Of a DNA stretch of 64,000 nucleotides, positions 1 through 64,000 are shown piece by piece. Made by a program: the position numbers and the translations under genes. The notes below the pieces were generated by a model that was not told the origin of the DNA, ran no database searches, and saw only the letters and a program-made list of their open reading frames with translations. The number at the start of each line of letters is the position of its first letter. Positions within the stretch are counted from its first letter, which is position 1. Source of the stretch: a bacterium (GTDB lineage: Bacteria > UBP4 > UBA4092 > JAOAEQ01); the NCBI GenBank assembly GCA_026416715.1, contig JAOAEQ010000012.1, positions 1 through 64,000 of the forward strand, read 5' to 3'.

Positions 1-131
1 CTCGGATTCGCATAATACTGTATCTGTTGCCATAAGTCATTGTCGCTCACCGGTTGCCCCAGAACCAGAGAGCTACAATACATAATGGCGAAAACTACTG
101 CACCTAATACACCAGCAATTCCTTGCTTCAT
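1..131 (-). CDS. exported protein, N-terminal part only
   Basis: The gene runs off the left edge of the window, so only the first 43 residues are seen. They begin MKQGIAGVLGAVVF and form a typical Sec signal peptide: a short positive start, a hydrophobic core, and a likely cleavage site near residue 25 (LVLG-QP). A strong Shine-Dalgarno sequence (AAGGAGG on the minus strand, 141-147) lies 9 bases before the ATG, and a consensus promoter is at 271-300. It is divergent from cysE. The mature protein cannot be identified from what is visible; it is inferred to be periplasmic, surface or secreted. Confidence 0.75.
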   Translation of the reverse strand, partial: MKQGIAGVLGAVVFAIMYCSSLVLGQPVSDNDLWQQIQYYANP

Positions 132-270
132 AGTTCAAATCCTCCTTAACCACAGAGTATCATAGATTCATACCGATGGTAATACTTGTGCTTAATATTT
201 GGTACTTAACAAATCTTTTTTTATTCATTTCCTCAATAAAAATAGATTTTATCTTATTCATCTTGCCTTG

Positions 271-300
271 AATATAGCAAAATAAAAAAAATAATGTCAA
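271..300 (-). promoter_or_regulatory. sigma-70 promoter for the exported protein at 1-131
   Basis: On the minus strand there is a perfect -35 TTGACA (295-300), an 18-base T-rich spacer and a -10 TATATT (271-276). It faces the gene at 1-131 and leaves a leader of roughly 130 bases that ends in a strong Shine-Dalgarno site. Confidence 0.7.
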
Positions 301-357
301 GCGAAAAATGGTGAATTTATCATTTTTTTACTCATATCTGCTAACCCGAAATAATTC

Positions 358-386
358 TTGACAAAATTAGTCAATTGTTGTATGAT
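358..386 (+). promoter_or_regulatory. sigma-70 promoter of the cysE-isc operon with an overlapping inverted repeat
   Basis: A perfect -35 TTGACA (358-363), exactly 17 bases of spacer, and -10 TATGAT (381-386). The -35 is the left arm of an inverted repeat TTGAC-N7-GTCAA (358-374), which also reads TGA-N9-TCA. That spacing resembles the operator of the Rrf2-family iron regulator RirA. As the second gene of this operon encodes an Rrf2-family regulator, autoregulation at this site is a reasonable inference. Confidence 0.7.
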
Positions 387-414
387 AGATAGGGTAAGGA
401 GGGGATTATCGACT

Positions 415-1062
415 ATGTTTAAACAGATAAAGGAAGATATCAATTCGATTTTTGAACGCGACCCGGCAGCGAAAAATATCCTGGAAGTACTCCTCTGCTA
501 TCCGGGCTTACATGCGGTTTGGCTGCACCGAATTGCCCATTGGCTCTATAAGAAGAATTGTATTATATGTTCTCGTTTAATTTCAGAATTCGCACGTTTT
601 ATTACGGGAATTGAAATTCACCCAGGAGCAAAAATCGGAAGACGGTTTTTTATTGACCATGGATCTGGAGTCGTTATTGGTGAAACCGCTGAAATTGGTG
701 ATGATGTTCTTCTATATCAAGGGGTAACACTAGGTGGTACCGGAAAAGAAAAAGGGAAACGGCATCCAACCTTACTGAATAATATCGTGGTCGGCTGTGG
801 AGCAAGGATTCTCGGAAATATAACTATCGGGAATAATGTTAAAATCGGCGCAGGGTCAGTGGTATTAAAATCGGTACCGGATAATTGCACGGTAGTTGGT
901 GTTCCCGGAAAAATCGTTGCTCGCGATGGAAAACGATTAACCCCGGAAGAAATGTTAGCGCATGGCGATTTACCTGACCCGGAATGGGAACATTTTGAAG
1001 AGTTGCAGAAAAAAATCGAATTGCTTGAAAAACGAGTTGCGGAATTAGAAAGTAAAAAATAG
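415..1062 (+). CDS. cysE: serine O-acetyltransferase
   Basis: Transfers acetyl from acetyl-CoA to L-serine, giving O-acetylserine, the carbon skeleton for cysteine. The middle of the protein is a left-handed beta-helix built of hexapeptide repeats ([28 protein letters not shown]), with the conserved [10 protein letters not shown] and [12 protein letters not shown] segments of the SAT family. The C-terminus is a short coiled coil (LEKRVAELE), as in the compact Gram-positive-like form. I start it at the ATG at 415 because AAGGAGG (396-402) lies just upstream. The reading frame is open back to a TTG at 358, but that TTG is part of the -35 box, so a longer start is impossible. First gene of a cysteine/Fe-S operon. 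No cysK is seen here. Confidence 0.93.
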
Positions 1063-1083
1063 AATTTCGTACGAAGCAGTATC

Positions 1084-1099
1084 TAACCCTAAAGGGTTA
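1084..1099. promoter_or_regulatory. palindrome between cysE and iscR
   Basis: Arms TAACCCT and AGGGTTA separated by two bases, placed 7 bases before the Shine-Dalgarno sequence (AGGAGGG, 1106-1112) of the Rrf2-family gene. It could be a regulator-binding site or an RNA hairpin limiting translation of the regulator. A related TAACCC motif also lies at 342-347, just upstream of the operon promoter. Confidence 0.4.
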
Positions 1100-1125
1100 T
1101 TAACTAGGAGGGCAAAAAGTTTCGT

Positions 1126-1590
1126 ATGCGAATGTCGACTCGTGGACGGTATGGGCTAACGGCAATGCTTGATATTTCAATATATGGTGAGGTAAGTTCG
1201 GTTACGGCGAAGGATATTTCAGAACGGCAAAATATTTCCGTAACCTATCTTGAGCAATTATTAAGTAAATTAAAACGCGCTGGGTTGGTTAAAGGAACCC
1301 GCGGTCCTGGTGGTGGATATCAGTTAAATAAACCGCCTGACCAAATTACAATTGGGGATATTATTCGAGTATTAGAGGGTCCAATTGCCCCGGTGTATTG
1401 CGTTTTACCTACTGTAGATGCAAAACAATGTGATAAACTCGCAAAATGCGCAATGCGACTTCTATGGAAAAAATTAGGAGATAAAATGTCGGAAGTGCTC
1501 GATTCGATAACCTTAAAAGATTTAAAAGAAGAATCGCTAGCATTAGAGGGAAAAAAGAAAATTAAACATAATTACGTTTTTAATATCTAA
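1126..1590 (+). CDS. iscR: Rrf2-family (IscR-like) transcriptional regulator
   Basis: A 154-residue winged-helix regulator of the Rrf2 family. The N-terminus (STRGRYGL) and the wing (RGPGGGYQL, about residues 59-67) are diagnostic. Three cysteines at residues 92, 102 and 108 (C-x9-C-x5-C) sit where IscR-type members bind a [2Fe-2S] cluster, so it probably senses Fe-S status; cysteine-sensing CymR proteins lack them. It sits between cysE and iscS-iscU, so it likely controls this operon, perhaps through the inverted repeat at 358-374. The C-terminal tail (EGKKKIKHNYVFNI) is lysine-rich. Two in-frame ATGs (1126 and 1132) follow AGGAGGG; the first is taken. Confidence 0.9.
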   Translation: MRMSTRGRYGLTAMLDISIYGEVSSVTAKDISERQNISVTYLEQLLSKLKRAGLVKGTRGPGGGYQLNKPPDQITIGDIIRVLEGPIAPVYCVLPTVDAKQCDKLAKCAMRLLWKKLGDKMSEVLDSITLKDLKEESLALEGKKKIKHNYVFNI

Positions 1591-1649
1591 AGAAATTTAG
1601 TATTACGATACTTTAACGAATCCAGCAACTGGGGAAAAGGAGAGATGGT

Positions 1650-2888
1650 ATGAACAGAATATATTTAGACCATAACGCAACCACGCCGATGCATCCGCGT
1701 GTACTCGGCAAAATGCTACCTTATTTTATTGATTATTATGGAAACGCTAGTAGTGTTCATAGTTTTGGACGAGAAGCGCATGCCGCTATGGATACTGCGC
1801 GGGAATCGGTTCGGAAAATTCTCGGTGCAAATAAACCGGAAGAAATAATTTTCACTAGCGGCGGAACGGAAGCTGATAATCTTGCGATTAAAGGGGTAGC
1901 GTATGCGTATCAAAATAAAGGGAATCATATTATTACCAGTGCCATTGAACATCATGCTGTTCTGAATGCGTGCAAGTTTCTAGAAAAGCAAGGATTTACG
2001 GTTACTTATCTCCCCGTTGACCAATATGGACTAGTTAATCCGGATGATTTACAAAAAGCGATCACAGCGAAAACTATTCTGATAACCATCATGCATGCGA
2101 ATAATGAAACAGGAACGATCCAGCCGATTGAAGCGTTTGGAAAAATTGCGAAAGAACATAATGTTTTATTTCATACCGATGCGGTACAAACGCTCGGTAA
2201 GCTTTCGATTAATGTGAATGAAATGAATATCGATTTATTATCCTTATCCGCACATAAACTGTATGGTCCGAAAGGAGTCGGTGCATTATATGTTCGTAAA
2301 GGAGTAAAACTACAACCGCTAATTCATGGCGGACATCATGAAAGAAATCTCCGTGCAGGAACAGAAAATGTTGCTGGGATAGTCGGACTTGGTGTAGCCT
2401 GCGATATCGCAATGGAAGAAATGGAACGCGATTTACTGCGGTTATCCTGTTTAGCGACTCGATTATATCAAGCAATTAAATCCCGGATACCGGATATTCG
2501 ACTGAATGGGCATCCAACCCGACGTCTTCCCGGAACAATCAATATCGGATTCAAGTATGTTGAAGGGGAAGCAATTGTACTCGGATTAGATTTAGAAGGG
2601 ATAGCGGTTTCTACCGGCTCAGCTTGTACCTCCGGATCATTAGAACCATCGCACGTATTAACCGCTATGGGCATCTCACATGCGGATGCGCAAGGGTCGA
2701 TTCGGTTTAGTCTCGGTCGTGGGAATACCGAAGCGGAAATGGATTATGTAGTTGAAGTATTAGAACGAGTGGTTACCCGTATGCGACAAATGTCACCACT
2801 TGCGCAAGGAACATATACCGAAAAGGATTCTCGTGAAGGTGATAAATGCTACGCATCCCCGGGACCGAAACAACCGGAACCCTCTTAA
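1650..2888 (+). CDS. iscS: cysteine desulfurase (IscS/NifS family)
   Basis: PLP enzyme that removes sulfur from L-cysteine as an enzyme-bound persulfide and passes it to the IscU scaffold. The N-terminus IYLDHNATTPMHP is typical. Visible active-site residues are His101 (IEHHAV), Asp177 (HTDAVQ), the PLP lysine Lys203 (SAHKLYGPKG) and the persulfide cysteine Cys326 (STGSACTSGS) on the long loop of group I enzymes. Length is 412 residues; about 25 extra residues at the C-terminus, after the usual end, carry an additional cysteine and are proline-rich. AAGGAG lies 7 bases before the ATG. It is followed by iscU after a 155-base gap. Confidence 0.95.
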   Translation: MNRIYLDHNATTPMHPRVLGKMLPYFIDYYGNASSVHSFGREAHAAMDTARESVRKILGANKPEEIIFTSGGTEADNLAIKGVAYAYQNKGNHIITSAIEHHAVLNACKFLEKQGFTVTYLPVDQYGLVNPDDLQKAITAKTILITIMHANNETGTIQPIEAFGKIAKEHNVLFHTDAVQTLGKLSINVNEMNIDLLSLSAHKLYGPKGVGALYVRKGVKLQPLIHGGHHERNLRAGTENVAGIVGLGVACDIAMEEMERDLLRLSCLATRLYQAIKSRIPDIRLNGHPTRRLPGTINIGFKYVEGEAIVLGLDLEGIAVSTGSACTSGSLEPSHVLTAMGISHADAQGSIRFSLGRGNTEAEMDYVVEVLERVVTRMRQMSPLAQGTYTEKDSREGDKCYASPGPKQPEPS

Positions 2889-3043
2889 TCCAATACCAAA
2901 CAAATATTAACGTAAGAACTGAAGAACTGAAGAATTGATGTCACCTACAAGGTGTATTTCTTTTGTTTCTCTGTTCTTTAGTTATTTTGACATTAGACAT
3001 TTTTTATTTAACAATTTAACGAGATTTGTATTGGAGGTATATT

Positions 3044-3460
3044 ATGTATAGTGAAAAAGTTATGGAACATTTCCGCAATCCGAGGAATGTTGGTGAAATA
3101 CCGAATGCCGACGGAATCGGCACCGTCGGTAACCCGACGTGTGGTGATATTATGAAATTGTATATTAAAGTTGAGAACGGAATTGTTACCGATGCAAAAT
3201 TCCAGACGTTCGGATGTGGAGCCGCAATAGCGACTAGTTCGATGGTTACCGAAATGGTTAAAGGGAAAACTATCGAAGAAGCGTTAAAAATCTCGAATCG
3301 TGCGGTAGCTGAAGCGCTGGATGGTCTTCCACCAGTAAAAATGCATTGTTCTGTTCTCGCGGAAGATGCATTAAAATCCGCTATTGAAGATTACTATAAG
3401 AAAAAAGGCGAACCGTTACCGCAAGGATTTGCTCGGCCGAAAGACCCGCATCAACATTAA
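3044..3460 (+). CDS. iscU: Fe-S cluster assembly scaffold IscU/NifU N-terminal type
   Basis: Scaffold on which Fe-S clusters are built using sulfur from IscS. The 138-residue protein has the cluster ligands Cys33 (NPTCGD, with Asp35), Cys58 (FGCGAAIA) and Cys102 (KMHCSVLA). The HscA-binding LPPVK motif, residues 95-99, is present, although no hscBA genes are in the window. I use the ATG at 3044, six bases after GGAGG (3033-3037). The frame is open six codons further up, but without a ribosome site. The proline/histidine-rich end (RPKDPHQH) extends past the usual C-terminus. Confidence 0.95.
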   Translation: MYSEKVMEHFRNPRNVGEIPNADGIGTVGNPTCGDIMKLYIKVENGIVTDAKFQTFGCGAAIATSSMVTEMVKGKTIEEALKISNRAVAEALDGLPPVKMHCSVLAEDALKSAIEDYYKKKGEPLPQGFARPKDPHQH

Positions 3461-3580
3461 TAAAATAATAAATAATGACTTCGAGCTTTGGTTATTTGAC
3501 ATTGGAGATTAATTGGGATTTGAAATTAGAGATTTGACTTTAACCATCCAGCGTATATAATTATTTTCTCGGAGAATAAC

Positions 3581-4396
3581 ATGGATAAATCAGGTTTGAT
3601 GTTGACAGTTAGTTTTGCTATCTTTGGTTTCATGGCTTCTCATGTTGAGGGAAAATCATCAATAATAAAGGTTGCGATTTATGCAGATGAAGGTACCCTA
3701 GCGAAATGTGTTAAGAAAAGTCTGGATATTGTTCGGCGAGAAAACGATATGGTGATTGCTCCCATTAAACAAACAGATATTGTCAATGGAAACCTAGCGG
3801 AATATGATGTTCTTTTACTTCCTGGTGGAAGTGGGTCTGGCCAAGCGGAATCATTAAAACCAGAAGGACGGCAAGCGATAATCAAGTTTATCGCTAACGG
3901 GAAAGGAATCGTGGCAATATGCGCTGGCGGCTATCTAGTTGCCAAAGGATGGAATGAGAATACCCGGGATATCGAACTGATAAACGCTGAGCTCTATGAT
4001 TTAGATAATTGGGATCGCGGAGTTCAGACTATAACCTGCCATTCAGCATCTGATGGTCGGAAAGAACATTTTGAATTCCAGATACATTTTGAAAATGGAC
4101 CGATATTCGTTCCGGCAAATGACCCCTACCTACCGAATTATGTTTCGCTGGCTACATTCCAAACCGATATGCATAAAGCAGGTGCACCAGCGAATATGAT
4201 GTTTGGAAAAGATGCGATTATCGCATCATACTTCGGAAAAGGCAAATTGGTTGCATTCAGTCCGCATCCGGAGCTGACTCCTGGATTGGAACCAATGCTG
4301 GTTCGTGCTATCCGCTGGGTAGCAAAACCAGTAAAAAATCAAAATGAACCGATAACATTCCAATCGGTTTTCGGAAACGACATATTTAAACAATAA
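3581..4396 (+). CDS. exported class I glutamine-amidotransferase-fold protein (BPL_N-like)
   Basis: A signal peptide (about residues 1-24) is followed by one domain of the flavodoxin-like/class I amidotransferase fold. The nucleophile elbow AICAGGYL carries the cysteine, LLLPGGSG is the oxyanion strand, and a His-x-Glu (SPHPEL) near residue 226 completes the triad. This resembles the N-terminal domain of eukaryotic biotin-protein ligase (BPL_N) and related bacterial exported proteins whose substrate is unknown. CGGAGA lies just before the ATG. Two terminators follow at 4489-4561. It may be read through from the isc operon or have its own promoter. Enzyme class is inferred from motifs only. 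Confidence 0.65.
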   Translation: MDKSGLMLTVSFAIFGFMASHVEGKSSIIKVAIYADEGTLAKCVKKSLDIVRRENDMVIAPIKQTDIVNGNLAEYDVLLLPGGSGSGQAESLKPEGRQAIIKFIANGKGIVAICAGGYLVAKGWNENTRDIELINAELYDLDNWDRGVQTITCHSASDGRKEHFEFQIHFENGPIFVPANDPYLPNYVSLATFQTDMHKAGAPANMMFGKDAIIASYFGKGKLVAFSPHPELTPGLEPMLVRAIRWVAKPVKNQNEPITFQSVFGNDIFKQ

Positions 4397-4488
4397 TTTT
4401 GTTGTAATGGAACTGGTTATTTTGCTATAATAGATATAGGCGATGGGGTTCGCCATTAAATATCCCCGAAATTAAATTGGGATTGATA

Positions 4489-4522
4489 ACCCCTACTGAA
4501 AAACTTCGGTAGGGGTTTTTTT
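4489..4522 (+). terminator. intrinsic terminator after the amidotransferase-fold gene
   Basis: Eight-base stem ACCCCTAC / GTAGGGGT (4489-4516) with a 12-base loop, followed by a run of seven T. It closes the upstream plus-strand genes. Confidence 0.85.
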
Positions 4523-4530
4523 GTTTATAT

Positions 4531-4570
4531 CGCTTCTACCGAAGATTATCGGATAGAAGCGTTTTTATTT
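4531..4570 (+). terminator. second tandem terminator
   Basis: Stem CGCTTCTA-CCGA / TCGG-TAGAAGCG (4531-4561, one bulged base) followed by TTTTTATTTT. Together with the preceding hairpin it insulates the dynamin-like gene cluster from upstream transcription. Confidence 0.75.
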
Positions 4571-4592
4571 TCACCACGGTACGGTGGTTTCG

Positions 4593-6410
4593 ATGGTAAC
4601 ATTTCTTGATAGTTATTCCAAAATTAAAACTCAAATTTTACTGTATTTAAACACGCTGAAAGAACTTGCACAACCTTATAGTTATACCGGAATTGTAACT
4701 GAGTTGGATTCAATTCAACAAAAACTAAATACAAACCGATTTTATCTAGCAGTACTCGGTCAATTTAAACGAGGAAAAACGACGTTAATTAATGCGCTAT
4801 TAGGTGAGGAATTGCTTCCCACTGCGATTATCCCGCTAACTTCAATTATAACAATAATTCAATATGGTGAATCATTGAAAGTTGAGGTTTTATTTAATGA
4901 TAATAGTAGAACCACAATCCCGTTATCAGAGTTACCGTTATATGTTACCGAACATGGAAATCCAAAAAACCAAAAAAATGTCAAACATGTTGAAGTGAAT
5001 TATCCGTCTGATTTTCTTAAAGATGGTGTATTACTTATTGATACGCCCGGAGTCGGGTCGGTATATAAAAACAATACGGATACTACGTATAGTTTCTTGC
5101 CCAAAATAGATGCCGCGATATTTTTACTTTCAGTTGACCCGCCAATCAGCCAAAGTGAATTAACTTTTTTAAATGATGTTTACCAAGATGTAAATGCGGT
5201 ATTTATTTTATTGAATAAAATTGACTATGTACGTAAAAAAGAACAAGAAGAAGCGTTACAGTTTACGCAACGCGTTATTCGAGAACAATTAGCAAAAGAA
5301 ACTATTGCTATTTATCCAATATCTGCGAAGTTAGCTCTAGACGGAAAACTACATCAGGATGATATTCAGTATCGAGCGAGTCGGTTACCTGAATTTCAGC
5401 GGGTTATCAGTCAATTCTTAATGCAAGAAAAAGGGCGAATTATTCTGCAGTCTGCGGTTCAAAAGAGTGTAACGCTGATAACTCAAATGCATCTCGCTAT
5501 TGAACTGGAAAAGAAAGCGATTACCACTCCGGTCGCAGAATTAGAAACTAAGATTCATGAATTGCATCGGTTACTTGAGACCGTTCAGCAAGAAAAAGAA
5601 GATATGGGCTATCTTCTTCGAGGGGAAATCGGGAAATTAACCAAGATTGTAGAAACCGATTTAGCTGCGTTTCAAGATAAAGAAATACCGGAATTAGAAC
5701 AAGCAATAACCGCTGCGTTTAATCAAAAAATAACAACTTTTTCCGGTAAAAAGCTGGTTAGTGAAATGGAATCTTTTTTACATACTTTTCTTGTTACGCG
5801 CTTTGATGTTTGGCGGGCAGCGGAAGAGCGTAAAATCAGTCAAATATATCGACAGATTTCATCTCGATTTACGAATCGCGCTAATGAGATTATTTCACGA
5901 ATTATGCAGCTTTGCACAGATTTATTTGAACTTAAGCTCACCGAATTACCTCAAGTTGAACCGTTATCTTCACAGGCTGGATTTTATTATCTATTAGAAG
6001 ATATTCCGGTCTTTTTAGATTTAGATTTAACTACTTTTAGCACCGTTTTACCGAAACGATTTGCGCAGCGAATGGTGCTAAATGAAATGAAGAAAAAAAT
6101 CCCGGAATTAGTTGACCGGAACTGTGGTCGAGTTCGATGGGATTTCGTTCAACGGGTGGATAAAAGTTATCGGGAATTTCTCTATAGTTTGGATAGCAAA
6201 ATCAATGATATCATTCAACATATTCATTTAGCATTAAATCGTGGCTCGCAAATGAAATCTGAAACAGAAGAAACCTTGCAAAGTATCCTCGGTAACCTTG
6301 ACAGGTCTTTAGCTCGACTCCAAGAAATCAGACAACAATTGTTACCTCTACAGAATGAAATAAAGGATTTAGGAAAATCGAATGAAACGAGAGATGTTAC
6401 ATTATGGTAG
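4593..6410 (+). CDS. bacterial dynamin-like GTPase
   Basis: A 605-residue large GTPase. The G1 P-loop GQFKRGKT is at about residues 56-63, a switch threonine follows in PLTS (81-84), G3 is DTPG (150-153) and G4 is NKID (208-211). The rest is long amphipathic helices (about 290-600) with heptad character near residues 310-350 and 570-600, as in the stalk of bacterial dynamin-like proteins. There is no clear transmembrane segment. No good Shine-Dalgarno site is seen; I use ATG 4593 rather than the GTG three codons upstream. The stop overlaps the start of the next gene by 7 bases, so the two are translationally coupled. A role in membrane remodelling is inferred from the family. Confidence 0.85.
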   Translation: MVTFLDSYSKIKTQILLYLNTLKELAQPYSYTGIVTELDSIQQKLNTNRFYLAVLGQFKRGKTTLINALLGEELLPTAIIPLTSIITIIQYGESLKVEVLFNDNSRTTIPLSELPLYVTEHGNPKNQKNVKHVEVNYPSDFLKDGVLLIDTPGVGSVYKNNTDTTYSFLPKIDAAIFLLSVDPPISQSELTFLNDVYQDVNAVFILLNKIDYVRKKEQEEALQFTQRVIREQLAKETIAIYPISAKLALDGKLHQDDIQYRASRLPEFQRVISQFLMQEKGRIILQSAVQKSVTLITQMHLAIELEKKAITTPVAELETKIHELHRLLETVQQEKEDMGYLLRGEIGKLTKIVETDLAAFQDKEIPELEQAITAAFNQKITTFSGKKLVSEMESFLHTFLVTRFDVWRAAEERKISQIYRQISSRFTNRANEIISRIMQLCTDLFELKLTELPQVEPLSSQAGFYYLLEDIPVFLDLDLTTFSTVLPKRFAQRMVLNEMKKKIPELVDRNCGRVRWDFVQRVDKSYREFLYSLDSKINDIIQHIHLALNRGSQMKSETEETLQSILGNLDRSLARLQEIRQQLLPLQNEIKDLGKSNETRDVTLW

Positions 6411-6871
6411 TTTATTGTTTTGAATGCTGGACGGAAAACCAATATCATGAATCAAATTGCAGGAATTGTGGCGCACGGTTATTCTCTATTTCTGAAGAGA
6501 GTTTTGTTGATAAACTGATATCAGCGTTACATCATCCGGAACCGACCACACCACTTCGAGCTGCATTCATCCTCGGACAACGGCAAGAAAAACAAGCGGT
6601 GAAACCCTTATTAGAATTAGCAAAAACATGTACCGACCCGTATATTTTATCTGCGGTAGTAAATGCGTTAGGGCAAATTGGTGATACTTCAGCAATCGAA
6701 ACGTTAGAACAGCTACTTGCTACTAGCTTTCTAAACGTTCGTTTGGAAATAATACAAGCTTTGCGGAGTATCGGGGGACATCGGTCACGAGAAATTTTGC
6801 AGCAGTGTCAAACCAGCAATAATGAGAAAATTAGAGTTAAGGCACACCTAGCATTACTGCAGATACCGTAA
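6404..6871 (+). CDS. zinc-ribbon plus HEAT-repeat protein
   Basis: A 155-residue protein with an N-terminal zinc ribbon (CFEC at 5-8 and CRNC at 19-22, with spacing C-x2-C-x10-C-x2-C) followed by about three HEAT-like helical repeats (AAFILGQR, VVNALGQIGD, IIQALRSIGG). Such proteins act as adaptors. It starts inside the last codons of the dynamin-like GTPase (ATGGTAG overlap), which strongly suggests the two products work together. No enzyme motif is visible. Confidence 0.75.
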   Translation: MVVYCFECWTENQYHESNCRNCGARLFSISEESFVDKLISALHHPEPTTPLRAAFILGQRQEKQAVKPLLELAKTCTDPYILSAVVNALGQIGDTSAIETLEQLLATSFLNVRLEIIQALRSIGGHRSREILQQCQTSNNEKIRVKAHLALLQIP

Positions 6872-6891
6872 AGTCAATAACTTATAAATGT

Positions 6892-7800
6892 ATGGCTCGT
6901 CAACATAAACATACAAATATCGAACATCATTTTACTTATTTCAAACTACTTGATGCGCTAAAAACCGAATTCTGTCCAATATGTTTTATTCTGAATAAAA
7001 GTAGCTGGGATTATTTCGACGCATTTCTCTATGAAGGAGTCAATGATCCTCAGCTTCGGGAACGAATTCGAAAAGCGAAAGGATATTGTCAATCGCATGC
7101 GTGGCAATTAAGTCAATGTGGGGATGCTTTAGGCGCTACCATTATTTATCACGACCTGATTCAGCAACTCGCTAAAGAAATAAATTTACTAGCGCAAAGA
7201 AAAGCATGGAAGAAAAATAATTTTCCGGCAAATGTTATAAAGGGATATCGCAAAATCAAAGGCAATGGTATGAATAGCAATGAATGTCCGGTGTGTAAAC
7301 ATCTTGTAGATGTCGAGCAATCTTATCTAAATTTATTAATTAAACATCTTACTGAACCAGAATTCACTGCCGCTTATCGCAATTCGAACGGATTATGTTA
7401 TCCGCATTTTACACTCGCACTTACTCTGGAACCAGATAAACATGCGTTCGATATTTTAGGAGAAAAAGAAATTTCTATTCTCACCACTTTACAAACGGAA
7501 TTAGCCGAGTTTATCCGCAAACACGATTATCGGTATACGAAAGAACAATTTACAGAAGGTGAACGAACCGCCTGGCTACGGACTATTAACCATTTTGTCG
7601 GAATGAGCTGGAAAGAGTTTCAAGTTCACCCTAGAATGAAAGAAAAAGCAGAACAACTCCAGTTAACGATAGAACAACTATCACGAATTATTGAACGCCA
7701 GAAAAAAGAACTCGCGCGATTAAAATCAATAGAAAGTAAAACAGATTCGCTACCTGGTCAGATAACACAACAGGATAAAAACCATTCAGATGAAAGATAG
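6892..7800 (+). CDS. double CxxC/CxxH protein (DUF6062-like)
   Basis: A 302-residue protein with a duplicated metal-site layout: CPIC (about residue 28) paired with GYCQSHAW (63-70), and CPVC (133) paired with GLCYPHF (167-173). Each half gives three cysteines and one histidine, so it probably binds two zinc ions. The C-terminal 80 residues form a charged coiled coil (IERQKKELARLKS). It resembles proteins annotated DUF6062, of unknown function. It lies 20 bases downstream of the HEAT gene and overlaps the next, frameshifted zinc-ribbon gene by 11 bases. Third member of the dynamin cluster. Confidence 0.65.
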   Translation: MARQHKHTNIEHHFTYFKLLDALKTEFCPICFILNKSSWDYFDAFLYEGVNDPQLRERIRKAKGYCQSHAWQLSQCGDALGATIIYHDLIQQLAKEINLLAQRKAWKKNNFPANVIKGYRKIKGNGMNSNECPVCKHLVDVEQSYLNLLIKHLTEPEFTAAYRNSNGLCYPHFTLALTLEPDKHAFDILGEKEISILTTLQTELAEFIRKHDYRYTKEQFTEGERTAWLRTINHFVGMSWKEFQVHPRMKEKAEQLQLTIEQLSRIIERQKKELARLKSIESKTDSLPGQITQQDKNHSDER

Positions 7801-8043
7801 GCAGAAGAATTCAATTGATTTAACTTTTCGAAAGCGATGGAGTTTGAAGCGTTTTATTTTTTTTAAGGTCAGCAGGGTAGATGGGTATGCAATTGTCCTT
7901 ATTGCCATATTATTCTCGAATCAAAAATTGTTAAAGAGAAACGATACCAAACACTAATGCTTCAATGTCCAACCTGTAAAAATATGTTTTCCCCTAACGG
8001 AGATTACCGGAAAGTTGAATACGCTTTCATAATACGAACTTAG
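7790..8043 (+). pseudogene. small zinc-ribbon protein gene with an apparent -1 frameshift
   Basis: An ATG at 7790, overlapping the end of the previous gene, opens a basic 28-residue start (MKDRQKNSIDLTFRKRW...). A different frame from about 7876 to the stop at 8041-8043 encodes CNCPYC ... CPTCKNMFSP, a clear four-cysteine zinc ribbon that has no start codon of its own. Adding one G to the GGG at 7875-7877 joins both halves into one protein of about 84 residues (KVSRGRWVCNCPYC at the join). So either the gene is broken or one base is missing from the assembly. It lies in the dynamin cluster, where the neighbours are also zinc-ribbon proteins. Confidence 0.6.
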
Positions 8044-8053
8044 GTTACCTAAT

Positions 8054-8449
8054 ATGATTGAGCAAGCGATTGAATTAAAAAATATGATACGCCGTAACTA
8101 TGGTCGCAAATCAGGTTTATTAGATAAACTGGCTGAATGTATCGCTTACTTTTTACCCTCTGAACCCTCGGTAAATGGACTTCCGGTAGCCCATTCAGCA
8201 AAATGGTATTTCAAAAATGGCGTAATGGTATTTGAGTCCGGCGCTTTTGATAGCGCTATTACCTATTGGAAACATACGGTTACGTTAGACCCGAAGTGTA
8301 GTAATGCTTATTTTAATCTTGGAATAACGTACCTTTTAAAAGAAGATATTGATAAAGCAAAAAATTATTTTCATGAAGTTTTAAAATTAGACCCGCATGA
8401 TAGCGAAACGAAGACGTTATATAATCATTTTTGGTACATAATCCCTTGA
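8054..8449 (+). CDS. TPR-repeat protein
   Basis: 131 residues. The C-terminal half holds two tetratricopeptide repeats (about 54-87: NGVMVFESGAFDSAITYWKH; 88-121: AYFNLGITYLLKEDIDKA). The N-terminal 50 residues are helical without a recognisable domain, and there is no signal peptide, so it is cytoplasmic. It sits 10 bases after the zinc-ribbon gene and ends directly against the next gene. Probably a protein-protein adaptor of the dynamin cluster. Confidence 0.7.
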   Translation: MIEQAIELKNMIRRNYGRKSGLLDKLAECIAYFLPSEPSVNGLPVAHSAKWYFKNGVMVFESGAFDSAITYWKHTVTLDPKCSNAYFNLGITYLLKEDIDKAKNYFHEVLKLDPHDSETKTLYNHFWYIIP

Positions 8450-8470
8450 ATGGAAGGAAGTATAGGTAAT

Positions 8471-8884
8471 ATGTCGTTAAATGAAAATCAAAAGCGGTCG
8501 GTTCGGGTCACTTTATTATTATTAGAAAAATCATTGGATGAAATTGATCGGTTACTCCGCGAAAAAGGTCATGTAGGTATCCTCTATCGCATCCATCAAA
8601 CGATTCCTGAAGAACAAAGCAAAATTATTGGGAAAGCTGTTCGCCAGATTCGGGAAGAAATTAAAATGGTTAAAGATACTTTCCACTTGGAAGTAGCGCA
8701 GGAAGATATCAGAAATAAACTGCGAGGTATACTAGGTATCGATTGGGAAAACCTTGAAGATATAAAATCTGATAAATTGCGTGGTTATGGGAAAGTTGAG
8801 CCGATTCTCCGTAATACGCTGGATCCACATATTGATAGAATTATCCGGTTAATCATGAATGATATTTATCCGATTATTCATTAA
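8471..8884 (+). CDS. helical protein of unknown function, last gene of the dynamin cluster
   Basis: 137 residues, almost entirely predicted helix, with leucine-rich amphipathic segments near the N-terminus (VTLLLLEKSLDEIDRLLREK) and no cysteines, signal peptide or membrane segment. I do not recognise a family. AAGGAAG (8454-8460) is 10 bases before the ATG at 8471; an in-frame ATG seven codons upstream lies before that ribosome site and is less likely. It follows the TPR gene with almost no gap and is the end of the co-directional run that begins with the dynamin-like GTPase. Confidence 0.6.
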   Translation: MSLNENQKRSVRVTLLLLEKSLDEIDRLLREKGHVGILYRIHQTIPEEQSKIIGKAVRQIREEIKMVKDTFHLEVAQEDIRNKLRGILGIDWENLEDIKSDKLRGYGKVEPILRNTLDPHIDRIIRLIMNDIYPIIH

Positions 8885-8953
8885 GAAGCATTAAAAATTT
8901 AGGTGGTTTAGTAAATAATTTTAAAATCAAGAAAAGGAGAATTTCCCTAATTT

Positions 8954-10108
8954 ATGCATGCTGACTATATTCCACTAGTTATAGGAGCGATAATTTTCTT
9001 ATCTAGTTTAATTTCGTTACGAATCGGTTTATCGGTAGCAATAATCGAGATTATATTAGGGTCAATTGCCGGAGCGTTTGGACTCAAACCAGAAGAATGG
9101 ATGCTTTATTTAGCTGGGTTCGGTGGGATTCTATTGACCTACCTGGCAGGAACGGAAATTGATATTCGGTTAATGAAAGAAAATTTTAAAGCAAGTTTCC
9201 TAATTGGTTTCTTTTCATTTTTATTACCGTTCCTTGGAGCATTCCTTTATACCTATTTGGTAGCTAAATGGAGTTTAACCGCATCGTTAATCGCAGGAAC
9301 TGCGTTATCTACAACTTCATTAGCGGTGGTGTATTCTGTTCTGGTAGAAACTGGATTATCGAAAACCGAAATCGGCAAATTGATTATGGCAGCTACTTTC
9401 GTTACCGATATGGGTACAGCGCTTTTTTTAAGCGTTCTGTTTGTTAAGCCAACCTTATATACGCTCATTTTTCTTTCCGTATCAGTAAATGTAATCTATA
9501 TCGCAGAAAAATTTTCGCATTGGGTATTCGATAATCCGAAATTGAAAAATAAGGTTATTGAACCGGAAATAAAATATATCTTTGTTCTCCTACTTTGCTT
9601 TATGTATTTCGCTAATTTGGGTGAAGGGCATGCGGTACTTCCTGCGTTCGTTCTAGGAATGTTAATGTCGAAACATTTCACTGAAACTTCGGAAACGAAA
9701 GTGGTGAGAAACCGACTCCGAACTGTTGCCTATGCGATTATCACACCGATCTTTTTCATTGTCGGCGGATTACGTGTTTCTTATCCGCTCATTTTAACTT
9801 CGCTAGGATTATTTATGATACTCTTTATCCTGAAAATTGGAACGAAATTTTTAGGTGTCTATTTTCTAGCAAAAAAATATATTCCTAATGGAAGTATGTA
9901 TACCACCTTATTAATGAGCACAGGGTTGACTTTCGGGACGATTGCGAGCGTGTTCGGGCTTAATGCCGGATTAATTAATCAAGTGCAATATTCCGTTTTG
10001 GTTGGAGTGGTTATCGCTAGTGCGGTTATCCCGACTTTTGTTGCGCAAAAGTGGTTTATGCCGATTGATGAAGAAGATTTGGTTGAGTTAGAGAACGGAA
10101 CGGAATAA
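8954..10108 (+). CDS. CPA2-family cation/proton antiporter (Kef/NapA-like)
   Basis: A 384-residue inner-membrane protein with about 11-12 hydrophobic segments covering residues 5-365, which fits the Na+/H+ exchanger domain of the CPA2 family without a C-terminal TrkA-N/RCK domain. The central ion-binding motif reads ATFVTDMGTA (about residues 149-158): a single aspartate preceded by threonine, where electrogenic members have DD and KefC has QD. Ion and stoichiometry are therefore unclear. AAGGAG is 14 bases before the ATG. It follows the dynamin cluster after 69 bases and could be part of the same transcript. Confidence 0.82.
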   Translation: MHADYIPLVIGAIIFLSSLISLRIGLSVAIIEIILGSIAGAFGLKPEEWMLYLAGFGGILLTYLAGTEIDIRLMKENFKASFLIGFFSFLLPFLGAFLYTYLVAKWSLTASLIAGTALSTTSLAVVYSVLVETGLSKTEIGKLIMAATFVTDMGTALFLSVLFVKPTLYTLIFLSVSVNVIYIAEKFSHWVFDNPKLKNKVIEPEIKYIFVLLLCFMYFANLGEGHAVLPAFVLGMLMSKHFTETSETKVVRNRLRTVAYAIITPIFFIVGGLRVSYPLILTSLGLFMILFILKIGTKFLGVYFLAKKYIPNGSMYTTLLMSTGLTFGTIASVFGLNAGLINQVQYSVLVGVVIASAVIPTFVAQKWFMPIDEEDLVELENGTE

Positions 10109-10260
10109 ACGAAACCATTACGTCCTTTTTCAATATACCGCTTATCGGTTTGTTACAGGTTCTAGACAGGAACCGGAGAAAAAGCATGCCTATACCTTAT
10201 TGCCTTGACGCAATTCCACTTTCCCTCAATTTTAAATGGAAAATATAATTGAAAAAAGTT

Positions 10261-10289
10261 TTGACAGAATTAGCATAATAAGATAAAAT
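10261..10289 (+). promoter_or_regulatory. sigma-70 promoter of the discoidin-TM-TPR gene
   Basis: TTGACA (10261-10266), 17-base spacer, TAAAAT (10284-10289). The GTG start is 53 bases downstream. The rest of the 233-base gap after the antiporter shows nothing else I can name. Confidence 0.75.
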
Positions 10290-10341
10290 ATTTTCTCTTT
10301 TTCCTTTATTATTTTACTACTGAGGAGCACGTAGTTGAGCA

Positions 10342-11448
10342 GTGGTGAAACATAGAGTTGCCTATCATTTTATTCTTATATTATTTTCATTTTTATTTAT
10401 TCCTCTAAGCTCTGCGGATGAAATAGATTTAGCCAAATCAGCGAAACTGATAAGCTGTGGATATTATATTGCTTCCCAGACACCGGAACGGATTACTGAC
10501 GGTAATGTAGCTACGTATTGGAGCTGTGGAATTCTGCATAGCCACTGGGGTGAACATTGGCTTATTTTCGATTTTAACGGTCTCGTCGAACTAACGCGAT
10601 ATACTATCCGACATGCTGCTGCCGCTAATCTTTCCGGAATGCTAAATACACAAGAGTTCAACATTGAAATAGCGCAAAATCTGGATGGACCATGGGAAAT
10701 AATTCATACTGTCCATAATCTTTCCCCAGAAAATATCAACGAATGTATTTTCCCTCTACCAGTTCGAACTCGGTTCGTTCGTCTTCATATTCTTAAACCA
10801 AATTATTTTGGTCGAGAAGATAATTTTACACGGATTGCTGAAATCGAGTTCTGGGGTAAAAAACTTGCAGGAACGAACTTCAATCTCATCTCATCGGTAC
10901 AAGCGGCTACTCCAAGCAGCAGCAATGTATCGGCGGCTCCAGCTGAAATAAAACCGATAGTACAACAAAACAAAACCAGCGCTAAACCATATACACAACC
11001 GAAAGCTCAAGTAGCTTCAACTGCTAGAAATCCTAATATTTCTGGTACTGCGGGAAATAATTGGATCGCCTATTTAACCTATGGTGCTCTTGGTATAGCT
11101 GGATTGGTTGGCATCATTATTCTCAGCGCTCTATTCCGGTGGATTATGGCAAAATACACTACCAAAAAACAGGCACAACAAAAACAAGCCGCTGAACAAG
11201 CTCGATTATTAAAGAAACAAGAAGAAGAACGAAAAAAATTAGAAAAACAAAAAGCGGTCGAGGCAGAATTTCAAGCATATTTTAATGCCGGATTAAAGGC
11301 AATGGAAGAAGGACGATATGAAGATGCAGCGCAGGCATTCTATCAAGCACAAGGGTTAAAACCGGACTCGACCGAAGCAAAATCGAAGTTGGTCTATTGC
11401 AAAAATTTAGCGAAAATGCAGTCTGGGAAAAATGAGTATGCTGCATAA
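10342..11448 (+). CDS. discoidin-domain membrane protein with cytoplasmic coiled coil and TPR
   Basis: 368 residues in clear modules. A signal peptide (1-25) is followed by an extracytoplasmic F5/8 type C (discoidin-like) domain (about 28-173), with the ITDGN motif, VATYW and a closing FVRLHIL ... IAEIEFWG. A low-complexity Ala/Pro/Gln linker leads to one transmembrane helix (about 243-265). The inside part is a Lys/Glu/Gln-rich coiled coil (270-305) and a TPR-like repeat (FNAGLKAMEEGRYEDAAQAF). Such proteins could bind surface carbohydrate outside and partners inside. The start is GTG at 10342, 13 bases after GAGGAG. Confidence 0.65.
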   Translation: MVKHRVAYHFILILFSFLFIPLSSADEIDLAKSAKLISCGYYIASQTPERITDGNVATYWSCGILHSHWGEHWLIFDFNGLVELTRYTIRHAAAANLSGMLNTQEFNIEIAQNLDGPWEIIHTVHNLSPENINECIFPLPVRTRFVRLHILKPNYFGREDNFTRIAEIEFWGKKLAGTNFNLISSVQAATPSSSNVSAAPAEIKPIVQQNKTSAKPYTQPKAQVASTARNPNISGTAGNNWIAYLTYGALGIAGLVGIIILSALFRWIMAKYTTKKQAQQKQAAEQARLLKKQEEERKKLEKQKAVEAEFQAYFNAGLKAMEEGRYEDAAQAFYQAQGLKPDSTEAKSKLVYCKNLAKMQSGKNEYAA

Positions 11449-11491
11449 TCCATACATTATAAGGAGATGTTAAGAAAAATTAGTAGGTATA

Positions 11492-11527
11492 AAAAAGCCC
11501 ATTTTGAATTTTCAAAATGGGCTTTTT
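11492..11527. terminator. bidirectional terminator between convergent genes
   Basis: Perfect 17-base arms (11492-11508 and 11511-11527) with a two-base centre. Each side has an A/T run, so it can stop both the plus-strand discoidin gene and the minus-strand pil operon. Confidence 0.9.
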
Positions 11528-11556
11528 CATTTTGTTACAATTTCTTAATACCAACT

Positions 11557-13359
11557 TTACTTTAAATCAATTCTATCATAATTAATTTTTTCTTCTGCAG
11601 TTAATGGCGTGCTCTCTTTAACTATATAAGGGGTGACAAACAACATTAACTCCGACCGTGAAACTGTCGTGCTTTTCGATTTGAATGCATTCCCAAGGAA
11701 GGGGATATCACCTAAAACCGGGATTTTGTTCTCTTTCGTCAGCTCATTATTTTTACGTAACCCGCCGATAACTACCGTTTCTCCATCCTTAACCAGCAAG
11801 GTAGCATCTGCTTTCCGTTCATCCACGATAGCGATAACTGTATTCGGTGCACCGCCAGCTGATGGATACGAAATTTCGCCTTGTTTTGATTTCTGAACTG
11901 GAACAATATGCATCAGGATATTCCCATCATCGGTAATCTGCGGAGTAACCGTTAAGGTTACACCTTCTTTTGTTTTCTCATCGAAATTAACGTTTCCAAC
12001 ATAAGTATTGGTTTGTGCATCGTATGACCATTGAACATACGGATTCTGCCGGGTAATATTAATTTCAGCAGTAGTATTATTTAACGCAAGGATACGTGGG
12101 TTGGCTAATACTTCAGCGGATTTATTTTCAACCGCTGCTTTCAGTGTCGCGTTAATATCCCACGTTGGCGTTGAAATTGACCCGATAACAATTCCGCCCG
12201 CTAACGCTCCGGCTTGTCCCAAGGTTTGTCCACCAATTGAATAAGTTCCATCATCAATAATACTTGATTTTGTTGCATCCCAACTAATCCCAAGGTCTTT
12301 GATTTTATCTAAATCGAGATTGATTAACCGCGCTTCAATCATCACCTGCTTAATCGGTTTATCCAATTTTTTAATTAACGCTTTTGCTTTAGCAACATCT
12401 TGCGGGCTTCCACTAATTACAATAACCCCGGTTCCAGTGATAATTTTTGCATTATTATCGAGCCATTCAACAATATTAACTCGCGGATATACCGATTTTA
12501 TTACTGCAATTACATCACTGGTCTTTTTATAATTTAAGGTAACCTGTTCCACGATTTCTTCTACCGCAGGCGGCGGTGCTACAACCGGTTTATCAATTTT
12601 AACGATTCGAAGTACATTAGGACTTGGTTTTTCGAATGTAAATCCATGTACCGCTAGGATAGTATCCAGCGCTTCTTTCACAGTAACATTCTCGAGGTGA
12701 ATGGATACTTTCCCAGCTACTTCAGGTCCGGCAACGATATTTAATCCGGATTTATCTGCTAAGATACGAATCACACTAGGTAATTCCGCGCCGCTAAAAT
12801 CGAGCGAAACAATTGCATCTAATCCGGTTGGTGCTGGTTTTACTTCAACCGCCGGTGGTAGAACCGCTGGTTTCGGTTCAACTGCAGGTGGCGCTGCAAC
12901 TTTTTCCGCTCCTGGTACCGATGGTACCGACTTTGCTTTCTTTCCGCTCGCAGCGGGCGGTTCTACTCCCGTATTATCGATACAAATGACTAGCGTTTTC
13001 TCTTCTTGTTTAATATCAAATGGAACCCATTTGCTTAACATTATCACCGCACGAACAACTTTCGGCTCCGATTGATATTGCGCAACGACGACTTTGGTTG
13101 CTGCACTTTCTTCAATTGGCATCGAATATTTTGCCGCGCCAGTTAATACAGCATCTGTAATATCAAGATACACCAGATGATTATATTTGTTACTGGTATA
13201 TGTAATGGATTCTCCAATGAATGGGATTGAAATATACGTTTTCCCTGATTCATGTTTTACTGCAGGTTTAGCAATTTTAATCTCAGCATATACCTGCGAT
13301 AATATCATTATCACCATTAAACTAACGATACCTACGTATTTCAGATTTTTTCTTATCAT
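11557..13359 (-). CDS. pilQ: type IV pilus secretin
   Basis: Outer-membrane secretin through which the type IV pilus leaves the cell. After a signal peptide (about 1-25) there is a degenerate AMIN-like beta domain (27-130), a Pro/Ala/Lys linker (131-180), a secretin/TonB short N-terminal domain (about 184-252: VSLDFSGAELPSVIRILADKS), an N1/NolW-type domain (270-335), and the conserved secretin domain (about 340-585) with the VPVLGDIPFLGNAF-type signature (here KIPVLGDIPFLG) and ELMLFVTPYIV. 600 residues, shorter than most PilQ because only one AMIN-like region is present. Last gene of pilMNOPQ. Confidence 0.93.
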   Translation of the reverse strand: MIRKNLKYVGIVSLMVIMILSQVYAEIKIAKPAVKHESGKTYISIPFIGESITYTSNKYNHLVYLDITDAVLTGAAKYSMPIEESAATKVVVAQYQSEPKVVRAVIMLSKWVPFDIKQEEKTLVICIDNTGVEPPAASGKKAKSVPSVPGAEKVAAPPAVEPKPAVLPPAVEVKPAPTGLDAIVSLDFSGAELPSVIRILADKSGLNIVAGPEVAGKVSIHLENVTVKEALDTILAVHGFTFEKPSPNVLRIVKIDKPVVAPPPAVEEIVEQVTLNYKKTSDVIAVIKSVYPRVNIVEWLDNNAKIITGTGVIVISGSPQDVAKAKALIKKLDKPIKQVMIEARLINLDLDKIKDLGISWDATKSSIIDDGTYSIGGQTLGQAGALAGGIVIGSISTPTWDINATLKAAVENKSAEVLANPRILALNNTTAEINITRQNPYVQWSYDAQTNTYVGNVNFDEKTKEGVTLTVTPQITDDGNILMHIVPVQKSKQGEISYPSAGGAPNTVIAIVDERKADATLLVKDGETVVIGGLRKNNELTKENKIPVLGDIPFLGNAFKSKSTTVSRSELMLFVTPYIVKESTPLTAEEKINYDRIDLK

Positions 13360-13433
13360 AGATAATCCCCCTTGTTTGAATTCCTTCTTTAAAGAGTAAT
13401 AGTTAAATGTTAATCAATGCCTTTATGTATGGA

Positions 13434-13934
13434 TTAACTATTCACTTTTACTTTAACCGGGAATTTTTTCCCAGCGTAAAGGAATATAACCTCCCCTTTA
13501 TTAATTTTTAAAATTTTAGCATGCGCGACTTCATCTCCTTCTCGCACAATTTTATCCCCAATTAATGCTAACGGTTCTTTAGGACACCAAACGATACCGG
13601 TTACCTGTCTTTCAATTTCTTCTGGAAGAGTAGCGGGTTCTAAATCAGTTCCTTTAACCCCTCCTTTAACCCCGCTAGACGACGGAGTTCCGGATTCTTC
13701 GATAAATTTCCATGGCATCAGCATCGGGTCATCTTTTCCTTTACTATCATAAATATGCTTCTTCTGAAAGGTAACCGTACTCTTTTCAGTAGCGCTGGCA
13801 ATTATCTCGAGTGGTGACGGCTCTTTTGCCGTCGTATCCTTACTACTTGCAGACTTATCTGCCGAAAAACTAAAACTCACAACGGATATGCTAAAAAAAC
13901 ATATAAGAATAGAACTAACGAGGAGTTTTTTCAT
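13434..13934 (-). CDS. pilP: type IV pilus inner-membrane/periplasmic protein PilP-like
   Basis: 166 residues with a signal peptide (1-25). The C-terminal half folds like the PilP homology domain (TGIVWCPKEPLALIGDKI, then GEVIFLYAGKKFPVKV), which contacts PilQ. There is no lipobox cysteine, so it is probably periplasmic rather than a lipoprotein. The Shine-Dalgarno AAGGAGG lies within the last codons of pilO. Identification rests mainly on position between pilO and pilQ and the small beta domain. Confidence 0.75.
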   Translation of the reverse strand: MKKLLVSSILICFFSISVVSFSFSADKSASSKDTTAKEPSPLEIIASATEKSTVTFQKKHIYDSKGKDDPMLMPWKFIEESGTPSSSGVKGGVKGTDLEPATLPEEIERQVTGIVWCPKEPLALIGDKIVREGDEVAHAKILKINKGEVIFLYAGKKFPVKVKVNS

Positions 13935-13945
13935 AATTTAATCTT

Positions 13946-14512
13946 CTATCCTCCTTGATTGAACATATAGGTACTGATTTTCATTGTTGCTTCGTGTAAA
14001 TGAGTTTCATCATTAGTCGCTTTAATATCCACATCATCGACGCGCATAAATCGTTCGTTATTTTCCATTTTATTAATAAACTGACCAAGGGGATGGTATT
14101 TCGCTTTCACGGTAACATTAAATGGTATCTGAATGAAATATTCACTGGTTACCGACGCTAATTGGGTGATAGCAACGAATTTTGTTCCGCTTTCATCAGC
14201 TGCTTGTCGGAAAAAGGTCAACAGTTTGGGAATATCTTTCGTTTCCGGTAATCGCTGTTCAAACAAATTGATTTTTGAAGTTAACTCCGCTATTTTCATC
14301 TGGGTTTCTGTTCCTTCAACAATTTCTTTGTATTTTTCGTACACTTTTTTCAGCGCTTTATCATCCGGCGGACCGTTAATTTCTCGTTCTAATTGCGCTA
14401 TTCGTTTCGTATTCACACTCCAAACAAAAGTATAAAACAAATAGCCAATTAATGCCATGAAAATAATTGCGACTAAAATCCATTTTTTTTCATCAGCCGT
14501 TAATGGTGTCAT
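13946..14512 (-). CDS. pilO: type IV pilus alignment protein PilO
   Basis: 188 residues: a short cytoplasmic start, one transmembrane helix (about 12-32), a coiled coil (35-85), then a ferredoxin-like periplasmic domain typical of PilO. It pairs with PilN and PilP to connect the PilM ring to the secretin. The start is set at ATG 14512, after GAGGG; the frame is open six codons further but without a start context. Confidence 0.85.
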   Translation of the reverse strand: MTPLTADEKKWILVAIIFMALIGYLFYTFVWSVNTKRIAQLEREINGPPDDKALKKVYEKYKEIVEGTETQMKIAELTSKINLFEQRLPETKDIPKLLTFFRQAADESGTKFVAITQLASVTSEYFIQIPFNVTVKAKYHPLGQFINKMENNERFMRVDDVDIKATNDETHLHEATMKISTYMFNQGG

Positions 14513-14547
14513 AGTCTTTCCCTCAATCAATGTGTATTATGGTTAAC

Positions 14548-15141
14548 CTAAATAACTTGCATTTTTAAAATAAATTTTGCTAAGAGATATCCGCCTTTCT
14601 TTTCGGTATTAGCTGAAATAAACTCGATTTCACCGAAATTAGGACTATTATCTTCTTTATAATAAAACGAACTTCGACTCTTATCCTGTAATGCGGTGAT
14701 AAAATCGCCGATCAGTTTGATTCGTTCTTCACCGGAACGGCAGGCGGTCATTCCTTCAAGATTAAGGATTATATTGCCAGTTTCATCGGTAGTTAAATAG
14801 ATATGTTCAAGTTTAACATTGGTGGGGATTAAATCCGATAGTTCATTCAATTTCTTAGACCAATATAACCGTTGCATACCGGCTAAATCATCAATCGCTT
14901 TTTCTTTCCGCTGGAGTTGCTCGATTAACGCAGCGATTTCTTTTACTTTCGGTTCCAGTTCTTTTATTTGCCGTTCTAGTTCCGCTTTCTGATTCTCTAA
15001 CTTCGTAACCCTAACTTTAGAATACAGATAAAAAGGAAGGATAATAATGATCGTAACCAGTGCAGCAAGTAAAAAAATTAGCGGAACGCGATTGACCTTT
15101 TTTGCTTTAACGGTAACGGGAAGTAAGTTGATTTTTATCAT
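14548..15141 (-). CDS. pilN: type IV pilus assembly protein PilN
   Basis: 197 residues. The extreme N-terminus MIKINLLP is the conserved PilM-binding peptide of PilN. A single transmembrane helix (about 22-43), a coiled coil rich in Lys/Glu (44-80) and a periplasmic fimbrial-assembly (Fimb_PilN) domain follow. It lies between pilM (43-base gap) and pilO. Confidence 0.9.
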   Translation of the reverse strand: MIKINLLPVTVKAKKVNRVPLIFLLAALVTIIIILPFYLYSKVRVTKLENQKAELERQIKELEPKVKEIAALIEQLQRKEKAIDDLAGMQRLYWSKKLNELSDLIPTNVKLEHIYLTTDETGNIILNLEGMTACRSGEERIKLIGDFITALQDKSRSSFYYKEDNSPNFGEIEFISANTEKKGGYLLAKFILKMQVI

Positions 15142-15184
15142 AGGTTTTTCTTACCCTCTCTTGCTTCCTAGAATAGTTCAAAAA

Positions 15185-16342
15185 TTAGCTACTCTGCCGA
15201 ATAGCTAATCCAACACCGACGGCTAAACTCGGAGCTAATGCATTTAATTCATTATTCCCTATAGCCACTTTAGTTGTATTAATTTTCGCTAACGGATTGA
15301 ATATTTCTGTTGGAAGCCCTAATCGGTCTTGAATAAACGAATCGATATTTTTTAATTTCGCGCTTCCACCACTTAATACAATCCGATTAACCGGTTTACC
15401 ATAGGGCTGGTGCTCAAAAAATTGTAATGTTCGCCGAATTTCCGTCACCAAGTTCTGTAAGGGAACCCGAATGATATCGGAAATTTGTCGAACACGTTGG
15501 TCTGCGCTTAAACTTTCACCAGTGATCTTTTCTACGGTTTCCCGAATCGCTACCTTAATATCACTCGATTCTTCTTTCCCTTCACTTGCCGCTGCCGGTA
15601 AAATGACTCCTTCTTCTTTTTTAATTTTTTCCGCATCCGCGAAACTTATACCCATTTTGCTAGCCAATTGTTGGGTTATATTATTCCCCGCTTGGGAAAT
15701 ATCACGCGCAAATACCGAAATATTATTCTGGGCAATAATAATATTTGTACTTTGTGCGCCGATATTGACCAGTGCGATTACTTCATCCTGTTTAGCGTCA
15801 TAGTTCGCTTCAAAACAATTAAATACCGCAAACGCATCAACATCAATAACCGCCGTGTTCAATCCTATTGATTGCAAGAGATTAATCCGTTCATTGACAA
15901 AATCTTTCCGCGCGGCTACTAACAGAACATCAATTTTCTTACTTCCTTCCTTTTGTGAAACACCGAGTTTATGATAATCGAGATTAATATCATCAAGTCG
16001 ATAAGGAATATGTTCTTCTATCTGCCAGCGGATGGCATTATCTAATTCGGTATCCGTCATTTCCGGAAACGAAATATAGCGGACGATAACTGCTTCCCCA
16101 GAAATGGAAGTAATGACATCTTTCAACCGAGAACCGGAGTTGAGAATAGCTGTTCGAATAGTATTAGCGAGACCAATTGAAGTAGTATCCGTTTTCGCTT
16201 GAGAAACTTCAACCGGAACATCTGCTACACCAACATGTTCGAGAATATATCCTTGTTTGGTAGATTTAATTTGAATAGCTTTCACCAGACTGCTTCCTAT
16301 ATCTAAGGCGAGAAGTGATTTAGTTTTTGATAATAGTGCCAC
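15185..16342 (-). CDS. pilM: type IV pilus actin-like ATPase PilM
   Basis: 385 residues with the actin/FtsA fold. The first phosphate loop LALDIGSSLVKAIQI (about 10-24) and the adenosine motif region LSGGSAKLKN (about 325-334) are visible. PilM forms the cytoplasmic ring that holds the N-terminal peptide of PilN. Starts with GTG, preceded by AAAGGATG. First gene of the operon, with its own promoter at 16431-16459. Confidence 0.93.
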   Translation of the reverse strand: MALLSKTKSLLALDIGSSLVKAIQIKSTKQGYILEHVGVADVPVEVSQAKTDTTSIGLANTIRTAILNSGSRLKDVITSISGEAVIVRYISFPEMTDTELDNAIRWQIEEHIPYRLDDINLDYHKLGVSQKEGSKKIDVLLVAARKDFVNERINLLQSIGLNTAVIDVDAFAVFNCFEANYDAKQDEVIALVNIGAQSTNIIIAQNNISVFARDISQAGNNITQQLASKMGISFADAEKIKKEEGVILPAAASEGKEESSDIKVAIRETVEKITGESLSADQRVRQISDIIRVPLQNLVTEIRRTLQFFEHQPYGKPVNRIVLSGGSAKLKNIDSFIQDRLGLPTEIFNPLAKINTTKVAIGNNELNALAPSLAVGVGLAIRQSS

Positions 16343-16430
16343 GATATATCATCCTTTCAAATTTAAGATAGATTTTTGGCACCGAAAAGAAGCGCAAAAA
16401 TATAATGTTGAATTTAATAAGCTGGATACA

Positions 16431-16459
16431 GTATAAACGCTAAACGATATTTTTGTCAA
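16431..16459 (-). promoter_or_regulatory. sigma-70 promoter of the pilMNOPQ operon
   Basis: On the minus strand: -35 TTGACA (16454-16459), 17-base spacer, -10 TTATAC (16431-16436). It leaves a leader of about 80 bases before pilM. Confidence 0.75.
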
Positions 16460-16520
16460 GTCTTTTTTACACAATTCAGCATTTTTTTACATTTTTTATC
16501 GCATACTATTTTTGGTTATC

Positions 16521-16550
16521 TTGACAATGCTTCGGATTTAATGGTATAAA
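16521..16550 (+). promoter_or_regulatory. sigma-70 promoter of the ppiD-like gene, with a long leader
   Basis: -35 TTGACA (16521-16526), 18-base spacer, -10 TATAAA (16545-16550). The ATG of the foldase gene is nearly 290 bases away. The leader (16551-16837) can form a stem CCCTCAAT (16666-16673) / ATTGAGGG (16710-16717) and a small hairpin GTAAC-TAGC-GTTAC (16717-16730). It also holds a possible 19-codon upstream ORF near 16632. I do not recognise a known riboswitch class. Confidence 0.6.
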
Positions 16551-16837
16551 ATTTACTTTGAATTGATTGGCAGAACTAATGTTCTTCTACCAATTATTAA
16601 CATCCTAGCAACAAAAATACCAGGAAAAGAGATGGGAGAAAAAATATATCTAGAGCATAGGGTATCCCTCAATATATCAAGCTTCTATTAATTACTGATT
16701 TCAGCTAGCATTGAGGGTAACTAGCGTTACTCCTAACCAAAAATTCATACCAACTCTGCAACTGTAATAACGATTTTGTACTTGCTGGATGTAATATAAT
16801 TTTTCTAACTAGCGCAATTTGGAGGTTTTTATTCAAT

Positions 16838-18772
16838 ATGTTAAAAACAATGCGAAAAAAAGAAAATGTGAAACGGATTATGTGGGCGACTGTGATATTG
16901 ATTGTACCTGCGTTTGTGCTTTTCTATGGATGGAGTTCGCTTACCGGTCGGCATGAAGTAACGTTGCCGTATGCAGCAAAAGTTGATGGTGTTGAAATCT
17001 CACTTGACGAGTTTCAGCAACGATATGCAGATACGCTTAAAGAGTTCCAATCCCATTATAAACAAGAATTTACCGAAGAGATGATTAAACAAATCCAATT
17101 ACCCGAAAAAGTGCTTGACCAACTCATTGACGATTATGTGACTTTGCGGGAAGCGAAACGTATGGGAATTAAAGTTGACGATACTGAATTAATGATGTTC
17201 ATCACTAGCAATCAAGCATTCGCTCCTGGCGGTCGGTTTGACCGGCAACTGTATTATGAATGGTTAAACCAACGGGGGAAAACCCCGGCGATGTTCGAAG
17301 CGGAACTGCGTCGTGAAATTATTCACCGGAAATTGTTATTTCTGATTCAAGATTTTGTTAAAGTTTCAGATGCTGAGGTGCGCGATGCATTCCGTAAACA
17401 GTATGAACAGATTCGGGTCGCATTTTTACATTTTACTCCAGCCGAATTTATGCGACCGGAAACCATAACAGAATCAGCGATGTCAACATATTACGACCAG
17501 CATAAAGTTGAGTTTACTATTCCGCCGCAATATCGCGCAATTTATCTCACCATATCACCTGAAGAACTCGCCAAAACCATACAGGTTCCTGACACTGAAA
17601 TCCAGCAATATTATGAATTGCATCAAAGCGAGTATGCTATTCCGGAGCAGGTACGTGCGCGGCATATTATTATTGCAGTCTCAGAAAATGCTACGCCACA
17701 GCAGAATCAACAAGCCCAAATGAAAATTAATCAAGCGTTAACTCGGGTTCGTGCAGGAGAAGATTTTGCGAAAGTTGCTCAGGAGATGTCTGAAGATGGC
17801 ACAGCAAAAAACGGTGGTGACCTGGGTTTCTTCAGTCGGGGCGAAATGGACGCTACGTTTGAACAAGTAGCTTTTTCTACACCGGTCGGAAAAGTAAGCG
17901 AGATTTTTCGGACGAGATTTGGCTATCATATTGTTAAGGTTGAAGCGAAAAAGGAGGGTCGCATTAAACCATTATCCGAAGTCAAACCTGAAATTAGCAA
18001 GAAGATAGCGGAATTAACCGCTGAAATTAAAATCCAAGAAATAGCTGATGAAATATTACGGGAAAGTATCCAAACTCCGAATTTAGTTGAGTTAAGTACT
18101 AAGTATAAATACCCGATTAAGGATACCGGATTTTATTCAACGAACGATATTCCGGGATTAGGCAATAATCCAGAATTTTTCAAAGCAGTAGAGAAGCTAA
18201 CGGTAAACGGAATAACTGGTCCTGTGAAAGTAGATAAATCGCTGGTGATAATCCAATTGAAAGAAAAAAAAGAAGCGCGAATTCCCGCATATTCTGAAGT
18301 GAAAGATAAGATTCGAATGCAACTAGCGTTTTCTAACGCAGCACAAGCTGCTGGTTTGAAAGCAAAAGAAGCAAGTGAACTAGTGCAACAAGGGCTGGAT
18401 TTGTCTGCGGTTGCAAAACAGCTTGGAGTTTCGTTAAAAGTTTCACAACCGTTTACCTTTTTTGATTATATAAAAAATGAAAATGCTTGTCGCGAATTTG
18501 CAGCAACGGCGTTTCTTTTACCACCGGGAAAAACTAGCGGGTTGATCGAAGACGTTGAACCCAATACAGGTTCAATACGCGGATATTATATTTTGAAAGT
18601 ATTAGATAAATCCGGAATTGATGAAGCTCAATACCTAGCGGAAAAAGACCAGGTTACAAAAGCGTTGCTACAAATGCGACAAAAACAAGCGTATCAAGAT
18701 TGGATTAATACAATCAGAAAACGCGCAAAAATTCAACGGAACGAAAAACTGCTCCAATCTTATTATGGATAG
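16838..18772 (+). CDS. ppiD: PpiD-like membrane-anchored peptidyl-prolyl isomerase
   Basis: 644 residues. One N-terminal transmembrane helix (about 14-34) anchors the protein in the inner membrane. A SurA-N-like chaperone region (about 45-190) follows, then a parvulin rotamase domain (about 265-375: RARHIIIAVSE, GGDLGFFSRGEM, TRFGYHIVKV), and a C-terminal helical chaperone part. This is the order found in PpiD, which helps exported proteins fold as they leave the Sec translocon. A good Shine-Dalgarno (TTGGAGG) lies about 12 bases before the ATG. Relevant to the many exported proteins in this window. Confidence 0.85.
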   Translation: MLKTMRKKENVKRIMWATVILIVPAFVLFYGWSSLTGRHEVTLPYAAKVDGVEISLDEFQQRYADTLKEFQSHYKQEFTEEMIKQIQLPEKVLDQLIDDYVTLREAKRMGIKVDDTELMMFITSNQAFAPGGRFDRQLYYEWLNQRGKTPAMFEAELRREIIHRKLLFLIQDFVKVSDAEVRDAFRKQYEQIRVAFLHFTPAEFMRPETITESAMSTYYDQHKVEFTIPPQYRAIYLTISPEELAKTIQVPDTEIQQYYELHQSEYAIPEQVRARHIIIAVSENATPQQNQQAQMKINQALTRVRAGEDFAKVAQEMSEDGTAKNGGDLGFFSRGEMDATFEQVAFSTPVGKVSEIFRTRFGYHIVKVEAKKEGRIKPLSEVKPEISKKIAELTAEIKIQEIADEILRESIQTPNLVELSTKYKYPIKDTGFYSTNDIPGLGNNPEFFKAVEKLTVNGITGPVKVDKSLVIIQLKEKKEARIPAYSEVKDKIRMQLAFSNAAQAAGLKAKEASELVQQGLDLSAVAKQLGVSLKVSQPFTFFDYIKNENACREFAATAFLLPPGKTSGLIEDVEPNTGSIRGYYILKVLDKSGIDEAQYLAEKDQVTKALLQMRQKQAYQDWINTIRKRAKIQRNEKLLQSYYG

Positions 18773-18930
18773 ATACTCTAGCGCCAAAAATTTCCTTGTT
18801 GTACTAGCGCGTTTAATTGTCTAAACAAGCTAAAACTAAAACAAATATTGATAATAGAAATAAGCGTAGAAAGACAAAGGGGAACCCTGCCGCTATTCCG
18901 ATAATTTCGGTATCTACATTCTGTATAAAA

Positions 18931-19875
18931 CTACTCAAGGGAATCGGTACAAATCAGCGGTCGTAGTTCTATTTTTTCTTTAGCGACGGCAACTAAATGC
19001 GCTATCGCTTCTTCTCCAATATTATTCAGCGGAAATCCGTTGTCTTTTAGATAGGTTGGAACGAACTTCTCGTGTGTTTCTTTGGAAACACCTTGAAATT
19101 TCTTCCAGTTAATATAAAACACTTTCCGGTCGTATTTATTAGCTTTTCGTGCAGTATATACTGCCCCGCCTTCCTCTTCCGATTCGATGACAATCACCGC
19201 TTTACTTAACGCAGCAATAATCCGATCGCGCATTAATAAATATTTCGATTCAACAGTGGTTTCCGGTGGAAATTCGCTGAGGACTGCGCCGGAGCGCGTT
19301 ATCCGTTCAGCTAATTCGATATTTTCTGGCGGATATATTCGAAACAATCCTGACCCGGGACAAGCGATCGTTCTGCCTCCGGCAGATAATGCGCCAAGAT
19401 GCCCAGCAGTATCAATCCCGAGCGCTAATCCGCTAACGATCGTTACCCCTTGTTGCACTAATTTCCCAGCTAACTCATACGCAATCTGCTGACCGATTTC
19501 TGATGCGGCACGAGAACCAACTATCGCCAATGCAGTTTCATCTTCCGGCATGAAATTCCCAAGCATATAGAGCAGAAATGGCGCATCGGGAATTAATTTT
19601 AATAAATTCGGATATCGAGAATCGTTGTTTGGAATAATCTGAATCCGGTTATTTTGTATGAATTCAATCTCCTGATAAAGTTCATCTATATGGTGACCGA
19701 ATTTGTGGATTTCAGCTGCGATTTCCGGGGTAATCCGTTTAACCTTAATTAATTCTGCTACAGAAGCTTCAAATATTGCGGGGTAGCTGCCGAATTTATG
19801 TAATAACGCTTTCACCGTCGCCTGTCCGATATTAGAAATTTTATTTAATGCATAGATATAAACCAATTCAGCCAT
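18931..19875 (-). CDS. dprA: DprA/Smf-like DNA-processing protein, divergent
   Basis: 314 residues. A helix-hairpin-helix-like start (about 10-60) is followed by the Rossmann DprA domain, with VGSRAAS, SGLALGIDTAGHLGAL and the GGRTIACPGSGL segment that in DprA binds single-stranded DNA. DprA loads RecA on incoming DNA in natural transformation. Unusual points: the canonical RNRIIAGLS is RDRIIAALS, and the usual SGSLITA is replaced by EEGGAVYTA. The C-terminal winged helix seems absent, replaced by about 60 residues I do not recognise. With comM at 47.7 kb and the pil operon it suggests competence. Confidence 0.75.
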   Translation of the reverse strand: MAELVYIYALNKISNIGQATVKALLHKFGSYPAIFEASVAELIKVKRITPEIAAEIHKFGHHIDELYQEIEFIQNNRIQIIPNNDSRYPNLLKLIPDAPFLLYMLGNFMPEDETALAIVGSRAASEIGQQIAYELAGKLVQQGVTIVSGLALGIDTAGHLGALSAGGRTIACPGSGLFRIYPPENIELAERITRSGAVLSEFPPETTVESKYLLMRDRIIAALSKAVIVIESEEEGGAVYTARKANKYDRKVFYINWKKFQGVSKETHEKFVPTYLKDNGFPLNNIGEEAIAHLVAVAKEKIELRPLICTDSLE

Positions 19876-20056
19876 ATGTGAAAATTTCCCTATAAGGTTT
19901 TCAGGTTCCTACAATTTGCGGTATCACCAGGGTAACGCAAACCGGTTCTTTTGTCGAGCATTTATTTATCCAGAGGTTAATATAATCCAACCAGTACTAT
20001 GAAAGAAACATCGATAGGAAGATTTAAAAGTTAATCTACAGAGCTAAAGCACTCGA

Positions 20057-21244
20057 CTATTTTTCGGTTAATATATCAAGTAATTCAAATCCGTTTTCGA
20101 CATATATTTTAGTCGATGCAGCATTAAATTCATCAAACGCTTGCGCTGTAGCAGTCGGTATCTCCGGTGAAGTATAGAGAACAAACGGGACCGGCTCTTC
20201 GCTATGGGTCTGGATACATATCGGAGTTGCGTGGTCAGGGAGCACTAATAGTCGAAATTCCGGGAATTGATATGCGAAATCAAGCATCGGACCAACAATC
20301 CGTTCATCGAAATCTTCAATCGCTTTAATTTTCAAGTCCGACCGACCTTGATGGCCGCATTCATCTGGCGCTTCAATATGCACGAGCACGAAATCTGATC
20401 GTTCTAAAATTTTCCGCGCAGCTTCCACTTTACCCGCGTAATTTGTATCCAAATATCCGGTTGCACCGGGAATATCCGGTGCAACTAATCCCGCATATTT
20501 ACCCAATCCCTTAATCAAATCTACTGCGGTTATCACTCCGCCAGTAAGCTGATATTTTTCTTGGAATGTTGGCAGTTGTGGTGGTTTCCCTTGTCCCCAG
20601 AGCCATATTGTCGTTGCTGGGTTTTTGCCCGCGTTTATACGCGCTCGATTCACCGGATGATTCGCTAGTATCGGTTCTGATTTTTGCATTAAATCACGGA
20701 TTAGTTCTGAATTTTGTCCATTGGGTAAAAATCCAGCTATCGGTTGGTTTGTAATATCATGTGGAGGTGTGCAGTTAAGTTTAGTAAACTCACCGGTTAT
20801 GATGGTTAAATGTCGATAACTTACCCCGGAATAAAATTGTATTTCCGAAGAATTAAGTTTTTGAGCTAGCGAATCGATTAACGATTTCGCTTCTTCGGTT
20901 GAAATATGTCCAGAACTATAATCAACCATTACCCCGTTCTGAATAGTAACCAAATTGCAGCGGAACGCGGTTTGATTCGGGTGAATCTGGATATTCCGAC
21001 TCGCTGCTTCTAACGGCGCACGACCGGTGTAATACTTTCTCGGGTCATACCCGAGAATAGATAAATTAGCGATATCGCTTCCTGGCGGAGTTCCGTCCGG
21101 AATCGTTTTCACTAATCCGACGAGACCATGTTGTGCAAGAAAATCCAGATGCGGTTTTTTCGCCACCTGTAACGGTGTTTTCCCACCCAATGATTCTAAT
21201 GGGCGGTCGGCCATGCCATCACCAACAAGAACAATATATTTCAT
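20057..21244 (-). CDS. apgM: cofactor-independent phosphoglycerate mutase family; probable homoserine kinase
   Basis: 395 residues of the archaeal-type phosphoglycerate mutase branch of the alkaline phosphatase superfamily. The metal site starts with LVGDGMADRP; the nucleophile-region PPGSDIANLSILGYDP and the closing LPDHATP and THSEEPVPF segments are present. One subgroup of this family is annotated as a proposed homoserine kinase because it occurs with threonine genes. Here it is directly downstream of hom and thrC and no GHMP-type thrB is seen, so that role is more likely than glycolysis. The gap to thrC is filled by the repeat at 21254-21360, and no Shine-Dalgarno is visible. Confidence 0.85.
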   Translation of the reverse strand: MKYIVLVGDGMADRPLESLGGKTPLQVAKKPHLDFLAQHGLVGLVKTIPDGTPPGSDIANLSILGYDPRKYYTGRAPLEAASRNIQIHPNQTAFRCNLVTIQNGVMVDYSSGHISTEEAKSLIDSLAQKLNSSEIQFYSGVSYRHLTIITGEFTKLNCTPPHDITNQPIAGFLPNGQNSELIRDLMQKSEPILANHPVNRARINAGKNPATTIWLWGQGKPPQLPTFQEKYQLTGGVITAVDLIKGLGKYAGLVAPDIPGATGYLDTNYAGKVEAARKILERSDFVLVHIEAPDECGHQGRSDLKIKAIEDFDERIVGPMLDFAYQFPEFRLLVLPDHATPICIQTHSEEPVPFVLYTSPEIPTATAQAFDEFNAASTKIYVENGFELLDILTEK

Positions 21245-21253
21245 AAAATAATG

Positions 21254-21360
21254 TGGAATGCGACAGCTTGCTTTCGCTTTGTTTTTCAGGAAGCTTGCTT
21301 CCTATTGTTTACCCAAGCAAGCTTGGGTATTCTAAAGCGGGAACAATCTCCCGCATTCCA
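21254..21360. repeat. 107-bp palindromic element filling the thrC-apgM gap
   Basis: Perfect 9-base terminal inverted repeats TGGAATGCG (21254-21262) and CGCATTCCA (21352-21360). Inside are four consecutive hairpins: 21260-21277 (8-base arms, one mismatch), 21288-21303 (AGGAAGC/GCTTCCT), 21311-21328 (ACCCAAGC/GCTTGGGT) and 21337-21354 (GCGGGA/TCCCGC). It ends 3 bases from the thrC stop and 9 bases from the apgM start. It looks like an extragenic palindromic or miniature mobile element. No second copy is seen in this window. Confidence 0.7.
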
Positions 21361-21363
21361 AAA

Positions 21364-22419
21364 TTACAATTTTAAAAACTTCGATATCTCATCCAGGTCT
21401 GCCGGTAATGTGGTAAATGGTTTACTCACCGCAATTGCGCGGTCCGGGTCTTTCAATCCATGTCCGGTTAGAATACATACGATGGTTGCATCATCAGGTA
21501 TTTGATTTCGTTCACACGCTTTAATCAATCCGGCAACTGACGCTGCGGATGCTGGTTCTGCAAAAACACCTTCTAAACTCGCTAAAAGCTGATACGCATG
21601 TAAAATTTCATCATCGGTGATTTTATCGATTGTACCGTTCGATTCCTGCGCCGCTGCAACCGCTTGTTTCCAACTCGCTGGATTGCCAATCCGAATCGCA
21701 GTCGCTATCGTTTCCGGTTTCTCAATAATTCGGTTCTCAACGATTGGCGCAGCTCCTGCAGCTTGCCATCCGAACATTTTCGGTAATGATTTGATTTTCC
21801 CCGCGTGATAATAATCTTTATATCCTTTCCAGTATGCAGTGATATTTCCCGCATTACCGACAGGAATAAAATGATAATCTGGCGCTCGACCGAGTACATC
21901 ACAGATTTCATACGCACCGGATTTCTGTCCTTCGATTCGGTATGGATTGAGTGAATTGACCAGCGTTATCGGATATTTATCGGTAATCTCACGAACGATT
22001 TTTAATGCGGCATCAAAACTGCCGGAAATCGCAAGTACTTTTGCACCGTGCATCATCGCTTGCGCAAGTTTACCCGCTGCAATTTTCCCTTCCGGAATAA
22101 CTACTATACAATCCATACCAGCTCGCGCAGCATACGCTGCGGCAGATGCTGACGTATTCCCAGTAGATGCGCACATTACTGCTTTCGACCCTTCTTCCGC
22201 AGCTTTCGAAATCGCCATAGTCATTCCCCGGTCTTTAAACGACCCGGTCGGATTTAATCCTTCATATTTGAAATATACCCTAATCTTTTTCCCCAGATGT
22301 CTCGGCAGATTAACCGCCGGAATTAACGGGGTATTCCCTTCCAACATGGTGACAATCGGGGTTTTATCGCTTACCGGTAGAAACTCACGATATTGATTAA
22401 TCACACCTTGCCAACTCAT
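21364..22419 (-). CDS. thrC: threonine synthase
   Basis: PLP enzyme that converts O-phosphohomoserine to threonine. 351 residues. The PLP lysine lies in [11 protein letters not shown] (about 63-73), the phosphate-binding loop in [14 protein letters not shown], and the later glycine loop is PVGNAGNI. The compact size matches the class found with archaeal-like and deep-branching bacterial enzymes, without the long N-terminal extension of E. coli ThrC. The ATG at 22419 follows AAAGGAGAA (22426-22434). Lies between hom (upstream) and the PGM-family kinase candidate. Confidence 0.95.
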
Positions 22420-22603
22420 CTGAAATTCTCCTTTATATATTAACATTCGATAGAAGTAAATTCGAGTTTCGAATGTAGGTTGAAGTAGTCACTGATGGAT
22501 TAAATAGAATAACCTGAATTAGGGTTATCTCGCAACAATAAGGGTATGGAAAATATAGATAAATTAAATACTACTCGACTCTCATGAATCATACCTCTAA
22601 AAC

Positions 22604-22633
22604 AAAAAACAAACTCACCAATGGTAAGTTTGT
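22604..22633 (-). terminator. intrinsic terminator downstream of hom
   Basis: On the minus strand an 11-base stem (22609-22633, one mismatch, ACAAACT...AGTTTGT) is followed by a T run. It lies between hom and thrC, so the two may be separate transcripts or joined by partial read-through. A closely similar hairpin occurs at 32622-32644. Confidence 0.7.
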
Positions 22634-22710
22634 TCGATAACCCTATAGGTATCAATAATGTATCAATTGGTTTTCTTATTGAACTTTGAATTGCTCACCT
22701 TTCCCCAATT

Positions 22711-24027
22711 TTAATCTTCAACGCGAATTAAAATCGATTTTCTTTTGATAACCGGCAATTTATCTATTTCAACCAGCGCTTGTTGAATTGATGCTTCCAT
22801 CGCTTCGTGGGTCATCATGACGATAGGAACAACATCTTTCGCTTTCCGCCCTTTTTGAATCACTGCAGATATGCTAATCTTATATCGCGAGAGAATACCA
22901 GATATCGCAGCTAACACTCCCGGTTGGTCAAGTGCAGAAAATCGTAAATAATATTTGCTGGTTAATCTTGGTATCGGTTTAATCGGGATATGCTTTTTTC
23001 CGATCGGCAACGAAAAGTTCATTGTTGACGGAATATTACATTTCTCATTAACCCTACTGCATAAAATTTGCTTGCTCAAAGTAATAACATCGCTTATCAC
23101 CGCACTCGCGGTTGGCATCATTCCCGCACCACGCCCGTAAAATAACGTTGTACCAACCGTATCACCTTCAACCAGTATCGCATTATACACACCATTAACT
23201 GAAGTTAACAGATTATCTTTCGGGAGCATCGTTGGATGCACTCGCACTTCAATTCCCTGTTCCGTTCGTTTCCCTATTGCAAGCAGTTTAATTACATAGC
23301 CGAATTCACGCGCATACTGGATATCTGAAGCGGTAATCTCAGTTATCCCTTCAACCAGAACTTCTTTTAATTCAATTGGAGTCTGGAACGCTAACGACGC
23401 GAGAATAACCAATTTATGCGCCGCATCCATTCCAGAAACGTCAAGGGTCGGGTCAGCTTCTGCAAATCCTAGTTGCTGCGCATCTTTTAATACCGTCTGA
23501 TAATCCGCTCCTTCCTGTGCCATTCGGGTTAAAATATAATTGGTTGTTCCGTTAAGAATCCCGAAAACGGAATTGATTCGGTTCGCCGCTAGCCCAACAT
23601 TAATTGCATTGATTATCGGAATTCCGCCACCAACACTCCCTTCAAAATAGACACTTTTATTTACTTTCGCTGCGGTCGAAAATATTTCTTTTCCATGTTC
23701 CGCGAGTAACGCTTTATTTGCAGTAACCACATGTTTTTTATTTTGTAATGCGGTAAGAATATATTCTAATGCCGGATGTATCCCGCCAATCAATTCGATG
23801 ATTATATCTACTTCCGGGTCGGTTAAAACCTGATTCGCATCGTTTGTTAACAGCTTTTTACTCATCTTAACTGCCCGCGCTCGAGTTAAATCGATATCAC
23901 AAACCCATTTTAAATTTAACTCTGTACCGATTACCTGCGCTAACTGTTCCTTTTTCTCTTGTAAAACTTTAACTACGCCAGTTCCAATAGTACCAAAACC
24001 CAGCAATCCAACATTAACCTGTTTCAT
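22711..24027 (-). CDS. hom: homoserine dehydrogenase with ACT domain
   Basis: Reduces aspartate semialdehyde to homoserine with NAD(P)H. 438 residues: Rossmann domain starting VGLLGFGTIGTGVV, a catalytic domain with the signature around NGTTNYILTRM and a conserved GADYQTVLKDAQQLGFAEADP stretch, and a C-terminal ACT domain (about 358-432) for feedback control by threonine. Monofunctional (no aspartokinase). AAAGGATA precedes the ATG. Followed by a terminator and thrC. Confidence 0.95.
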   Translation of the reverse strand: MKQVNVGLLGFGTIGTGVVKVLQEKKEQLAQVIGTELNLKWVCDIDLTRARAVKMSKKLLTNDANQVLTDPEVDIIIELIGGIHPALEYILTALQNKKHVVTANKALLAEHGKEIFSTAAKVNKSVYFEGSVGGGIPIINAINVGLAANRINSVFGILNGTTNYILTRMAQEGADYQTVLKDAQQLGFAEADPTLDVSGMDAAHKLVILASLAFQTPIELKEVLVEGITEITASDIQYAREFGYVIKLLAIGKRTEQGIEVRVHPTMLPKDNLLTSVNGVYNAILVEGDTVGTTLFYGRGAGMMPTASAVISDVITLSKQILCSRVNEKCNIPSTMNFSLPIGKKHIPIKPIPRLTSKYYLRFSALDQPGVLAAISGILSRYKISISAVIQKGRKAKDVVPIVMMTHEAMEASIQQALVEIDKLPVIKRKSILIRVED

Positions 24028-24080
24028 ACCGTATCCTTTCCATTCATAGTATTTCAGTAATACTTAAGGCCCGTATATCT

Positions 24081-24980
24081 TTAAAATCGAACTAACTTCC
24101 GAAACGCTTTATATCGTTCAGTTAATTCCGATTGGGTGAGTCGTATCAATCTGCCCAAACTAAAATCTTCAACGTTGAATGAGGCTAACGTGCTGCCGAT
24201 AATCACTGCTTTCCGGAGATTTTTTTCGGATAAATCTTTCGTCGCAGCTAGATATCCAATAAATCCACCAGCAAACGTATCCCCAGCTCCGGTGGGGTCA
24301 TAAATTGTTTCTAATGGGTATGCCGGTGCAGCAAATGTGGTTGAATCAGTAATCATCAACGAACCATGTTCACCTTTTTTTATTATCACTACTTTCGGAC
24401 CGGTAGCGATAACCTTTTTCGCCGCTTTAACTAAATTTGCTGTGCCGCATAGTTGCCGTGCTTCCGCATCATTTAACAGAACGATATCTACTGCTTTGAG
24501 AATTTTCCATACCGCATCATGTTTATTCATAATCCAATAGTTCATCGTATCCGCAACTACTAAATCTGGTTTTTCAACCTGGGTCAATACTTCCATTTGC
24601 AATTCCGGATCAATATTCGCGAGAAAAATATATTTCGTTTTCCGATACGATTTGGGTATATGCGGATGGAAACAGGAAAAAACATTCAATTCGGTGCAGA
24701 GACTATGCGCTTGATTCATATCAAGCTCATAGTATCCCGACCAGTAGAACGTTTTCCCTTTTCGCACCTGCAATCCTTCCAAATCAATACTGCGACTTTT
24801 TAATAGTTCAATATGCTCTTGCGGAAAATCTTCACCAATAACACCGACCAGTTTCACCGGTCCATAAAAACTTGCAGCATACGACGCATAAACCGCTGAA
24901 CCACCCAGAACATTATTCGCTTCTCCCAGTGGGGTTTTTACACTATCGAGCGCTACTGAACCGACGATTAATACACTCAT
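24081..24980 (-). CDS. PfkB-family sugar/nucleoside kinase
   Basis: 299 residues of the ribokinase/PfkB fold. The N-terminal VLGGSAVYASYAAS is the substrate glycine loop, and DPTGAGDTFAGGF (about 228-240) carries the catalytic aspartate and anion hole. Substrate cannot be named. It lies 53 bases upstream of hom on the same strand and may be cotranscribed; a role as an alternative homoserine kinase is possible but is not the usual activity of the family. Confidence 0.85.
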   Translation of the reverse strand: MSVLIVGSVALDSVKTPLGEANNVLGGSAVYASYAASFYGPVKLVGVIGEDFPQEHIELLKSRSIDLEGLQVRKGKTFYWSGYYELDMNQAHSLCTELNVFSCFHPHIPKSYRKTKYIFLANIDPELQMEVLTQVEKPDLVVADTMNYWIMNKHDAVWKILKAVDIVLLNDAEARQLCGTANLVKAAKKVIATGPKVVIIKKGEHGSLMITDSTTFAAPAYPLETIYDPTGAGDTFAGGFIGYLAATKDLSEKNLRKAVIIGSTLASFNVEDFSLGRLIRLTQSELTERYKAFRKLVRF

Positions 24981-25084
24981 CGTAACCTTTCTCCATTATT
25001 TTCAATAGAAACAGGGGCTGAACAGTTCAACCTCCTGTCTTTGTTAACCATTTTCACTAAGCATGCTCATACCAGTCGCCTTTT

Positions 25085-25324
25085 TTAGGTATCATCAATG
25101 GTACCGAGTGATTCACCTACTTCAGCAATATCACCTTCTTCAACTAAAATTTCTAATAATACGCCAGTCGCTGGCGCCGGAATATTGAACACAGCTTTAT
25201 CGGTACTGATTTCAACTAAATCATCACCTTCATTCACTCTATCACCGACTTTATAATGCCAATAGGTTACGGTGACATATTCAATATCGTCACTTAATTC
25301 TGGCAATGAGATATCGACTGCCAT
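25085..25324 (-). CDS. free-standing lipoyl-domain protein
   Basis: A complete protein of only 79 residues that is a single lipoyl/biotinyl domain. The modified lysine is Lys43 in ISTDKAVFNIPAP, the form found in E2 subunits of 2-oxoacid dehydrogenases (lipoyl rather than biotin, which has MKM). No E1, E2 core or E3 gene is near. It lies 37 bases downstream of lipA in the same orientation, so it is very likely a substrate of LipA and a mobile lipoyl carrier for a complex encoded elsewhere. A Shine-Dalgarno AAGGAGGG precedes the ATG. Confidence 0.85.
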   Translation of the reverse strand: MAVDISLPELSDDIEYVTVTYWHYKVGDRVNEGDDLVEISTDKAVFNIPAPATGVLLEILVEEGDIAEVGESLGTIDDT

Positions 25325-25361
25325 GACTTTTCCCTCCTTATAAAAATGGTTAATGAATACA

Positions 25362-26231
25362 TTAGATATTATTTTCGTTCATGGGTTGAATCTGGCGAAC
25401 TACTTGTTCCGCATGGTACGAACTACGGGTAAACGGACTACTTACAACCCAATCAAACCCTATGTTCAACCCGAGTAAGCGCAATTCTTCAAATTCTGCT
25501 GGGGTATAATACTTTTCAACCGGAAGATGACGCACTGAAGGTTGTAAATATTGTCCGATAGTAAGTATATTACATTTTACACTAACAAGCGTTTCGAATA
25601 AAGAGATAATTTCATTTTTCTCCTCTCCAAGCCCAACCATAATTCCGGATTTCGTAACGAGGTTCGGATGGTGTCGTTTTGCGAAATCGAGTAGTTGGAT
25701 TGACCGACGGTAATCTGCTTGTGGTCGAACTCGCGGATATAATCGTTCAACTGTTTCTAAATTATGATTGAATACATTCGGGGCGGCTGTCAATACCTGT
25801 TCAATTGCGGATTCTTTCCCTAGAAAATCCGGTACCAGAACTTCTATGGTAACCTGCGGTGCTCGGCGACGAATAGCGGTGATGGTGGCAACAAACTGTT
25901 CCGCACCACCGTCTGGTAAATCATCTCGTGTTACCGAGGTTAACACCGCATGCTTGATACCTAATCGCACGATCGCTTCAGCGATTCGTTCAGGTTCAGT
26001 AGCGTCAACTGATTCAGGAATACCTTTATCAACCGCACAAAATGAACAATTCCGAGTACAGATATTTCCTAGAATGAGAAAGGTAGCGGTGCCTGCGGCG
26101 AAACATTCGTTAAGATTTGGACAATGGGCACTGCGACAAACGGTATTTAACTTCAAATCGGAAATAACCTGACGAACCGGTTGCGTTGCGTCAATTACCG
26201 GAACAGATTTTTTTAACCAACGTGGTAACAT
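25362..26231 (-). CDS. lipA: lipoyl synthase
   Basis: Radical SAM enzyme inserting two sulfurs into protein-bound octanoate. The auxiliary-cluster motif C-x4-C-x5-C (CRSAHCPNLNEC), the SAM-cluster motif C-x3-C-x2-C (CTRNCSFC) and the C-terminal RSSY serine ligand (FTRSSYHA) are all present. About 289 residues. I use the ATG at 26231; a TTG two codons upstream is also possible. No lipB or lplA is nearby, so octanoyl transfer is encoded elsewhere. Confidence 0.95.
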   Translation of the reverse strand: MLPRWLKKSVPVIDATQPVRQVISDLKLNTVCRSAHCPNLNECFAAGTATFLILGNICTRNCSFCAVDKGIPESVDATEPERIAEAIVRLGIKHAVLTSVTRDDLPDGGAEQFVATITAIRRRAPQVTIEVLVPDFLGKESAIEQVLTAAPNVFNHNLETVERLYPRVRPQADYRRSIQLLDFAKRHHPNLVTKSGIMVGLGEEKNEIISLFETLVSVKCNILTIGQYLQPSVRHLPVEKYYTPAEFEELRLLGLNIGFDWVVSSPFTRSSYHAEQVVRQIQPMNENNI

Positions 26232-26364
26232 AAGCAATATATTGTTTCTCTGATTGCTTATTTTGTCAAGTAGATTTCAGTTAACTGGTTCATATCACTC
26301 TTGTCCGTATCCATATCTCTAGGATATAATTAGTATAATATATTCTTTCTACAAGGAACTAGAA

Positions 26365-27375
26365 ATGCATCAGAAAATCAGCCGAAAACAATTTCTGAAA
26401 AAAGTTGCGGGATTGGGCGTATCCGCTGTCGGATTCGCTAACCTACCGATTTCGATTTTTGCAAAAGAACCCGCAAATTCAGCTTCGCGTTCAACCGGGG
26501 TATCGCGCGTGGTTATCGTTCAAGATGCAGCAGTGCAAATAGCTGACGGTGTCATTGAACAATCGGTTGTATCCCGAATGGTGGAACAAGGAATGATTAA
26601 ATTAACCGGGAAAAAGACAGCTGCTGATGCCTGGAAAACCTTATTTAAACCGTCTGATGTTGTCGGCATAAAAGTGAATTGTATTGCCGGTAGAAATATG
26701 TCATCGCGACCAGAATTGGTTGCCGCAATTGTTACCGGTTTACAATCCGCTGGAGTGAAACCAGATAATATCATTATCTGGGAACGAACTACTAATGAAT
26801 TGCGCGCCGTCGGATATACCATTAATAGAGAGGGACCAGGCGTAAAATGTTATGGTACGGACGGTGATTATGATGAACAAATAGCGCAGTTCGGTTCGTT
26901 CAGTGGGAAATTAAGTCGAATTTTAAGTCAGAAAATTACCGCGTTGATTAATGTTCCGATTTTAAAAGACCATGGAACCGCTGGGGTAACGATTGCAATG
27001 AAAAATCATTACGGGTCAATTCATAATCCGGGCGAATTTCATCGCAATAACTGCGACCCGTATTGTGCGGATTTGAATGCGGTCCCAGCAATAAAAAATA
27101 AAACTCGGTTAATTATTTGTGATGCAATACGCGCGTTATGCAACGGCGGTCCGGGCGACCGACCGAAATATCGGTTTCATTATAATGGGGTCTTAATTTC
27201 AACCGACCCTGTAGCGATAGATTATCAAGGATGGCAAATTATCGAAACGCAACGGAAAGAATTAGGGCTTCCGACGCTAACTGAACAAGGACGACCACCA
27301 AAATATATCGCTACTGCGCAGAAACTTGGGCTAGGAACGAATGACCCGGAAAAAATAGAGGTTATTTCTGTGTAA
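26365..27375 (+). CDS. DUF362-family exported protein
   Basis: 336 residues. The N-terminus SRKQFLKKVAGLGVSAVG resembles a Tat signal (S-R-R-x-F-L-K) but has Arg-Lys in place of the twin arginine. The rest is the DUF362 domain: VVGIKVNC, the cysteine- and histidine-containing KDHGTAGVTIAMKNHYGS and the region CDAIRALCNGGPG. Family members are often fused to or found beside ferredoxins; this one has no CxxC iron-sulfur motif. Function is unknown. A TATAAT box lies near 26325-26330 and AAGGA just before the ATG. DoxX follows after 20 bases. Confidence 0.8.
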   Translation: MHQKISRKQFLKKVAGLGVSAVGFANLPISIFAKEPANSASRSTGVSRVVIVQDAAVQIADGVIEQSVVSRMVEQGMIKLTGKKTAADAWKTLFKPSDVVGIKVNCIAGRNMSSRPELVAAIVTGLQSAGVKPDNIIIWERTTNELRAVGYTINREGPGVKCYGTDGDYDEQIAQFGSFSGKLSRILSQKITALINVPILKDHGTAGVTIAMKNHYGSIHNPGEFHRNNCDPYCADLNAVPAIKNKTRLIICDAIRALCNGGPGDRPKYRFHYNGVLISTDPVAIDYQGWQIIETQRKELGLPTLTEQGRPPKYIATAQKLGLGTNDPEKIEVISV

Positions 27376-27395
27376 GTATTGGAAAACTTTCATCT

Positions 27396-27887
27396 ATGTT
27401 CGATGGGGTAAAAGCAAATTTTAAAGAAACAAGTTATCTATGGTATATCGCTTGTTTGCGGATTGCAGTAGGATATTTTTTCTTTCAGGCAGGTTGGACG
27501 AAACTTACCGGAAGATTTATTAGTAATAATATGCTATTAACTACGTTGAATGAATGGGTTCAACATATACCTACCGCTTGGTATAAAAACTTCATGGTAA
27601 ATTTCGTTATGCCTCATACGACTATATTTTCATATCTAGTAGTTTACGGTGAAATCTTTATCGGACTAGCGCTAATGTTCGGATTGATGACCCGATTGAG
27701 TGCAGCGGTTGCGTTCGTTATGAACCTGAACTATCATTTAGCTACCAGTTGGCAATCCGGCGCTGCCGGGATGATCAATAAGATTTTTATCATTTGCGAA
27801 CTGGTTATTCTTATTTCAGCTGCAGGTCGAGTTTTCGGTCTCGACCGTATCCTGCATAAAAAATATCCACGAATCCCCGTTTGGTAG
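27396..27887 (+). CDS. DoxX-family membrane protein
   Basis: 163 residues with four transmembrane helices (about 15-35, 68-95, 95-115, 130-148) in the DoxX/quinol oxidase small-subunit pattern (LRIAVGYFFFQAGWTKL at the start). DoxX proteins are linked to thiosulfate:quinone oxidoreductase or to redox stress complexes, but this one sits next to a DUF362 protein and no other oxidase part. Likely cotranscribed with it. Confidence 0.8.
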   Translation: MFDGVKANFKETSYLWYIACLRIAVGYFFFQAGWTKLTGRFISNNMLLTTLNEWVQHIPTAWYKNFMVNFVMPHTTIFSYLVVYGEIFIGLALMFGLMTRLSAAVAFVMNLNYHLATSWQSGAAGMINKIFIICELVILISAAGRVFGLDRILHKKYPRIPVW

Positions 27888-27976
27888 CCGTATTGTTCAG
27901 CTTGTATTGACGAAATAGATACGGTGTTGCTACGAACGAGATAATATCTCGTTCGTAGACACTTCGGGGAAACCCC
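27888..27976. repeat. cluster of palindromes after the DoxX gene
   Basis: Three nested structures: CCGTAT ... ATACGG, a near-perfect palindrome with 13-base arms CTACGAACGAGAT / ATCTCGTTCGTAG around AAT (27930-27958), and GGGG-AAA-CCCC (27966-27976). There is no T run, so it is not a standard terminator, although a long stem could stall transcription from DoxX. It may be an extragenic repeat element. Confidence 0.55.
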
Positions 27977-27999
27977 TGTTCAGAATTTGTGTGGTAAAG

Positions 28000-28028
28000 T
28001 TGACACAAGGTTGATATTGATATATGCT
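28000..28028 (+). promoter_or_regulatory. candidate promoter of prmC-murA
   Basis: TTGACA (28000-28005), 17-base spacer, TATGCT (28023-28028), about 100 bases before the prmC ATG. The -35 is perfect and the -10 has two mismatches. Confidence 0.5.
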
Positions 28029-28129
28029 TACTGAAGGGATATGGTTCATCTAACGTAAATAAAATCAAATAAATAAATAAATAATAAGGTTGAAACCGTT
28101 TTGGTGTTAAATTTGCTATCTCAACTATT

Positions 28130-29038
28130 ATGACTGTTCAAGAAATTCTTAATCTAGCAGAACAACAATTGAAATCTGCTGGGATAGAAAGCGCACGATT
28201 AGATGCAGAAGTTTTATTAGCTCGCGTGCTCGGTTTAACTCGAACGCAGTTACATATCCATTTTGATACTGAACTTAACTCAAGCCAAATATCTAATTAC
28301 ATTCGGGTTATCCATAAACGTACCGAACGTATTCCGGTTGCCTATCTCACGGGGCATAAAGAATTTATGGGATTCAACTGTGTGGTGACCCCGGAAGTAT
28401 TAATCCCTCGACCGGAAACCGAGCTGTTAGTTGAAACAGCTATTGACCTTGCGCGGACTCTATTAGAAAAACACAATAAAAGCACTCTAACCATATTAGA
28501 TATCGGAACAGGAAGTGGAAATATCGCAATATCGCTTGCAAAATATATTCCATACGCAGAAATTATTGCAGTTGATATAAGCGAATCAGCGCTTATCATC
28601 GCACGCGAAAATGCGGAACGGAATCAGGTTAGAGATAAAATACACTTTATCGCCAGCGATTTATTCAGTCATGCGGAACTGAAAAAACGAATGTTCGATA
28701 TCATTGTCAGTAATCCGCCATATATTGCCGATACTGAAATTCCAGAATTAGCTCCGGAGATAACTCGATATGAACCGAAAATTGCATATTCCGGCGGACC
28801 TAATGGCATGCAAATCATCTATCGGATATTAACCGAGGCGCCACTGCAATTAAATCCTGACGGGTATCTAATCCTCGAAATTGGAGAAAAACAAGCGGAA
28901 TTAATCAAAAAATTTATTGAGACCAACCCCCGATATGCGTTACAATCATTGCGAATTATTAAGGATTTCGCTGGCAAAAACCGTGTGGTTGTTTTAAGCA
29001 AATCCGAATATCGAAATGCGAACTCCGAAACAGTCTAG
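28130..29038 (+). CDS. prmC: peptide chain release factor N5-glutamine methyltransferase
   Basis: Methylates the glutamine of the GGQ motif in release factors using SAM. 302 residues: an N-terminal helical substrate domain (1-85), then a class I methyltransferase with LDIGTGSGNIAISLA (about 122-136) and the catalytic NPPYI (about 199-203). prfA is not adjacent here. murA follows after 108 bases, a common pairing. There is no visible Shine-Dalgarno before the ATG. Confidence 0.93.
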   Translation: MTVQEILNLAEQQLKSAGIESARLDAEVLLARVLGLTRTQLHIHFDTELNSSQISNYIRVIHKRTERIPVAYLTGHKEFMGFNCVVTPEVLIPRPETELLVETAIDLARTLLEKHNKSTLTILDIGTGSGNIAISLAKYIPYAEIIAVDISESALIIARENAERNQVRDKIHFIASDLFSHAELKKRMFDIIVSNPPYIADTEIPELAPEITRYEPKIAYSGGPNGMQIIYRILTEAPLQLNPDGYLILEIGEKQAELIKKFIETNPRYALQSLRIIKDFAGKNRVVVLSKSEYRNANSETV

Positions 29039-29146
29039 CAAACACCTCAATAATAAAATAATAACCAGAAACATTTGCTAAATGGTTTTATTATATCTTT
29101 TTATTCCGATATTCAATATTTGAATTTCGGATTCTGCTAGTAAACT

Positions 29147-30400
29147 ATGGATAAAATCAGAATAATCGGCGGACAGCGGTTAACTGGAGAAGTTAAAATC
29201 AGCGGTGCGAAAAATTCGACGTTACCGCTCATGGCAGCATCAATTCTCGCGAATGAAAAATGCGTGTTACATAATGTCCCGAACGTTCAGGATATCATTT
29301 CGATGGAATTGATGCTTAATACGTTAGGGATTCAGGTGAATCGTGAAAATACCCATACGTTGATTATTGACCCTATCGGCTTATCTGGTTACGAAGCGCC
29401 GTATGATTTAGTTCGAAAAATGCGTGCGTCAATCTATGTTCTCGGTCCCTTGTTAGCGAAACTGAAAAAAGCGCGAGTTTCATTACCTGGCGGTTGCGCT
29501 ATCGGCTTACGGCCGATTAATCTCCATATTAAAGGAATTCAAGCGTTAGGCGCTAAAGTTGAAATTGAAGAAGGATATATAAATGCGACCGCAGATAAAT
29601 TGAAAGGTGCAGAAATCTATTTAGATTTACCGAGTGTCGGAGCAACAATCAATATCATGTTAGCTGCGGTTCTTGCGGAAGGGAAAACGTTGATAGAAAA
29701 TGCTGCACAGGAACCGGAAATTGAAGATGTCGCCCAGTTTATGAATAAAATGGGTGCACGGATTACTGGTGCTGGAACGCCGGTTATCCAGATTGAAGGG
29801 GTAGAAGAATTAACCGCTGCAGAACATACGGTTATTCCCGACCGAATAGAAGCCGGAACCTATATTATCGCTGCGGCGATAACCCATGGTGATGTTTTTG
29901 TAACCAACGCGGTAATCGACCATTTGTTAGCCGTTCAAACCAAATTGGTTGAAGCTGGGGTAAGAATTATGCAGGAGAAAAACGGGTTGCGGGTAACCGT
30001 TCCGAACAAACTCCGTCCTACGGACATTAAAACCAGCCCATATCCAGGGTTCCCAACAGATTTACAAGCACAGTTTATGACCCTGATGTGTATAACTGAA
30101 GGAAGCAGCGTTATTACCGAAACTATCTGGGAGAACCGATTTATGCATGTTGGCGAATTATTACGTATGGGTGCAAATATTCGGATTCAAGGGAATAGCG
30201 CGATTGTAACCGGTGTACCGTATTTATCCGGAGCGCCGGTCATGGCATCGGATTTACGCGCTTCAGCGGCGTTGGTTCTCGCCGGATTAGTTGCCCGTGG
30301 TGAAACTGTAGTTAATCGAGTCTATCATTTAGACCGCGGTTATGAACGGTTAGTCGAGAAATTATCCCAGCTCGGCGCAAACATAGAAAGAATTAAATAA
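29147..30400 (+). CDS. murA: UDP-N-acetylglucosamine 1-carboxyvinyltransferase
   Basis: First committed step of peptidoglycan synthesis: transfers enolpyruvate from PEP to UDP-GlcNAc. 417 residues. AKNSTLPLMAAS (21-32) holds the conserved Lys-Asn pair. The active-site loop PGGCAIGLRPINLH carries Cys117, so the enzyme is expected to be fosfomycin-sensitive. DLRASAALVLAG lies near the C-terminus. No Shine-Dalgarno is seen upstream of the ATG. Confidence 0.96.
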   Translation: MDKIRIIGGQRLTGEVKISGAKNSTLPLMAASILANEKCVLHNVPNVQDIISMELMLNTLGIQVNRENTHTLIIDPIGLSGYEAPYDLVRKMRASIYVLGPLLAKLKKARVSLPGGCAIGLRPINLHIKGIQALGAKVEIEEGYINATADKLKGAEIYLDLPSVGATINIMLAAVLAEGKTLIENAAQEPEIEDVAQFMNKMGARITGAGTPVIQIEGVEELTAAEHTVIPDRIEAGTYIIAAAITHGDVFVTNAVIDHLLAVQTKLVEAGVRIMQEKNGLRVTVPNKLRPTDIKTSPYPGFPTDLQAQFMTLMCITEGSSVITETIWENRFMHVGELLRMGANIRIQGNSAIVTGVPYLSGAPVMASDLRASAALVLAGLVARGETVVNRVYHLDRGYERLVEKLSQLGANIERIK

Positions 30401-30491
30401 GGTAAAATTAACTTCGCTGATTGAATAAACGATTGCAGTGGTGGTAACTTCTGTATAATCGGTTTATATAGAGCTATACGATCTAAGAATT

Positions 30492-31307
30492 ATGTTCCGT
30501 CGTATTTTACTCGGGTTTTTTTGGGATAGTTACGATAATCTTGGCCATTTAATTCTCGCTAACCTACTCTGGTTTTTCTGCAATATCTTAGGATTATTTC
30601 TCGGGTATATCATACTTCATATTTCGCCGAGGTTTAGCATCTTCTGGATTCTATTTAGTATCCCGTTGGCCATTTTTTCCGTAACGACTACTGCAATGTT
30701 TTATTATACTAAACTTATGGTTGAAGCGAAAGATAGTCCGATAAAACAGTTTTTTCTTGGAATGAAACTTTATTTCTGGAAAGGAATTTTCATAACGCTT
30801 ATCCATATTTTCATCGGAATATTGGTTATGATTAACATTCAATTCTATATACAGATTCAAGGGTTCGGAATGATTTTAGCTGGATTAGCGTTCTGGTGCG
30901 GGATTCTTGTAGCCATGCAATCGTTATACGCATATTCGATTTTAGTGCAACATAACCTCCCGCTTCGAAAAACATTTAAACGTTCATTTCTTTTGCTGTT
31001 AGACAATCTTTGGATAACCGTTGGAATATTTCTTTTCAGTATTATTTTTTTCATAGTTAGTTTACTTAGCGGGATAGGACCAATCCTTTTTATGATGAGT
31101 TGCATAGCGATGCTAGGCAATAACGCAATCTATGAAATTATGACGAAATATGAGAAGAAACCTGAACCGGAACCAGCATTAGCGCCGGGTGAAAAACCGA
31201 CTTCATGGAAACAGATTCTCGATAAAGAAAAAGCTGACCAGCAACCGAAATGGCGCCATGATAACCGTGGTTGGAAAGATATCTTTCGACCGTGGGATTA
31301 TCAATAA
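30492..31307 (+). CDS. polytopic membrane protein, DUF624/YesL-like
   Basis: 271 residues with about five transmembrane helices (about 15-45, 50-75, 95-120, 125-150, 170-215). The N-terminus (a Trp/Phe-rich hydrophobic start after a short basic segment) and topology resemble the DUF624 (YesL) family of Firmicutes and related bacteria, of unknown function. A cytoplasmic Pro/Glu/Lys-rich tail ends in RGWKDIFRPWDYQ. It lacks a Shine-Dalgarno; a TATACG/TAAGAAT stretch lies directly before the ATG. Confidence 0.6.
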   Translation: MFRRILLGFFWDSYDNLGHLILANLLWFFCNILGLFLGYIILHISPRFSIFWILFSIPLAIFSVTTTAMFYYTKLMVEAKDSPIKQFFLGMKLYFWKGIFITLIHIFIGILVMINIQFYIQIQGFGMILAGLAFWCGILVAMQSLYAYSILVQHNLPLRKTFKRSFLLLLDNLWITVGIFLFSIIFFIVSLLSGIGPILFMMSCIAMLGNNAIYEIMTKYEKKPEPEPALAPGEKPTSWKQILDKEKADQQPKWRHDNRGWKDIFRPWDYQ

Positions 31308-31367
31308 ATATGGACTCACGAAATTTGGCTGGTTGAGTATTAATTCGCAAGAGATAGCATAGGTTGT

Positions 31368-31546
31368 TTCACAGTCGTCCCTAACGGGACTAATGTGAAT
31401 CCATCTCGGGTGAATGAGTAAGAATAGCTCAACCATTTATGGTTGGGTAGTGAAATATAACATACCATCTAGTCCTGTAGGGACGGCTGTAAAAATAAAT
31501 AGAATTAACCGCATCATCGTTCACAGTCGTCCCTAATGAGACTAAT
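31368..31546. repeat. three copies of a short palindromic repeat
   Basis: The unit ACAGYCGTCCCTA-NN-G-NGACTA occurs at 31371-31393 and 31521-31545 in the same direction and, inverted, at 31471-31490. The first copy is framed by TTCACA and TGTGAA (31368-31399) and folds as a hairpin with core GTCCC-TAAC-GGGAC. Between the copies is another small palindrome, AACCATTTATGGTT (31431-31444). The 427-base gap 31308-31734 holds only these repeats, a CCATACC/GGTATGG stem (31562-31588), and the pilin fragment at 31651-31728. Confidence 0.7.
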
Positions 31547-31650
31547 AAGTTTGCACTTTTTCCATACCCACCAAATGAATTGGTATGGTAAGTTCAACCG
31601 CCCATTGCAGGATTAACAATTAACAAAATACCCATTACTAATAGAATATA

Positions 31651-31728
31651 CTACGGTCCACCGGTCCAATATGCTCCGGTGCCACGCCATTCATAAGGTC
31701 CGGATTGTTTCTGCGACCGCCAGATAAT
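31651..31728 (-). pseudogene. 3' remnant of a pseudopilin gene
   Basis: Just downstream of the pilin at 31735 a 25-codon stretch ends in a stop (31651-31653) and encodes IIWRSQKQSGPYEWRGTG then AYWTGGP. Its start matches the C-terminal end of the intact pilin (NIWRAQKSAEPQTGPIYGGY), and the final Gly/Tyr-rich style is the same. It has no start or N-terminus, so it is a leftover of a second pilin gene, probably after recombination between tandem copies. Confidence 0.6.
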
Positions 31729-31734
31729 TTATAC

Positions 31735-32340
31735 CTAATATCCTCCGTAAATTGGTCCCGTTTGTGGTTCTGCACTTTTTTGAGCTCGCCAAATATTTCC
31801 TGGACTCACGGTTCCATTTGAAGGGTCATATTGCACTGTAGCGGGTGTTAGGGATGTACTATATACTGCATCTGGTCCGATAGAACACATACGCCAATCT
31901 CCATAAATATCCCAAGCTACTTTCCAATATTGACTTGTTGGAAATTCGGTAATATAGTTTTTAACATTGTGATACGTATAAATTTCTTCATCCTGCGTTT
32001 GTCCGTAACGCGCAAATGGGTCTTTAAAAGCAACATTAGAGATATAGGCTATTGGTGTACTTAATTCTGGCGGCAAAATGCCAATCGGTTGATTCGGATA
32101 TAGTTGAAATGACGGTCGAGGCCATCGACCGGTAGTCATCGGATATACTGTGTTATCTACATTATAAGATTCAATTGCTGTCGTTACAGTCTGCAATTCC
32201 TTTTTAACACGCGATACTTTCGACCGGGTTTGCGCTGCGAGAAAGTTCGGAATCGCAATTGCAGCGAGGATAGCGATAATCGCTACGACGATTAACAACT
32301 CAATTAAAGTAAACCCATGATATGATTTTTTTACCATCAT
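31735..32340 (-). CDS. type II/IV pseudopilin (GspG/PilA-like)
   Basis: About 201 residues. A short basic leader ends in HG and is followed by FTLIELLIVVAIIAIL, the prepilin-peptidase site and hydrophobic spine of type IV pilin-like proteins. The C-terminal globular part has the 'IAYIS ... DPF', 'SIGPDA' and 'DPSNGTVSPGNIWR' segments seen in long pseudopilins of many uncultured phyla. GAGGTGA lies at 32346-32352. Several ATGs are in tandem (32343, 32340, 32337); 32340 gives the best spacing. A prepilin peptidase is not in the window. Its closest relative here is the frameshifted pilin at 40434-41028. Confidence 0.9.
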   Translation of the reverse strand: MMVKKSYHGFTLIELLIVVAIIAILAAIAIPNFLAAQTRSKVSRVKKELQTVTTAIESYNVDNTVYPMTTGRWPRPSFQLYPNQPIGILPPELSTPIAYISNVAFKDPFARYGQTQDEEIYTYHNVKNYITEFPTSQYWKVAWDIYGDWRMCSIGPDAVYSTSLTPATVQYDPSNGTVSPGNIWRAQKSAEPQTGPIYGGY

Positions 32341-32515
32341 CATTTTCACCTCACTTTCTTTTTTTGTTTCTCTAAAACTAAAACAATATATGTGAGAAAT
32401 AATCTTTATGGTTTAGCTAATATGAACAAAATATCCCGACATTCTGACTATAACTCGGTAAAAATCAGCTGCTAACTCCGTACAAGAATATTTTTCGATA
32501 ATTTTCTAAAGTATG

Positions 32516-32545
32516 AAATTAGCATACTTTTCTTTTGAATGTCAA
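32516..32545 (-). promoter_or_regulatory. candidate promoter of the pseudopilin gene
   Basis: Minus strand: TTGACA (32540-32545), 18-base spacer, TAATTT (32516-32521). It begins just after the terminator of the preceding exported-protein gene and would give a leader of about 170 bases. In the 308-base gap 32341-32648 I see only this promoter, the terminator at 32559-32589 and the hairpin at 32622-32644. Confidence 0.5.
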
Positions 32546-32589
32546 ATAAAAAATAAAAAAAGCGGAAAAAATAAGAATTTTTCCGCTTT
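32541..32589 (-). terminator. intrinsic terminator of exported protein A
   Basis: Minus-strand stem AAAGCGGAAAAA / TTTTTCCGCTTT (32559-32589) followed by a T-rich run. It ends the gene at 32649-34337. Confidence 0.85.
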
Positions 32590-32621
32590 ATAATTTATAC
32601 CGTATGAATATATACTACGAC

Positions 32622-32644
32622 CAAACTCACCAATGGTGAGTTTG
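32622..32644. repeat. perfect palindrome right after the stop of exported protein A
   Basis: CAAACTCACCA-A-TGGTGAGTTTG, 11-base arms, four bases from the stop codon at 32649. Nearly the same hairpin is part of the hom terminator at 22604-22633. There is no T run here, so it may protect the mRNA 3' end or be an extragenic repeat. Confidence 0.6.
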
Positions 32645-32648
32645 ATGA

Positions 32649-34337
32649 TTATTCATTTAGTTCAAACCGTGCATCTTTGCGTTCAATCGCATCAATAAAT
32701 AGTGGCGCTGAGGTTGCAATAACATTTATGGTAACTGTTTTCTGTTGTACCGGCGGTCCAGGATCACTTACGGTCAAATCAACACTTCCAACATTTACGG
32801 CGGTAAAGGTTACGGTTGAACCAGCAGTCGTATTAATCGAACCAACAGTACTATTACTTAATGACCAGCTGAAGTTGTTCGTTCCACCGCTTGCCGAGAA
32901 ATCTTTAGTTTTCCCCGGATTGATGATTATTGGACCAACAGGAGTTAATTGCAACGGTAATGCGCCAGTATATCGAGCACCACCCGCTAATGGAACGCCA
33001 CCAGAACCAGCAGTACAATACGCGAAGTTGGTTACATTCAAGAAATTCGGATTGGTTGAATCTAACGAAGCGAATTGCGGGTCTAGATTAATTACGTTAG
33101 TCAAATTTGTGATTCCCGAACCTTCAACTCCATCAATACTACCTGTTGCCAACGTATAACTTAATCCACCAACTAACACCAACGCACTGTTACTGATATT
33201 TGAGGTATTGGAATTATTCAGATATACATTTACCCCGATATTATCGCTTCCATTACCCGCAAAGATACAATCGGTTACTGTGATAGTACTCGTCAGATTA
33301 CCGGCTTGAACTTCTATCGGGCTCTGCCCGTTATTGTAGAACGTAACTTTATTAATCGTTAACGGCGTATTATGTCCAACGCTGGTATCCGCTAGCTGGA
33401 TACCATCGGTTCCATTATTGGCAATAATGCAATTGGAAACATTGTATAATCCAATACCACCGGGAGTAGCTGAACCGAGCGTAGCGATTCCTGGACCTAC
33501 ATTATTAGCGATAATCGCCTGGTCGATACTGCCCTGTCCGTTAAACAGATAACATCCACCATAGGTAGCAGATTTATTGCCAATAATTTTAACTCTACTT
33601 TCAGGGGTTCCAGCGATAGTAATATTTGCGGAAGCAGCACTGAACTGTACTCCCATACGGTTATTATACGAAATAACACAGCCGGGACCGATGGTAAGAA
33701 TTCGACCGCAAACGATTCCATCGTTCAAACCAGCATTGCGGTGATTGCTGAATATGGTACTAACCATACTTACCGCAACATAACTCGCTGCTGCACCACT
33801 TGTAATAAACATACCATCATCACCGAACGGAGTTTTCCCCGTTAAATCAATTTCTGTTAAACCATCTAACGTAACCGGATTATTCGTTCCATCGTTTGGC
33901 GTAACAACTAACCCTTCCATAATAACATTGAGCGTTTGCACGGTCGCCCCTGGATTGATGAGAATCCCATCATCAGCTGGTGGTGTCGTTAATGAAGGGA
34001 TAACATTCAAGTTACGTAATACCACGGTACCCGAGAATCCAGTAATAACCAGTCCGTCATCACCTGCAGATGGACTCGCAGCGTTCTGCTGTACGCAAAC
34101 ATTCGGTCGTACGCCATATCCTTCTATGGTCAACGGTTTATCAACAGTAATCACTTCATCATACGGGCCAACTCCGATGATGCGAATAGTATCACCAGCT
34201 ACTGAAGCAGTAATTGCAGCGGAAATGGTCGTAAAATCCGCACCGCCAGCAGAGTTAACGGTTCGAATAGCGGCAAGTGCAGTAAACGGTAATACTAGGA
34301 TAAGAGGAATCAAAAATATACAATATTTTTTATTCAT
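32649..34337 (-). CDS. exported beta-helix protein A with Ig-like domain and APLF/RFEL tail
   Basis: 562 residues. After a signal peptide (1-22) there is a right-handed parallel beta-helix (about 24-440), with repeated short strands and Asn/Gly turns (IANNGTDGIQLAD, CIIANN). An Ig-like domain (about 455-540) carries FSASGG, the W in FSWSLSN, and GSVDLTVSDPGPP. The last 20 residues read TSAPLFIDAIERKDARFELN-E, the tail shared by four consecutive genes here. The Shine-Dalgarno AAAGGAGGTGA (34344-34354) is a perfect anti-16S match. Surface adhesin or polysaccharide-binding roles are possible; none is shown. Confidence 0.75.
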   Translation of the reverse strand: MNKKYCIFLIPLILVLPFTALAAIRTVNSAGGADFTTISAAITASVAGDTIRIIGVGPYDEVITVDKPLTIEGYGVRPNVCVQQNAASPSAGDDGLVITGFSGTVVLRNLNVIPSLTTPPADDGILINPGATVQTLNVIMEGLVVTPNDGTNNPVTLDGLTEIDLTGKTPFGDDGMFITSGAAASYVAVSMVSTIFSNHRNAGLNDGIVCGRILTIGPGCVISYNNRMGVQFSAASANITIAGTPESRVKIIGNKSATYGGCYLFNGQGSIDQAIIANNVGPGIATLGSATPGGIGLYNVSNCIIANNGTDGIQLADTSVGHNTPLTINKVTFYNNGQSPIEVQAGNLTSTITVTDCIFAGNGSDNIGVNVYLNNSNTSNISNSALVLVGGLSYTLATGSIDGVEGSGITNLTNVINLDPQFASLDSTNPNFLNVTNFAYCTAGSGGVPLAGGARYTGALPLQLTPVGPIIINPGKTKDFSASGGTNNFSWSLSNSTVGSINTTAGSTVTFTAVNVGSVDLTVSDPGPPVQQKTVTINVIATSAPLFIDAIERKDARFELNE

Positions 34338-34390
34338 ACCATTTCACCTCCTTTCTGGATAACATAACTCTCCATTTTACACCTGAATAT

Positions 34391-34419
34391 ACTATAGCAG
34401 GTCGAAATAAAAATGTCAA
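34391..34419 (-). promoter_or_regulatory. sigma-70 promoter of exported protein A
   Basis: Minus strand: TTGACA (34414-34419), 17-base spacer, TATAGT (34391-34396). It lies between the terminator of gene B and the very strong Shine-Dalgarno of gene A, so A is its own transcription unit. Confidence 0.8.
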
Positions 34420-34421
34420 AT

Positions 34422-34464
34422 AAAAAAAGCGGAGTAAATGCTTTTTTTCGCATTAACTCCGCTT
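34422..34464 (-). terminator. intrinsic terminator of exported protein B
   Basis: Minus-strand stem with arms AAGCGGAGT-AATGC / GCATT-ACTCCGCTT (34427-34464), followed by a T run (34422-34428). Confidence 0.85.
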
Positions 34465-34504
34465 AATTTTTAATATCAAATTTCAACAACCCTTTTTATT
34501 CCGA

Positions 34505-36469
34505 TCATTCCGCTTGTTCTATGCTACTTCGTTTATTCTCGACTGCTTCAATAAATAACGGAGCAGTCGTTGGAATAACTGAAACCGGGATCGTAAACTT
34601 TTTCGGTGTCGGAGTTGTCGAATCGGTTACTGTAATCGATCCGTATGCAGTTGAATCCGTCGGTGTAAATTGTACTATTGCTCCGGTGTTCACATCTAAA
34701 GTCCCAATTCCGCCATTAACTACCCAATAATAATCCGGAGTCCCGCCAAACGCGTTAATCGTTATCGCCGGGTCACCTGGTCGAGTAACAATACTTGCCG
34801 GCGTGGTATATAGTGGTGGAATCGGTTCATCGCAACCTTTCCACGGCGTGGATATACTACGCTGGTTCCCATCAATATCAGTCGTAATCGGAAATGGGCT
34901 GGTGATTGGGATGCCGGGAGCTAACGGACTTGCATTGACGCCAGTGAAATGTAAATCCGTCTCTGAAACCCATTTATTCGGACTGGTTGCGAATGGGTCA
35001 ACATCCTGACTATTGATATCTACACCAGTAACCGTCGTCCAGTTAGATAACGTTAATTGATTCACACCAAACCAGCGACCGGTCGTTGCACCGGCAGCAG
35101 TATCTGCATATAAATCATTATAATCGCATTCAAGCATTCCTGGAGTCGCAGAGTCTAGTCCATAGATACTGATACATGCAGCGCCAACCTGCGCTTGTCG
35201 GATAATATTGTTTTTTATGCGAACCGTTGTTACCCCGGAAATAAGCGCATTCGCATTGTTTGCAACCAATCCTTGATAATTTGGATTTCCTGCCATATTG
35301 ATTGAATTATGGTAAATGTTGCAAGTGTTATTCCCGACCGCATAGATACCTCGGTAAATTACATTACTAGTATTGACTGTAGTTCCACCAAGAGCGAATC
35401 CGGTGAGCATATTATTGAATACATTATATGTTCCACCAGAGTTACGCAAATCTAGCCCACCTATTCCATACGCTGCGCCACCGTGTGTATTCCCACTATA
35501 GAGTTTATCCAGCACATTATTGTAAATATCCATAGTCCAGCCAGAAGCACCGTTAGCACTAAAGTGCCAAATCCCAGCACTATACCAACCAGTTGAAAGT
35601 TGGTTAACTCGAACGGTATTGCCCGCAATAGTTGCATTCGCTACGCCATTCAAAAATATCCCACGGGTTCTCGCTTCGATAAGATTGTTTCTAAATTCCA
35701 TTCCGGATGCGCAGGTGCCAGTAGGTAACGGGAAACCCGCAGCGGTACTGAAACCAACCGTAATTCCGTGACCGGAAACGCTACTCGTGCAAACGATATA
35801 ACAGTTTAATACTTTTCCATTATCCGGAATTAAACCAACGGTTGCATTCGTAGTCATACGAGAAGTAAACTGAATAGCATGTGGCGAAGCCGCACTCGCA
35901 CGCGTTCGATTTATAATATTACAATTCTTAATAGTAATATTATCGCAGTCACCGACGATGCGGAAAATCTGCGCGTATGTTATGGTGGTATCTTGGTTAA
36001 TAAAGGTTAGGTCACGGGTATTGGTTCCATTATTCGAACCATCAATAATGATATTATCAGTTTTAACTAAATCATCTAAACCAGCTCCGGAAGTTGTTGA
36101 CCTACATCCAATATAAATATGTCCTGAATATCCAGGGTTATCAATAGTCTGAGTAATATTAATAGTTGCAGTCACGCCGGCAGCCGGTTTAATCAAGACG
36201 GTATTAGAACCAACGGTGTTAGCAAAAATAATCGTATATGGCGGTTCGATAGTATCACTGAGAATTTCGACAGTCCAGTTTCCGGTATTTGCAGTGGTAG
36301 TGAAATCTAACGCTGCTTCATACAGGGTAGCGTAATCGCCACCGGTTCCGACTGTTGAGAGTCCCTGACCGGACGGTGGATCGCTATATTTTTTCGCGTT
36401 CCCAGCGGTAATCATTAAACACCAACTCATTGTTATCACAACGATTAAATACATTATTTTTTTATTCAT
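34505..36469 (-). CDS. exported beta-helix protein B with Ig-like domain and APLF tail
   Basis: 654 residues. Signal peptide (1-25), then a long parallel beta-helix region (about 40-530) with PbH1-like turns (IIIDGSNNG, NITIKNCNII, GIFLNGVANATIAGN, NIYHNSINMAG). An Ig-like domain follows (about 550-635: NAFGGTPDYYWVVNGG, TVTDSTTP), then the tail TTAPLFIEAVENKRSSIEQ. The tail keeps APLF and the charged helix but its end (SIEQAE) has diverged from the RFEL of the other three. AAAGGAGA precedes the ATG. A second, orphan Shine-Dalgarno lies further up (36518-36530). Confidence 0.75.
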   Translation of the reverse strand: MNKKIMYLIVVITMSWCLMITAGNAKKYSDPPSGQGLSTVGTGGDYATLYEAALDFTTTANTGNWTVEILSDTIEPPYTIIFANTVGSNTVLIKPAAGVTATINITQTIDNPGYSGHIYIGCRSTTSGAGLDDLVKTDNIIIDGSNNGTNTRDLTFINQDTTITYAQIFRIVGDCDNITIKNCNIINRTRASAASPHAIQFTSRMTTNATVGLIPDNGKVLNCYIVCTSSVSGHGITVGFSTAAGFPLPTGTCASGMEFRNNLIEARTRGIFLNGVANATIAGNTVRVNQLSTGWYSAGIWHFSANGASGWTMDIYNNVLDKLYSGNTHGGAAYGIGGLDLRNSGGTYNVFNNMLTGFALGGTTVNTSNVIYRGIYAVGNNTCNIYHNSINMAGNPNYQGLVANNANALISGVTTVRIKNNIIRQAQVGAACISIYGLDSATPGMLECDYNDLYADTAAGATTGRWFGVNQLTLSNWTTVTGVDINSQDVDPFATSPNKWVSETDLHFTGVNASPLAPGIPITSPFPITTDIDGNQRSISTPWKGCDEPIPPLYTTPASIVTRPGDPAITINAFGGTPDYYWVVNGGIGTLDVNTGAIVQFTPTDSTAYGSITVTDSTTPTPKKFTIPVSVIPTTAPLFIEAVENKRSSIEQAE

Positions 36470-36626
36470 AGATTTTCTCCTTTCTTAAAAGTTTATATTT
36501 GTAGTAAAGAAAAAAATTTCACCTCCTTCCGATTAACCATAGCGGTTCAACAAAACATAGTTTGTTATAAAGTTCATCTATTAAATTATAAGTTTACATT
36601 ACAATCCTAATATTCTGCAACGAAAA

Positions 36627-36657
36627 ACGGAGAATTTCATAAACCGAAATTCTCCGT
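36627..36657 (-). terminator. intrinsic terminator of exported protein C
   Basis: Twelve-base perfect arms ACGGAGAATTTC / GAAATTCTCCGT (36627-36657), with TTTTTCG following on the minus strand. Confidence 0.8.
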
Positions 36658-36690
36658 TATCCTCCATACCCAAATTCACCTTACACTGCT

Positions 36691-38439
36691 CTAGTCTAAC
36701 AGTTCGAATCGGATATTATCCTTCCGCAATTCGCGTTCGTTGAATAACGGTGCGCCGGTTGGGAGAACCGTAATCGAAATGATTATCTGCTGCGGGGTCG
36801 GCGTCCGTGAATCAGCGACGGTTAAATCAACTGAACCACCGGCTATCGCAGTAAAGGTTACGACTGCACCTTCCGTAGTATCGAGTGAACCAACGCCAGT
36901 CGTACTTAACGACCAAGTATATGGCGGTTTACCACCACTTGCAGTAAACTGTTTATTCTGGCCGACTGATATCGTTATCGGACTGACTGGGGTTACTGCA
37001 AATACCACCCCGTTATCTATCGTATATCCCGCTACTGTCGTAAACGAATTCGGTCCATCCGGTGGCGAATAGATACGCAATACTTCGTTGATGTTACAGG
37101 CGAGATAAATATTTCCTGCGGCATCACAATCCGGTCCTCGGGGAGCAGCGGTACCGTAAGGTCCATTCCATTTAACAATCGTAGTTACCGAACTCAAATT
37201 ACCAACAGGTAATGGGAGCGGAACTACAACGAATCCACCTGTATCAATGTTTGTACTCGCTCCAACAATTAACCGATTATGTGCTTCGTCAAGAATGAAC
37301 CCACCACGGCAATCACGGAGTGGGTCAGGCGTGGTTCCGCCATTTCCGGTAGAAATCGAATCCCAGTAGATTGATTGGCCATTAGGGCTAAATACGACAA
37401 TTGACGGACAATCTGTTCCCGCAGAACGATAATTCGCTACATACCATCTTCCGGCGCTATCTCGACGTATTGTTCCCGGAGCATCATTAATCAAAATACC
37501 GCCGCTCGTCCCAGGTGGCGTAGTAAAATTCGCATCATCAATAACTACAGTTGGTGCACCAGTCCACGGGAAAGGTCCGTTTCCAATATTATATTTCCAA
37601 ATACTTCTAGCGCGTGGTTCAGTATTGTCAGGATAATCTTCATCTTGAGTATATAGAACCGTATTCGTGCCGGTTCCTTCCACCCAGACACCAGCAACAC
37701 TTCCGTGAATATTTGGTACTAATCCTGACGGTGTTCGACCGGTATTATCAAGGATTTCGACCCAAGAACCAGATAAATCCGCTTCTGCTCGCCATACTCC
37801 GGAATGGGCATCTGACCAATCTGCAATCCAGAGTTTGTCATCCGGACCAACAAACAGATGATAGGGACTATTTGCGCTAAGACCCCAGTTTACATTGCCG
37901 GTGCGAGTAGTATTGAGCGCTCCAATCGGGTCGGATAAGTCAGGATAGAATCCATAAACACCGTCATAACATGGTTTACCACCATAGGTAGTCCCGTTTC
38001 TTCCGTTAGCAAGATAAATCATCCCGAAATATGGACTTCCGTTGTTCTTATTTACTGCTACCCCGCGTGGATATTCAAAATGTAGCGTGGTATTCGCATC
38101 GTTCGTTAACAGATCCCAGCTTGAATGACCGACATTATCTACTGCATGAACTTTAACTCCGAACGTTCCGGTAGGCAAGAGACCTCCGTTTGCCCACGCC
38201 CAGGTAACAGTATTTGCGCCGAAATTGGTTGTTCCTGGTAACGATTGAACAATCGTTGTTGAAGGCAATGGTCCATAAATTTGGACGGTTACTGCACTGC
38301 AGGTTTCGTTTAACCGGTAAACAATTTCCAGGTTACCGCCAGTAGTACTGATAGTTATCCCAAACGGCATAACATTCGCAAATGTACTTCCGGCAATAAT
38401 CGAAAACAGAATGATTGATATAATAATTTGTTTTTTCAT
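36691..38439 (-). CDS. exported beta-propeller-like protein C with Ig-like domain and RFEL tail
   Basis: 582 residues. A signal peptide (1-21) is followed by a FlgD/Ig-like start (about 27-110: VTVQIYGPLP ... GTFGVKVHAVDNVGHSSW), then repeated blades of an NHL/SMP-30-like propeller (RGVAVNKNNGSPYFGMIYLA, DCDAAGNIYLACNINEV). The C-terminal Ig-like domain (about 475-560: FTASGGKPPYTWSLS, GSVDLTVADSRTP) leads into the tail APLFNERELRKDNIRFELLD. AAAGGAGGGAG precedes the ATG and a consensus promoter lies at 38487-38515. The N-terminal FlgD-like part is not shared with its neighbours. Confidence 0.75.
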   Translation of the reverse strand: MKKQIIISIILFSIIAGSTFANVMPFGITISTTGGNLEIVYRLNETCSAVTVQIYGPLPSTTIVQSLPGTTNFGANTVTWAWANGGLLPTGTFGVKVHAVDNVGHSSWDLLTNDANTTLHFEYPRGVAVNKNNGSPYFGMIYLANGRNGTTYGGKPCYDGVYGFYPDLSDPIGALNTTRTGNVNWGLSANSPYHLFVGPDDKLWIADWSDAHSGVWRAEADLSGSWVEILDNTGRTPSGLVPNIHGSVAGVWVEGTGTNTVLYTQDEDYPDNTEPRARSIWKYNIGNGPFPWTGAPTVVIDDANFTTPPGTSGGILINDAPGTIRRDSAGRWYVANYRSAGTDCPSIVVFSPNGQSIYWDSISTGNGGTTPDPLRDCRGGFILDEAHNRLIVGASTNIDTGGFVVVPLPLPVGNLSSVTTIVKWNGPYGTAAPRGPDCDAAGNIYLACNINEVLRIYSPPDGPNSFTTVAGYTIDNGVVFAVTPVSPITISVGQNKQFTASGGKPPYTWSLSTTGVGSLDTTEGAVVTFTAIAGGSVDLTVADSRTPTPQQIIISITVLPTGAPLFNERELRKDNIRFELLD

Positions 38440-38486
38440 TAGTTATATCTCCCTCCTTTCGTGATTTAGATAAAATTTCTATTTAT

Positions 38487-38515
38487 AGTTTACACTTTAT
38501 ACCTAATTTTGTCAA
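38487..38515 (-). promoter_or_regulatory. sigma-70 promoter of exported protein C
   Basis: Minus strand: TTGACA (38510-38515), 17-base spacer beginning AAATTAGG, TAAACT (38487-38492). Almost the same sequence forms the promoter of gene D. Confidence 0.8.
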
Positions 38516-38526
38516 TCTTTTTTATT

Positions 38527-38567
38527 AAAAAAAAGCGGAGAAACTGGTTATTACCAATTTCTCCGCT
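38527..38567 (-). terminator. intrinsic terminator of exported protein D
   Basis: Fifteen-base arms AGCGGAGAAACTGGT / ACCAATTTCTCCGCT (38534-38567, one mismatch), followed by a T run on the minus strand. Confidence 0.85.
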
Positions 38568-38597
38568 ACATTACTATCTGGATACCATCGGTTGCTT

Positions 38598-40316
38598 TTA
38601 ATCAAACAACTCGAATCGGATATATCTTTTCGATTCAGCTTCTTTAAACAACGGGGCAGATGTTGGAACGACGGTAATAGTAACTGTTTTCTGTTGTGCT
38701 GGAGGGCCTGGGTCGCTCACCGTTAAGTCAACCGATCCTGACCCTGTTGCCGTGAACGTTACCGTGGCACCAGTTGTCGAACTAAGGTAACCTACAGTAT
38801 CATTACTCAATGCCCAGGTGAAGTTACCAGTTCCGCCACTAGCCGTGAAATTCTTTGTTCCGCCAGGATTCATCAGCTGAGGAATAGAAGGATTCAATGT
38901 TAACGGATCTGTACCAGATACACTAACAATAACAGTATCGGTGTCATTATACGCGTCAGCTACGGTTATACTAGCTGAACCAGACAATAGCGCTTGAACA
39001 ATTGCAGAATTACCTCCGTAGCTAATCACTTGCGCAACTGCTGGGTTACTGCTAGTCCAAATATAAGGACCGGTTCCGTTACTCACAGTATAAATTGCTG
39101 TTGAACTTGAACCTAAAGCAGTTGGTCCACTTGCTGACGGTAGCGTGTAGATAACCTCGCTATAAAACACCGCTGAACTTAAACCGTATCCATCAGTACC
39201 AAAATCAGGATTATTCGTATTTCTGGTGCTCGTAAATGGTAAATTGCATCGCCCGCCGATAAGATATACTCGTTGCTGTTTATTGACAGTAGCAATCACC
39301 GCAGGGCTATAATAATATCCCGTAGTAGAACTCCCGATAGCCATTAACCCATCGATAGTAAAGGTACCAATGTCGCCAGAGGGTGAAATCGGGGCGCGGT
39401 ATATAGTCGGCTGAGCAAAAGCACCGCTTCCAGTGTTTCGTCTCCCGCCAATTAAAAAAACATCATGCTTAGAATATGCAACAGCACCACCATAAATTCC
39501 CCACATGATTAAGGGCAATGTATCTGTTGACCATGGTTGCAATGTTCCGTCAGGATTAATGGTGGTTTTATAAATATTATTATGTGAACCGGTACCTGAA
39601 CTACCGGTAGTCAGTCCACCGAAAGTATAGAGTTTGTTCTGCACAGCGATAGCGGCATTAAACCACATTCCAGCTGGAATATTGGCAACTTCCGTCCAAG
39701 GACTCAACGCGCCGGTTGCTGGATTGACCACCGACATAAATACTTTTGGAGTTCGAGAACCGTCATCCGCCTGACCGGAAACAGCATAAACATAGGTTGT
39801 TCCGTTGATAGTTGCATACGTTGCGGGGCCCCAGAGTCCACCGGTACCTATCCCAGTTGGAAACGGAGAACGAACTCCCCAACTAGTGATATTACCACCA
39901 GGTTCAATTTTACCCCATAGTGAATCCCCGTTATTAGCGCCATTGGCGTTACCTACGTTCCAACCACCACCAATACGATACACATAGCCATTGGCTTCAA
40001 AACATGAGAATTCAATATATGCAGCTAATGGATATGTTCCAGGGTCATTACTCGGCACAGGAAAAGCTGTAGCTTGTGACCATGGGCCGACACTACCATC
40101 CGAATTAACTGGTGCATAAAAAACATTATACATATCACCTAGTGCTACGCTATTCCCACCAAGAACATAGGCATAACCACTTGGACCCATAACCAATCCG
40201 TGCATTTGGGTAGGATACGGTAGATAACCAGTGGTGTGTCGTGTAAAAGTTATAGCAAACCCTGATACACTTATGAGACATAACATTACTGTAAATACTA
40301 AAATCTTTTTGCTCAT
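38598..40316 (-). CDS. exported Kelch-like protein D with Ig-like domains and RFEL tail
   Basis: 572 residues. Signal peptide (1-21), then about six Kelch/galactose-oxidase-like propeller blades (about 35-365), with recurring GGxxxxGxxxxxxxxxxxxDG(S/T)xxPW patterns (VNSDGSVGPWSQ, INPDGTLQPWS, LIGGRRNTGSG). A small Big2-like region (about 390-465: SASITVADAYNDTDTVIVSV) comes next, then the common Ig-like domain (470-550) and the tail SAPLFKEAESKRYIRFELFD. AAAGGAGGGAA precedes the ATG. First and best-matched member of the four-gene run. Confidence 0.75.
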   Translation of the reverse strand: MSKKILVFTVMLCLISVSGFAITFTRHTTGYLPYPTQMHGLVMGPSGYAYVLGGNSVALGDMYNVFYAPVNSDGSVGPWSQATAFPVPSNDPGTYPLAAYIEFSCFEANGYVYRIGGGWNVGNANGANNGDSLWGKIEPGGNITSWGVRSPFPTGIGTGGLWGPATYATINGTTYVYAVSGQADDGSRTPKVFMSVVNPATGALSPWTEVANIPAGMWFNAAIAVQNKLYTFGGLTTGSSGTGSHNNIYKTTINPDGTLQPWSTDTLPLIMWGIYGGAVAYSKHDVFLIGGRRNTGSGAFAQPTIYRAPISPSGDIGTFTIDGLMAIGSSTTGYYYSPAVIATVNKQQRVYLIGGRCNLPFTSTRNTNNPDFGTDGYGLSSAVFYSEVIYTLPSASGPTALGSSSTAIYTVSNGTGPYIWTSSNPAVAQVISYGGNSAIVQALLSGSASITVADAYNDTDTVIVSVSGTDPLTLNPSIPQLMNPGGTKNFTASGGTGNFTWALSNDTVGYLSSTTGATVTFTATGSGSVDLTVSDPGPPAQQKTVTITVVPTSAPLFKEAESKRYIRFELFD

Positions 40317-40366
40317 TGTAAATTTTCCCTCCTTTCTGATTTTAGAGTGAATAATTTAACAAAATA

Positions 40367-40395
40367 AGTTTACTCCCTATTCTAAATTTTGTCAA
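40367..40395 (-). promoter_or_regulatory. sigma-70 promoter of exported protein D
   Basis: Minus strand: TTGACA (40390-40395), 17-base spacer beginning AAATTTAG, TAAACT (40367-40372). It is close in sequence to the promoter of gene C. Confidence 0.8.
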
Positions 40396-40433
40396 GTCTT
40401 TTTTACAACAATAAGCAATTAATTTCTAAAAAT

Positions 40434-41028
40434 TTAATATCCTGCAGGAGCTGGTGGTTCACCCCATCGGTCAGGATACTTGCCAACTGGTCCTAGTCGT
40501 AATATATCGCCGTTACTGACGGTGCCATTCGTCGGGTCATAAAATTCCCAAGCATAATCCTGTTTCAAATCCGGTCCGGCACTACTTAATCGCCATGCCC
40601 GCTGATATAATCCCGGTGCCCAGCTAAATCCACGGTCACGTTGGGTTTGTTCATCGCAATAATCGTAGGTATCATACACATCGGCACCGTATGGTCCGCC
40701 GACTTCTCGTTGTGGAACAAACGGGTCTGGTTTCGGGATTTTGGTAATATACGCAACCGGCGTGGTTAAACAGTTGAGTCGTTTTGAAACTGGAATATTC
40801 GAATTGGGGTATCCATGGAATATACCACATCGGATACTGGTTCGCATCGGTATAATAAGCTTCGAGTGCTGTTCCGATTGTTCGCATTTCTCCTTTTGCA
40901 CGGGAGACTTTCGCGCGCACCTGTGCTGCGAGAAAATTCGGGATAGCGATTGCCGCAAGTATCGCAATAATCGCAACGACAATTAATAATTCAATTAACG
41001 TAAATCCATAACTTTTATTTTTTTGCAT
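40434..41028 (-). pseudogene. pseudopilin gene with a +1 frameshift at a C run
   Basis: The ATG at 41028 (GAGGTGA at 41036-41042) begins a pilin leader with YGFTLIELLIVVAIIAIL, like the intact pilin at 31735. After about residue 73 (YIPWIP) that frame turns to nonsense. The +1 frame continues as NSNIPVSKRLNCLTTPVAYI ... DPTNGTVSNGDI ... APAGY and stops at 40434. Removing one base from the four C (GGGG on the plus strand, 40806-40809) restores about 197 residues, the expected length. It could be a sequencing slip, a real mutation, a phase switch, or a CCC-C programmed +1 site. Both halves are well conserved. Confidence 0.8.
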
Positions 41029-41077
41029 TTTATCTTCACCTCGCATTGTTTATTTTTTATGGAATGTTTGATATGTA

Positions 41078-41107
41078 TTATTAGCACAAATCGAGTTATT
41101 TCGTCAA
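41078..41107 (-). promoter_or_regulatory. candidate promoter of the frameshifted pseudopilin
   Basis: Minus strand: TTGACG (41102-41107), 18-base spacer, TAATAA (41078-41083), about 45 bases before the ATG. The 304-base divergent gap 41047-41350 is very AT-rich. Apart from this promoter I see nothing definite in it; the sigma-factor gene on the other side has only a weak TATAAAT box near its start. Confidence 0.5.
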
Positions 41108-41350
41108 ATAAAAATTAATTAATAGACTACTATCTTTGCTTTTAAAAAAATTTCAGCTGTAACAAAACCTGCGCAACCGTGCAAAATATTGCGCAAAATT
41201 TCAGTTTATTTTGATTTTAAAAATCACGGGTAATACTGATTAATTTTATATAAATTATTGGTATTAAAAGGGTTAAATAAAAATTAAACATAATGGCATA
41301 ATATCTGCTTTCTAAATTGGTAGAAAAACTATAAATTAATTATTGCTTTT

Positions 41351-42190
41351 ATGTCTATGTTCCTAAACGACTCGCAAAAATCTCTCGAAACCTACCTCAA
41401 ACAGATTAATATGACTCCGTTACTTTCCGCTAAGGAAGAAAAACAACTTGCATTTTTAATCCAGCAAGGAGATGAACAAGCGCGGAAAAAATTTATTGAA
41501 GCAAACCTGCGGTTCGTCGTTAAAATAGCTAAAAGTTACCGTTGTTTTTCAATGTCACTTCTCGATTTAATTCAGGAAGGTAATATCGGACTCATTGAAG
41601 CGGTAGAACGATTTAATCCCGCGTTAGGATATCGCTTTTCTACCTTTAGTGCATATTGGATTCGACAAGCTATCCAGCGCGCAATCGCGAAAAAAGCACG
41701 AACCATACGGCTGCCAGTTCGGAAATTCCGTGCAGTAGCGAAACTTGAACAATACCGCGAACAGTTCTGGTTACTGCATGCACGGTATCCAACCGATGCA
41801 GAAATAGCACAACATTTCCATATTTCACTAGCGCAAGTTAAATCGCTCATGAATTATAAAGACCCGTCGGTATCACTAGATACGCCGCTGGACGAAAATG
41901 GCAATCGGCTTGGTGATATGTTTGAAGATGATGAATTCGAACTACCACGCGACTATGCAGCCCGAACACAGTTACGCGATAAATTATATACCATATTGAA
42001 CCATTTATCCGAGCGAGAAAAGAAAATTCTGATTAACCGGTTTGGCTTTGAAGACGGTATCGCTAAAAGTTTGCGGGTTATCAGTAAACGAATGGGAATA
42101 AGTCAGGAAGGTGTTCGTCGCATTGAACAAGCAGCGGTAGCTAAACTCCGCCGTTATTCCGGTTGTAAACAACTCCAGCCGACGGTGTAA
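41351..42190 (+). CDS. RNA polymerase sigma-70 family factor (group 2-like)
   Basis: 279 residues. Region 1.2 (ETYLKQINMTPLLSAKEE), region 2 with the core-binding and -10 segments (NLRFVVKIAKSY, DLIQEGNIGLIEAVERF, YRFSTFSAYWIRQAI), region 3 (KFRAVAKLEQ, PTDAEIAQHF) and region 4 (LSEREKKILINRFGFEDG, MGISQEGVRRIEQAAVAKLR). No large region 1.1 or non-conserved region, so it is an alternative sigma of the RpoS/SigA-like group rather than the main RpoD. No Shine-Dalgarno is visible. Divergent from the pseudopilin gene; it may control part of the surface-protein region, but that is only positional. Confidence 0.9.
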   Translation: MSMFLNDSQKSLETYLKQINMTPLLSAKEEKQLAFLIQQGDEQARKKFIEANLRFVVKIAKSYRCFSMSLLDLIQEGNIGLIEAVERFNPALGYRFSTFSAYWIRQAIQRAIAKKARTIRLPVRKFRAVAKLEQYREQFWLLHARYPTDAEIAQHFHISLAQVKSLMNYKDPSVSLDTPLDENGNRLGDMFEDDEFELPRDYAARTQLRDKLYTILNHLSEREKKILINRFGFEDGIAKSLRVISKRMGISQEGVRRIEQAAVAKLRRYSGCKQLQPTV

Positions 42191-42394
42191 TTTTATCCCA
42201 CCATAACCACCACGGTATTAACCCCATATCAACTTTGTCCTCAACATAGATTGAGTAATGCCTTCAAGAAGAAAAACTACTGTTTAGAACATCTTACCCT
42301 GTAATACCGTCTGGTTGATTGATGGAAAATTGAAAATAACGTAAACAAAATCTTGTTAATTCTGGTACATAGCAGTAAAATAATTACCTCAATT

Positions 42395-43675
42395 ATGCGT
42401 ATGCTACGGAAAACATTTTATATACTCGGTCTAATTTCATTAATATTAAGCAATTCACTATCTTTTATCGGGGAAGGCTTAGCCGCGACCGCGCCGAAAA
42501 AGAAAAAACCTGTTCCCACTCGAGCTCCAGTAGTCAAGCCAATGATTGAAGAAATTCGATATTGGCCTGGTCCGGAAGATACTAATATAACTCTAGATTT
42601 TAAAGGAACCGTGGTATATCGTACTCGGGATATTTCGGGTAAAATGGGGCTCGTATTGCAAACGGAAAATGCCCCGTATAAAGAAGGGAAAAAAAATATT
42701 TATGTAGCGGATGGATTAATCGATTCAATTAACGTTGTGCCAGAAGGAAATGGATGTGTAGTAACCATTTTATTCACGGTGCCAACAGAATATGAAATGA
42801 AAAAAACCGGTAAGTATCAGAATAAACCCGAATTATTGATTATCAATGTTGTACGACCGGAATCGTTACGGGTAAAAAAAATTGATGTCACGGAATTGCA
42901 AAACTGGGAGAAAACTACCAACGGGAAGTTGGTAATCATTGACCCTGGTCATGGCGGGTTTGATTATGGCGCTATCGGATATAACGGATTAAAGGAAAAA
43001 GATGTTAATTTGGATTTAGCGTTTCGGCTTAAAAAGAAAATTGATGCTATGCCAAATATGCGAGCCGTGTTAACCCGAGACGGAGACTATTATGTATCTT
43101 TAAGCAAACGGCAACAAATAACCGCAGAATTAGTCAATGAACTAAACTCAAAACGAACGGATAAGAAAGTAGATATCATCTTTATCAGTATCCATCAGAA
43201 TGCGCCGGCATACTCTTGGAATCGCGATGCCCGGGGTACAGAAATCTATTTTCTTAATTTCGGCGGGGCAACAGATGAAGCTGCGGAATTGGTAGCGAAA
43301 TATGAAAATGAAGCGGATTTAGGGCTGGCATCGGAGAGTCGGGTCGAAGACCCGTTATTAAACGGAGTACTTGCGGAAATGGTTATGCGCGGTCTGGTCA
43401 ATGAAAGCAGTATCCTAGCGGGGATGGTATTAAAAAATATCAAACAGATGCCGATGTTAGTTAGTCGCGGGGTAAAAAGTGCGCGGTTTGCCGTTCTGAA
43501 AGTTCCAACACCGAGTGTGTTGTTTGAAGTAGCTTTTATTACCAATCCGTATGAAGCAAGTCTATTGCAGGATGATGGTTTTAAAGAAACGATAACCGAT
43601 AAATTAGCGGATGCGATTTATACCTATTTCTATTTTCGTCCGGAAAACGAACCAATCATAACTTCATCATCATAA
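42395..43675 (+). CDS. N-acetylmuramoyl-L-alanine amidase with AMIN domain
   Basis: About 426 residues. A signal peptide (about 1-31) is followed by a basic linker, a beta-rich AMIN-like domain (about 50-165), and an Amidase_3 catalytic domain with the zinc ligands His (IDPGHGGFDYGAIG), Glu (GLKEKDVNLDLA), His (SIHQNAP) and the catalytic Glu (VLFEVAFITNP). It cleaves the stem peptide from MurNAc during cell separation. An insertion with NSKRTDKK, typical of regulated AmiA/AmiC forms, lies between the ligands. I choose the ATG at 42395; no Shine-Dalgarno precedes it. Confidence 0.9.
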   Translation: MRMLRKTFYILGLISLILSNSLSFIGEGLAATAPKKKKPVPTRAPVVKPMIEEIRYWPGPEDTNITLDFKGTVVYRTRDISGKMGLVLQTENAPYKEGKKNIYVADGLIDSINVVPEGNGCVVTILFTVPTEYEMKKTGKYQNKPELLIINVVRPESLRVKKIDVTELQNWEKTTNGKLVIIDPGHGGFDYGAIGYNGLKEKDVNLDLAFRLKKKIDAMPNMRAVLTRDGDYYVSLSKRQQITAELVNELNSKRTDKKVDIIFISIHQNAPAYSWNRDARGTEIYFLNFGGATDEAAELVAKYENEADLGLASESRVEDPLLNGVLAEMVMRGLVNESSILAGMVLKNIKQMPMLVSRGVKSARFAVLKVPTPSVLFEVAFITNPYEASLLQDDGFKETITDKLADAIYTYFYFRPENEPIITSSS

Positions 43676-43812
43676 CATAACCTAGTAAATTTTTTCGTAT
43701 CTGATAAAATTGTAATTGTATTTGAAACGATTGAACATTTATTTTTTTTCGGTTACCAGTAGATAAGCTCATAGAACTCATACTATGAATTCATCCAATT
43801 ATTGATTCGACT

Positions 43813-45486
43813 ATGGAAATAAAATCGCAGCTGATTGAATTATTGCAAACGACAATACAGAGATTAAAAGAAACGGGGAAAATCCCGGTTGATTGTTCAC
43901 CGTTTATTACTGTTGAACAACCCCGAGAATTAGCCCATGGGGACTTTTCCTCGAACCTTGCTTTCCAGTTAGCAAAATGGTTAAAACAACCACCGCGCAC
44001 AATAGCTGAACTTATCAGAGACGAAATTCTGAACCAGAAATTAGACCAGTTAGAAAAAGTAGAAGTCGCTGGCGCAGGATTTATTAATTTTTATATTAAA
44101 CCCAATCTCTTTACAGAAATAATCACTCGTATTGTGCAAGTGGGATCACACTATGGGAAATCAAACCGCGGAAACAATAAACGGGTCATCATTGAATTTG
44201 TGAGCGCTAATCCGACGGGACCGCTTAATGTGGTTAACGCACGAGCTGCTGCGGTTGGAAATACGCTCGCGAATTTACTCACCGCAGTTGGATATTCGGT
44301 GCATAAAGAATCATACATCAACGATGCCGGAAATCAAATAAATTTATTTGGCGCTTCATTACGGTCGCGATATTTGGAAACATTGGGTATTCAAACCGAA
44401 TTGCCAAAAGAAGGATACCATGGCGAATATTTAAAAGAAATTGCAGAAGAAATAAAAACTGACCCGCGGTTACAGCAATATCGACATCCGCAAGAAATTC
44501 CACTATCAATTTTTATCGAAATCGGGTTAGAGAAAATTCTCAACCAACAATACCGTGATTTAAAACGATTCGGTGTAGAATTCGATTGCTGGTTTCACGA
44601 AAGCAAGTTGCATCAGGAAAAAAAACTCGATACCGTGCTTCGCATTTTGCAAGAACGGAATTATACCTACACTGCCGACGGTGCGCTCTGGTTTAAATCG
44701 AGTATATTTGGGGATGAAAAGGATCGGGTATTAATCAAAAGTGATGGTAGCCCGACCTACCTGCTGGCGGATATTGCATATCACCTCAATAAATTCGATC
44801 GCGGATTCGAATTGCTCATTGACCTCTGGGGACCAGACCACCACGGACATATCCTGCGAACGAAAGCAGCAATGCAAGCGCTGGGTTATCCGCCAGACCA
44901 GTTAGAAATCATCATTGTCCAGCAGGTGAACTTATTGCGTGCTGGGGAAAAGGTAAAAATGTCGAAACGGGCGGGAGCTATTGAAACGCTAGCGGATTTG
45001 ATTGCAGAAGTCGGAGTTGATGCGGCAAAATTTTTCTTTTTACTGCGCAGCACGGATAGTCATCTTGATTTCGATTTAGAACTCGCTAAACAGCAGACGA
45101 ATGAAAATCCAGTATATTATGTCCAATATGTTCATGCTCGGATATGTAGTATATTCAATCAAGCGAAAGAAAGAAATATTCCAATCCCGAAATTATCAGA
45201 AACGGATTTAACGCTGCTTACGCAAGGAGAAGAAATTGAGTTGATTAAACTTCTGGGGAATTATCCGGAAATGGTCGAACAGGCAGCGGTGAATTATGAC
45301 CCGCATCGGATCCCGCATTATCTCATGCAGCTAGCGGATAGATTTCATTATTATTATAATCACCATCGGGTGATTTCAGATAATCGCGAATTAACGAACG
45401 CTCGATTGATGTTGATGCAAGCGATTCAAATTGTACTCCTGAATGCTTTTACCTTGATAGGGATTTCTGCACCGGAAAAAATGTAA
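43813..45486 (+). CDS. argS: arginyl-tRNA synthetase
   Basis: 557 residues. The ArgRS N-terminal tRNA-binding domain (about 1-95) is followed by the class I core with SANPTGPLNVVNARAAAVGN (HIGH region; the second histidine is replaced, here LNVVN) and VKMSKRAG (KMSKS), and a C-terminal DALR anticodon domain (about 435-557). No Shine-Dalgarno before the ATG. The HIGH box is unusual: most ArgRS have GPLHVGHG/RG, here GPLNVVNAR, as in some bacterial and archaeal ArgRS. Confidence 0.95.
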   Translation: MEIKSQLIELLQTTIQRLKETGKIPVDCSPFITVEQPRELAHGDFSSNLAFQLAKWLKQPPRTIAELIRDEILNQKLDQLEKVEVAGAGFINFYIKPNLFTEIITRIVQVGSHYGKSNRGNNKRVIIEFVSANPTGPLNVVNARAAAVGNTLANLLTAVGYSVHKESYINDAGNQINLFGASLRSRYLETLGIQTELPKEGYHGEYLKEIAEEIKTDPRLQQYRHPQEIPLSIFIEIGLEKILNQQYRDLKRFGVEFDCWFHESKLHQEKKLDTVLRILQERNYTYTADGALWFKSSIFGDEKDRVLIKSDGSPTYLLADIAYHLNKFDRGFELLIDLWGPDHHGHILRTKAAMQALGYPPDQLEIIIVQQVNLLRAGEKVKMSKRAGAIETLADLIAEVGVDAAKFFFLLRSTDSHLDFDLELAKQQTNENPVYYVQYVHARICSIFNQAKERNIPIPKLSETDLTLLTQGEEIELIKLLGNYPEMVEQAAVNYDPHRIPHYLMQLADRFHYYYNHHRVISDNRELTNARLMLMQAIQIVLLNAFTLIGISAPEKM

Positions 45487-45505
45487 TAAAAAGGTTATTA
45501 CTTAC

Positions 45506-45533
45506 TTGACAATGTTCGGCATAACTATATAAA
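45506..45533 (+). promoter_or_regulatory. promoter for a probably leaderless corA transcript
   Basis: TTGACA (45506-45511), 16-base spacer, TATAAA (45528-45533). The corA ATG is only 11 bases after the -10, so the transcript would start about 4-6 bases before the ATG and could not carry a Shine-Dalgarno sequence. Confidence 0.65.
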
Positions 45534-45544
45534 CTAATCAAATT

Positions 45545-46519
45545 ATGCATACGATATTTGTATATCATCCAGTCGAGGGAGTTCGGTTTAATCAATTGGA
45601 ACGGTCAGCGATTCGGCGTGCGCTTGATTCACCGGACAGCGTTTTATGGCTCGATTTAGAAGCACCGGATGATATGGAAATCGATATTTTAGTGCAAGAA
45701 TTTGACTTTCATCCATTATCCATCGAAGATTGTATTTTTCCTCAGAATCGGCCGAAGCTAGAAGAATTCCCGAATTATTGTTTCATTGTATTCCATTCCA
45801 TCTCTTATGACCCAGAACCAAATAAAGGATTAAGCTTTGCAGAGTTGGATATTTTTATCGGAAAAAATTTTATCGTAACGGTACATGATGAACCGTTACG
45901 CAATATCACTACTACCAAAGCGCGTTGTAAAGAGAAACAAGATGTGATGAAAAAAGGTCCGGATTATCTCCTGCATCTATTACTAGATTCGATGGTAGAT
46001 AGTTATTTTCCTATCATCGACCAGATGGATGAACAAATTGATAAGATTGAAGATTTAGTATTCACTTCACCGACTACGCAGCTGCTAAACCAAATTTTTA
46101 CCTTAAAACGGAATCTGATTGCATTTCGCAAAACCATTAATCCGCAACGGGAAATAATTAATCTACTAACCCGTCGTGATTTCCCGTTTATTCAGACAAC
46201 AACTTTAGTATACTTCCGTGACGTGTATGACCATTTATTTCGGATGGTTGATACCATAGACACCTATCGCGAAATTATTTCTAGCGCTTTGGAAGCTTAT
46301 CTATCGGTTACCTCAAATCAGTTGAACTCGATTATGAAAACGCTAACGATTATTGCAACCATTATGATGCCGTTGACTTTGATTTCAAGTATCTATGGAA
46401 TGAATTTTGAATTTTTCCCAGAGCTAAAATGGAAATATGGATATCCTATGGTATTAACAGTTATGGCAATTATTGCACTTGGAATGCTGTATTACTTCCA
46501 TAGGAAAAAATGGCTGTAA
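45545..46519 (+). CDS. corA: CorA-type magnesium/divalent cation transporter
   Basis: 324 residues: a large cytoplasmic alpha/beta domain (1-200), the long stalk helix (about 205-265), then two C-terminal transmembrane helices. The pore signature YGMNF (about residue 285) lies at the end of TM1. The acidic loop that usually follows is shortened to FEFFPELKWKYG. It forms a homopentamer that imports Mg2+ (or Co2+/Ni2+). Likely leaderless (see 45506-45533). Confidence 0.93.
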   Translation: MHTIFVYHPVEGVRFNQLERSAIRRALDSPDSVLWLDLEAPDDMEIDILVQEFDFHPLSIEDCIFPQNRPKLEEFPNYCFIVFHSISYDPEPNKGLSFAELDIFIGKNFIVTVHDEPLRNITTTKARCKEKQDVMKKGPDYLLHLLLDSMVDSYFPIIDQMDEQIDKIEDLVFTSPTTQLLNQIFTLKRNLIAFRKTINPQREIINLLTRRDFPFIQTTTLVYFRDVYDHLFRMVDTIDTYREIISSALEAYLSVTSNQLNSIMKTLTIIATIMMPLTLISSIYGMNFEFFPELKWKYGYPMVLTVMAIIALGMLYYFHRKKWL

Positions 46520-46593
46520 TCGAACGATACACCGTAATACGAAGTGTATACATTGAAAAACGTCTTCTCCCAACATCTTCTAAAAATAAAAGT

Positions 46594-47622
46594 ATGAAAC
46601 CATCTTTATTCATTGGAATCCTTTTTTTATGCCTACTACTTTCGTCAACGTTATTGGCGGATACCTTGGTGATGAAAGATGGCACTAGGTTATCCTGTGT
46701 GATTATTGCTGAAGATGCCAAGCATCTGGTGATAGAAACTCAGTTTGGGTCGATGTCGATAACGAAAAAATCTATTGCACAGGTTGGCCGAGATACGCCG
46801 GATAAAAATCTGATTCTGCGCGGTGATTTTTACGTTATGCGTAACGATGTTCAGAAAGGCTTGGAATATTATGCTGAAGCATTAACCTTATATCCTAATT
46901 CTAAAGAAGCGAAAGAAAAATACCGCATAGCACGAGAAAAACTGGAGAAAACGGAACAGCAGCAAATTGCTCAATTAAATCAGTCGGAAGAAAAATTAGG
47001 GTTGGATATAACCCCGGAAAATAAAGAGGCTGCTAAAGCGCAACTCAAACTGACTAAGAAAGAGCAACTCGCTACATTAATTTTATATGGATTTGGCGCA
47101 TATCCAGCGAACGGGAGTACCCGTGAAAAAACGAAATCTGCCTTGGTAGAAGCGAAACTGGATGCATTAAAAAAAGCGTTTGGCGACGCGGTAGGAATCG
47201 GGTTTAGCGTCTCAAAAGGAAAAGTAAAAATATATCCTCCCGGAGAATTACCCCATTATAAAATAAAGGTTTTAGCACAGCAAAAAGTAGAACAGCTAGG
47301 ATACGCAATCAAACTGCAAGTGCAAGCGCCATCATCATCGTTGTTATTTAGTATCCCAGACAATTTACCGATATTTGACGGGTTCGCAAATGTTGCGATC
47401 GACAAACAATCGGATTATAAAGCGCACGCGTTACATGAAGCGTATCGCCAAGTGGTATTGAAAGCAATTGCGATAGCCCCGCAACTAGGTAATAAACCGA
47501 CGGTTACTGGGCGTATATTTCTGGTTAACCCGCCGTCAGAATATATGGTTACCGGATTTTATCAAGTGAGCATACAAGCGAAAGTTTGGTTAGATTCATC
47601 AACAATAATACAATCGGATTAA
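46594..47622 (+). CDS. exported protein with a small beta domain and TPR-like helix
   Basis: About 342 residues from the ATG at 46594; the frame is open 28 codons further into corA but that part does not look like a leader. Signal peptide (1-22), then a beta motif LVMKDGTRLSCVIIAEDAKHL-type (residues 24-63), common at the start of exported proteins of uncultured phyla. A TPR-like helix pair (ILRGDFYVMRNDVQKGLEYY), a coiled coil, and a 200-residue C-terminal domain that I do not recognise follow. No Shine-Dalgarno is seen. Function unknown; periplasmic location inferred. Confidence 0.6.
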   Translation: MKPSLFIGILFLCLLLSSTLLADTLVMKDGTRLSCVIIAEDAKHLVIETQFGSMSITKKSIAQVGRDTPDKNLILRGDFYVMRNDVQKGLEYYAEALTLYPNSKEAKEKYRIAREKLEKTEQQQIAQLNQSEEKLGLDITPENKEAAKAQLKLTKKEQLATLILYGFGAYPANGSTREKTKSALVEAKLDALKKAFGDAVGIGFSVSKGKVKIYPPGELPHYKIKVLAQQKVEQLGYAIKLQVQAPSSSLLFSIPDNLPIFDGFANVAIDKQSDYKAHALHEAYRQVVLKAIAIAPQLGNKPTVTGRIFLVNPPSEYMVTGFYQVSIQAKVWLDSSTIIQSD

Positions 47623-47690
47623 AACTATGGATTCAGACGGATAGTTTTTATCAGATTGTATCCGTTTAAATCCGTTGATATTGATTTTTT

Positions 47691-49223
47691 ATGTTGGCGA
47701 AAGTTAACAGTGCTGCAATTTTAGGTATCGATGCATACATTGTCGAAGTCGAAGTTGATATCGAACGGGGCGATACTAAATTTTCTACGGTCGGTTTACC
47801 GGATACCGCAGTTAAAGAAAGTCGGGAACGGGTGAAATTTGCGATTAAAAACTCTGGATTCTTTTTTCCAAAAGGACGATTTACTGCTAACCTTGCTCCA
47901 GCAGATGTTCGTAAAGAAGGTTCCGGATTTGATTTACCACTAGCGATTGGTATTTTAGCGATGAGTGAACAGATTAATTCTGCTCACTTGCCTGAATTCC
48001 TCTTCCTGGGTGAACTTTCTATGAACGGGGAAATTCGACCGATACGTGGTGCGCTTTCCATAGCAGTAGCTGCACAACAGAACGGTTTTAAGGGAATTAT
48101 TGTTCCGGTAGAAAATGCGAATGAAGCTGCGGTGGTAAAAGGTATCGCAACATATACGTGCAAAACATTGCGAGAAGCAGCGGAATTCTTACACCATCCG
48201 GAGTCTATTTCCGCGCATACAATCAATTTGACAGAAGTATTTACCGAATCTGCAACATATTCGGTCGATTTTATGGATGTTAAAGGACAGGAACACGCTA
48301 AACGTGCGTTAGAAGTTGCGGCTGCTGGCGGGCATAATATCCTTATGCTCGGGCCGCCGGGGTCAGGCAAAACGATGTTGGCTAAACGTGTTCCTACCAT
48401 TCTACCATTAATGTCGTTAGAGGAAGCTATTGAAACTACAAAAATCCACAGTATTGCCGGACTAATGCCACCAAAAGCCGCACTACTTGCAACCCGACCG
48501 TTCCGGAATCCACATCACACCATTAGCGATGCTGGATTGATTGGTGGCGGACAGTATCCCCGTCCTGGTGAAATTAGTTTAGCACATAACGGTGTTCTTT
48601 TTTTAGATGAACTACCAGAATTTAAACGGAATGTACTCGAAGCGTTGCGTCAGCCATTAGAGGAAGGGATGGTAACAGTTTCTCGTGCAGCATCAACCGT
48701 TGTTTTCCCGAGTCGATTTATGCTCATTGGTGCAATGAACCCGTGTCCGTGCGGGAATGCTACGGATACTTCAAAAGTATGTCAATGTAGTCCTAGTCAA
48801 ATTCAACGGTATCTATCTCGAATATCCGGTCCATTGCTTGACCGCATTGATATCCATATCGAGGTCCCATCAGTGAAAGCAACCGAGTTATCTAGAGAAC
48901 GTACCGGTGAAGCGTCTGCAACAATCCGAGAACGAACTACTGCTGCCCGAAAACTGCAAACGCAACGGTTTGCTGGTCGTAAAGGGGTTTATTGTAATGC
49001 ACAAATGACGCCAAAAGATATTAAGAATTATTGCCGACTCGATGCTGCCTGTCTCAATTTGTTAGAGTTAGCTACTACCCGGTTAGGATTAAGCGCTCGC
49101 GCGTATGACCGGGTTCTGAAAGTAGCTAGGACTATTGCGGATTTAGAGGGAAAGGAACATATTACGGTTAGTCATCTATCCGAAGCAATACAATATAGGA
49201 GTTTAGATAAACAACTCATATAA
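47691..49223 (+). CDS. comM: YifB/ComM-family AAA+ helicase (Mg-chelatase-like)
   Basis: 510 residues. An N-terminal Lon-protease-like/ChlI domain (1-170: [18 protein letters not shown]) is followed by an AAA+ Mg-chelatase domain with Walker [11 protein letters not shown], Walker [10 protein letters not shown], and the zinc-binding NPCPCGN ... CQCSP loop, and a C-terminal Mg-chelatase-like domain. In naturally transformable bacteria ComM drives branch migration during recombination of incoming DNA. The dprA-like gene and pil operon in this window agree with such a role. No Shine-Dalgarno precedes the ATG. Confidence 0.94.
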
Positions 49224-49296
49224 AACCTGAAAAACGGAAGAACAAAAGATTTGCTTCTCTTATCAATATTCAGTATGTGTATGTGGTTTTCAAGCT

Positions 49297-52200
49297 ATGG
49301 ATCAATTTGTTCATCTTCATGTTCATACACAATATAGTTTACGAAACGGATTAACTACCGTAGAATCACTTTGTGCACGAGTCCGAGAACTCGGAATGCG
49401 CGCTATTGCCATCACTGATTATCAGAGTTTAGCGGCGGTGCCGGAATTAATGCAATACGCTGAACAGTATGATTTAAAACCTATTTTCGGTGCACAAGTT
49501 GATGTTGGCTCAATTCTGCAGGAATCACCTATCCAGAATCAGAGTACCATTTCAGAACGACCGAAACATATTTATTCTTTAATCCTCTTAGCTACTAACG
49601 CTGTTGGATTTAAGAATCTCGTCCGGATCGTTAACCAAGCGAACCAGCTTGCTTCATTGAAGAAAGGACCGATATCTATCTCCTATATTATCCAACATCA
49701 GGATGGGCTCATTATTTTAAGCGGAGGTTATAAAAGCGAAATTGCGTTTCGATTACGCCAGAATCAACTTACGCTTGCTAGTGAAGCGGTGAGTCAGTTC
49801 AATAGCTTATTTAAGGATAAAAATTTTTATTTAGAATTAATCGGAGAAAATGAGCCGGATCGGGAGGTGATGAATGCGGGATTAATTGCGCTTGCCCACC
49901 AATATGCTCTCCCATTAGTTGCAACAAACAATGTCCATTATTTAACGGCTGAAGATGCGGTTGCTTCTCGCTTATTAAATTCTATGAAAACCGGCGTATC
50001 GTTAATATTGCCAATGGTTCCAGACCGCTATGTTAAAACTGGCGCAGAAATGCAAGCGATATTTCCTGCGGCACCGGAAGCAGTTGAAAATACACGATGG
50101 ATTGCAGAACGTTGTGAACATTATCATCCGCATACTGTGCATCAGATGCCCTATTTTCCTGTACCAACCGGATATGATACTGAATCTTATCTATGGGAAC
50201 TCTGCCAACGTGGGTTAACGCAAAAATATCATAAACCAACGCTAGCATTACGGCAGCGGTTAAATGAAGAATTTGGATTGATTCGAAAAAAAGGATGGAT
50301 AGATTATACATTGTTACTCTGGGATATTTGCCGGTTTATGCGGGAAAGACAATCTCAATTTTCGCTCGACCGGACCGCATTAAGTTATAGTCTCGTAAAC
50401 TATGTCCTTGATATCACGCGCCTTGATGTAGTGAAATACCAGCTCGGATATGACTTTTATTTTTTTGGAAATACGCAACCGTATCCAATGGTCGAATTCG
50501 AGTTTGATGGTCGGGAAAAAGATGCCGTATTAGCGTATTGTAAAAACCGATACGGAGCTGCCCATATTGGAGGAACAATCCAGTATACTTCTAATTCGTT
50601 AACCCGGTGGTTATCAGAAGCTGCAGCGTTACTCCGCATCTCTCCGGAAACATTGCATTCGATACTGCCGTATTTCTCTAGTAGAACTAAAATGACCGTT
50701 GAAAGTATTATTGCCCAAGAGAAAGAATTAGCGAGAAAAATCGCTGATAATCAGGAACTCCTACTTTTATGCAACGCAGTCAAATCGTTACAACATGTTT
50801 ATCTGGCACAGGAAATCAATCCTCGCTTGGTAGTCATCGCTCGAGATCCCTTATTTGCAAATTACCCGCTATCTTATCGAGAAGAACATAATATCTATCT
50901 CCAATATCCAGCAGAGATGGTTCCTCGGGTTAAACTGTTTGGCATTGAATTACGCAGTCAACCCTTATTAGCAGCAATCGCAGATACATTAGCACAGGTC
51001 AAAAAACGCCATGCTATTTCCCTAGACCTTTTTTCGTTTGATTTGGAAGATAAACGGTTATTTAAAATGATTCGAAATGCTGAAACCGTTGGTCTTCCAC
51101 ACTTAGATAGTTCATCAATTCGCTCATTATTACCAGAGTTGAGTCCACGAAATTTCACCGAACTGCTTACCGCAATTGCACTGCACCGCTGCGGATATCC
51201 GTCCGGAAAACTCATCGCTGATTTTCTTACCGGCACAAAACCAAATAAAGCGCTGAATACGTTACATAGTGCAACAAAACAAATTCTTCATTCCACGCGT
51301 GGAATGATTTTATTTAAAGAGCAAGTTTACGATTTAGTAAAAACATTTACCGGGTTAGACCCGCGAGGAGTACACGAAATTGTCCAGCATCTCTTAAGCA
51401 AACCCAAAATCCGAAAAGCAGACGAAATTCGAAATCAGTTTCTCCGTGCAGGGAACCAAGCAGGGTTTACTGACTTCATCGGAGAAAAAGTTTGGCAGTT
51501 CCTAATAACTGAAACTGGGAATACGGTAACAAAACCTGAACTCATCGCAGTACTTGAATTAAGTTTACGCTGTGCGCAACTTAAAAAGAATTATCCGGTA
51601 GAATACTTCTATGGATTACTTCAGCACTATGAAAGCTCTAAGGTTCGAGTAAATCGGTATGTTAATGAAACAAAACGGCTTGGCATTACGGTTCGCGGGC
51701 CAGATATTAATCATAGCCAGGCATCATTGATATTGGAAGATGGCGCACTCCGATTCGGACTAATGCTGGTTAACGGGGTGGGAGAAAAAGTAGCAGAAAA
51801 TATTATTAGCGCTCGAGGTAATAAACGGTATACATCATTATTTGATTTCTGTCGGAGAACTAATCCTAATCTGGTAACGCAGCGAATTATCGAAAATTTA
51901 ATCCGTGCGGGAGCCTGTGATTCTTTAGTCCGATACCGAGCACAGTTGTTAGCAATATTAGAAGATACGGTTAAACAAGCGCGGCATTATGCCAGCTTAG
52001 ATTCAAGCAATACGTTATTCGATGTAAGTGCTTACACGGTTGCAGAAGAAAGCATTACCGATCCCTATCCTGACCTTGAGGAATTTACACTCGCTGAACG
52101 ACTAGCCTTTGAAAAACAAGCAACTGGCATTTATTTATCCGCTTCCCCGTTAGCTCCATATCAAGATTTTTTAACTCGGATTGGTATTAAACCGATTTGT

Positions 52201-52779
52201 ACTATTCCACGATTTACCGCAAAAAATACCGGACCTTATTATCTTGCTGGAACCATAGCAGAATATACGACATCGGCTAAAAAAGGGAAACTCAATATCC
52301 ATCTCTATTTAGAAGATGATACTGGCATCATTCGATTAAGTTTAAATGCGAAACAGTTTAACCGATATCGGTCTCTCATTGAACAAGATCGACCACTGTT
52401 AGTTTGCATTTCAATTGAGAGAACTGACGACCGACCTACTGTAACGGTTCACCAACTATTTGATTTATCAGCAATTAGCAAGCAACTTCAGGGCACTATT
52501 CTGATCGAAAGTAAGACTGAATTCAATCGGAAACAATTGAAATCACTTTATACCTTATTTCGTCAACATCGAGGAACGAATCCCGTAACCATCACTGTGG
52601 CTGGTCGAATCCGAACCGATGGTTTTTATGGCAAACTCCTTCGACTTAAGCTTATGGCAACGCCATGGCTAATCCAAAAGTTATTATCTGACTTCTCACC
52701 GCCTATTCAGAATTGTGAACTCGTTGATACGACATCGTTGTTTAGCTCGACTCAGATTCGAGTAGTAAATAAACAATGA
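49297..52779 (+). CDS. DnaE-family DNA polymerase III alpha-like protein, catalytically degenerate
   Basis: 1160 uninterrupted residues with the full DnaE layout: PHP domain (1-280; HLHVHTQYS kept, but the usual ITDH is ITDY), polymerase core (about 290-800), helix-hairpin-helix region (about 800-900) and OB-fold (about 985-1070). The palm motif PDIDIDF is PMVEFEF (397-403), so both metal-binding aspartates are glutamates (E400, E402). The third aspartate (KFDFLGL in DnaE) falls at F548 (VKLFGIEL). The HAGGVVI and FNKSHSAAYA motifs are also lost. The long intact frame argues for a selected, non-polymerising role. Lies between comM and rtcB; no imuA/imuB nearby. Confidence 0.85.
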   Translation: MDQFVHLHVHTQYSLRNGLTTVESLCARVRELGMRAIAITDYQSLAAVPELMQYAEQYDLKPIFGAQVDVGSILQESPIQNQSTISERPKHIYSLILLATNAVGFKNLVRIVNQANQLASLKKGPISISYIIQHQDGLIILSGGYKSEIAFRLRQNQLTLASEAVSQFNSLFKDKNFYLELIGENEPDREVMNAGLIALAHQYALPLVATNNVHYLTAEDAVASRLLNSMKTGVSLILPMVPDRYVKTGAEMQAIFPAAPEAVENTRWIAERCEHYHPHTVHQMPYFPVPTGYDTESYLWELCQRGLTQKYHKPTLALRQRLNEEFGLIRKKGWIDYTLLLWDICRFMRERQSQFSLDRTALSYSLVNYVLDITRLDVVKYQLGYDFYFFGNTQPYPMVEFEFDGREKDAVLAYCKNRYGAAHIGGTIQYTSNSLTRWLSEAAALLRISPETLHSILPYFSSRTKMTVESIIAQEKELARKIADNQELLLLCNAVKSLQHVYLAQEINPRLVVIARDPLFANYPLSYREEHNIYLQYPAEMVPRVKLFGIELRSQPLLAAIADTLAQVKKRHAISLDLFSFDLEDKRLFKMIRNAETVGLPHLDSSSIRSLLPELSPRNFTELLTAIALHRCGYPSGKLIADFLTGTKPNKALNTLHSATKQILHSTRGMILFKEQVYDLVKTFTGLDPRGVHEIVQHLLSKPKIRKADEIRNQFLRAGNQAGFTDFIGEKVWQFLITETGNTVTKPELIAVLELSLRCAQLKKNYPVEYFYGLLQHYESSKVRVNRYVNETKRLGITVRGPDINHSQASLILEDGALRFGLMLVNGVGEKVAENIISARGNKRYTSLFDFCRRTNPNLVTQRIIENLIRAGACDSLVRYRAQLLAILEDTVKQARHYASLDSSNTLFDVSAYTVAEESITDPYPDLEEFTLAERLAFEKQATGIYLSASPLAPYQDFLTRIGIKPICTIPRFTAKNTGPYYLAGTIAEYTTSAKKGKLNIHLYLEDDTGIIRLSLNAKQFNRYRSLIEQDRPLLVCISIERTDDRPTVTVHQLFDLSAISKQLQGTILIESKTEFNRKQLKSLYTLFRQHRGTNPVTITVAGRIRTDGFYGKLLRLKLMATPWLIQKLLSDFSPPIQNCELVDTTSLFSSTQIRVVNKQ

Positions 52780-53020
52780 GAGATTCTATCCTAATTCTTT
52801 TACTAACATCCACTGCATCGCAAGTTAAAACTCTTCGGGTATAGTTACAAAACAACTAGACTAGAAACTATCTACATTTAGTTAGGTGACATGATAATAT
52901 TGCAGAATCAGATAAATAGTGATAAACTATAATTAATATATCACTTTTTAAATCGCACTATTCAACTATTTTAGGGTATTGAGTTGATGTTGTACCCTTT
53001 ATGAAAAATCAACTTTCGCT

Positions 53021-54478
53021 ATGAAAACAAAACAAGAACTGTATATTGAACGATTAGATGCGTATCGGTGGCGTATACCTAAAGAACAATATCCGGGTAT
53101 GCGGGTTCCCGGAATAATTTATGCTGATGACCAATTATTCACAGCGATGCAAACAGACCAAGCTCCGGTCCAAGTTTCAAATGTCGCTCATTTACCTGGA
53201 ATAGTTACCGCATCTTATGCAATGCCTGATATCCATTGGGGATATGGATTTCCTATTGGCGGGGTTGCAGCAACGGATTTAAATGAAGGGGTTATTTCTC
53301 CTGGTGGAGTTGGTTATGATATTTCCTGTGGGATTCGGTTAATTCGAACCAATTTGACAGTAGCAGAGGTTAAATCAAAAATACCGAATTTGGTTGAAGC
53401 GCTGTTCCACAATGTTCCTTGTGGGGTAGGTCGTTCTGGGAAAATTAAGTTAACCCAATCTGATATGGATGCAATATTTAGAAAAGGTGTGCGCTGGGCA
53501 GTAGAACATGGGTTAGGTGAAGCTGCGGATATTGACGTGATTGAAGATTCCGGTTGTATTCCTGGCGCTGATCCGGAACAAGTTAGTAAACAAGCGCGAG
53601 AACGCGGATATGACCAACTTGGTACCTTAGGAGCAGGAAACCATTTTCTTGAAATTCAAGAGGTTGAAGAGATTTATGATCCGATTGCGGCCCGTGCATT
53701 TGGTCTTGAAGTCGGGTTGCTAACTGTGATGTTACATTCTGGTTCTCGTGGGCTCGGGCATCAGGTATGTACTGATTTTCTTCAGGTCATGCGGGAAGCA
53801 TCGAGTAAATATCAAATCAAATTACCGGATTCGCAACTCGCGTGTGCTCCGATTTCATCTCCGGAAGGAAAAAGATATTTAGCTGCAATGGCAGCAGCAG
53901 CAAATTTTGGGATGACCAACCGAGAGGTATTAACTCATTTAGTTCGAGAAACTTTTTTACGGTATTTTAATATATCCCCGCGGGAATTAGGGTTTGAATT
54001 AGTCTACGATCTCTGCCATAACATTGCGAAAATTGAAGAACATACTGTTGCCGGCAAAAAAATGACGGTTTGTGTACATCGAAAAGGAGCAACGCGAGCA
54101 TTTCCTGCTGGTCATCCACAGATTCCGGCTCGATATTCGGCAGTAGGTCAACCCGTGCTGGTTCCAGGAGATATGGGTCGGGCATCGTATGTTTTAGTTG
54201 GACTACCGAAAGCGATGGAGGAAACGTTCGGGTCAACGTGCCATGGAGCCGGCCGCGCCATGAGTCGAGAAGCAGCAAAACGGTTTACTGCTGGTCGCGC
54301 ATTAAAACGCGAACTCGAAGATAAAGGAATCGTGGTTCGTAGTGTTGGCCGATGGACTCTCGCTGAAGAAACACCAGAAGCATATAAAGATGTTTCGCGA
54401 GTAGTCGAGGTTGTTCATCAAGCGGGATTAAGTAGTAAAGTCGCAAAATTACGACCAATTGGCGTCGTGAAAGGATAA
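53021..54478 (+). CDS. rtcB: RtcB RNA ligase
   Basis: Joins RNA 2',3'-cyclic phosphate or 3'-phosphate ends to 5'-OH ends using GTP and Mn2+. 485 residues. Metal and GMP sites are visible: GVGYDISCGIRL (Cys ligand), LGAGNHFLEIQ, MLHSGSRGLGHQV, and the guanylated histidine in CHGAGRAMSR. No archease or rtcA gene is next to it. In bacteria RtcB serves RNA repair, or tRNA splicing where introns exist. No clear Shine-Dalgarno. The 241-base gap before it shows nothing recognisable. Confidence 0.95.
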   Translation: MKTKQELYIERLDAYRWRIPKEQYPGMRVPGIIYADDQLFTAMQTDQAPVQVSNVAHLPGIVTASYAMPDIHWGYGFPIGGVAATDLNEGVISPGGVGYDISCGIRLIRTNLTVAEVKSKIPNLVEALFHNVPCGVGRSGKIKLTQSDMDAIFRKGVRWAVEHGLGEAADIDVIEDSGCIPGADPEQVSKQARERGYDQLGTLGAGNHFLEIQEVEEIYDPIAARAFGLEVGLLTVMLHSGSRGLGHQVCTDFLQVMREASSKYQIKLPDSQLACAPISSPEGKRYLAAMAAAANFGMTNREVLTHLVRETFLRYFNISPRELGFELVYDLCHNIAKIEEHTVAGKKMTVCVHRKGATRAFPAGHPQIPARYSAVGQPVLVPGDMGRASYVLVGLPKAMEETFGSTCHGAGRAMSREAAKRFTAGRALKRELEDKGIVVRSVGRWTLAEETPEAYKDVSRVVEVVHQAGLSSKVAKLRPIGVVKG

Positions 54479-54541
54479 CTTGATTCCCGCTGAGACGCGC
54501 TGTGGTTACGAAAAGTTCGCAAAGAACATCGTTAATTGTTT

Positions 54542-55603
54542 TTATTGCGTGTGTTGATTTCTTTGTGTAATTGCGGATAATGGCTTATTTTGACTTTGGG
54601 ATAGAGATTGTTCACGTAACCATAAGTTGAGTGGCATCTGGCAAATATGCCAGCACTTTCCGCAGGTGAATCGCGCAATTTCTCGCCGAACTTTTTCCGC
54701 TTGTCCGCTTTTCCAGACCTTAATCGGATTATCAGTTTTAATATTTCCCATCTCTCTCCAGAAAACTGGACAAGGGTAAATCGAACCATACGGGTCTAAA
54801 TAGAACGCTATACTCCCAGCATAACATTTTGGATAATCGATGTTCTTGCTTCTTAAATAATTCGGTAGTTGGCGATAGAACCTTATTTCATCTGGATATA
54901 TTTTCTCCCGTTGGATTAAATCCGGAACAATCCGGTTTAGTTGCTCTTCAATGCATTGAATCTGCGGTTCTGACCAATTCGATAATTCGGTCAATTTCGG
55001 ATGATGGTAATAATCTCCGGGATGAATCGGATTGAATTGAACGAACGTATCAAATTGTTTTGCCAACAAGTATATTTGTTCCAACTCCGCATAATTCTTG
55101 GTATTAATAACGGTAGAAAAATAGAATCGGATACTTAATTGTTTCAGGAGTGCGATATATTCCATGGCGGTTTGATATGCATTCGGTAACCCGCGAAGTT
55201 GGTTATGCACCGATTCCGAGCCATCTAACGAAATCTGGAGATATAATTTATCTCGGTGAACGAACTCATAGAGCTTGGGGGTAACGATAGACAAAGGAAC
55301 GGTTGCGTTGGTAGCGATTGCCACAACGATATGGTTTGGAATCAGTTTAACAAGCTCAACCAGTTGCGGATATAAAAATGGTTCTCCCCCGCTGATGGTT
55401 ATATGCTTAATCTCTCGTAACCACGGATCAGCAAATAATCGGTTATAGAACTCGATAGATAATTCTTCTGATTTTCGCTGTAACGTTTGCGGATTCTTTT
55501 GCCAGATATTGCAGATTACGCATCGAGCATTGCAGTAATACGACGGTAATAAGTTTAGATATTGGGGCAAGGTAATTTTGTTTTTTTTAAAAAAATTTAG
55601 CAT
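54542..55603 (-). CDS. radical SAM protein with SPASM-like C-terminus
   Basis: 353 residues. The SAM cluster motif C-x3-C-x2-C is CNARCVIC (Cys24, 28, 31). The SAM-binding GGEP is in ITISGGEPFLYP (about 91-102) and LQISLDGSE continues the barrel. The C-terminal part has further cysteines (PKCYAGS, CPCP-type YPCPVF, CGKCWHIC), which fits a SPASM/twitch domain with one extra Fe-S cluster. Family members modify peptides, proteins or small metabolites; no precursor peptide gene is seen next to it, so the substrate is unknown. Convergent with rtcB. Confidence 0.85.
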   Translation of the reverse strand: MLNFFKKNKITLPQYLNLLPSYYCNARCVICNIWQKNPQTLQRKSEELSIEFYNRLFADPWLREIKHITISGGEPFLYPQLVELVKLIPNHIVVAIATNATVPLSIVTPKLYEFVHRDKLYLQISLDGSESVHNQLRGLPNAYQTAMEYIALLKQLSIRFYFSTVINTKNYAELEQIYLLAKQFDTFVQFNPIHPGDYYHHPKLTELSNWSEPQIQCIEEQLNRIVPDLIQREKIYPDEIRFYRQLPNYLRSKNIDYPKCYAGSIAFYLDPYGSIYPCPVFWREMGNIKTDNPIKVWKSGQAEKVRREIARFTCGKCWHICQMPLNLWLREQSLSQSQNKPLSAITQRNQHTQ

Positions 55604-55813
55604 CGGTATAAATGGCGTAATAATAGTGTAACACTGTAGGTTCTCTATATAGAATCATTTAATTTATTTATGTAATTATCCGTCAATTACGTTATTGACC
55701 AGATTTAGAATAATATAGTAGGATAATTAGCAAATTTATGTCAATGTAAGGAGTGGGGAATTTTAGATTCAGAAATTAATCAAACAGCATTCTGCTATCT
55801 AAAATCTATCATA

Positions 55814-55819
55814 TATAAT
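55814..55819 (+). promoter_or_regulatory. TATAAT box five bases before the MetRS-type domain gene
   Basis: Perfect -10 TATAAT ending five bases before the ATG at 55825. No Shine-Dalgarno fits in the space, so the transcript probably begins at or within a base or two of the ATG. No convincing -35 is seen. Confidence 0.5.
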
Positions 55820-55824
55820 AACTT

Positions 55825-56145
55825 ATGATAACCTATGATGATTTTATGAAACTTGATATTCGGGTTGGGAAAGTGGTGGCTGCGGAAAAAGTTGCCGGGG
55901 CAGATAAATTATTATTGCTGAAAATTGATTTAGGTAATGAAATCCGTCAAGTAGTTGCCGGAATTGCGCAACAATATACACCGGACCAACTCATAGGAAA
56001 AGATATGGTTCTGTTAGCCAACCTTGAACCGCGCACGATTCGCGGAGTCGAATCGAACGGTATGATTCTCGCTGCAACTGTTAACGGTGCGCCAGTCATT
56101 TTAACTACAGAAAAACCTGTACCTCCGGGGTCAACGGTTAAATAA
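55825..56145 (+). CDS. free-standing tRNA-binding (MetRS C-terminal/Arc1p-like) domain protein
   Basis: 106 residues forming a single OB-fold tRNA-binding domain: FMKLDIRVGKVV, HPNADKL-type (here VAGADKLLLLKIDLG), IRQVVAGIAQQY, and LANLEPRTIRGVESNGMILAA. In most bacteria this is the C-terminal dimerisation domain of MetG; here it is separate, as in organisms with a split MetRS beta chain. It could also be a CsaA-like chaperone, but the sequence is nearer to the MetRS appendix. No metG is in the window. Confidence 0.88.
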   Translation: MITYDDFMKLDIRVGKVVAAEKVAGADKLLLLKIDLGNEIRQVVAGIAQQYTPDQLIGKDMVLLANLEPRTIRGVESNGMILAATVNGAPVILTTEKPVPPGSTVK

Positions 56146-56202
56146 ATAAGCCAGGAAAAAATAGTAATGTGATATTATTTAATTGGAACGAGAAAACTAT
56201 CC

Positions 56203-58467
56203 ATGCGAAGATGTATCATTGCATTAATTATCGTTAGTAGTTACCTTTTTCATCATTCGTTGGTACTTTCTGAACCGACCAGTAAAAAAGTTACTATACG
56301 CTATCTTACTTTTGAGACTTCATATCAGCAGATTCTAGGTGTTAAAAAAATTATTGCTGAATTTGAACGACGATTCCCCCATATAAAAGTTCAGCTTGAA
56401 CCAAATTCGGAAGCTTCCCGTATTTTTCTCACGGATATGGCCGCGGGAACTCCTCCGGATGTAATGTATGTTACCACGGAATTTCTCGCCCAACTCGTGG
56501 CAAAACAAGGGTTGCTGAATCTTGACCCTTATGTTGCCCGGGATAGTATAGACTTTTCAGGGTTTTTCTCGCAATTAACTACGACGTTAACATTTGACGG
56601 TCATCTCTATGCCTATCCAATCCATTTTTCTACAAACGCTCTGTTTTATAATAAAAAGTTGTTTGATAAAGCCGGAATCCCTTACCCGGATGAAAGCTGG
56701 ACTTGGGATACGTATAAACAAGCAGCAAAAATTTTGACCAAAGACACGAACGGCGACGGGAAAATAGACCAATTTGGAACCTTGATCCCAGATTTTCGAT
56801 TGCTAATTCCATCGTTCGGTGGACGTATATTTAATGACGATGCAACCCGATGTATTATCAATTCACCGGAAGCATTACAAGCGGTAACCTGGGCAATGAG
56901 TTTGTATGGAAAAATGACCCCGACTACGCAACAGATTCAAGATACGAATGAAATGCAACTATTTGAAAATGACCGAATCGCATTTTTCATTGGTCGAACC
57001 TGGCAATTAGCGCGATTATCTGAAACGATGAAAGATGCAGATTGGGATATTGCTCCTACGCCAAAAGGGAAAATCCGATATTCTATACTTGCTGTTGGCG
57101 GGCATTGCATTGCTCGCGAAAGTAAACATCCGAATGAAACCTGGGAATTCGTTAAATTCTATTCGAGTGCAGAGGGACAACGATTACTTGGCAAACAAAA
57201 AAACTGCGTTCCGGGAACGAGAGAAGTCGCATTCGATCCGAACTGTTTTATGAGTCCACCCCCGCAATCGATTCGAATATTTATTGATGCTGTAGCATAT
57301 TCAACCATTGATATTCCGGATAAACCTTGGAAAACCGAATTTCTATCTCGTATCTGGGATTCGGTTAATGAAAATATTCGAACTCAACGAATTACTCCGG
57401 AACAAGGTTTGTTACAGATTGAGCAGAAGGCTAATAAGTTTCTCGATGAATTTCGCAACCGACCAAAACCAGTTTATACCGGGAAACGGGTTCTCGTTGA
57501 AAAAAGTGCGCAATTTATTCCATATCTCGTTATGTTTGCAGGAATAATTTTTATGGGGATTGTAATTGTACGGCGTTGGTATCCATGGGTAGAAGGATAT
57601 CTATTTATATCTCCCTGGTTAATCGGATTTATCGTTTTTACGTTCGCTCCAGTCATCGCTTCATTTCTCTTAAGTTTTGCTGAATATGATATTCTTACTG
57701 CCCCACGTTGGGTTGGTTTAACAAATTTTAAAAAATTATTTGCAGACCCGATTTTCCAAAAATCCTTGATTAATACCATCTATTATAGTGTAATCACGGT
57801 ACCACTGAGTTTGATTTTATCGCTTCTCCTTGCTATGCTGCTTAATGTAAAAATTCGTGGGAGTTATATCTTTCGCGTTATCTACTATTTACCAGCGGTA
57901 ACTTCCGGAGTTGCAATCAGTTTATTGTGGCGGTGGTTGTTTAATCCAGATATCGGGTTGATTAATTATGTTCTAAGTTGGTTTGGTATCGAACCGCTTG
58001 GTTGGTTAACCTCGCCTAAGTGGGCTATGCCGGCAGTAATGATTATGTCTGTTTGGGGAAGTCTCGGTGGACCGATGCTCATTTATCTAGCAGGATTACA
58101 AGGTATCCCAGAACAACTTTATGAAGCTGCGGATTTAGACGGTGCAAATATATGGCAGCGGTTTCGGAACGTTACGATTCCGATGTTAAGTCCAGCGATT
58201 TTCTTTAATCTGATTATGGCAATAATCGGGTCGTTCCAAGTATTTACTGCAGTTTATGTGATGACTAGCGGTGGCGCATCAATTGAACCTGGTGGTCCCG
58301 CGAATTCAACGTTAGTGTATGTACTATATCTTTATCGGAATGCGTTCCGGTATCTCATTATGGGACAAGCATGTGCGATGGCATGGTTTTTATTTTTAGT
58401 TATTTTAGGGTTGACGTTACTCAATTTTAAGCTTGCCCAACGTTGGGTACATTATGAACAAACATAA
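56203..58467 (+). CDS. fusion of sugar-binding protein and ABC permease (MalE-MalF type)
   Basis: 754 residues. Signal peptide (1-23), then a complete extracellular solute-binding domain, family 1 (about 27-425: WTWDTYKQAAKILTKDTNGDG, PKGKIRYSILAVGGHC). A transmembrane helix (about 437-458) follows, then a full MalF-like permease with about six helices and the EAA loop EAADLDGANIWQRFRNVTIP (about 640-660), which docks the ATPase. Binding protein and permease are usually separate genes; here the binding protein is tethered to its channel. No ATPase gene is present, so it probably uses a shared MsmK/UgpC-type subunit. No Shine-Dalgarno. Substrate unknown, likely an oligosaccharide. Confidence 0.88.
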   Translation: MRRCIIALIIVSSYLFHHSLVLSEPTSKKVTIRYLTFETSYQQILGVKKIIAEFERRFPHIKVQLEPNSEASRIFLTDMAAGTPPDVMYVTTEFLAQLVAKQGLLNLDPYVARDSIDFSGFFSQLTTTLTFDGHLYAYPIHFSTNALFYNKKLFDKAGIPYPDESWTWDTYKQAAKILTKDTNGDGKIDQFGTLIPDFRLLIPSFGGRIFNDDATRCIINSPEALQAVTWAMSLYGKMTPTTQQIQDTNEMQLFENDRIAFFIGRTWQLARLSETMKDADWDIAPTPKGKIRYSILAVGGHCIARESKHPNETWEFVKFYSSAEGQRLLGKQKNCVPGTREVAFDPNCFMSPPPQSIRIFIDAVAYSTIDIPDKPWKTEFLSRIWDSVNENIRTQRITPEQGLLQIEQKANKFLDEFRNRPKPVYTGKRVLVEKSAQFIPYLVMFAGIIFMGIVIVRRWYPWVEGYLFISPWLIGFIVFTFAPVIASFLLSFAEYDILTAPRWVGLTNFKKLFADPIFQKSLINTIYYSVITVPLSLILSLLLAMLLNVKIRGSYIFRVIYYLPAVTSGVAISLLWRWLFNPDIGLINYVLSWFGIEPLGWLTSPKWAMPAVMIMSVWGSLGGPMLIYLAGLQGIPEQLYEAADLDGANIWQRFRNVTIPMLSPAIFFNLIMAIIGSFQVFTAVYVMTSGGASIEPGGPANSTLVYVLYLYRNAFRYLIMGQACAMAWFLFLVILGLTLLNFKLAQRWVHYEQT

Positions 58468-58546
58468 CATCGAGTGGATAGTAACCAGGAGAATGAATAC
58501 ACGTTACTCTGTTCATTGACTCTTTGCTACTAACCACTGTTTTACC

Positions 58547-59398
58547 ATGGTCTGGATAGAAAGTAAAAAATATAGAATAAAGATAGCGCATAGCATCGTG
58601 ATTATTATATTGTCGTTAGGTGCCATTCTCTATCTCCTGCCGTTCTATTGGATGGTACGCACCTCGTTGATGGAATATTCCCAGTTAAGTAAACTACCCA
58701 TGGTGTGGATACCGCATCCATTACGACCGGAAAATTTCGTTCGGGCATTATCAATGATGGATTTTCCGGTTCTCCTGCGGAATACGTTAACGATAACGGG
58801 GTTTTCCTTGCTCGGTCAAATACTGTCTTGTTCACTAGTTGCGTTCGGATTTGCAAGATTGCGGTTTCCGGGGCGGGAATTCTTATTCTTTTTAGTTTTA
58901 AGCACCATGATGCTCCCAGCGATGGTTACCGAAATTCCACGGTTCATTCTTTTCCAGCAACTCGGATGGATTGATACGTTTTACCCCTTAGTTATTCCGG
59001 CATTTTTCGGCGGCAGCGCATTTTTTATCTTCTTACTCCGTCAATTCTTTAGAACCATCCCGATAGATTTAGATGAAGCGGCACGGATTGATGGTTGCAG
59101 CTCTTTTCGCATCTATTCAACCATTATTCTACCGTTATCGAAACCGGTTCTCGCCACCGTGCTTATTTTCAGTTTCATCTGGAACTGGAACGACTTCTGG
59201 GGACCGTTAGTGTATCTGCGGAGTGCGGATAAGAAAACGTTAGCGCTCGGTCTGCAGGTTTTCCAAGGATTATATCAGACAGAATACCATCATCTTATGG
59301 CAGCATCACTCGTTGTTCTCTTACCAGTTCTAATTATCTTTATCGCTGCCCAACGATATTTTATTAAGGGGATAGTAATGACCGGTTTGAAAGGTTAA
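58547..59398 (+). CDS. carbohydrate ABC transporter permease (MalG type)
   Basis: 283 residues with six transmembrane helices. The EAA loop DEAARIDGCSSFRIYSTIILP lies at about 175-195 and the N-terminus has the typical PFYWMVRTSL. It forms the heterodimeric channel with the permease half of the preceding fusion protein. It starts 79 bases after it. No Shine-Dalgarno is clear at the ATG. Confidence 0.93.
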   Translation: MVWIESKKYRIKIAHSIVIIILSLGAILYLLPFYWMVRTSLMEYSQLSKLPMVWIPHPLRPENFVRALSMMDFPVLLRNTLTITGFSLLGQILSCSLVAFGFARLRFPGREFLFFLVLSTMMLPAMVTEIPRFILFQQLGWIDTFYPLVIPAFFGGSAFFIFLLRQFFRTIPIDLDEAARIDGCSSFRIYSTIILPLSKPVLATVLIFSFIWNWNDFWGPLVYLRSADKKTLALGLQVFQGLYQTEYHHLMAASLVVLLPVLIIFIAAQRYFIKGIVMTGLKG

Positions 59399-59517
59399 AA
59401 GTTTCCTTGCAAAAATATAAAGGTATAAAAGAAGACGCTAGGAACGTAAAGATACCCCATATTTTGTGCGAGTGGAGTCGTTGCGTTTCATGGCGTTTTT
59501 CTGTGAAATAAAATAAT

Positions 59518-60546
59518 ATGAATAACCGAATGCATCAAATCGTTGTTAATCAGGAAGGAAAAATAGCGATTCGTCAAATTGAGCCACCGAAATTGGAGAA
59601 TAATCGAATTTTAGTTAAGGTGGAATACGGGACGATTAGCGTGGGAACCGAAACACTGATGATTCGAGCGGCGCGAAATAATCCTCCGCAATCAGTCATT
59701 CCGCTTGGATATAGTGAAGCTGGAACTGTGTTAGAGGTTGGTACAGAAATTACCAATGTTAAACCAGGTGACCGTGTTGCCTGTTACGGGGCACCGTATG
59801 TTCATCATGCGGAAATTTTATCCGTTCCCAAACATTTATACTGCCCGATACCGGAACATGTATCTACGCGCGATGCTGCGTTTATCGCTATGGGAACGAT
59901 TGCTATCCATGGCGTTCGACAATCTGGGTTGCGATTTGGTGAATCTGCGTTAGTTGTCGGATTAGGTCTTATTGGTCAGATGGTAAGCCAGGTTTGCGTA
60001 GCGGCTGGAGTTAAAACGATTGTTGCTGATTTAAATCCTGAACGGTTGCAGTTAGCGAAACAACTGGGGGCAGATGATGCACTCAATCCGGCCGATGATA
60101 ACTATCTAAACCAGATTAAAGCGTATACCGATGGACAAGGAGTAGATGCCGTGTTGCTCTGTTTAGCGACGAACTCAAAAAAACCTCTTGAACAAGCGTT
60201 TGATGCAGTTCGGTTCCGTGGGAAAATCGTTATTGTTGGCGTTCTGCCGTTAGAAATCAATCGTGACCAGTTTTTTGCTAAAGAAGCTGCGGTGCTGATT
60301 TCTCGGGCAGCCGGTGCTGGTCGGTATGACCCACGGTATGAAAAAGATGGGGTTGATTATCCTTATGGATATGTTCGCTGGACTGAACATCGGAACATGC
60401 AAGAGTTTATCCGATTATTATCCAAGGGATTGATTAAAGTCACACCGTTAATCAGTAGCGAGTATCCACTAGCTAAAATTCCGGAGGTATACGAACAACT
60501 GTTAACCGGAACTCAGAATATATTGGGTATAGTTATAAAGTATTAA
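59518..60546 (+). CDS. medium-chain dehydrogenase/reductase
   Basis: 342 residues of the MDR fold: a GroES-like N-terminal domain (about 28-130: GTISVGTETLMIR, GYSEAGTVLEVG, VKPGDRVACYG) and a Rossmann domain with VVGLGLIGQMVSQVC (about 145-159) for NAD(P). The catalytic-zinc cysteine and the structural-zinc cysteine cluster of classical alcohol dehydrogenases are missing, so it may be zinc-free. In this cluster it probably oxidises the imported sugar or a derived alcohol; the substrate is not known. Confidence 0.85.
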   Translation: MNNRMHQIVVNQEGKIAIRQIEPPKLENNRILVKVEYGTISVGTETLMIRAARNNPPQSVIPLGYSEAGTVLEVGTEITNVKPGDRVACYGAPYVHHAEILSVPKHLYCPIPEHVSTRDAAFIAMGTIAIHGVRQSGLRFGESALVVGLGLIGQMVSQVCVAAGVKTIVADLNPERLQLAKQLGADDALNPADDNYLNQIKAYTDGQGVDAVLLCLATNSKKPLEQAFDAVRFRGKIVIVGVLPLEINRDQFFAKEAAVLISRAAGAGRYDPRYEKDGVDYPYGYVRWTEHRNMQEFIRLLSKGLIKVTPLISSEYPLAKIPEVYEQLLTGTQNILGIVIKY

Positions 60547-60586
60547 GGAATACTAAAAGAATTTATCATCCGAAGAAAATTTTCCT

Positions 60587-61402
60587 ATGGAAATCATTAC
60601 CATTAAATCAACTGATGGGATTATGCTTGAAGCTGCTATCCATCGTGTACAACAGGATACTCCTCGTGGTTGTATCATTCTCGCGCATGGAATCACCGCG
60701 AGTATGGATGAAGGAATCTTATTGCATCTTGCGGAGAAACTAACTAAAACTCGGTTTACTGTTCTTCGTTTTTCTTATCGAGGACATGGGAAAAGCGGGG
60801 GTACGCAACGAGGTATGACCATCGCAGGGGAAATGCTCGACCTGCAAGCAGTTATCGATTTTACATTACAAGCATTCAATCTGCCTATAGCGATAATAGC
60901 TATAAGTTTTGGTGCAGTTTCGACCTGTCTATCAATTCCCTTCATTAAACACCATATTCAAGGGATTGCATTTTGGAATCCGGTACTTGATTTGCAACGA
61001 ACGTTCATTCATCCGGAGGTTCCTTGGGGCAAGAAATATTTCAATAATGAAAATGTAAGCAAATTGATATCCGACGGTTTCATCTTGCTTAACGGTACAT
61101 TTGAATTCGGTCGAGTTCTCTGGGAAGAAATGAAATGGTTAGATCCTTCTCGTTATTTCTTGGAATCATCTATACCAACGATGATTGTTCATGGTGATTG
61201 TGACTCCTGTGTTCCTTACTCTATTTCTCGAGATGCAGCGCTACAAAATCGGTATTGTGATTTATTTACTATCGAGGGTTCAGACCATGGTTTTAGCGGA
61301 AAAGAAACTGAAGATAAGGTTATTGATATTACTATTAATTGGTTGATAGAGTTATCTACAAGAGATAAACCCCATAAAAGTTTACCCACAGTTTTTAACT
61401 AG
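60587..61402 (+). CDS. alpha/beta hydrolase (1)
   Basis: 271 residues. The oxyanion motif is HGITASMDEG (about 35-44), then SYRGHGKSGG. The nucleophile elbow reads IAISFGAVS (about 104-112), where the first Gly of G-x-S-x-G is Ala, and the catalytic His is in GSDHGFSG (about 243-250), with Asp in HGDCDSCVP. No signal peptide, so cytoplasmic. Serine esterase or peptidase activity is likely. Related to the next gene, suggesting a duplication. Confidence 0.8.
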   Translation: MEIITIKSTDGIMLEAAIHRVQQDTPRGCIILAHGITASMDEGILLHLAEKLTKTRFTVLRFSYRGHGKSGGTQRGMTIAGEMLDLQAVIDFTLQAFNLPIAIIAISFGAVSTCLSIPFIKHHIQGIAFWNPVLDLQRTFIHPEVPWGKKYFNNENVSKLISDGFILLNGTFEFGRVLWEEMKWLDPSRYFLESSIPTMIVHGDCDSCVPYSISRDAALQNRYCDLFTIEGSDHGFSGKETEDKVIDITINWLIELSTRDKPHKSLPTVFN

Positions 61403-61537
61403 CTAACAGTCTATTTGGGGAATAGTTATAAAGAAATGTTACATATAAACTGAAAGACTAGAGGAAGAGAGGACGAAAGAACAGAATCATGTTTGTGGTT
61501 CTTTGGTTATTTCGTGCTTACCTAATTATTTATCATT

Positions 61538-62293
61538 ATGGAAACACCGATAACTTTTAAAAATCAAGGGATGCAGATGATTGGAATAATCCATCGTCCG
61601 GAAGGAAAATCAAATTGTCCGGCAGTAATTTTTTATCACGGATTCACAGGAAATAAAGCGGATGCTCATTGGGTATTCACCAAATTCGCTCGAAAACTGG
61701 TTGAACACGGTATTGGCGCGTTTCGATTCGATTTTCGGCATTCGTGCGATAGTGAAGGAGATTTTAGCCAGATGACCATATCCGGTGAAATTTCGGATGC
61801 AATTGTTGCCATTGATTATCTTTCAGTAGAACCGTGGGTTGACCGAACTCGAATCGGAGTATTTGGATTAAGTCTCGGCGGGTGTATTGCCGCTATTGTG
61901 TCCGGTCGAGATAGCCGAGTTAAATCAACGGTACTCTGGGCACCGGTTGCGAAACCGTGGGAAGATTTCTATAACGCTGGATTACCGAAACAAGACCTGC
62001 CGTTCGAAGAACAATCTGCGATATACATTGGGGCTGCGTTTCGCGAAGAATTACCCTTTATCCGACCGCTAGACGAGATTATTAAGCGGAATCGACCGGT
62101 CTTGATTATTCATGGAACTGAAGATCAAACTATTCCCTATCAGCGAGGACAAGAGTTCGCTCAGGCACTGAACCAGATCGGATGTAAAAATAAATTAATT
62201 TTGATCCCTGGTGGCGACCATACCTTTAGCAAGAAGATACATGAAGACAAAGTTATTGCAGAATCAGTTAAATGGTTTGTAGAAACTTTGTGA
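61538..62293 (+). CDS. alpha/beta hydrolase (2)
   Basis: 251 residues with a complete triad: GLSLGGCIA (about 108-116) holds Ser, HGTEDQTIP holds Asp, GGDHTFSK holds His. The oxyanion motif is YHGFTGNKAD. Resembles cinnamoyl-esterase-like and dienelactone-hydrolase-like cytoplasmic esterases. Could remove acyl groups from imported plant-type oligosaccharides, in line with the ABC cluster, but this is inference. No Shine-Dalgarno before the ATG. Confidence 0.83.
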   Translation: METPITFKNQGMQMIGIIHRPEGKSNCPAVIFYHGFTGNKADAHWVFTKFARKLVEHGIGAFRFDFRHSCDSEGDFSQMTISGEISDAIVAIDYLSVEPWVDRTRIGVFGLSLGGCIAAIVSGRDSRVKSTVLWAPVAKPWEDFYNAGLPKQDLPFEEQSAIYIGAAFREELPFIRPLDEIIKRNRPVLIIHGTEDQTIPYQRGQEFAQALNQIGCKNKLILIPGGDHTFSKKIHEDKVIAESVKWFVETL

Positions 62294-62380
62294 TTTCAGT
62301 AGGGTAAATCGGTAAGAAGCACGGACTCAATGCAAAACCGCGTTCTTTCAACCTAACATTTGGTATATAGATACCTCAAT

Positions 62381-62560
62381 TTATTTGCCATGTTGAATTT
62401 TAACATTAGCTACTCTTCTTCGATAACCCCAGCAGAACGGACAAAACGTTTCAATTCGATTCATTAAGGATGCATAATTACTATGCGGATATTTACGTTT
62501 GCAAATACATAAGGGACACCACGCACACACCTTTGCAAGGAAAGAGATAAGAATTTCCAT
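62381..62560 (-). CDS. small cysteine-pair protein
   Basis: A 59-residue ORF with CAWCPLCIC near residues 12-20 and CPFC at 40-43, which gives a plausible zinc ribbon. The rest is basic (KRKYPHS, GYRRRV). GGGGA lies about 12 bases before the ATG. It is co-oriented with, and 41 bases after, the broken ferritin gene. No family is recognised. The overlapping plus-strand frame looks random in composition. Confidence 0.45.
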   Translation of the reverse strand: MEILISFLAKVCAWCPLCICKRKYPHSNYASLMNRIETFCPFCWGYRRRVANVKIQHGK

Positions 62561-62601
62561 ATCTATTGTTCCCCAATTCCTTATCCTTAAAATATGTTAC
62601 C

Positions 62602-62812
62602 CTAATATCCTGGAATCAATCTCGGTATGGCACCATGTTCTTTTTCTTCATGCATATTATGTTCAAAAATTTTTTGAGTGAAGAATCGCTTGTAGCTGCG
62701 ATTCGTTCTTGATAATAATCAATCGCTTCAAGTTCTTCCCGTAATGATTTCCGAGCGCGTTCTCCATTGAGTGTTTTCAGGTAAGTTGTTCTCTAAGTTC
62801 AAAAAATGGCAT
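62602..62812 (-). pseudogene. broken encapsulated-ferritin-like (EncFtn) gene
   Basis: An ATG at 62812 with a strong Shine-Dalgarno (GGAGGAA, 62821-62827) begins MPFFELREQLT and meets TGA. One base out of frame, the text continues as RKSLREELEAIDYYQERI (first metal-binding Glu of the helix) and SDSSLKKF. A second one-base shift at the A6T5 run (about 62665-62675) gives EHNMHEEKEHGAI, the Glu-x2-His motif of the second helix, and ends at 62602. These two helices are the core of ferritin-like proteins packaged in encapsulins. Two deletions in about 210 bases suggest a decayed gene. No encapsulin shell gene is seen. Confidence 0.65.
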
Positions 62813-62881
62813 GTTAATATTTCCTCCGAACGTAGCTATTTTTATAACTGAAATCGAGATTGGTGAAATGGATTATATACA

Positions 62882-63310
62882 TTATCTTTTATACTTTATC
62901 CGGAATAGTTCTTGTTCTGGAGCTCTTAAGATAGTATACGATAAAACATTCATTTCTTCTTCATCGGGAGTAAGATTTTGTTTGAATAGCTGATACCATT
63001 TCGGATTAAACGATATGGTAACGGTTTTTTTAGTTGTAGTATTTTTTATTACCACCTTAACGGTATCGGTAAATTTTGTTATGCAGATGTTCGCTTTCCC
63101 ATAGGTTGCTCCGGTTGCGAATTGAAGTCCATCTATCAAACAACGAACCGGCGGTTTATTTGGACAATGGACGGCAATGTTAACCCCGAAATATTTTTTT
63201 GCGTTAGTTTCACGCAACCCAATAGCGCCCATCCGATATCCGAGCACTAAATAGGGACCGAGATGACCATGGAACTGAATGAGTTGATTAAGTAACTTTT
63301 TTTCGTTCAT
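62882..63310 (-). CDS. FmdE-family protein
   Basis: 142 residues of the FmdE domain (named after formylmethanofuran dehydrogenase subunit E): FHGHLGPYLVLGYRMG at residues 13-28 and the cysteine-containing VRCLIDGLQFATGATYGK (about 55-72). It lacks the C-terminal zinc-ribbon tail that some members have. Members are often found with metal-cofactor or transport genes; the exact function is unknown. AAGGAACATAT precedes the ATG. It lies between the membrane protein upstream and the broken ferritin gene. Confidence 0.82.
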   Translation of the reverse strand: MNEKKLLNQLIQFHGHLGPYLVLGYRMGAIGLRETNAKKYFGVNIAVHCPNKPPVRCLIDGLQFATGATYGKANICITKFTDTVKVVIKNTTTKKTVTISFNPKWYQLFKQNLTPDEEEMNVLSYTILRAPEQELFRIKYKR

Positions 63311-63482
63311 ATATGTTCCTTAGGATGGAGCACCACCTACTAGACGGTTAACACTCGTCAAATTTGGTTATATTCAGATTGACCGCTTAAGACATTTCGG
63401 AAAATCTCGTTACCTGTTGGGTGGAAAAAGTATTTCTTTTCAAAAAATCACGCAGGTTACCAGATCGGAATATCTCTCCTAT

Positions 63483-63998
63483 TTATGCAGGAGCGAGCCC
63501 TCCCGGATGCTGGTTTTCTATCCAGTGGACAATGAGCGGAACCGCAACAATCGCCAAGATTATCCCGGGAATTCCTTTAACCAGCGAATACCAGTTCAAC
63601 CACGGTTGCATTCTATTTGTCCAATCCAGCAATAGCAGAAATAGGGTTAAAACGAGTTTATCCGCAATACTCCCTAATATAACACTCCAATATCCTTTCA
63701 TTTTATAGTGATTATAGCATAAGGAAATTGTATATGCATAAACGATTAGTTCTCCAGTTACCACCCAGAAGATTGGCGGTTCCATTGGCGGCATACCCAT
63801 AACCAGATAAGAAAATAGCGGAATGATGAACGCTGCTAGGATTGCATACAATGGAGGAACTAAACAGCTGGTAATACCAGCGGGAATCCATAACGGTGTA
63901 AATATCCCGCCGATTCCCAAAAGATGGAACGGAAAGCTAAAAAATCCGCCGAAACCGGCGATTGCTCCCGCAATCAATAATCTCTTGCTTAATGGCAT
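63483..63998 (-). CDS. ECF-transporter S-component-like membrane protein
   Basis: 171 residues, hydrophobic, with about five or six transmembrane helices. The layout (PLWIPAGITSCLVPPLYAILAAF, then IADKLVLTLFLLLLDW) resembles substrate-capture S components of energy-coupling factor transporters, which share an ATPase-EcfT module encoded elsewhere. The substrate cannot be told. The ATG at 63998 is two bases from the window edge, so the real start may lie further upstream. Confidence 0.55.
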   Translation of the reverse strand: MPLSKRLLIAGAIAGFGGFFSFPFHLLGIGGIFTPLWIPAGITSCLVPPLYAILAAFIIPLFSYLVMGMPPMEPPIFWVVTGELIVYAYTISLCYNHYKMKGYWSVILGSIADKLVLTLFLLLLDWTNRMQPWLNWYSLVKGIPGIILAIVAVPLIVHWIENQHPGGLAPA

Positions 63999-64000
63999 CG

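Follow-up and report, generated by a model that had tools for sequence, protein, structure and literature searches.

The window analysed here is a stretch of 64,000 nucleotides from the genome of a member of the phylum UBP4, and within it four consecutive genes on the minus strand encode proteins that end alike. A Sec-type signal peptide opens all four open reading frames (ORFs) as judged by sequence inspection, with one ORF scored explicitly, and pseudopilin genes lie on either side of the array.

31735–32349, minus strand: type IV pilin/T2SSG-like pseudopilin flanking the array (PF07963, E = 9.7e-10)
32649–34337, minus strand: exported protein 1, 562 aa; signal peptide, putative β-helix, Ig-like domain, tail (Ig-plus-tail HMM, E = 2.3e-52)
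34505–36469, minus strand: exported protein 2, 654 aa; β-helix-type passenger (KKYSDPP...), Ig-like domain, tail
36691–38439, minus strand: exported protein 3, 582 aa; FlgD-like/NHL-like start, Ig-like domain, tail
38598–40316, minus strand: exported protein 4, 572 aa; Kelch propeller, Big_2-like stretch, terminal Ig-like domain, tail
40434–41046, minus strand: pseudopilin gene on the right flank, split over two frames (ORFs 40672–41046 and 40434–40982; PF07963 at 40942–41019)

An initial annotation had described four exported proteins with a common Ig-like domain and C-terminal tail on different N-terminal parts. The N-terminal parts do differ, and the Kelch assignment is borne out by Pfam (Kelch_2 in 38598–40316, E = 4e-6); FlgD_ig and NHL appear in 36691–38439 as sub-threshold hints only, and the two putative β-helix passengers (proteins 1 and 2) had no significant Pfam match. 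Repeated strands were seen in a low-confidence structure model of a β-helix homolog.

The shared C-terminus and the Ig-like domain

Alignment of the last ~110 residues of the four array proteins contains 22 invariant columns, including G-G, W39, G47 and T-x-APLF, in agreement with the common ending described previously. A tail of ~21 residues (TSAPLF...RFELFD) directly follows the Ig-like domain in all four, and the tails compared alone are 48–58% identical.

32652–32714, minus strand: tail of protein 1, TSAPLFIDAIERKDARFELNE-stop
32715–32954, minus strand: Ig-like domain of protein 1, with limits set roughly by alignment to the modelled domain
34508–34570, minus strand: tail of protein 2, the most divergent of the four, TTAPLFIEAVENKRSSIEQAE-stop
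36694–36759, minus strand: tail of protein 3, TGAPLFNERELRKDNIRFELLD-stop
38601–38663, minus strand: tail of protein 4, TSAPLFKEAESKRYIRFELFD-stop; left without structure in the model (pLDDT about 55)
38664–38909, minus strand: terminal Ig-like domain of protein 4; eight predicted strands (pLDDT 93–98)

The tails are short and degenerate, with protein 2 terminating in SSIEQAE. The conserved core is the extreme C-terminus, the last ~5 residues, which read roughly W/F-x-L-[F/Y/M]-[E/D]-COOH; the final residue of most tails is E or D.

The Ig part is an ordinary domain of the intimin/Big_2 type, and known intimin, Lig and Big_2 Ig-like domains differ from the array proteins in having no APLF...ELFE tail. 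AlphaFold2 modelled the end of protein 4 as a confident Ig-like domain with the tail left outside the fold. In the other UBP4 genome that we compared, UBA6127, the ortholog of protein 3 (54% identity) has no Ig-like domain and terminates in TSKEWMLYE. The model and the Ig-less carriers together rule out that the tail is merely the last Ig strand, a possibility that the initial annotation had raised. Because such carriers (the protein 3 ortholog, a subtilase and others) keep the C-terminal motif, the Ig-like domain is, on sequence comparison, optional and no part of the tag; the earlier view of Ig domain and tail as one common C-terminal unit stands for the tail, which is mobile, and not for the Ig domain.

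Distribution of the tail beyond the array

An HMM of the Ig domain plus tail found about 15 other genomic places outside the array, with at least a dozen further Ig-plus-tail proteins, and an HMM of the tail alone matched other contigs (C15:73659–73739, E = 5.7e-7; C3:45547–45627, E = 1.2e-6). The same endings are present in UBA6127. The tail is therefore not confined to the tandem array by simple duplication, and the searches bore out the suggestion that it would be found at the extreme C-terminus of unrelated exported passengers elsewhere in the genome. We confirm that neither chance nor local duplication accounts for the shared ending of the four genes. Searching with a DNA pattern for APLF alone was uninformative (73 matches vs 121 in the reversed control).

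Among ORFs long enough to be useful (≥266 aa), all seven that end in EL[F/Y][E/D]-stop look exported, the N-terminus of one being cut by a contig end, and two of them, a subtilase ending in SWFELYE and C16:8052 ending in HWELYE, carry neither APLF nor an Ig-like domain. The pattern W-x-[L/I/M/F]-x-E-stop occurs at 16 in-frame gene ends across both genomes, vs 0.5 expected from composition, and 14 of the 16 are exported-type or Ig-bearing. The C-terminal motif is also carried by chitinase-like, cellulase-like and M64-peptidase proteins. Sec-like signals were found in 49 of 53 tailed ORFs vs 142 of 338 others (Fisher p = 9e-13), a value that measures how the tails go with signal peptides, not how frequent they are across the genome, as the ORF sample was gathered partly for its tails; at least two of the four tailed ORFs without a Sec-like signal are cut or mis-started at the N-terminus. 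Passenger families comprise S8, GH18, GH5, golvesin/GH26, M64, M6, SBBP, PD40, LamG and LTD. Many unrelated proteins exported by Sec thus share an extreme C-terminus, as expected of sorting tags in general.

A second tail on the same passenger

In the β-helix passenger family of protein 2, homologs switch at the same point to either Ig domain plus APLF tail or a different ending, VPVELSxFxxE-COOH, which stands in place of both. This VPVELS tail is found on dozens of exported UBP4 proteins. PVELxxF matches number 21 and 32 in the two UBP4 genomes vs 5 and 3 in controls, and they are located at gene ends, in UBA6127 mostly exactly 10 aa before the stop. Several VPVELS tails in G000 extend 4–20 residues beyond the motif.

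In another phylum, 3 of 199 genomes carry several copies (5–9 each) of the exact ending PVELxxFxxE-stop, and in a wider sample of 386 genomes it exceeded chance only in UBP4 and that second phylum; matches in G045 and G396, in ORFs of 42 and 10 residues, were rejected as chance. Endings of the kind described here therefore occur in two UBP4 families and, in the VPVELS form, in a second phylum. A model of a 559 aa β-helix protein with a VPVELS tail, built from four sequences only, was poor over the final 80 residues (pLDDT about 30), which made it uninformative on this tail. A literature search gave no match for PVELS strings and nothing relevant on UBP4.

Comparison with known C-terminal tags

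The NCBIfam and Pfam models that we searched include T9SS tail models. TIGR04183, TIGR04131 and Pfam Por_Secre_tail gave no match at E ≤ 1 in the four array proteins or in five further tailed proteins, and none in about 30 others searched with different limits; none of the NCBIfam CTERM models reached its cut-off on tailed proteins. A known CTERM, T9SS or LPXTG tag was rejected, as none of the models searched matched, and these searches and the tail sequences uphold the earlier description of a tail with no transmembrane helix, LPXTG or PEP motif that corresponds to none of the tags searched. SprA (PF14349) had no match in either UBP4 genome, and no control genome matched either.

T9SS signals are C-terminal β-sandwich domains with the export signal within the last 22 residues (PMC4804311). 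They resemble the UBP4 endings in being C-terminal and free of a transmembrane helix, in serving diverse Sec-exported enzymes and adhesins, and in combining an Ig-like C-terminal fold with key last residues (PMC4804311). In contrast, the UBP4 tail matches no such family, spans 5–10 residues and lies outside the folded, dispensable Ig domain rather than within a C-terminal β-sandwich. PEP-CTERM/exosortase substrates likewise share a short C-terminal homology region across many unrelated exported proteins of one genome (PMC1569441), whereas the UBP4 tails have no PEP motif, transmembrane helix or basic cluster. GlyGly-CTERM/rhombosortase and MYXO-CTERM/myxosortase systems also place a short independent C-terminal motif after a flexible linker on secreted hydrolases (PMC3237569, PMC11980579, PMC13393428), but the UBP4 tails carry neither a Gly-Gly/Gly-rich or Cys signature nor a transmembrane helix. 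Unlike LPXTG sortase substrates, the array tails have no LPXTG, transmembrane helix or basic tail. The curated choice-of-anchor Q domain (NF041518) stands directly before tails in both UBP4 (C16:2874–4703) and the second phylum (L218); its name, however, denotes a domain ahead of an anchor and not the anchor, and the tails are not among the matched curated anchors.

Neighbouring pseudopilins

The flanking pseudopilins had earlier been read as a hint of type II/IV-like export, for which our counts give a weak link. A pilin lies within 3 kb of 11 of 43 tagged genes in one UBP4 genome (vs 6.7% expected) and 6 of 42 in the other (vs 5.5%), or 6/26 and 5/27 when counted by clusters; this enrichment is mild only, and in the second phylum the tailed genes showed no such proximity. 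It is too weak for pilins to be obligatory partners.

Discussion

The best explanation for our results is that the last 5–10 residues form a transmembrane-free C-terminal sorting tag, for secretion or docking, that acts after Sec; we consider this probable, at roughly two in three. Passengers would leave via Sec by their N-terminal signal peptide, and a putative periplasmic or outer-membrane receptor would recognise the exposed, flexible C-terminus in either the W/F-x-L-[F/Y/M]-[E/D]-COOH or the VPVELSxFxxE-COOH form and then secrete the protein or dock it at the cell surface, with the Ig-like domain serving as a common, dispensable spacer that presents the tail. We infer, rather than observe, that a dedicated receptor recognises the tail, and the same holds for the direction of transport and for whether or not the tail is cleaved; no receptor, translocon, sortase, peptidase, transport or processing gene for the tails was identified in the two UBP4 genomes. 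Of the original proposal of a sorting, secretion or anchoring signal, what survives is a mobile, extreme C-terminal module on unrelated exported passengers, the pseudopilin link being weak.

One may postulate an alternative, which we regard as unlikely, in which the tail is no transport signal and instead a C-terminal β-strand that displays the passenger by inserting into an Ig/fibronectin-like acceptor of a surface scaffold or pilus. The alternating, strand-like pattern of VPVELSSFSVE, the flexibility of the isolated tail in the AlphaFold2 model and the pseudopilins adjoining some tagged genes are consistent with such strand donation, as is the string LPVELxSFxA, with which a fibronectin-like domain begins in numerous Bacteroidota/Ignavibacteria proteins; however, no acceptor domain was identified, and the proximity to pilins is weak and was not observed in the second phylum. 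Less likely still is that the Ig-plus-tail and VPVELS endings are relics left by duplication and the shuffling of domains and play no part in sorting: the Ig-plus-tail unit is clearly mobile between genes, the four window genes form a tandem array and the Ig domain is of an ordinary type, but exact C-terminal position and length are preserved on dozens of unrelated proteins in two phyla, and the last residues persist where the Ig domain is lost. A purely protective role, in which the acidic, aromatic C-terminus impedes the tail-specific proteases of the periplasm, which favour non-polar ends, would fit the E or D at the end of most tails, yet it leaves the specific PVELxxF and W-x-L-F patterns and their exchange on one passenger unexplained and is very improbable. 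Equally remote is a divergent type IX C-terminal domain composed of Ig-like domain and last residues; the Ig-like domain does precede the tail as in T9SS signals and the cargo types are similar, but the NCBIfam/Pfam models and SprA_N (the latter searched without a positive control) found no match, and many tagged proteins have no Ig domain.

A broader reading, which we advance tentatively and at somewhat less than even odds, is that UBP4 and at least one other phylum possess an undescribed outer-membrane secretion or surface-docking system whose cargo is chosen by a transmembrane-free C-terminal code of 5–10 residues; the code would exist in two forms that can replace each other, W-x-L-[F/Y/M]-E and VPVELSxFxxE. 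The tails resemble address labels for delivery or attachment to the cell surface, and no catalogued label matched them in the NCBIfam/Pfam tests. Earlier C-terminal tags led to new sorting machines, namely exosortase, rhombosortase, myxosortase and the type IX system. Here dozens of proteases, glycoside hydrolases and binding proteins bear the tails in a phylum for which assembled genomes are the sole source of knowledge, and the VPVELS form extends to a second phylum. Should they prove to be sorting signals, the surface and secreted proteome of the carriers would be definable from sequence alone, and the tails would offer a clean phylogenetic-profiling handle toward the receptor.

A common C-terminal tail on diverse exported proteins

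Four Sec-exported proteins encoded by adjacent genes of the window have unlike N-termini, and all share a C-terminal Ig-like domain followed by a tail of 21-22 residues (TSAPLFIDAIERKDARFELNE, TTAPLFIEAVENKRSSIEQAE, TGAPLFNERELRKDNIRFELLD and TSAPLFKEAESKRYIRFELFD).

Tailed exported proteins of the window
32649-34337, minus strand, exported protein 1: Ig-like domain and tail
34505-36469, minus strand, exported protein 2: Ig-like domain and tail; beta-helix passenger
36691-38439, minus strand, exported protein 3: Ig-like domain and tail; sub-threshold FlgD_ig and NHL hints
38598-40316, minus strand, exported protein 4: Ig-like domain and tail; Kelch by Pfam

The shared C-terminus described in the initial annotation is real, and the phenomenon is larger than was seen there; among the passenger types proposed, Kelch in the fourth protein is borne out by Pfam, while the third yields nothing beyond its sub-threshold hints. 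Fold and profile both place the Ig among ordinary intimin/Lig/Big_2-type domains; AlphaFold2, run on a 20-sequence alignment, models it with eight strands (residues 8-87, pLDDT 93-98 over most blocks). The possibility that the tail is merely the last Ig strand was rejected, as the same model places residues 90-110 outside the domain, with pLDDT of ~55 and no secondary structure.

Duplication confined to the tandem array was likewise rejected as the sole origin of the tail. An Ig-plus-tail profile identified ~15 further places on other contigs of the window's genome, and a tail-only profile gave two matches there at E ~1e-6 and several weaker ones; translated ends include TSAPLFLDRDSSYYSRKELFE, TSAPLFTDVMETKETRFEIFE, ...GWELFE, ...GELFE, ...GELYE and ...TWELFEE, among others. 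The window comes from the candidate phylum UBP4, and in UBA6127, a UBP4 genome from a different family, proteins are built in the same way but end in shorter tails (PTSAPLARDWALME, PTSAPLARDWSLME, APIIREDWAILE, NAPLARQSIYELFE and SAPVFKDLFE). Across 20 Ig-plus-tail segments from both genomes, W39, D73, T90, A92 and P93 are invariant and the end is conserved. One Ig-plus-tail protein of UBA6127 (C62:11907-13697) runs ~20 residues beyond DWELME; not every tail is therefore terminal. A 108-residue Ig-plus-tail fragment lacking a signal peptide (positions 3543-3869 of a stretch fetched from contig C15 of the window's genome) is perhaps a broken gene end.

Tails without the Ig domain and a second tail type

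The Ig domain is dispensable for the tail; in UBA6127 the ortholog of exported protein 3 (54% identity over 486 residues) has no Ig at all and ends in TSKEWMLYE. A whole-genome search for EL[F/Y][E/D]-stop gave 17 matches, and all seven in ORFs of at least 266 residues were of exported type (one with its N-terminus cut by a contig end). Two of the seven have neither APLF nor Ig; one is a subtilase with SWFELYE at its end, and the other finishes in HWELYE. Over the two UBP4 genomes together, W-x-[L/I/M/F]-x-E-stop matched 33 times; 16 matches were true gene ends, against ~0.5 predicted from composition using our own estimate of 5,800 genes. Fourteen of these belong to exported-type or Ig-bearing proteins, and the other two, WTLNE and WVIIE, look like chance cytoplasmic ends. 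Among the carriers are proteins with GH18, GH5, golvesin/GH26, S8 and M64 domains.

The sequences of four homologs of exported protein 2 can be aligned as far as one shared point (...DIDGN.RS..PW.GCDE), past which two continue into Ig and APLF...E and two into VPVELSRFETETY or VPVELSGFMTE, then stop; judged from these sequences, the two tails are interchangeable on this passenger family. The PVELxxF codon pattern matched 21 times in the window's genome and 32 times in UBA6127, compared with 5 and 3 when the pattern was reversed as a control, and 22 of 30 inspected loci had a long ORF with the motif at most 34 residues from the stop. In fetched UBA6127 stretches, 10 of 16 such tails were exactly 10 residues long. 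Intermediate-looking tails (MIPFGELYE, FVPLGELFE and VPIAEWIRFEFE) give the impression that the APLF/W-x-L and VPVELS types may be related. Further array-like families carry the second tail, as seen in a 1355-residue M6 metalloprotease (fetched stretch L184:9745-13812) and a tandem array of four paralogs in UBA6127 (C43:18297-24245).

Among 386 genomes, PVELxxFxxE-stop occurred 16 times in UBA6127, 8 times in an unrelated GC-rich genome (G084) and once in the window's genome, where most VPVELS-type tails run on past the exact pattern; one further match, in a 42-residue ORF, is due to chance. The pattern was multi-copy in 3 of 199 genomes of the phylum of G084 (8, 9 and 5 copies), with one chance match among the others. 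Gene content leads us to suspect that this phylum is Acidobacteriota. The tailed ORFs of these genomes mostly start with a visible signal sequence and have diverse passengers.

Relation to export and to known sorting signals

Among 391 complete ORFs from fetched stretches, a crude hydropathy rule called a Sec-like N-terminus in 49 of 53 tailed and 142 of 338 untailed proteins (Fisher p=9e-13), a comparison that measures association with signal peptides rather than frequency, as stretches were picked partly for their tails. Of the four tailed exceptions, at least two are truncated by a contig edge or have a misplaced start. In two tailed proteins, one from UBP4 (C16:2874-4703) and one from the second phylum (stretch L218), a choice-of-anchor Q domain that scores above the NCBIfam threshold lies directly upstream of the tail. 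Names of the choice-of-anchor kind denote domains that stand ahead of alternative anchors at the C-terminus.

Known C-terminal tag models from NCBIfam and Pfam gave no match above cut-off among the tailed proteins scanned, and a literature search found no occurrence of the particular PVELS strings used. The tails have no transmembrane helix, in contrast to PEP-CTERM (compare PMC1569441), GlyGly-CTERM and MYXO-CTERM (compare PMC3237569, PMC11980579); they also lack a folded signal domain such as that which carries the type IX signal (PMC4804311). SprA gave no match in a search that had no positive control.

Type II/IV-like export had been suggested from the flanking pseudopilins. The two UBP4 genomes contain 51 (the window's) and 54 (UBA6127) PF07963 prepilin-type matches. 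Involvement of a type II/IV pilus is possible, but proximity of tagged genes to these matches is only mildly enriched, and no such proximity was seen in the second phylum. Many members of this large prepilin-type expansion have their own common C-terminal signature, YDP[ST]NGTVSxGDIxR. A PilM-PilN-PilO-PilP-PilQ-like operon (window 11557-16342) indicates that the organism has an outer membrane and a machine of the secretin/pilus type. The right-hand flanking pseudopilin (40434-41046) is split between two frames, through either a real frameshift or an assembly error.

Parts of the split right-hand pseudopilin
40672-41046: first part, pseudopilin start with pilin N-terminus
40434-40982: second part, overlapping ORF with YDPTNGTVSNGDI-type C-terminus

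The best reading of these tails is a putative C-terminal sorting tag, as the initial annotation had proposed; the distribution supports this well, although no machinery was found. Passengers would be exported by Sec, as their sequences indicate; a putative receptor would then recognise the free, flexible C-terminus, and may secrete or dock the protein, possibly with cleavage.
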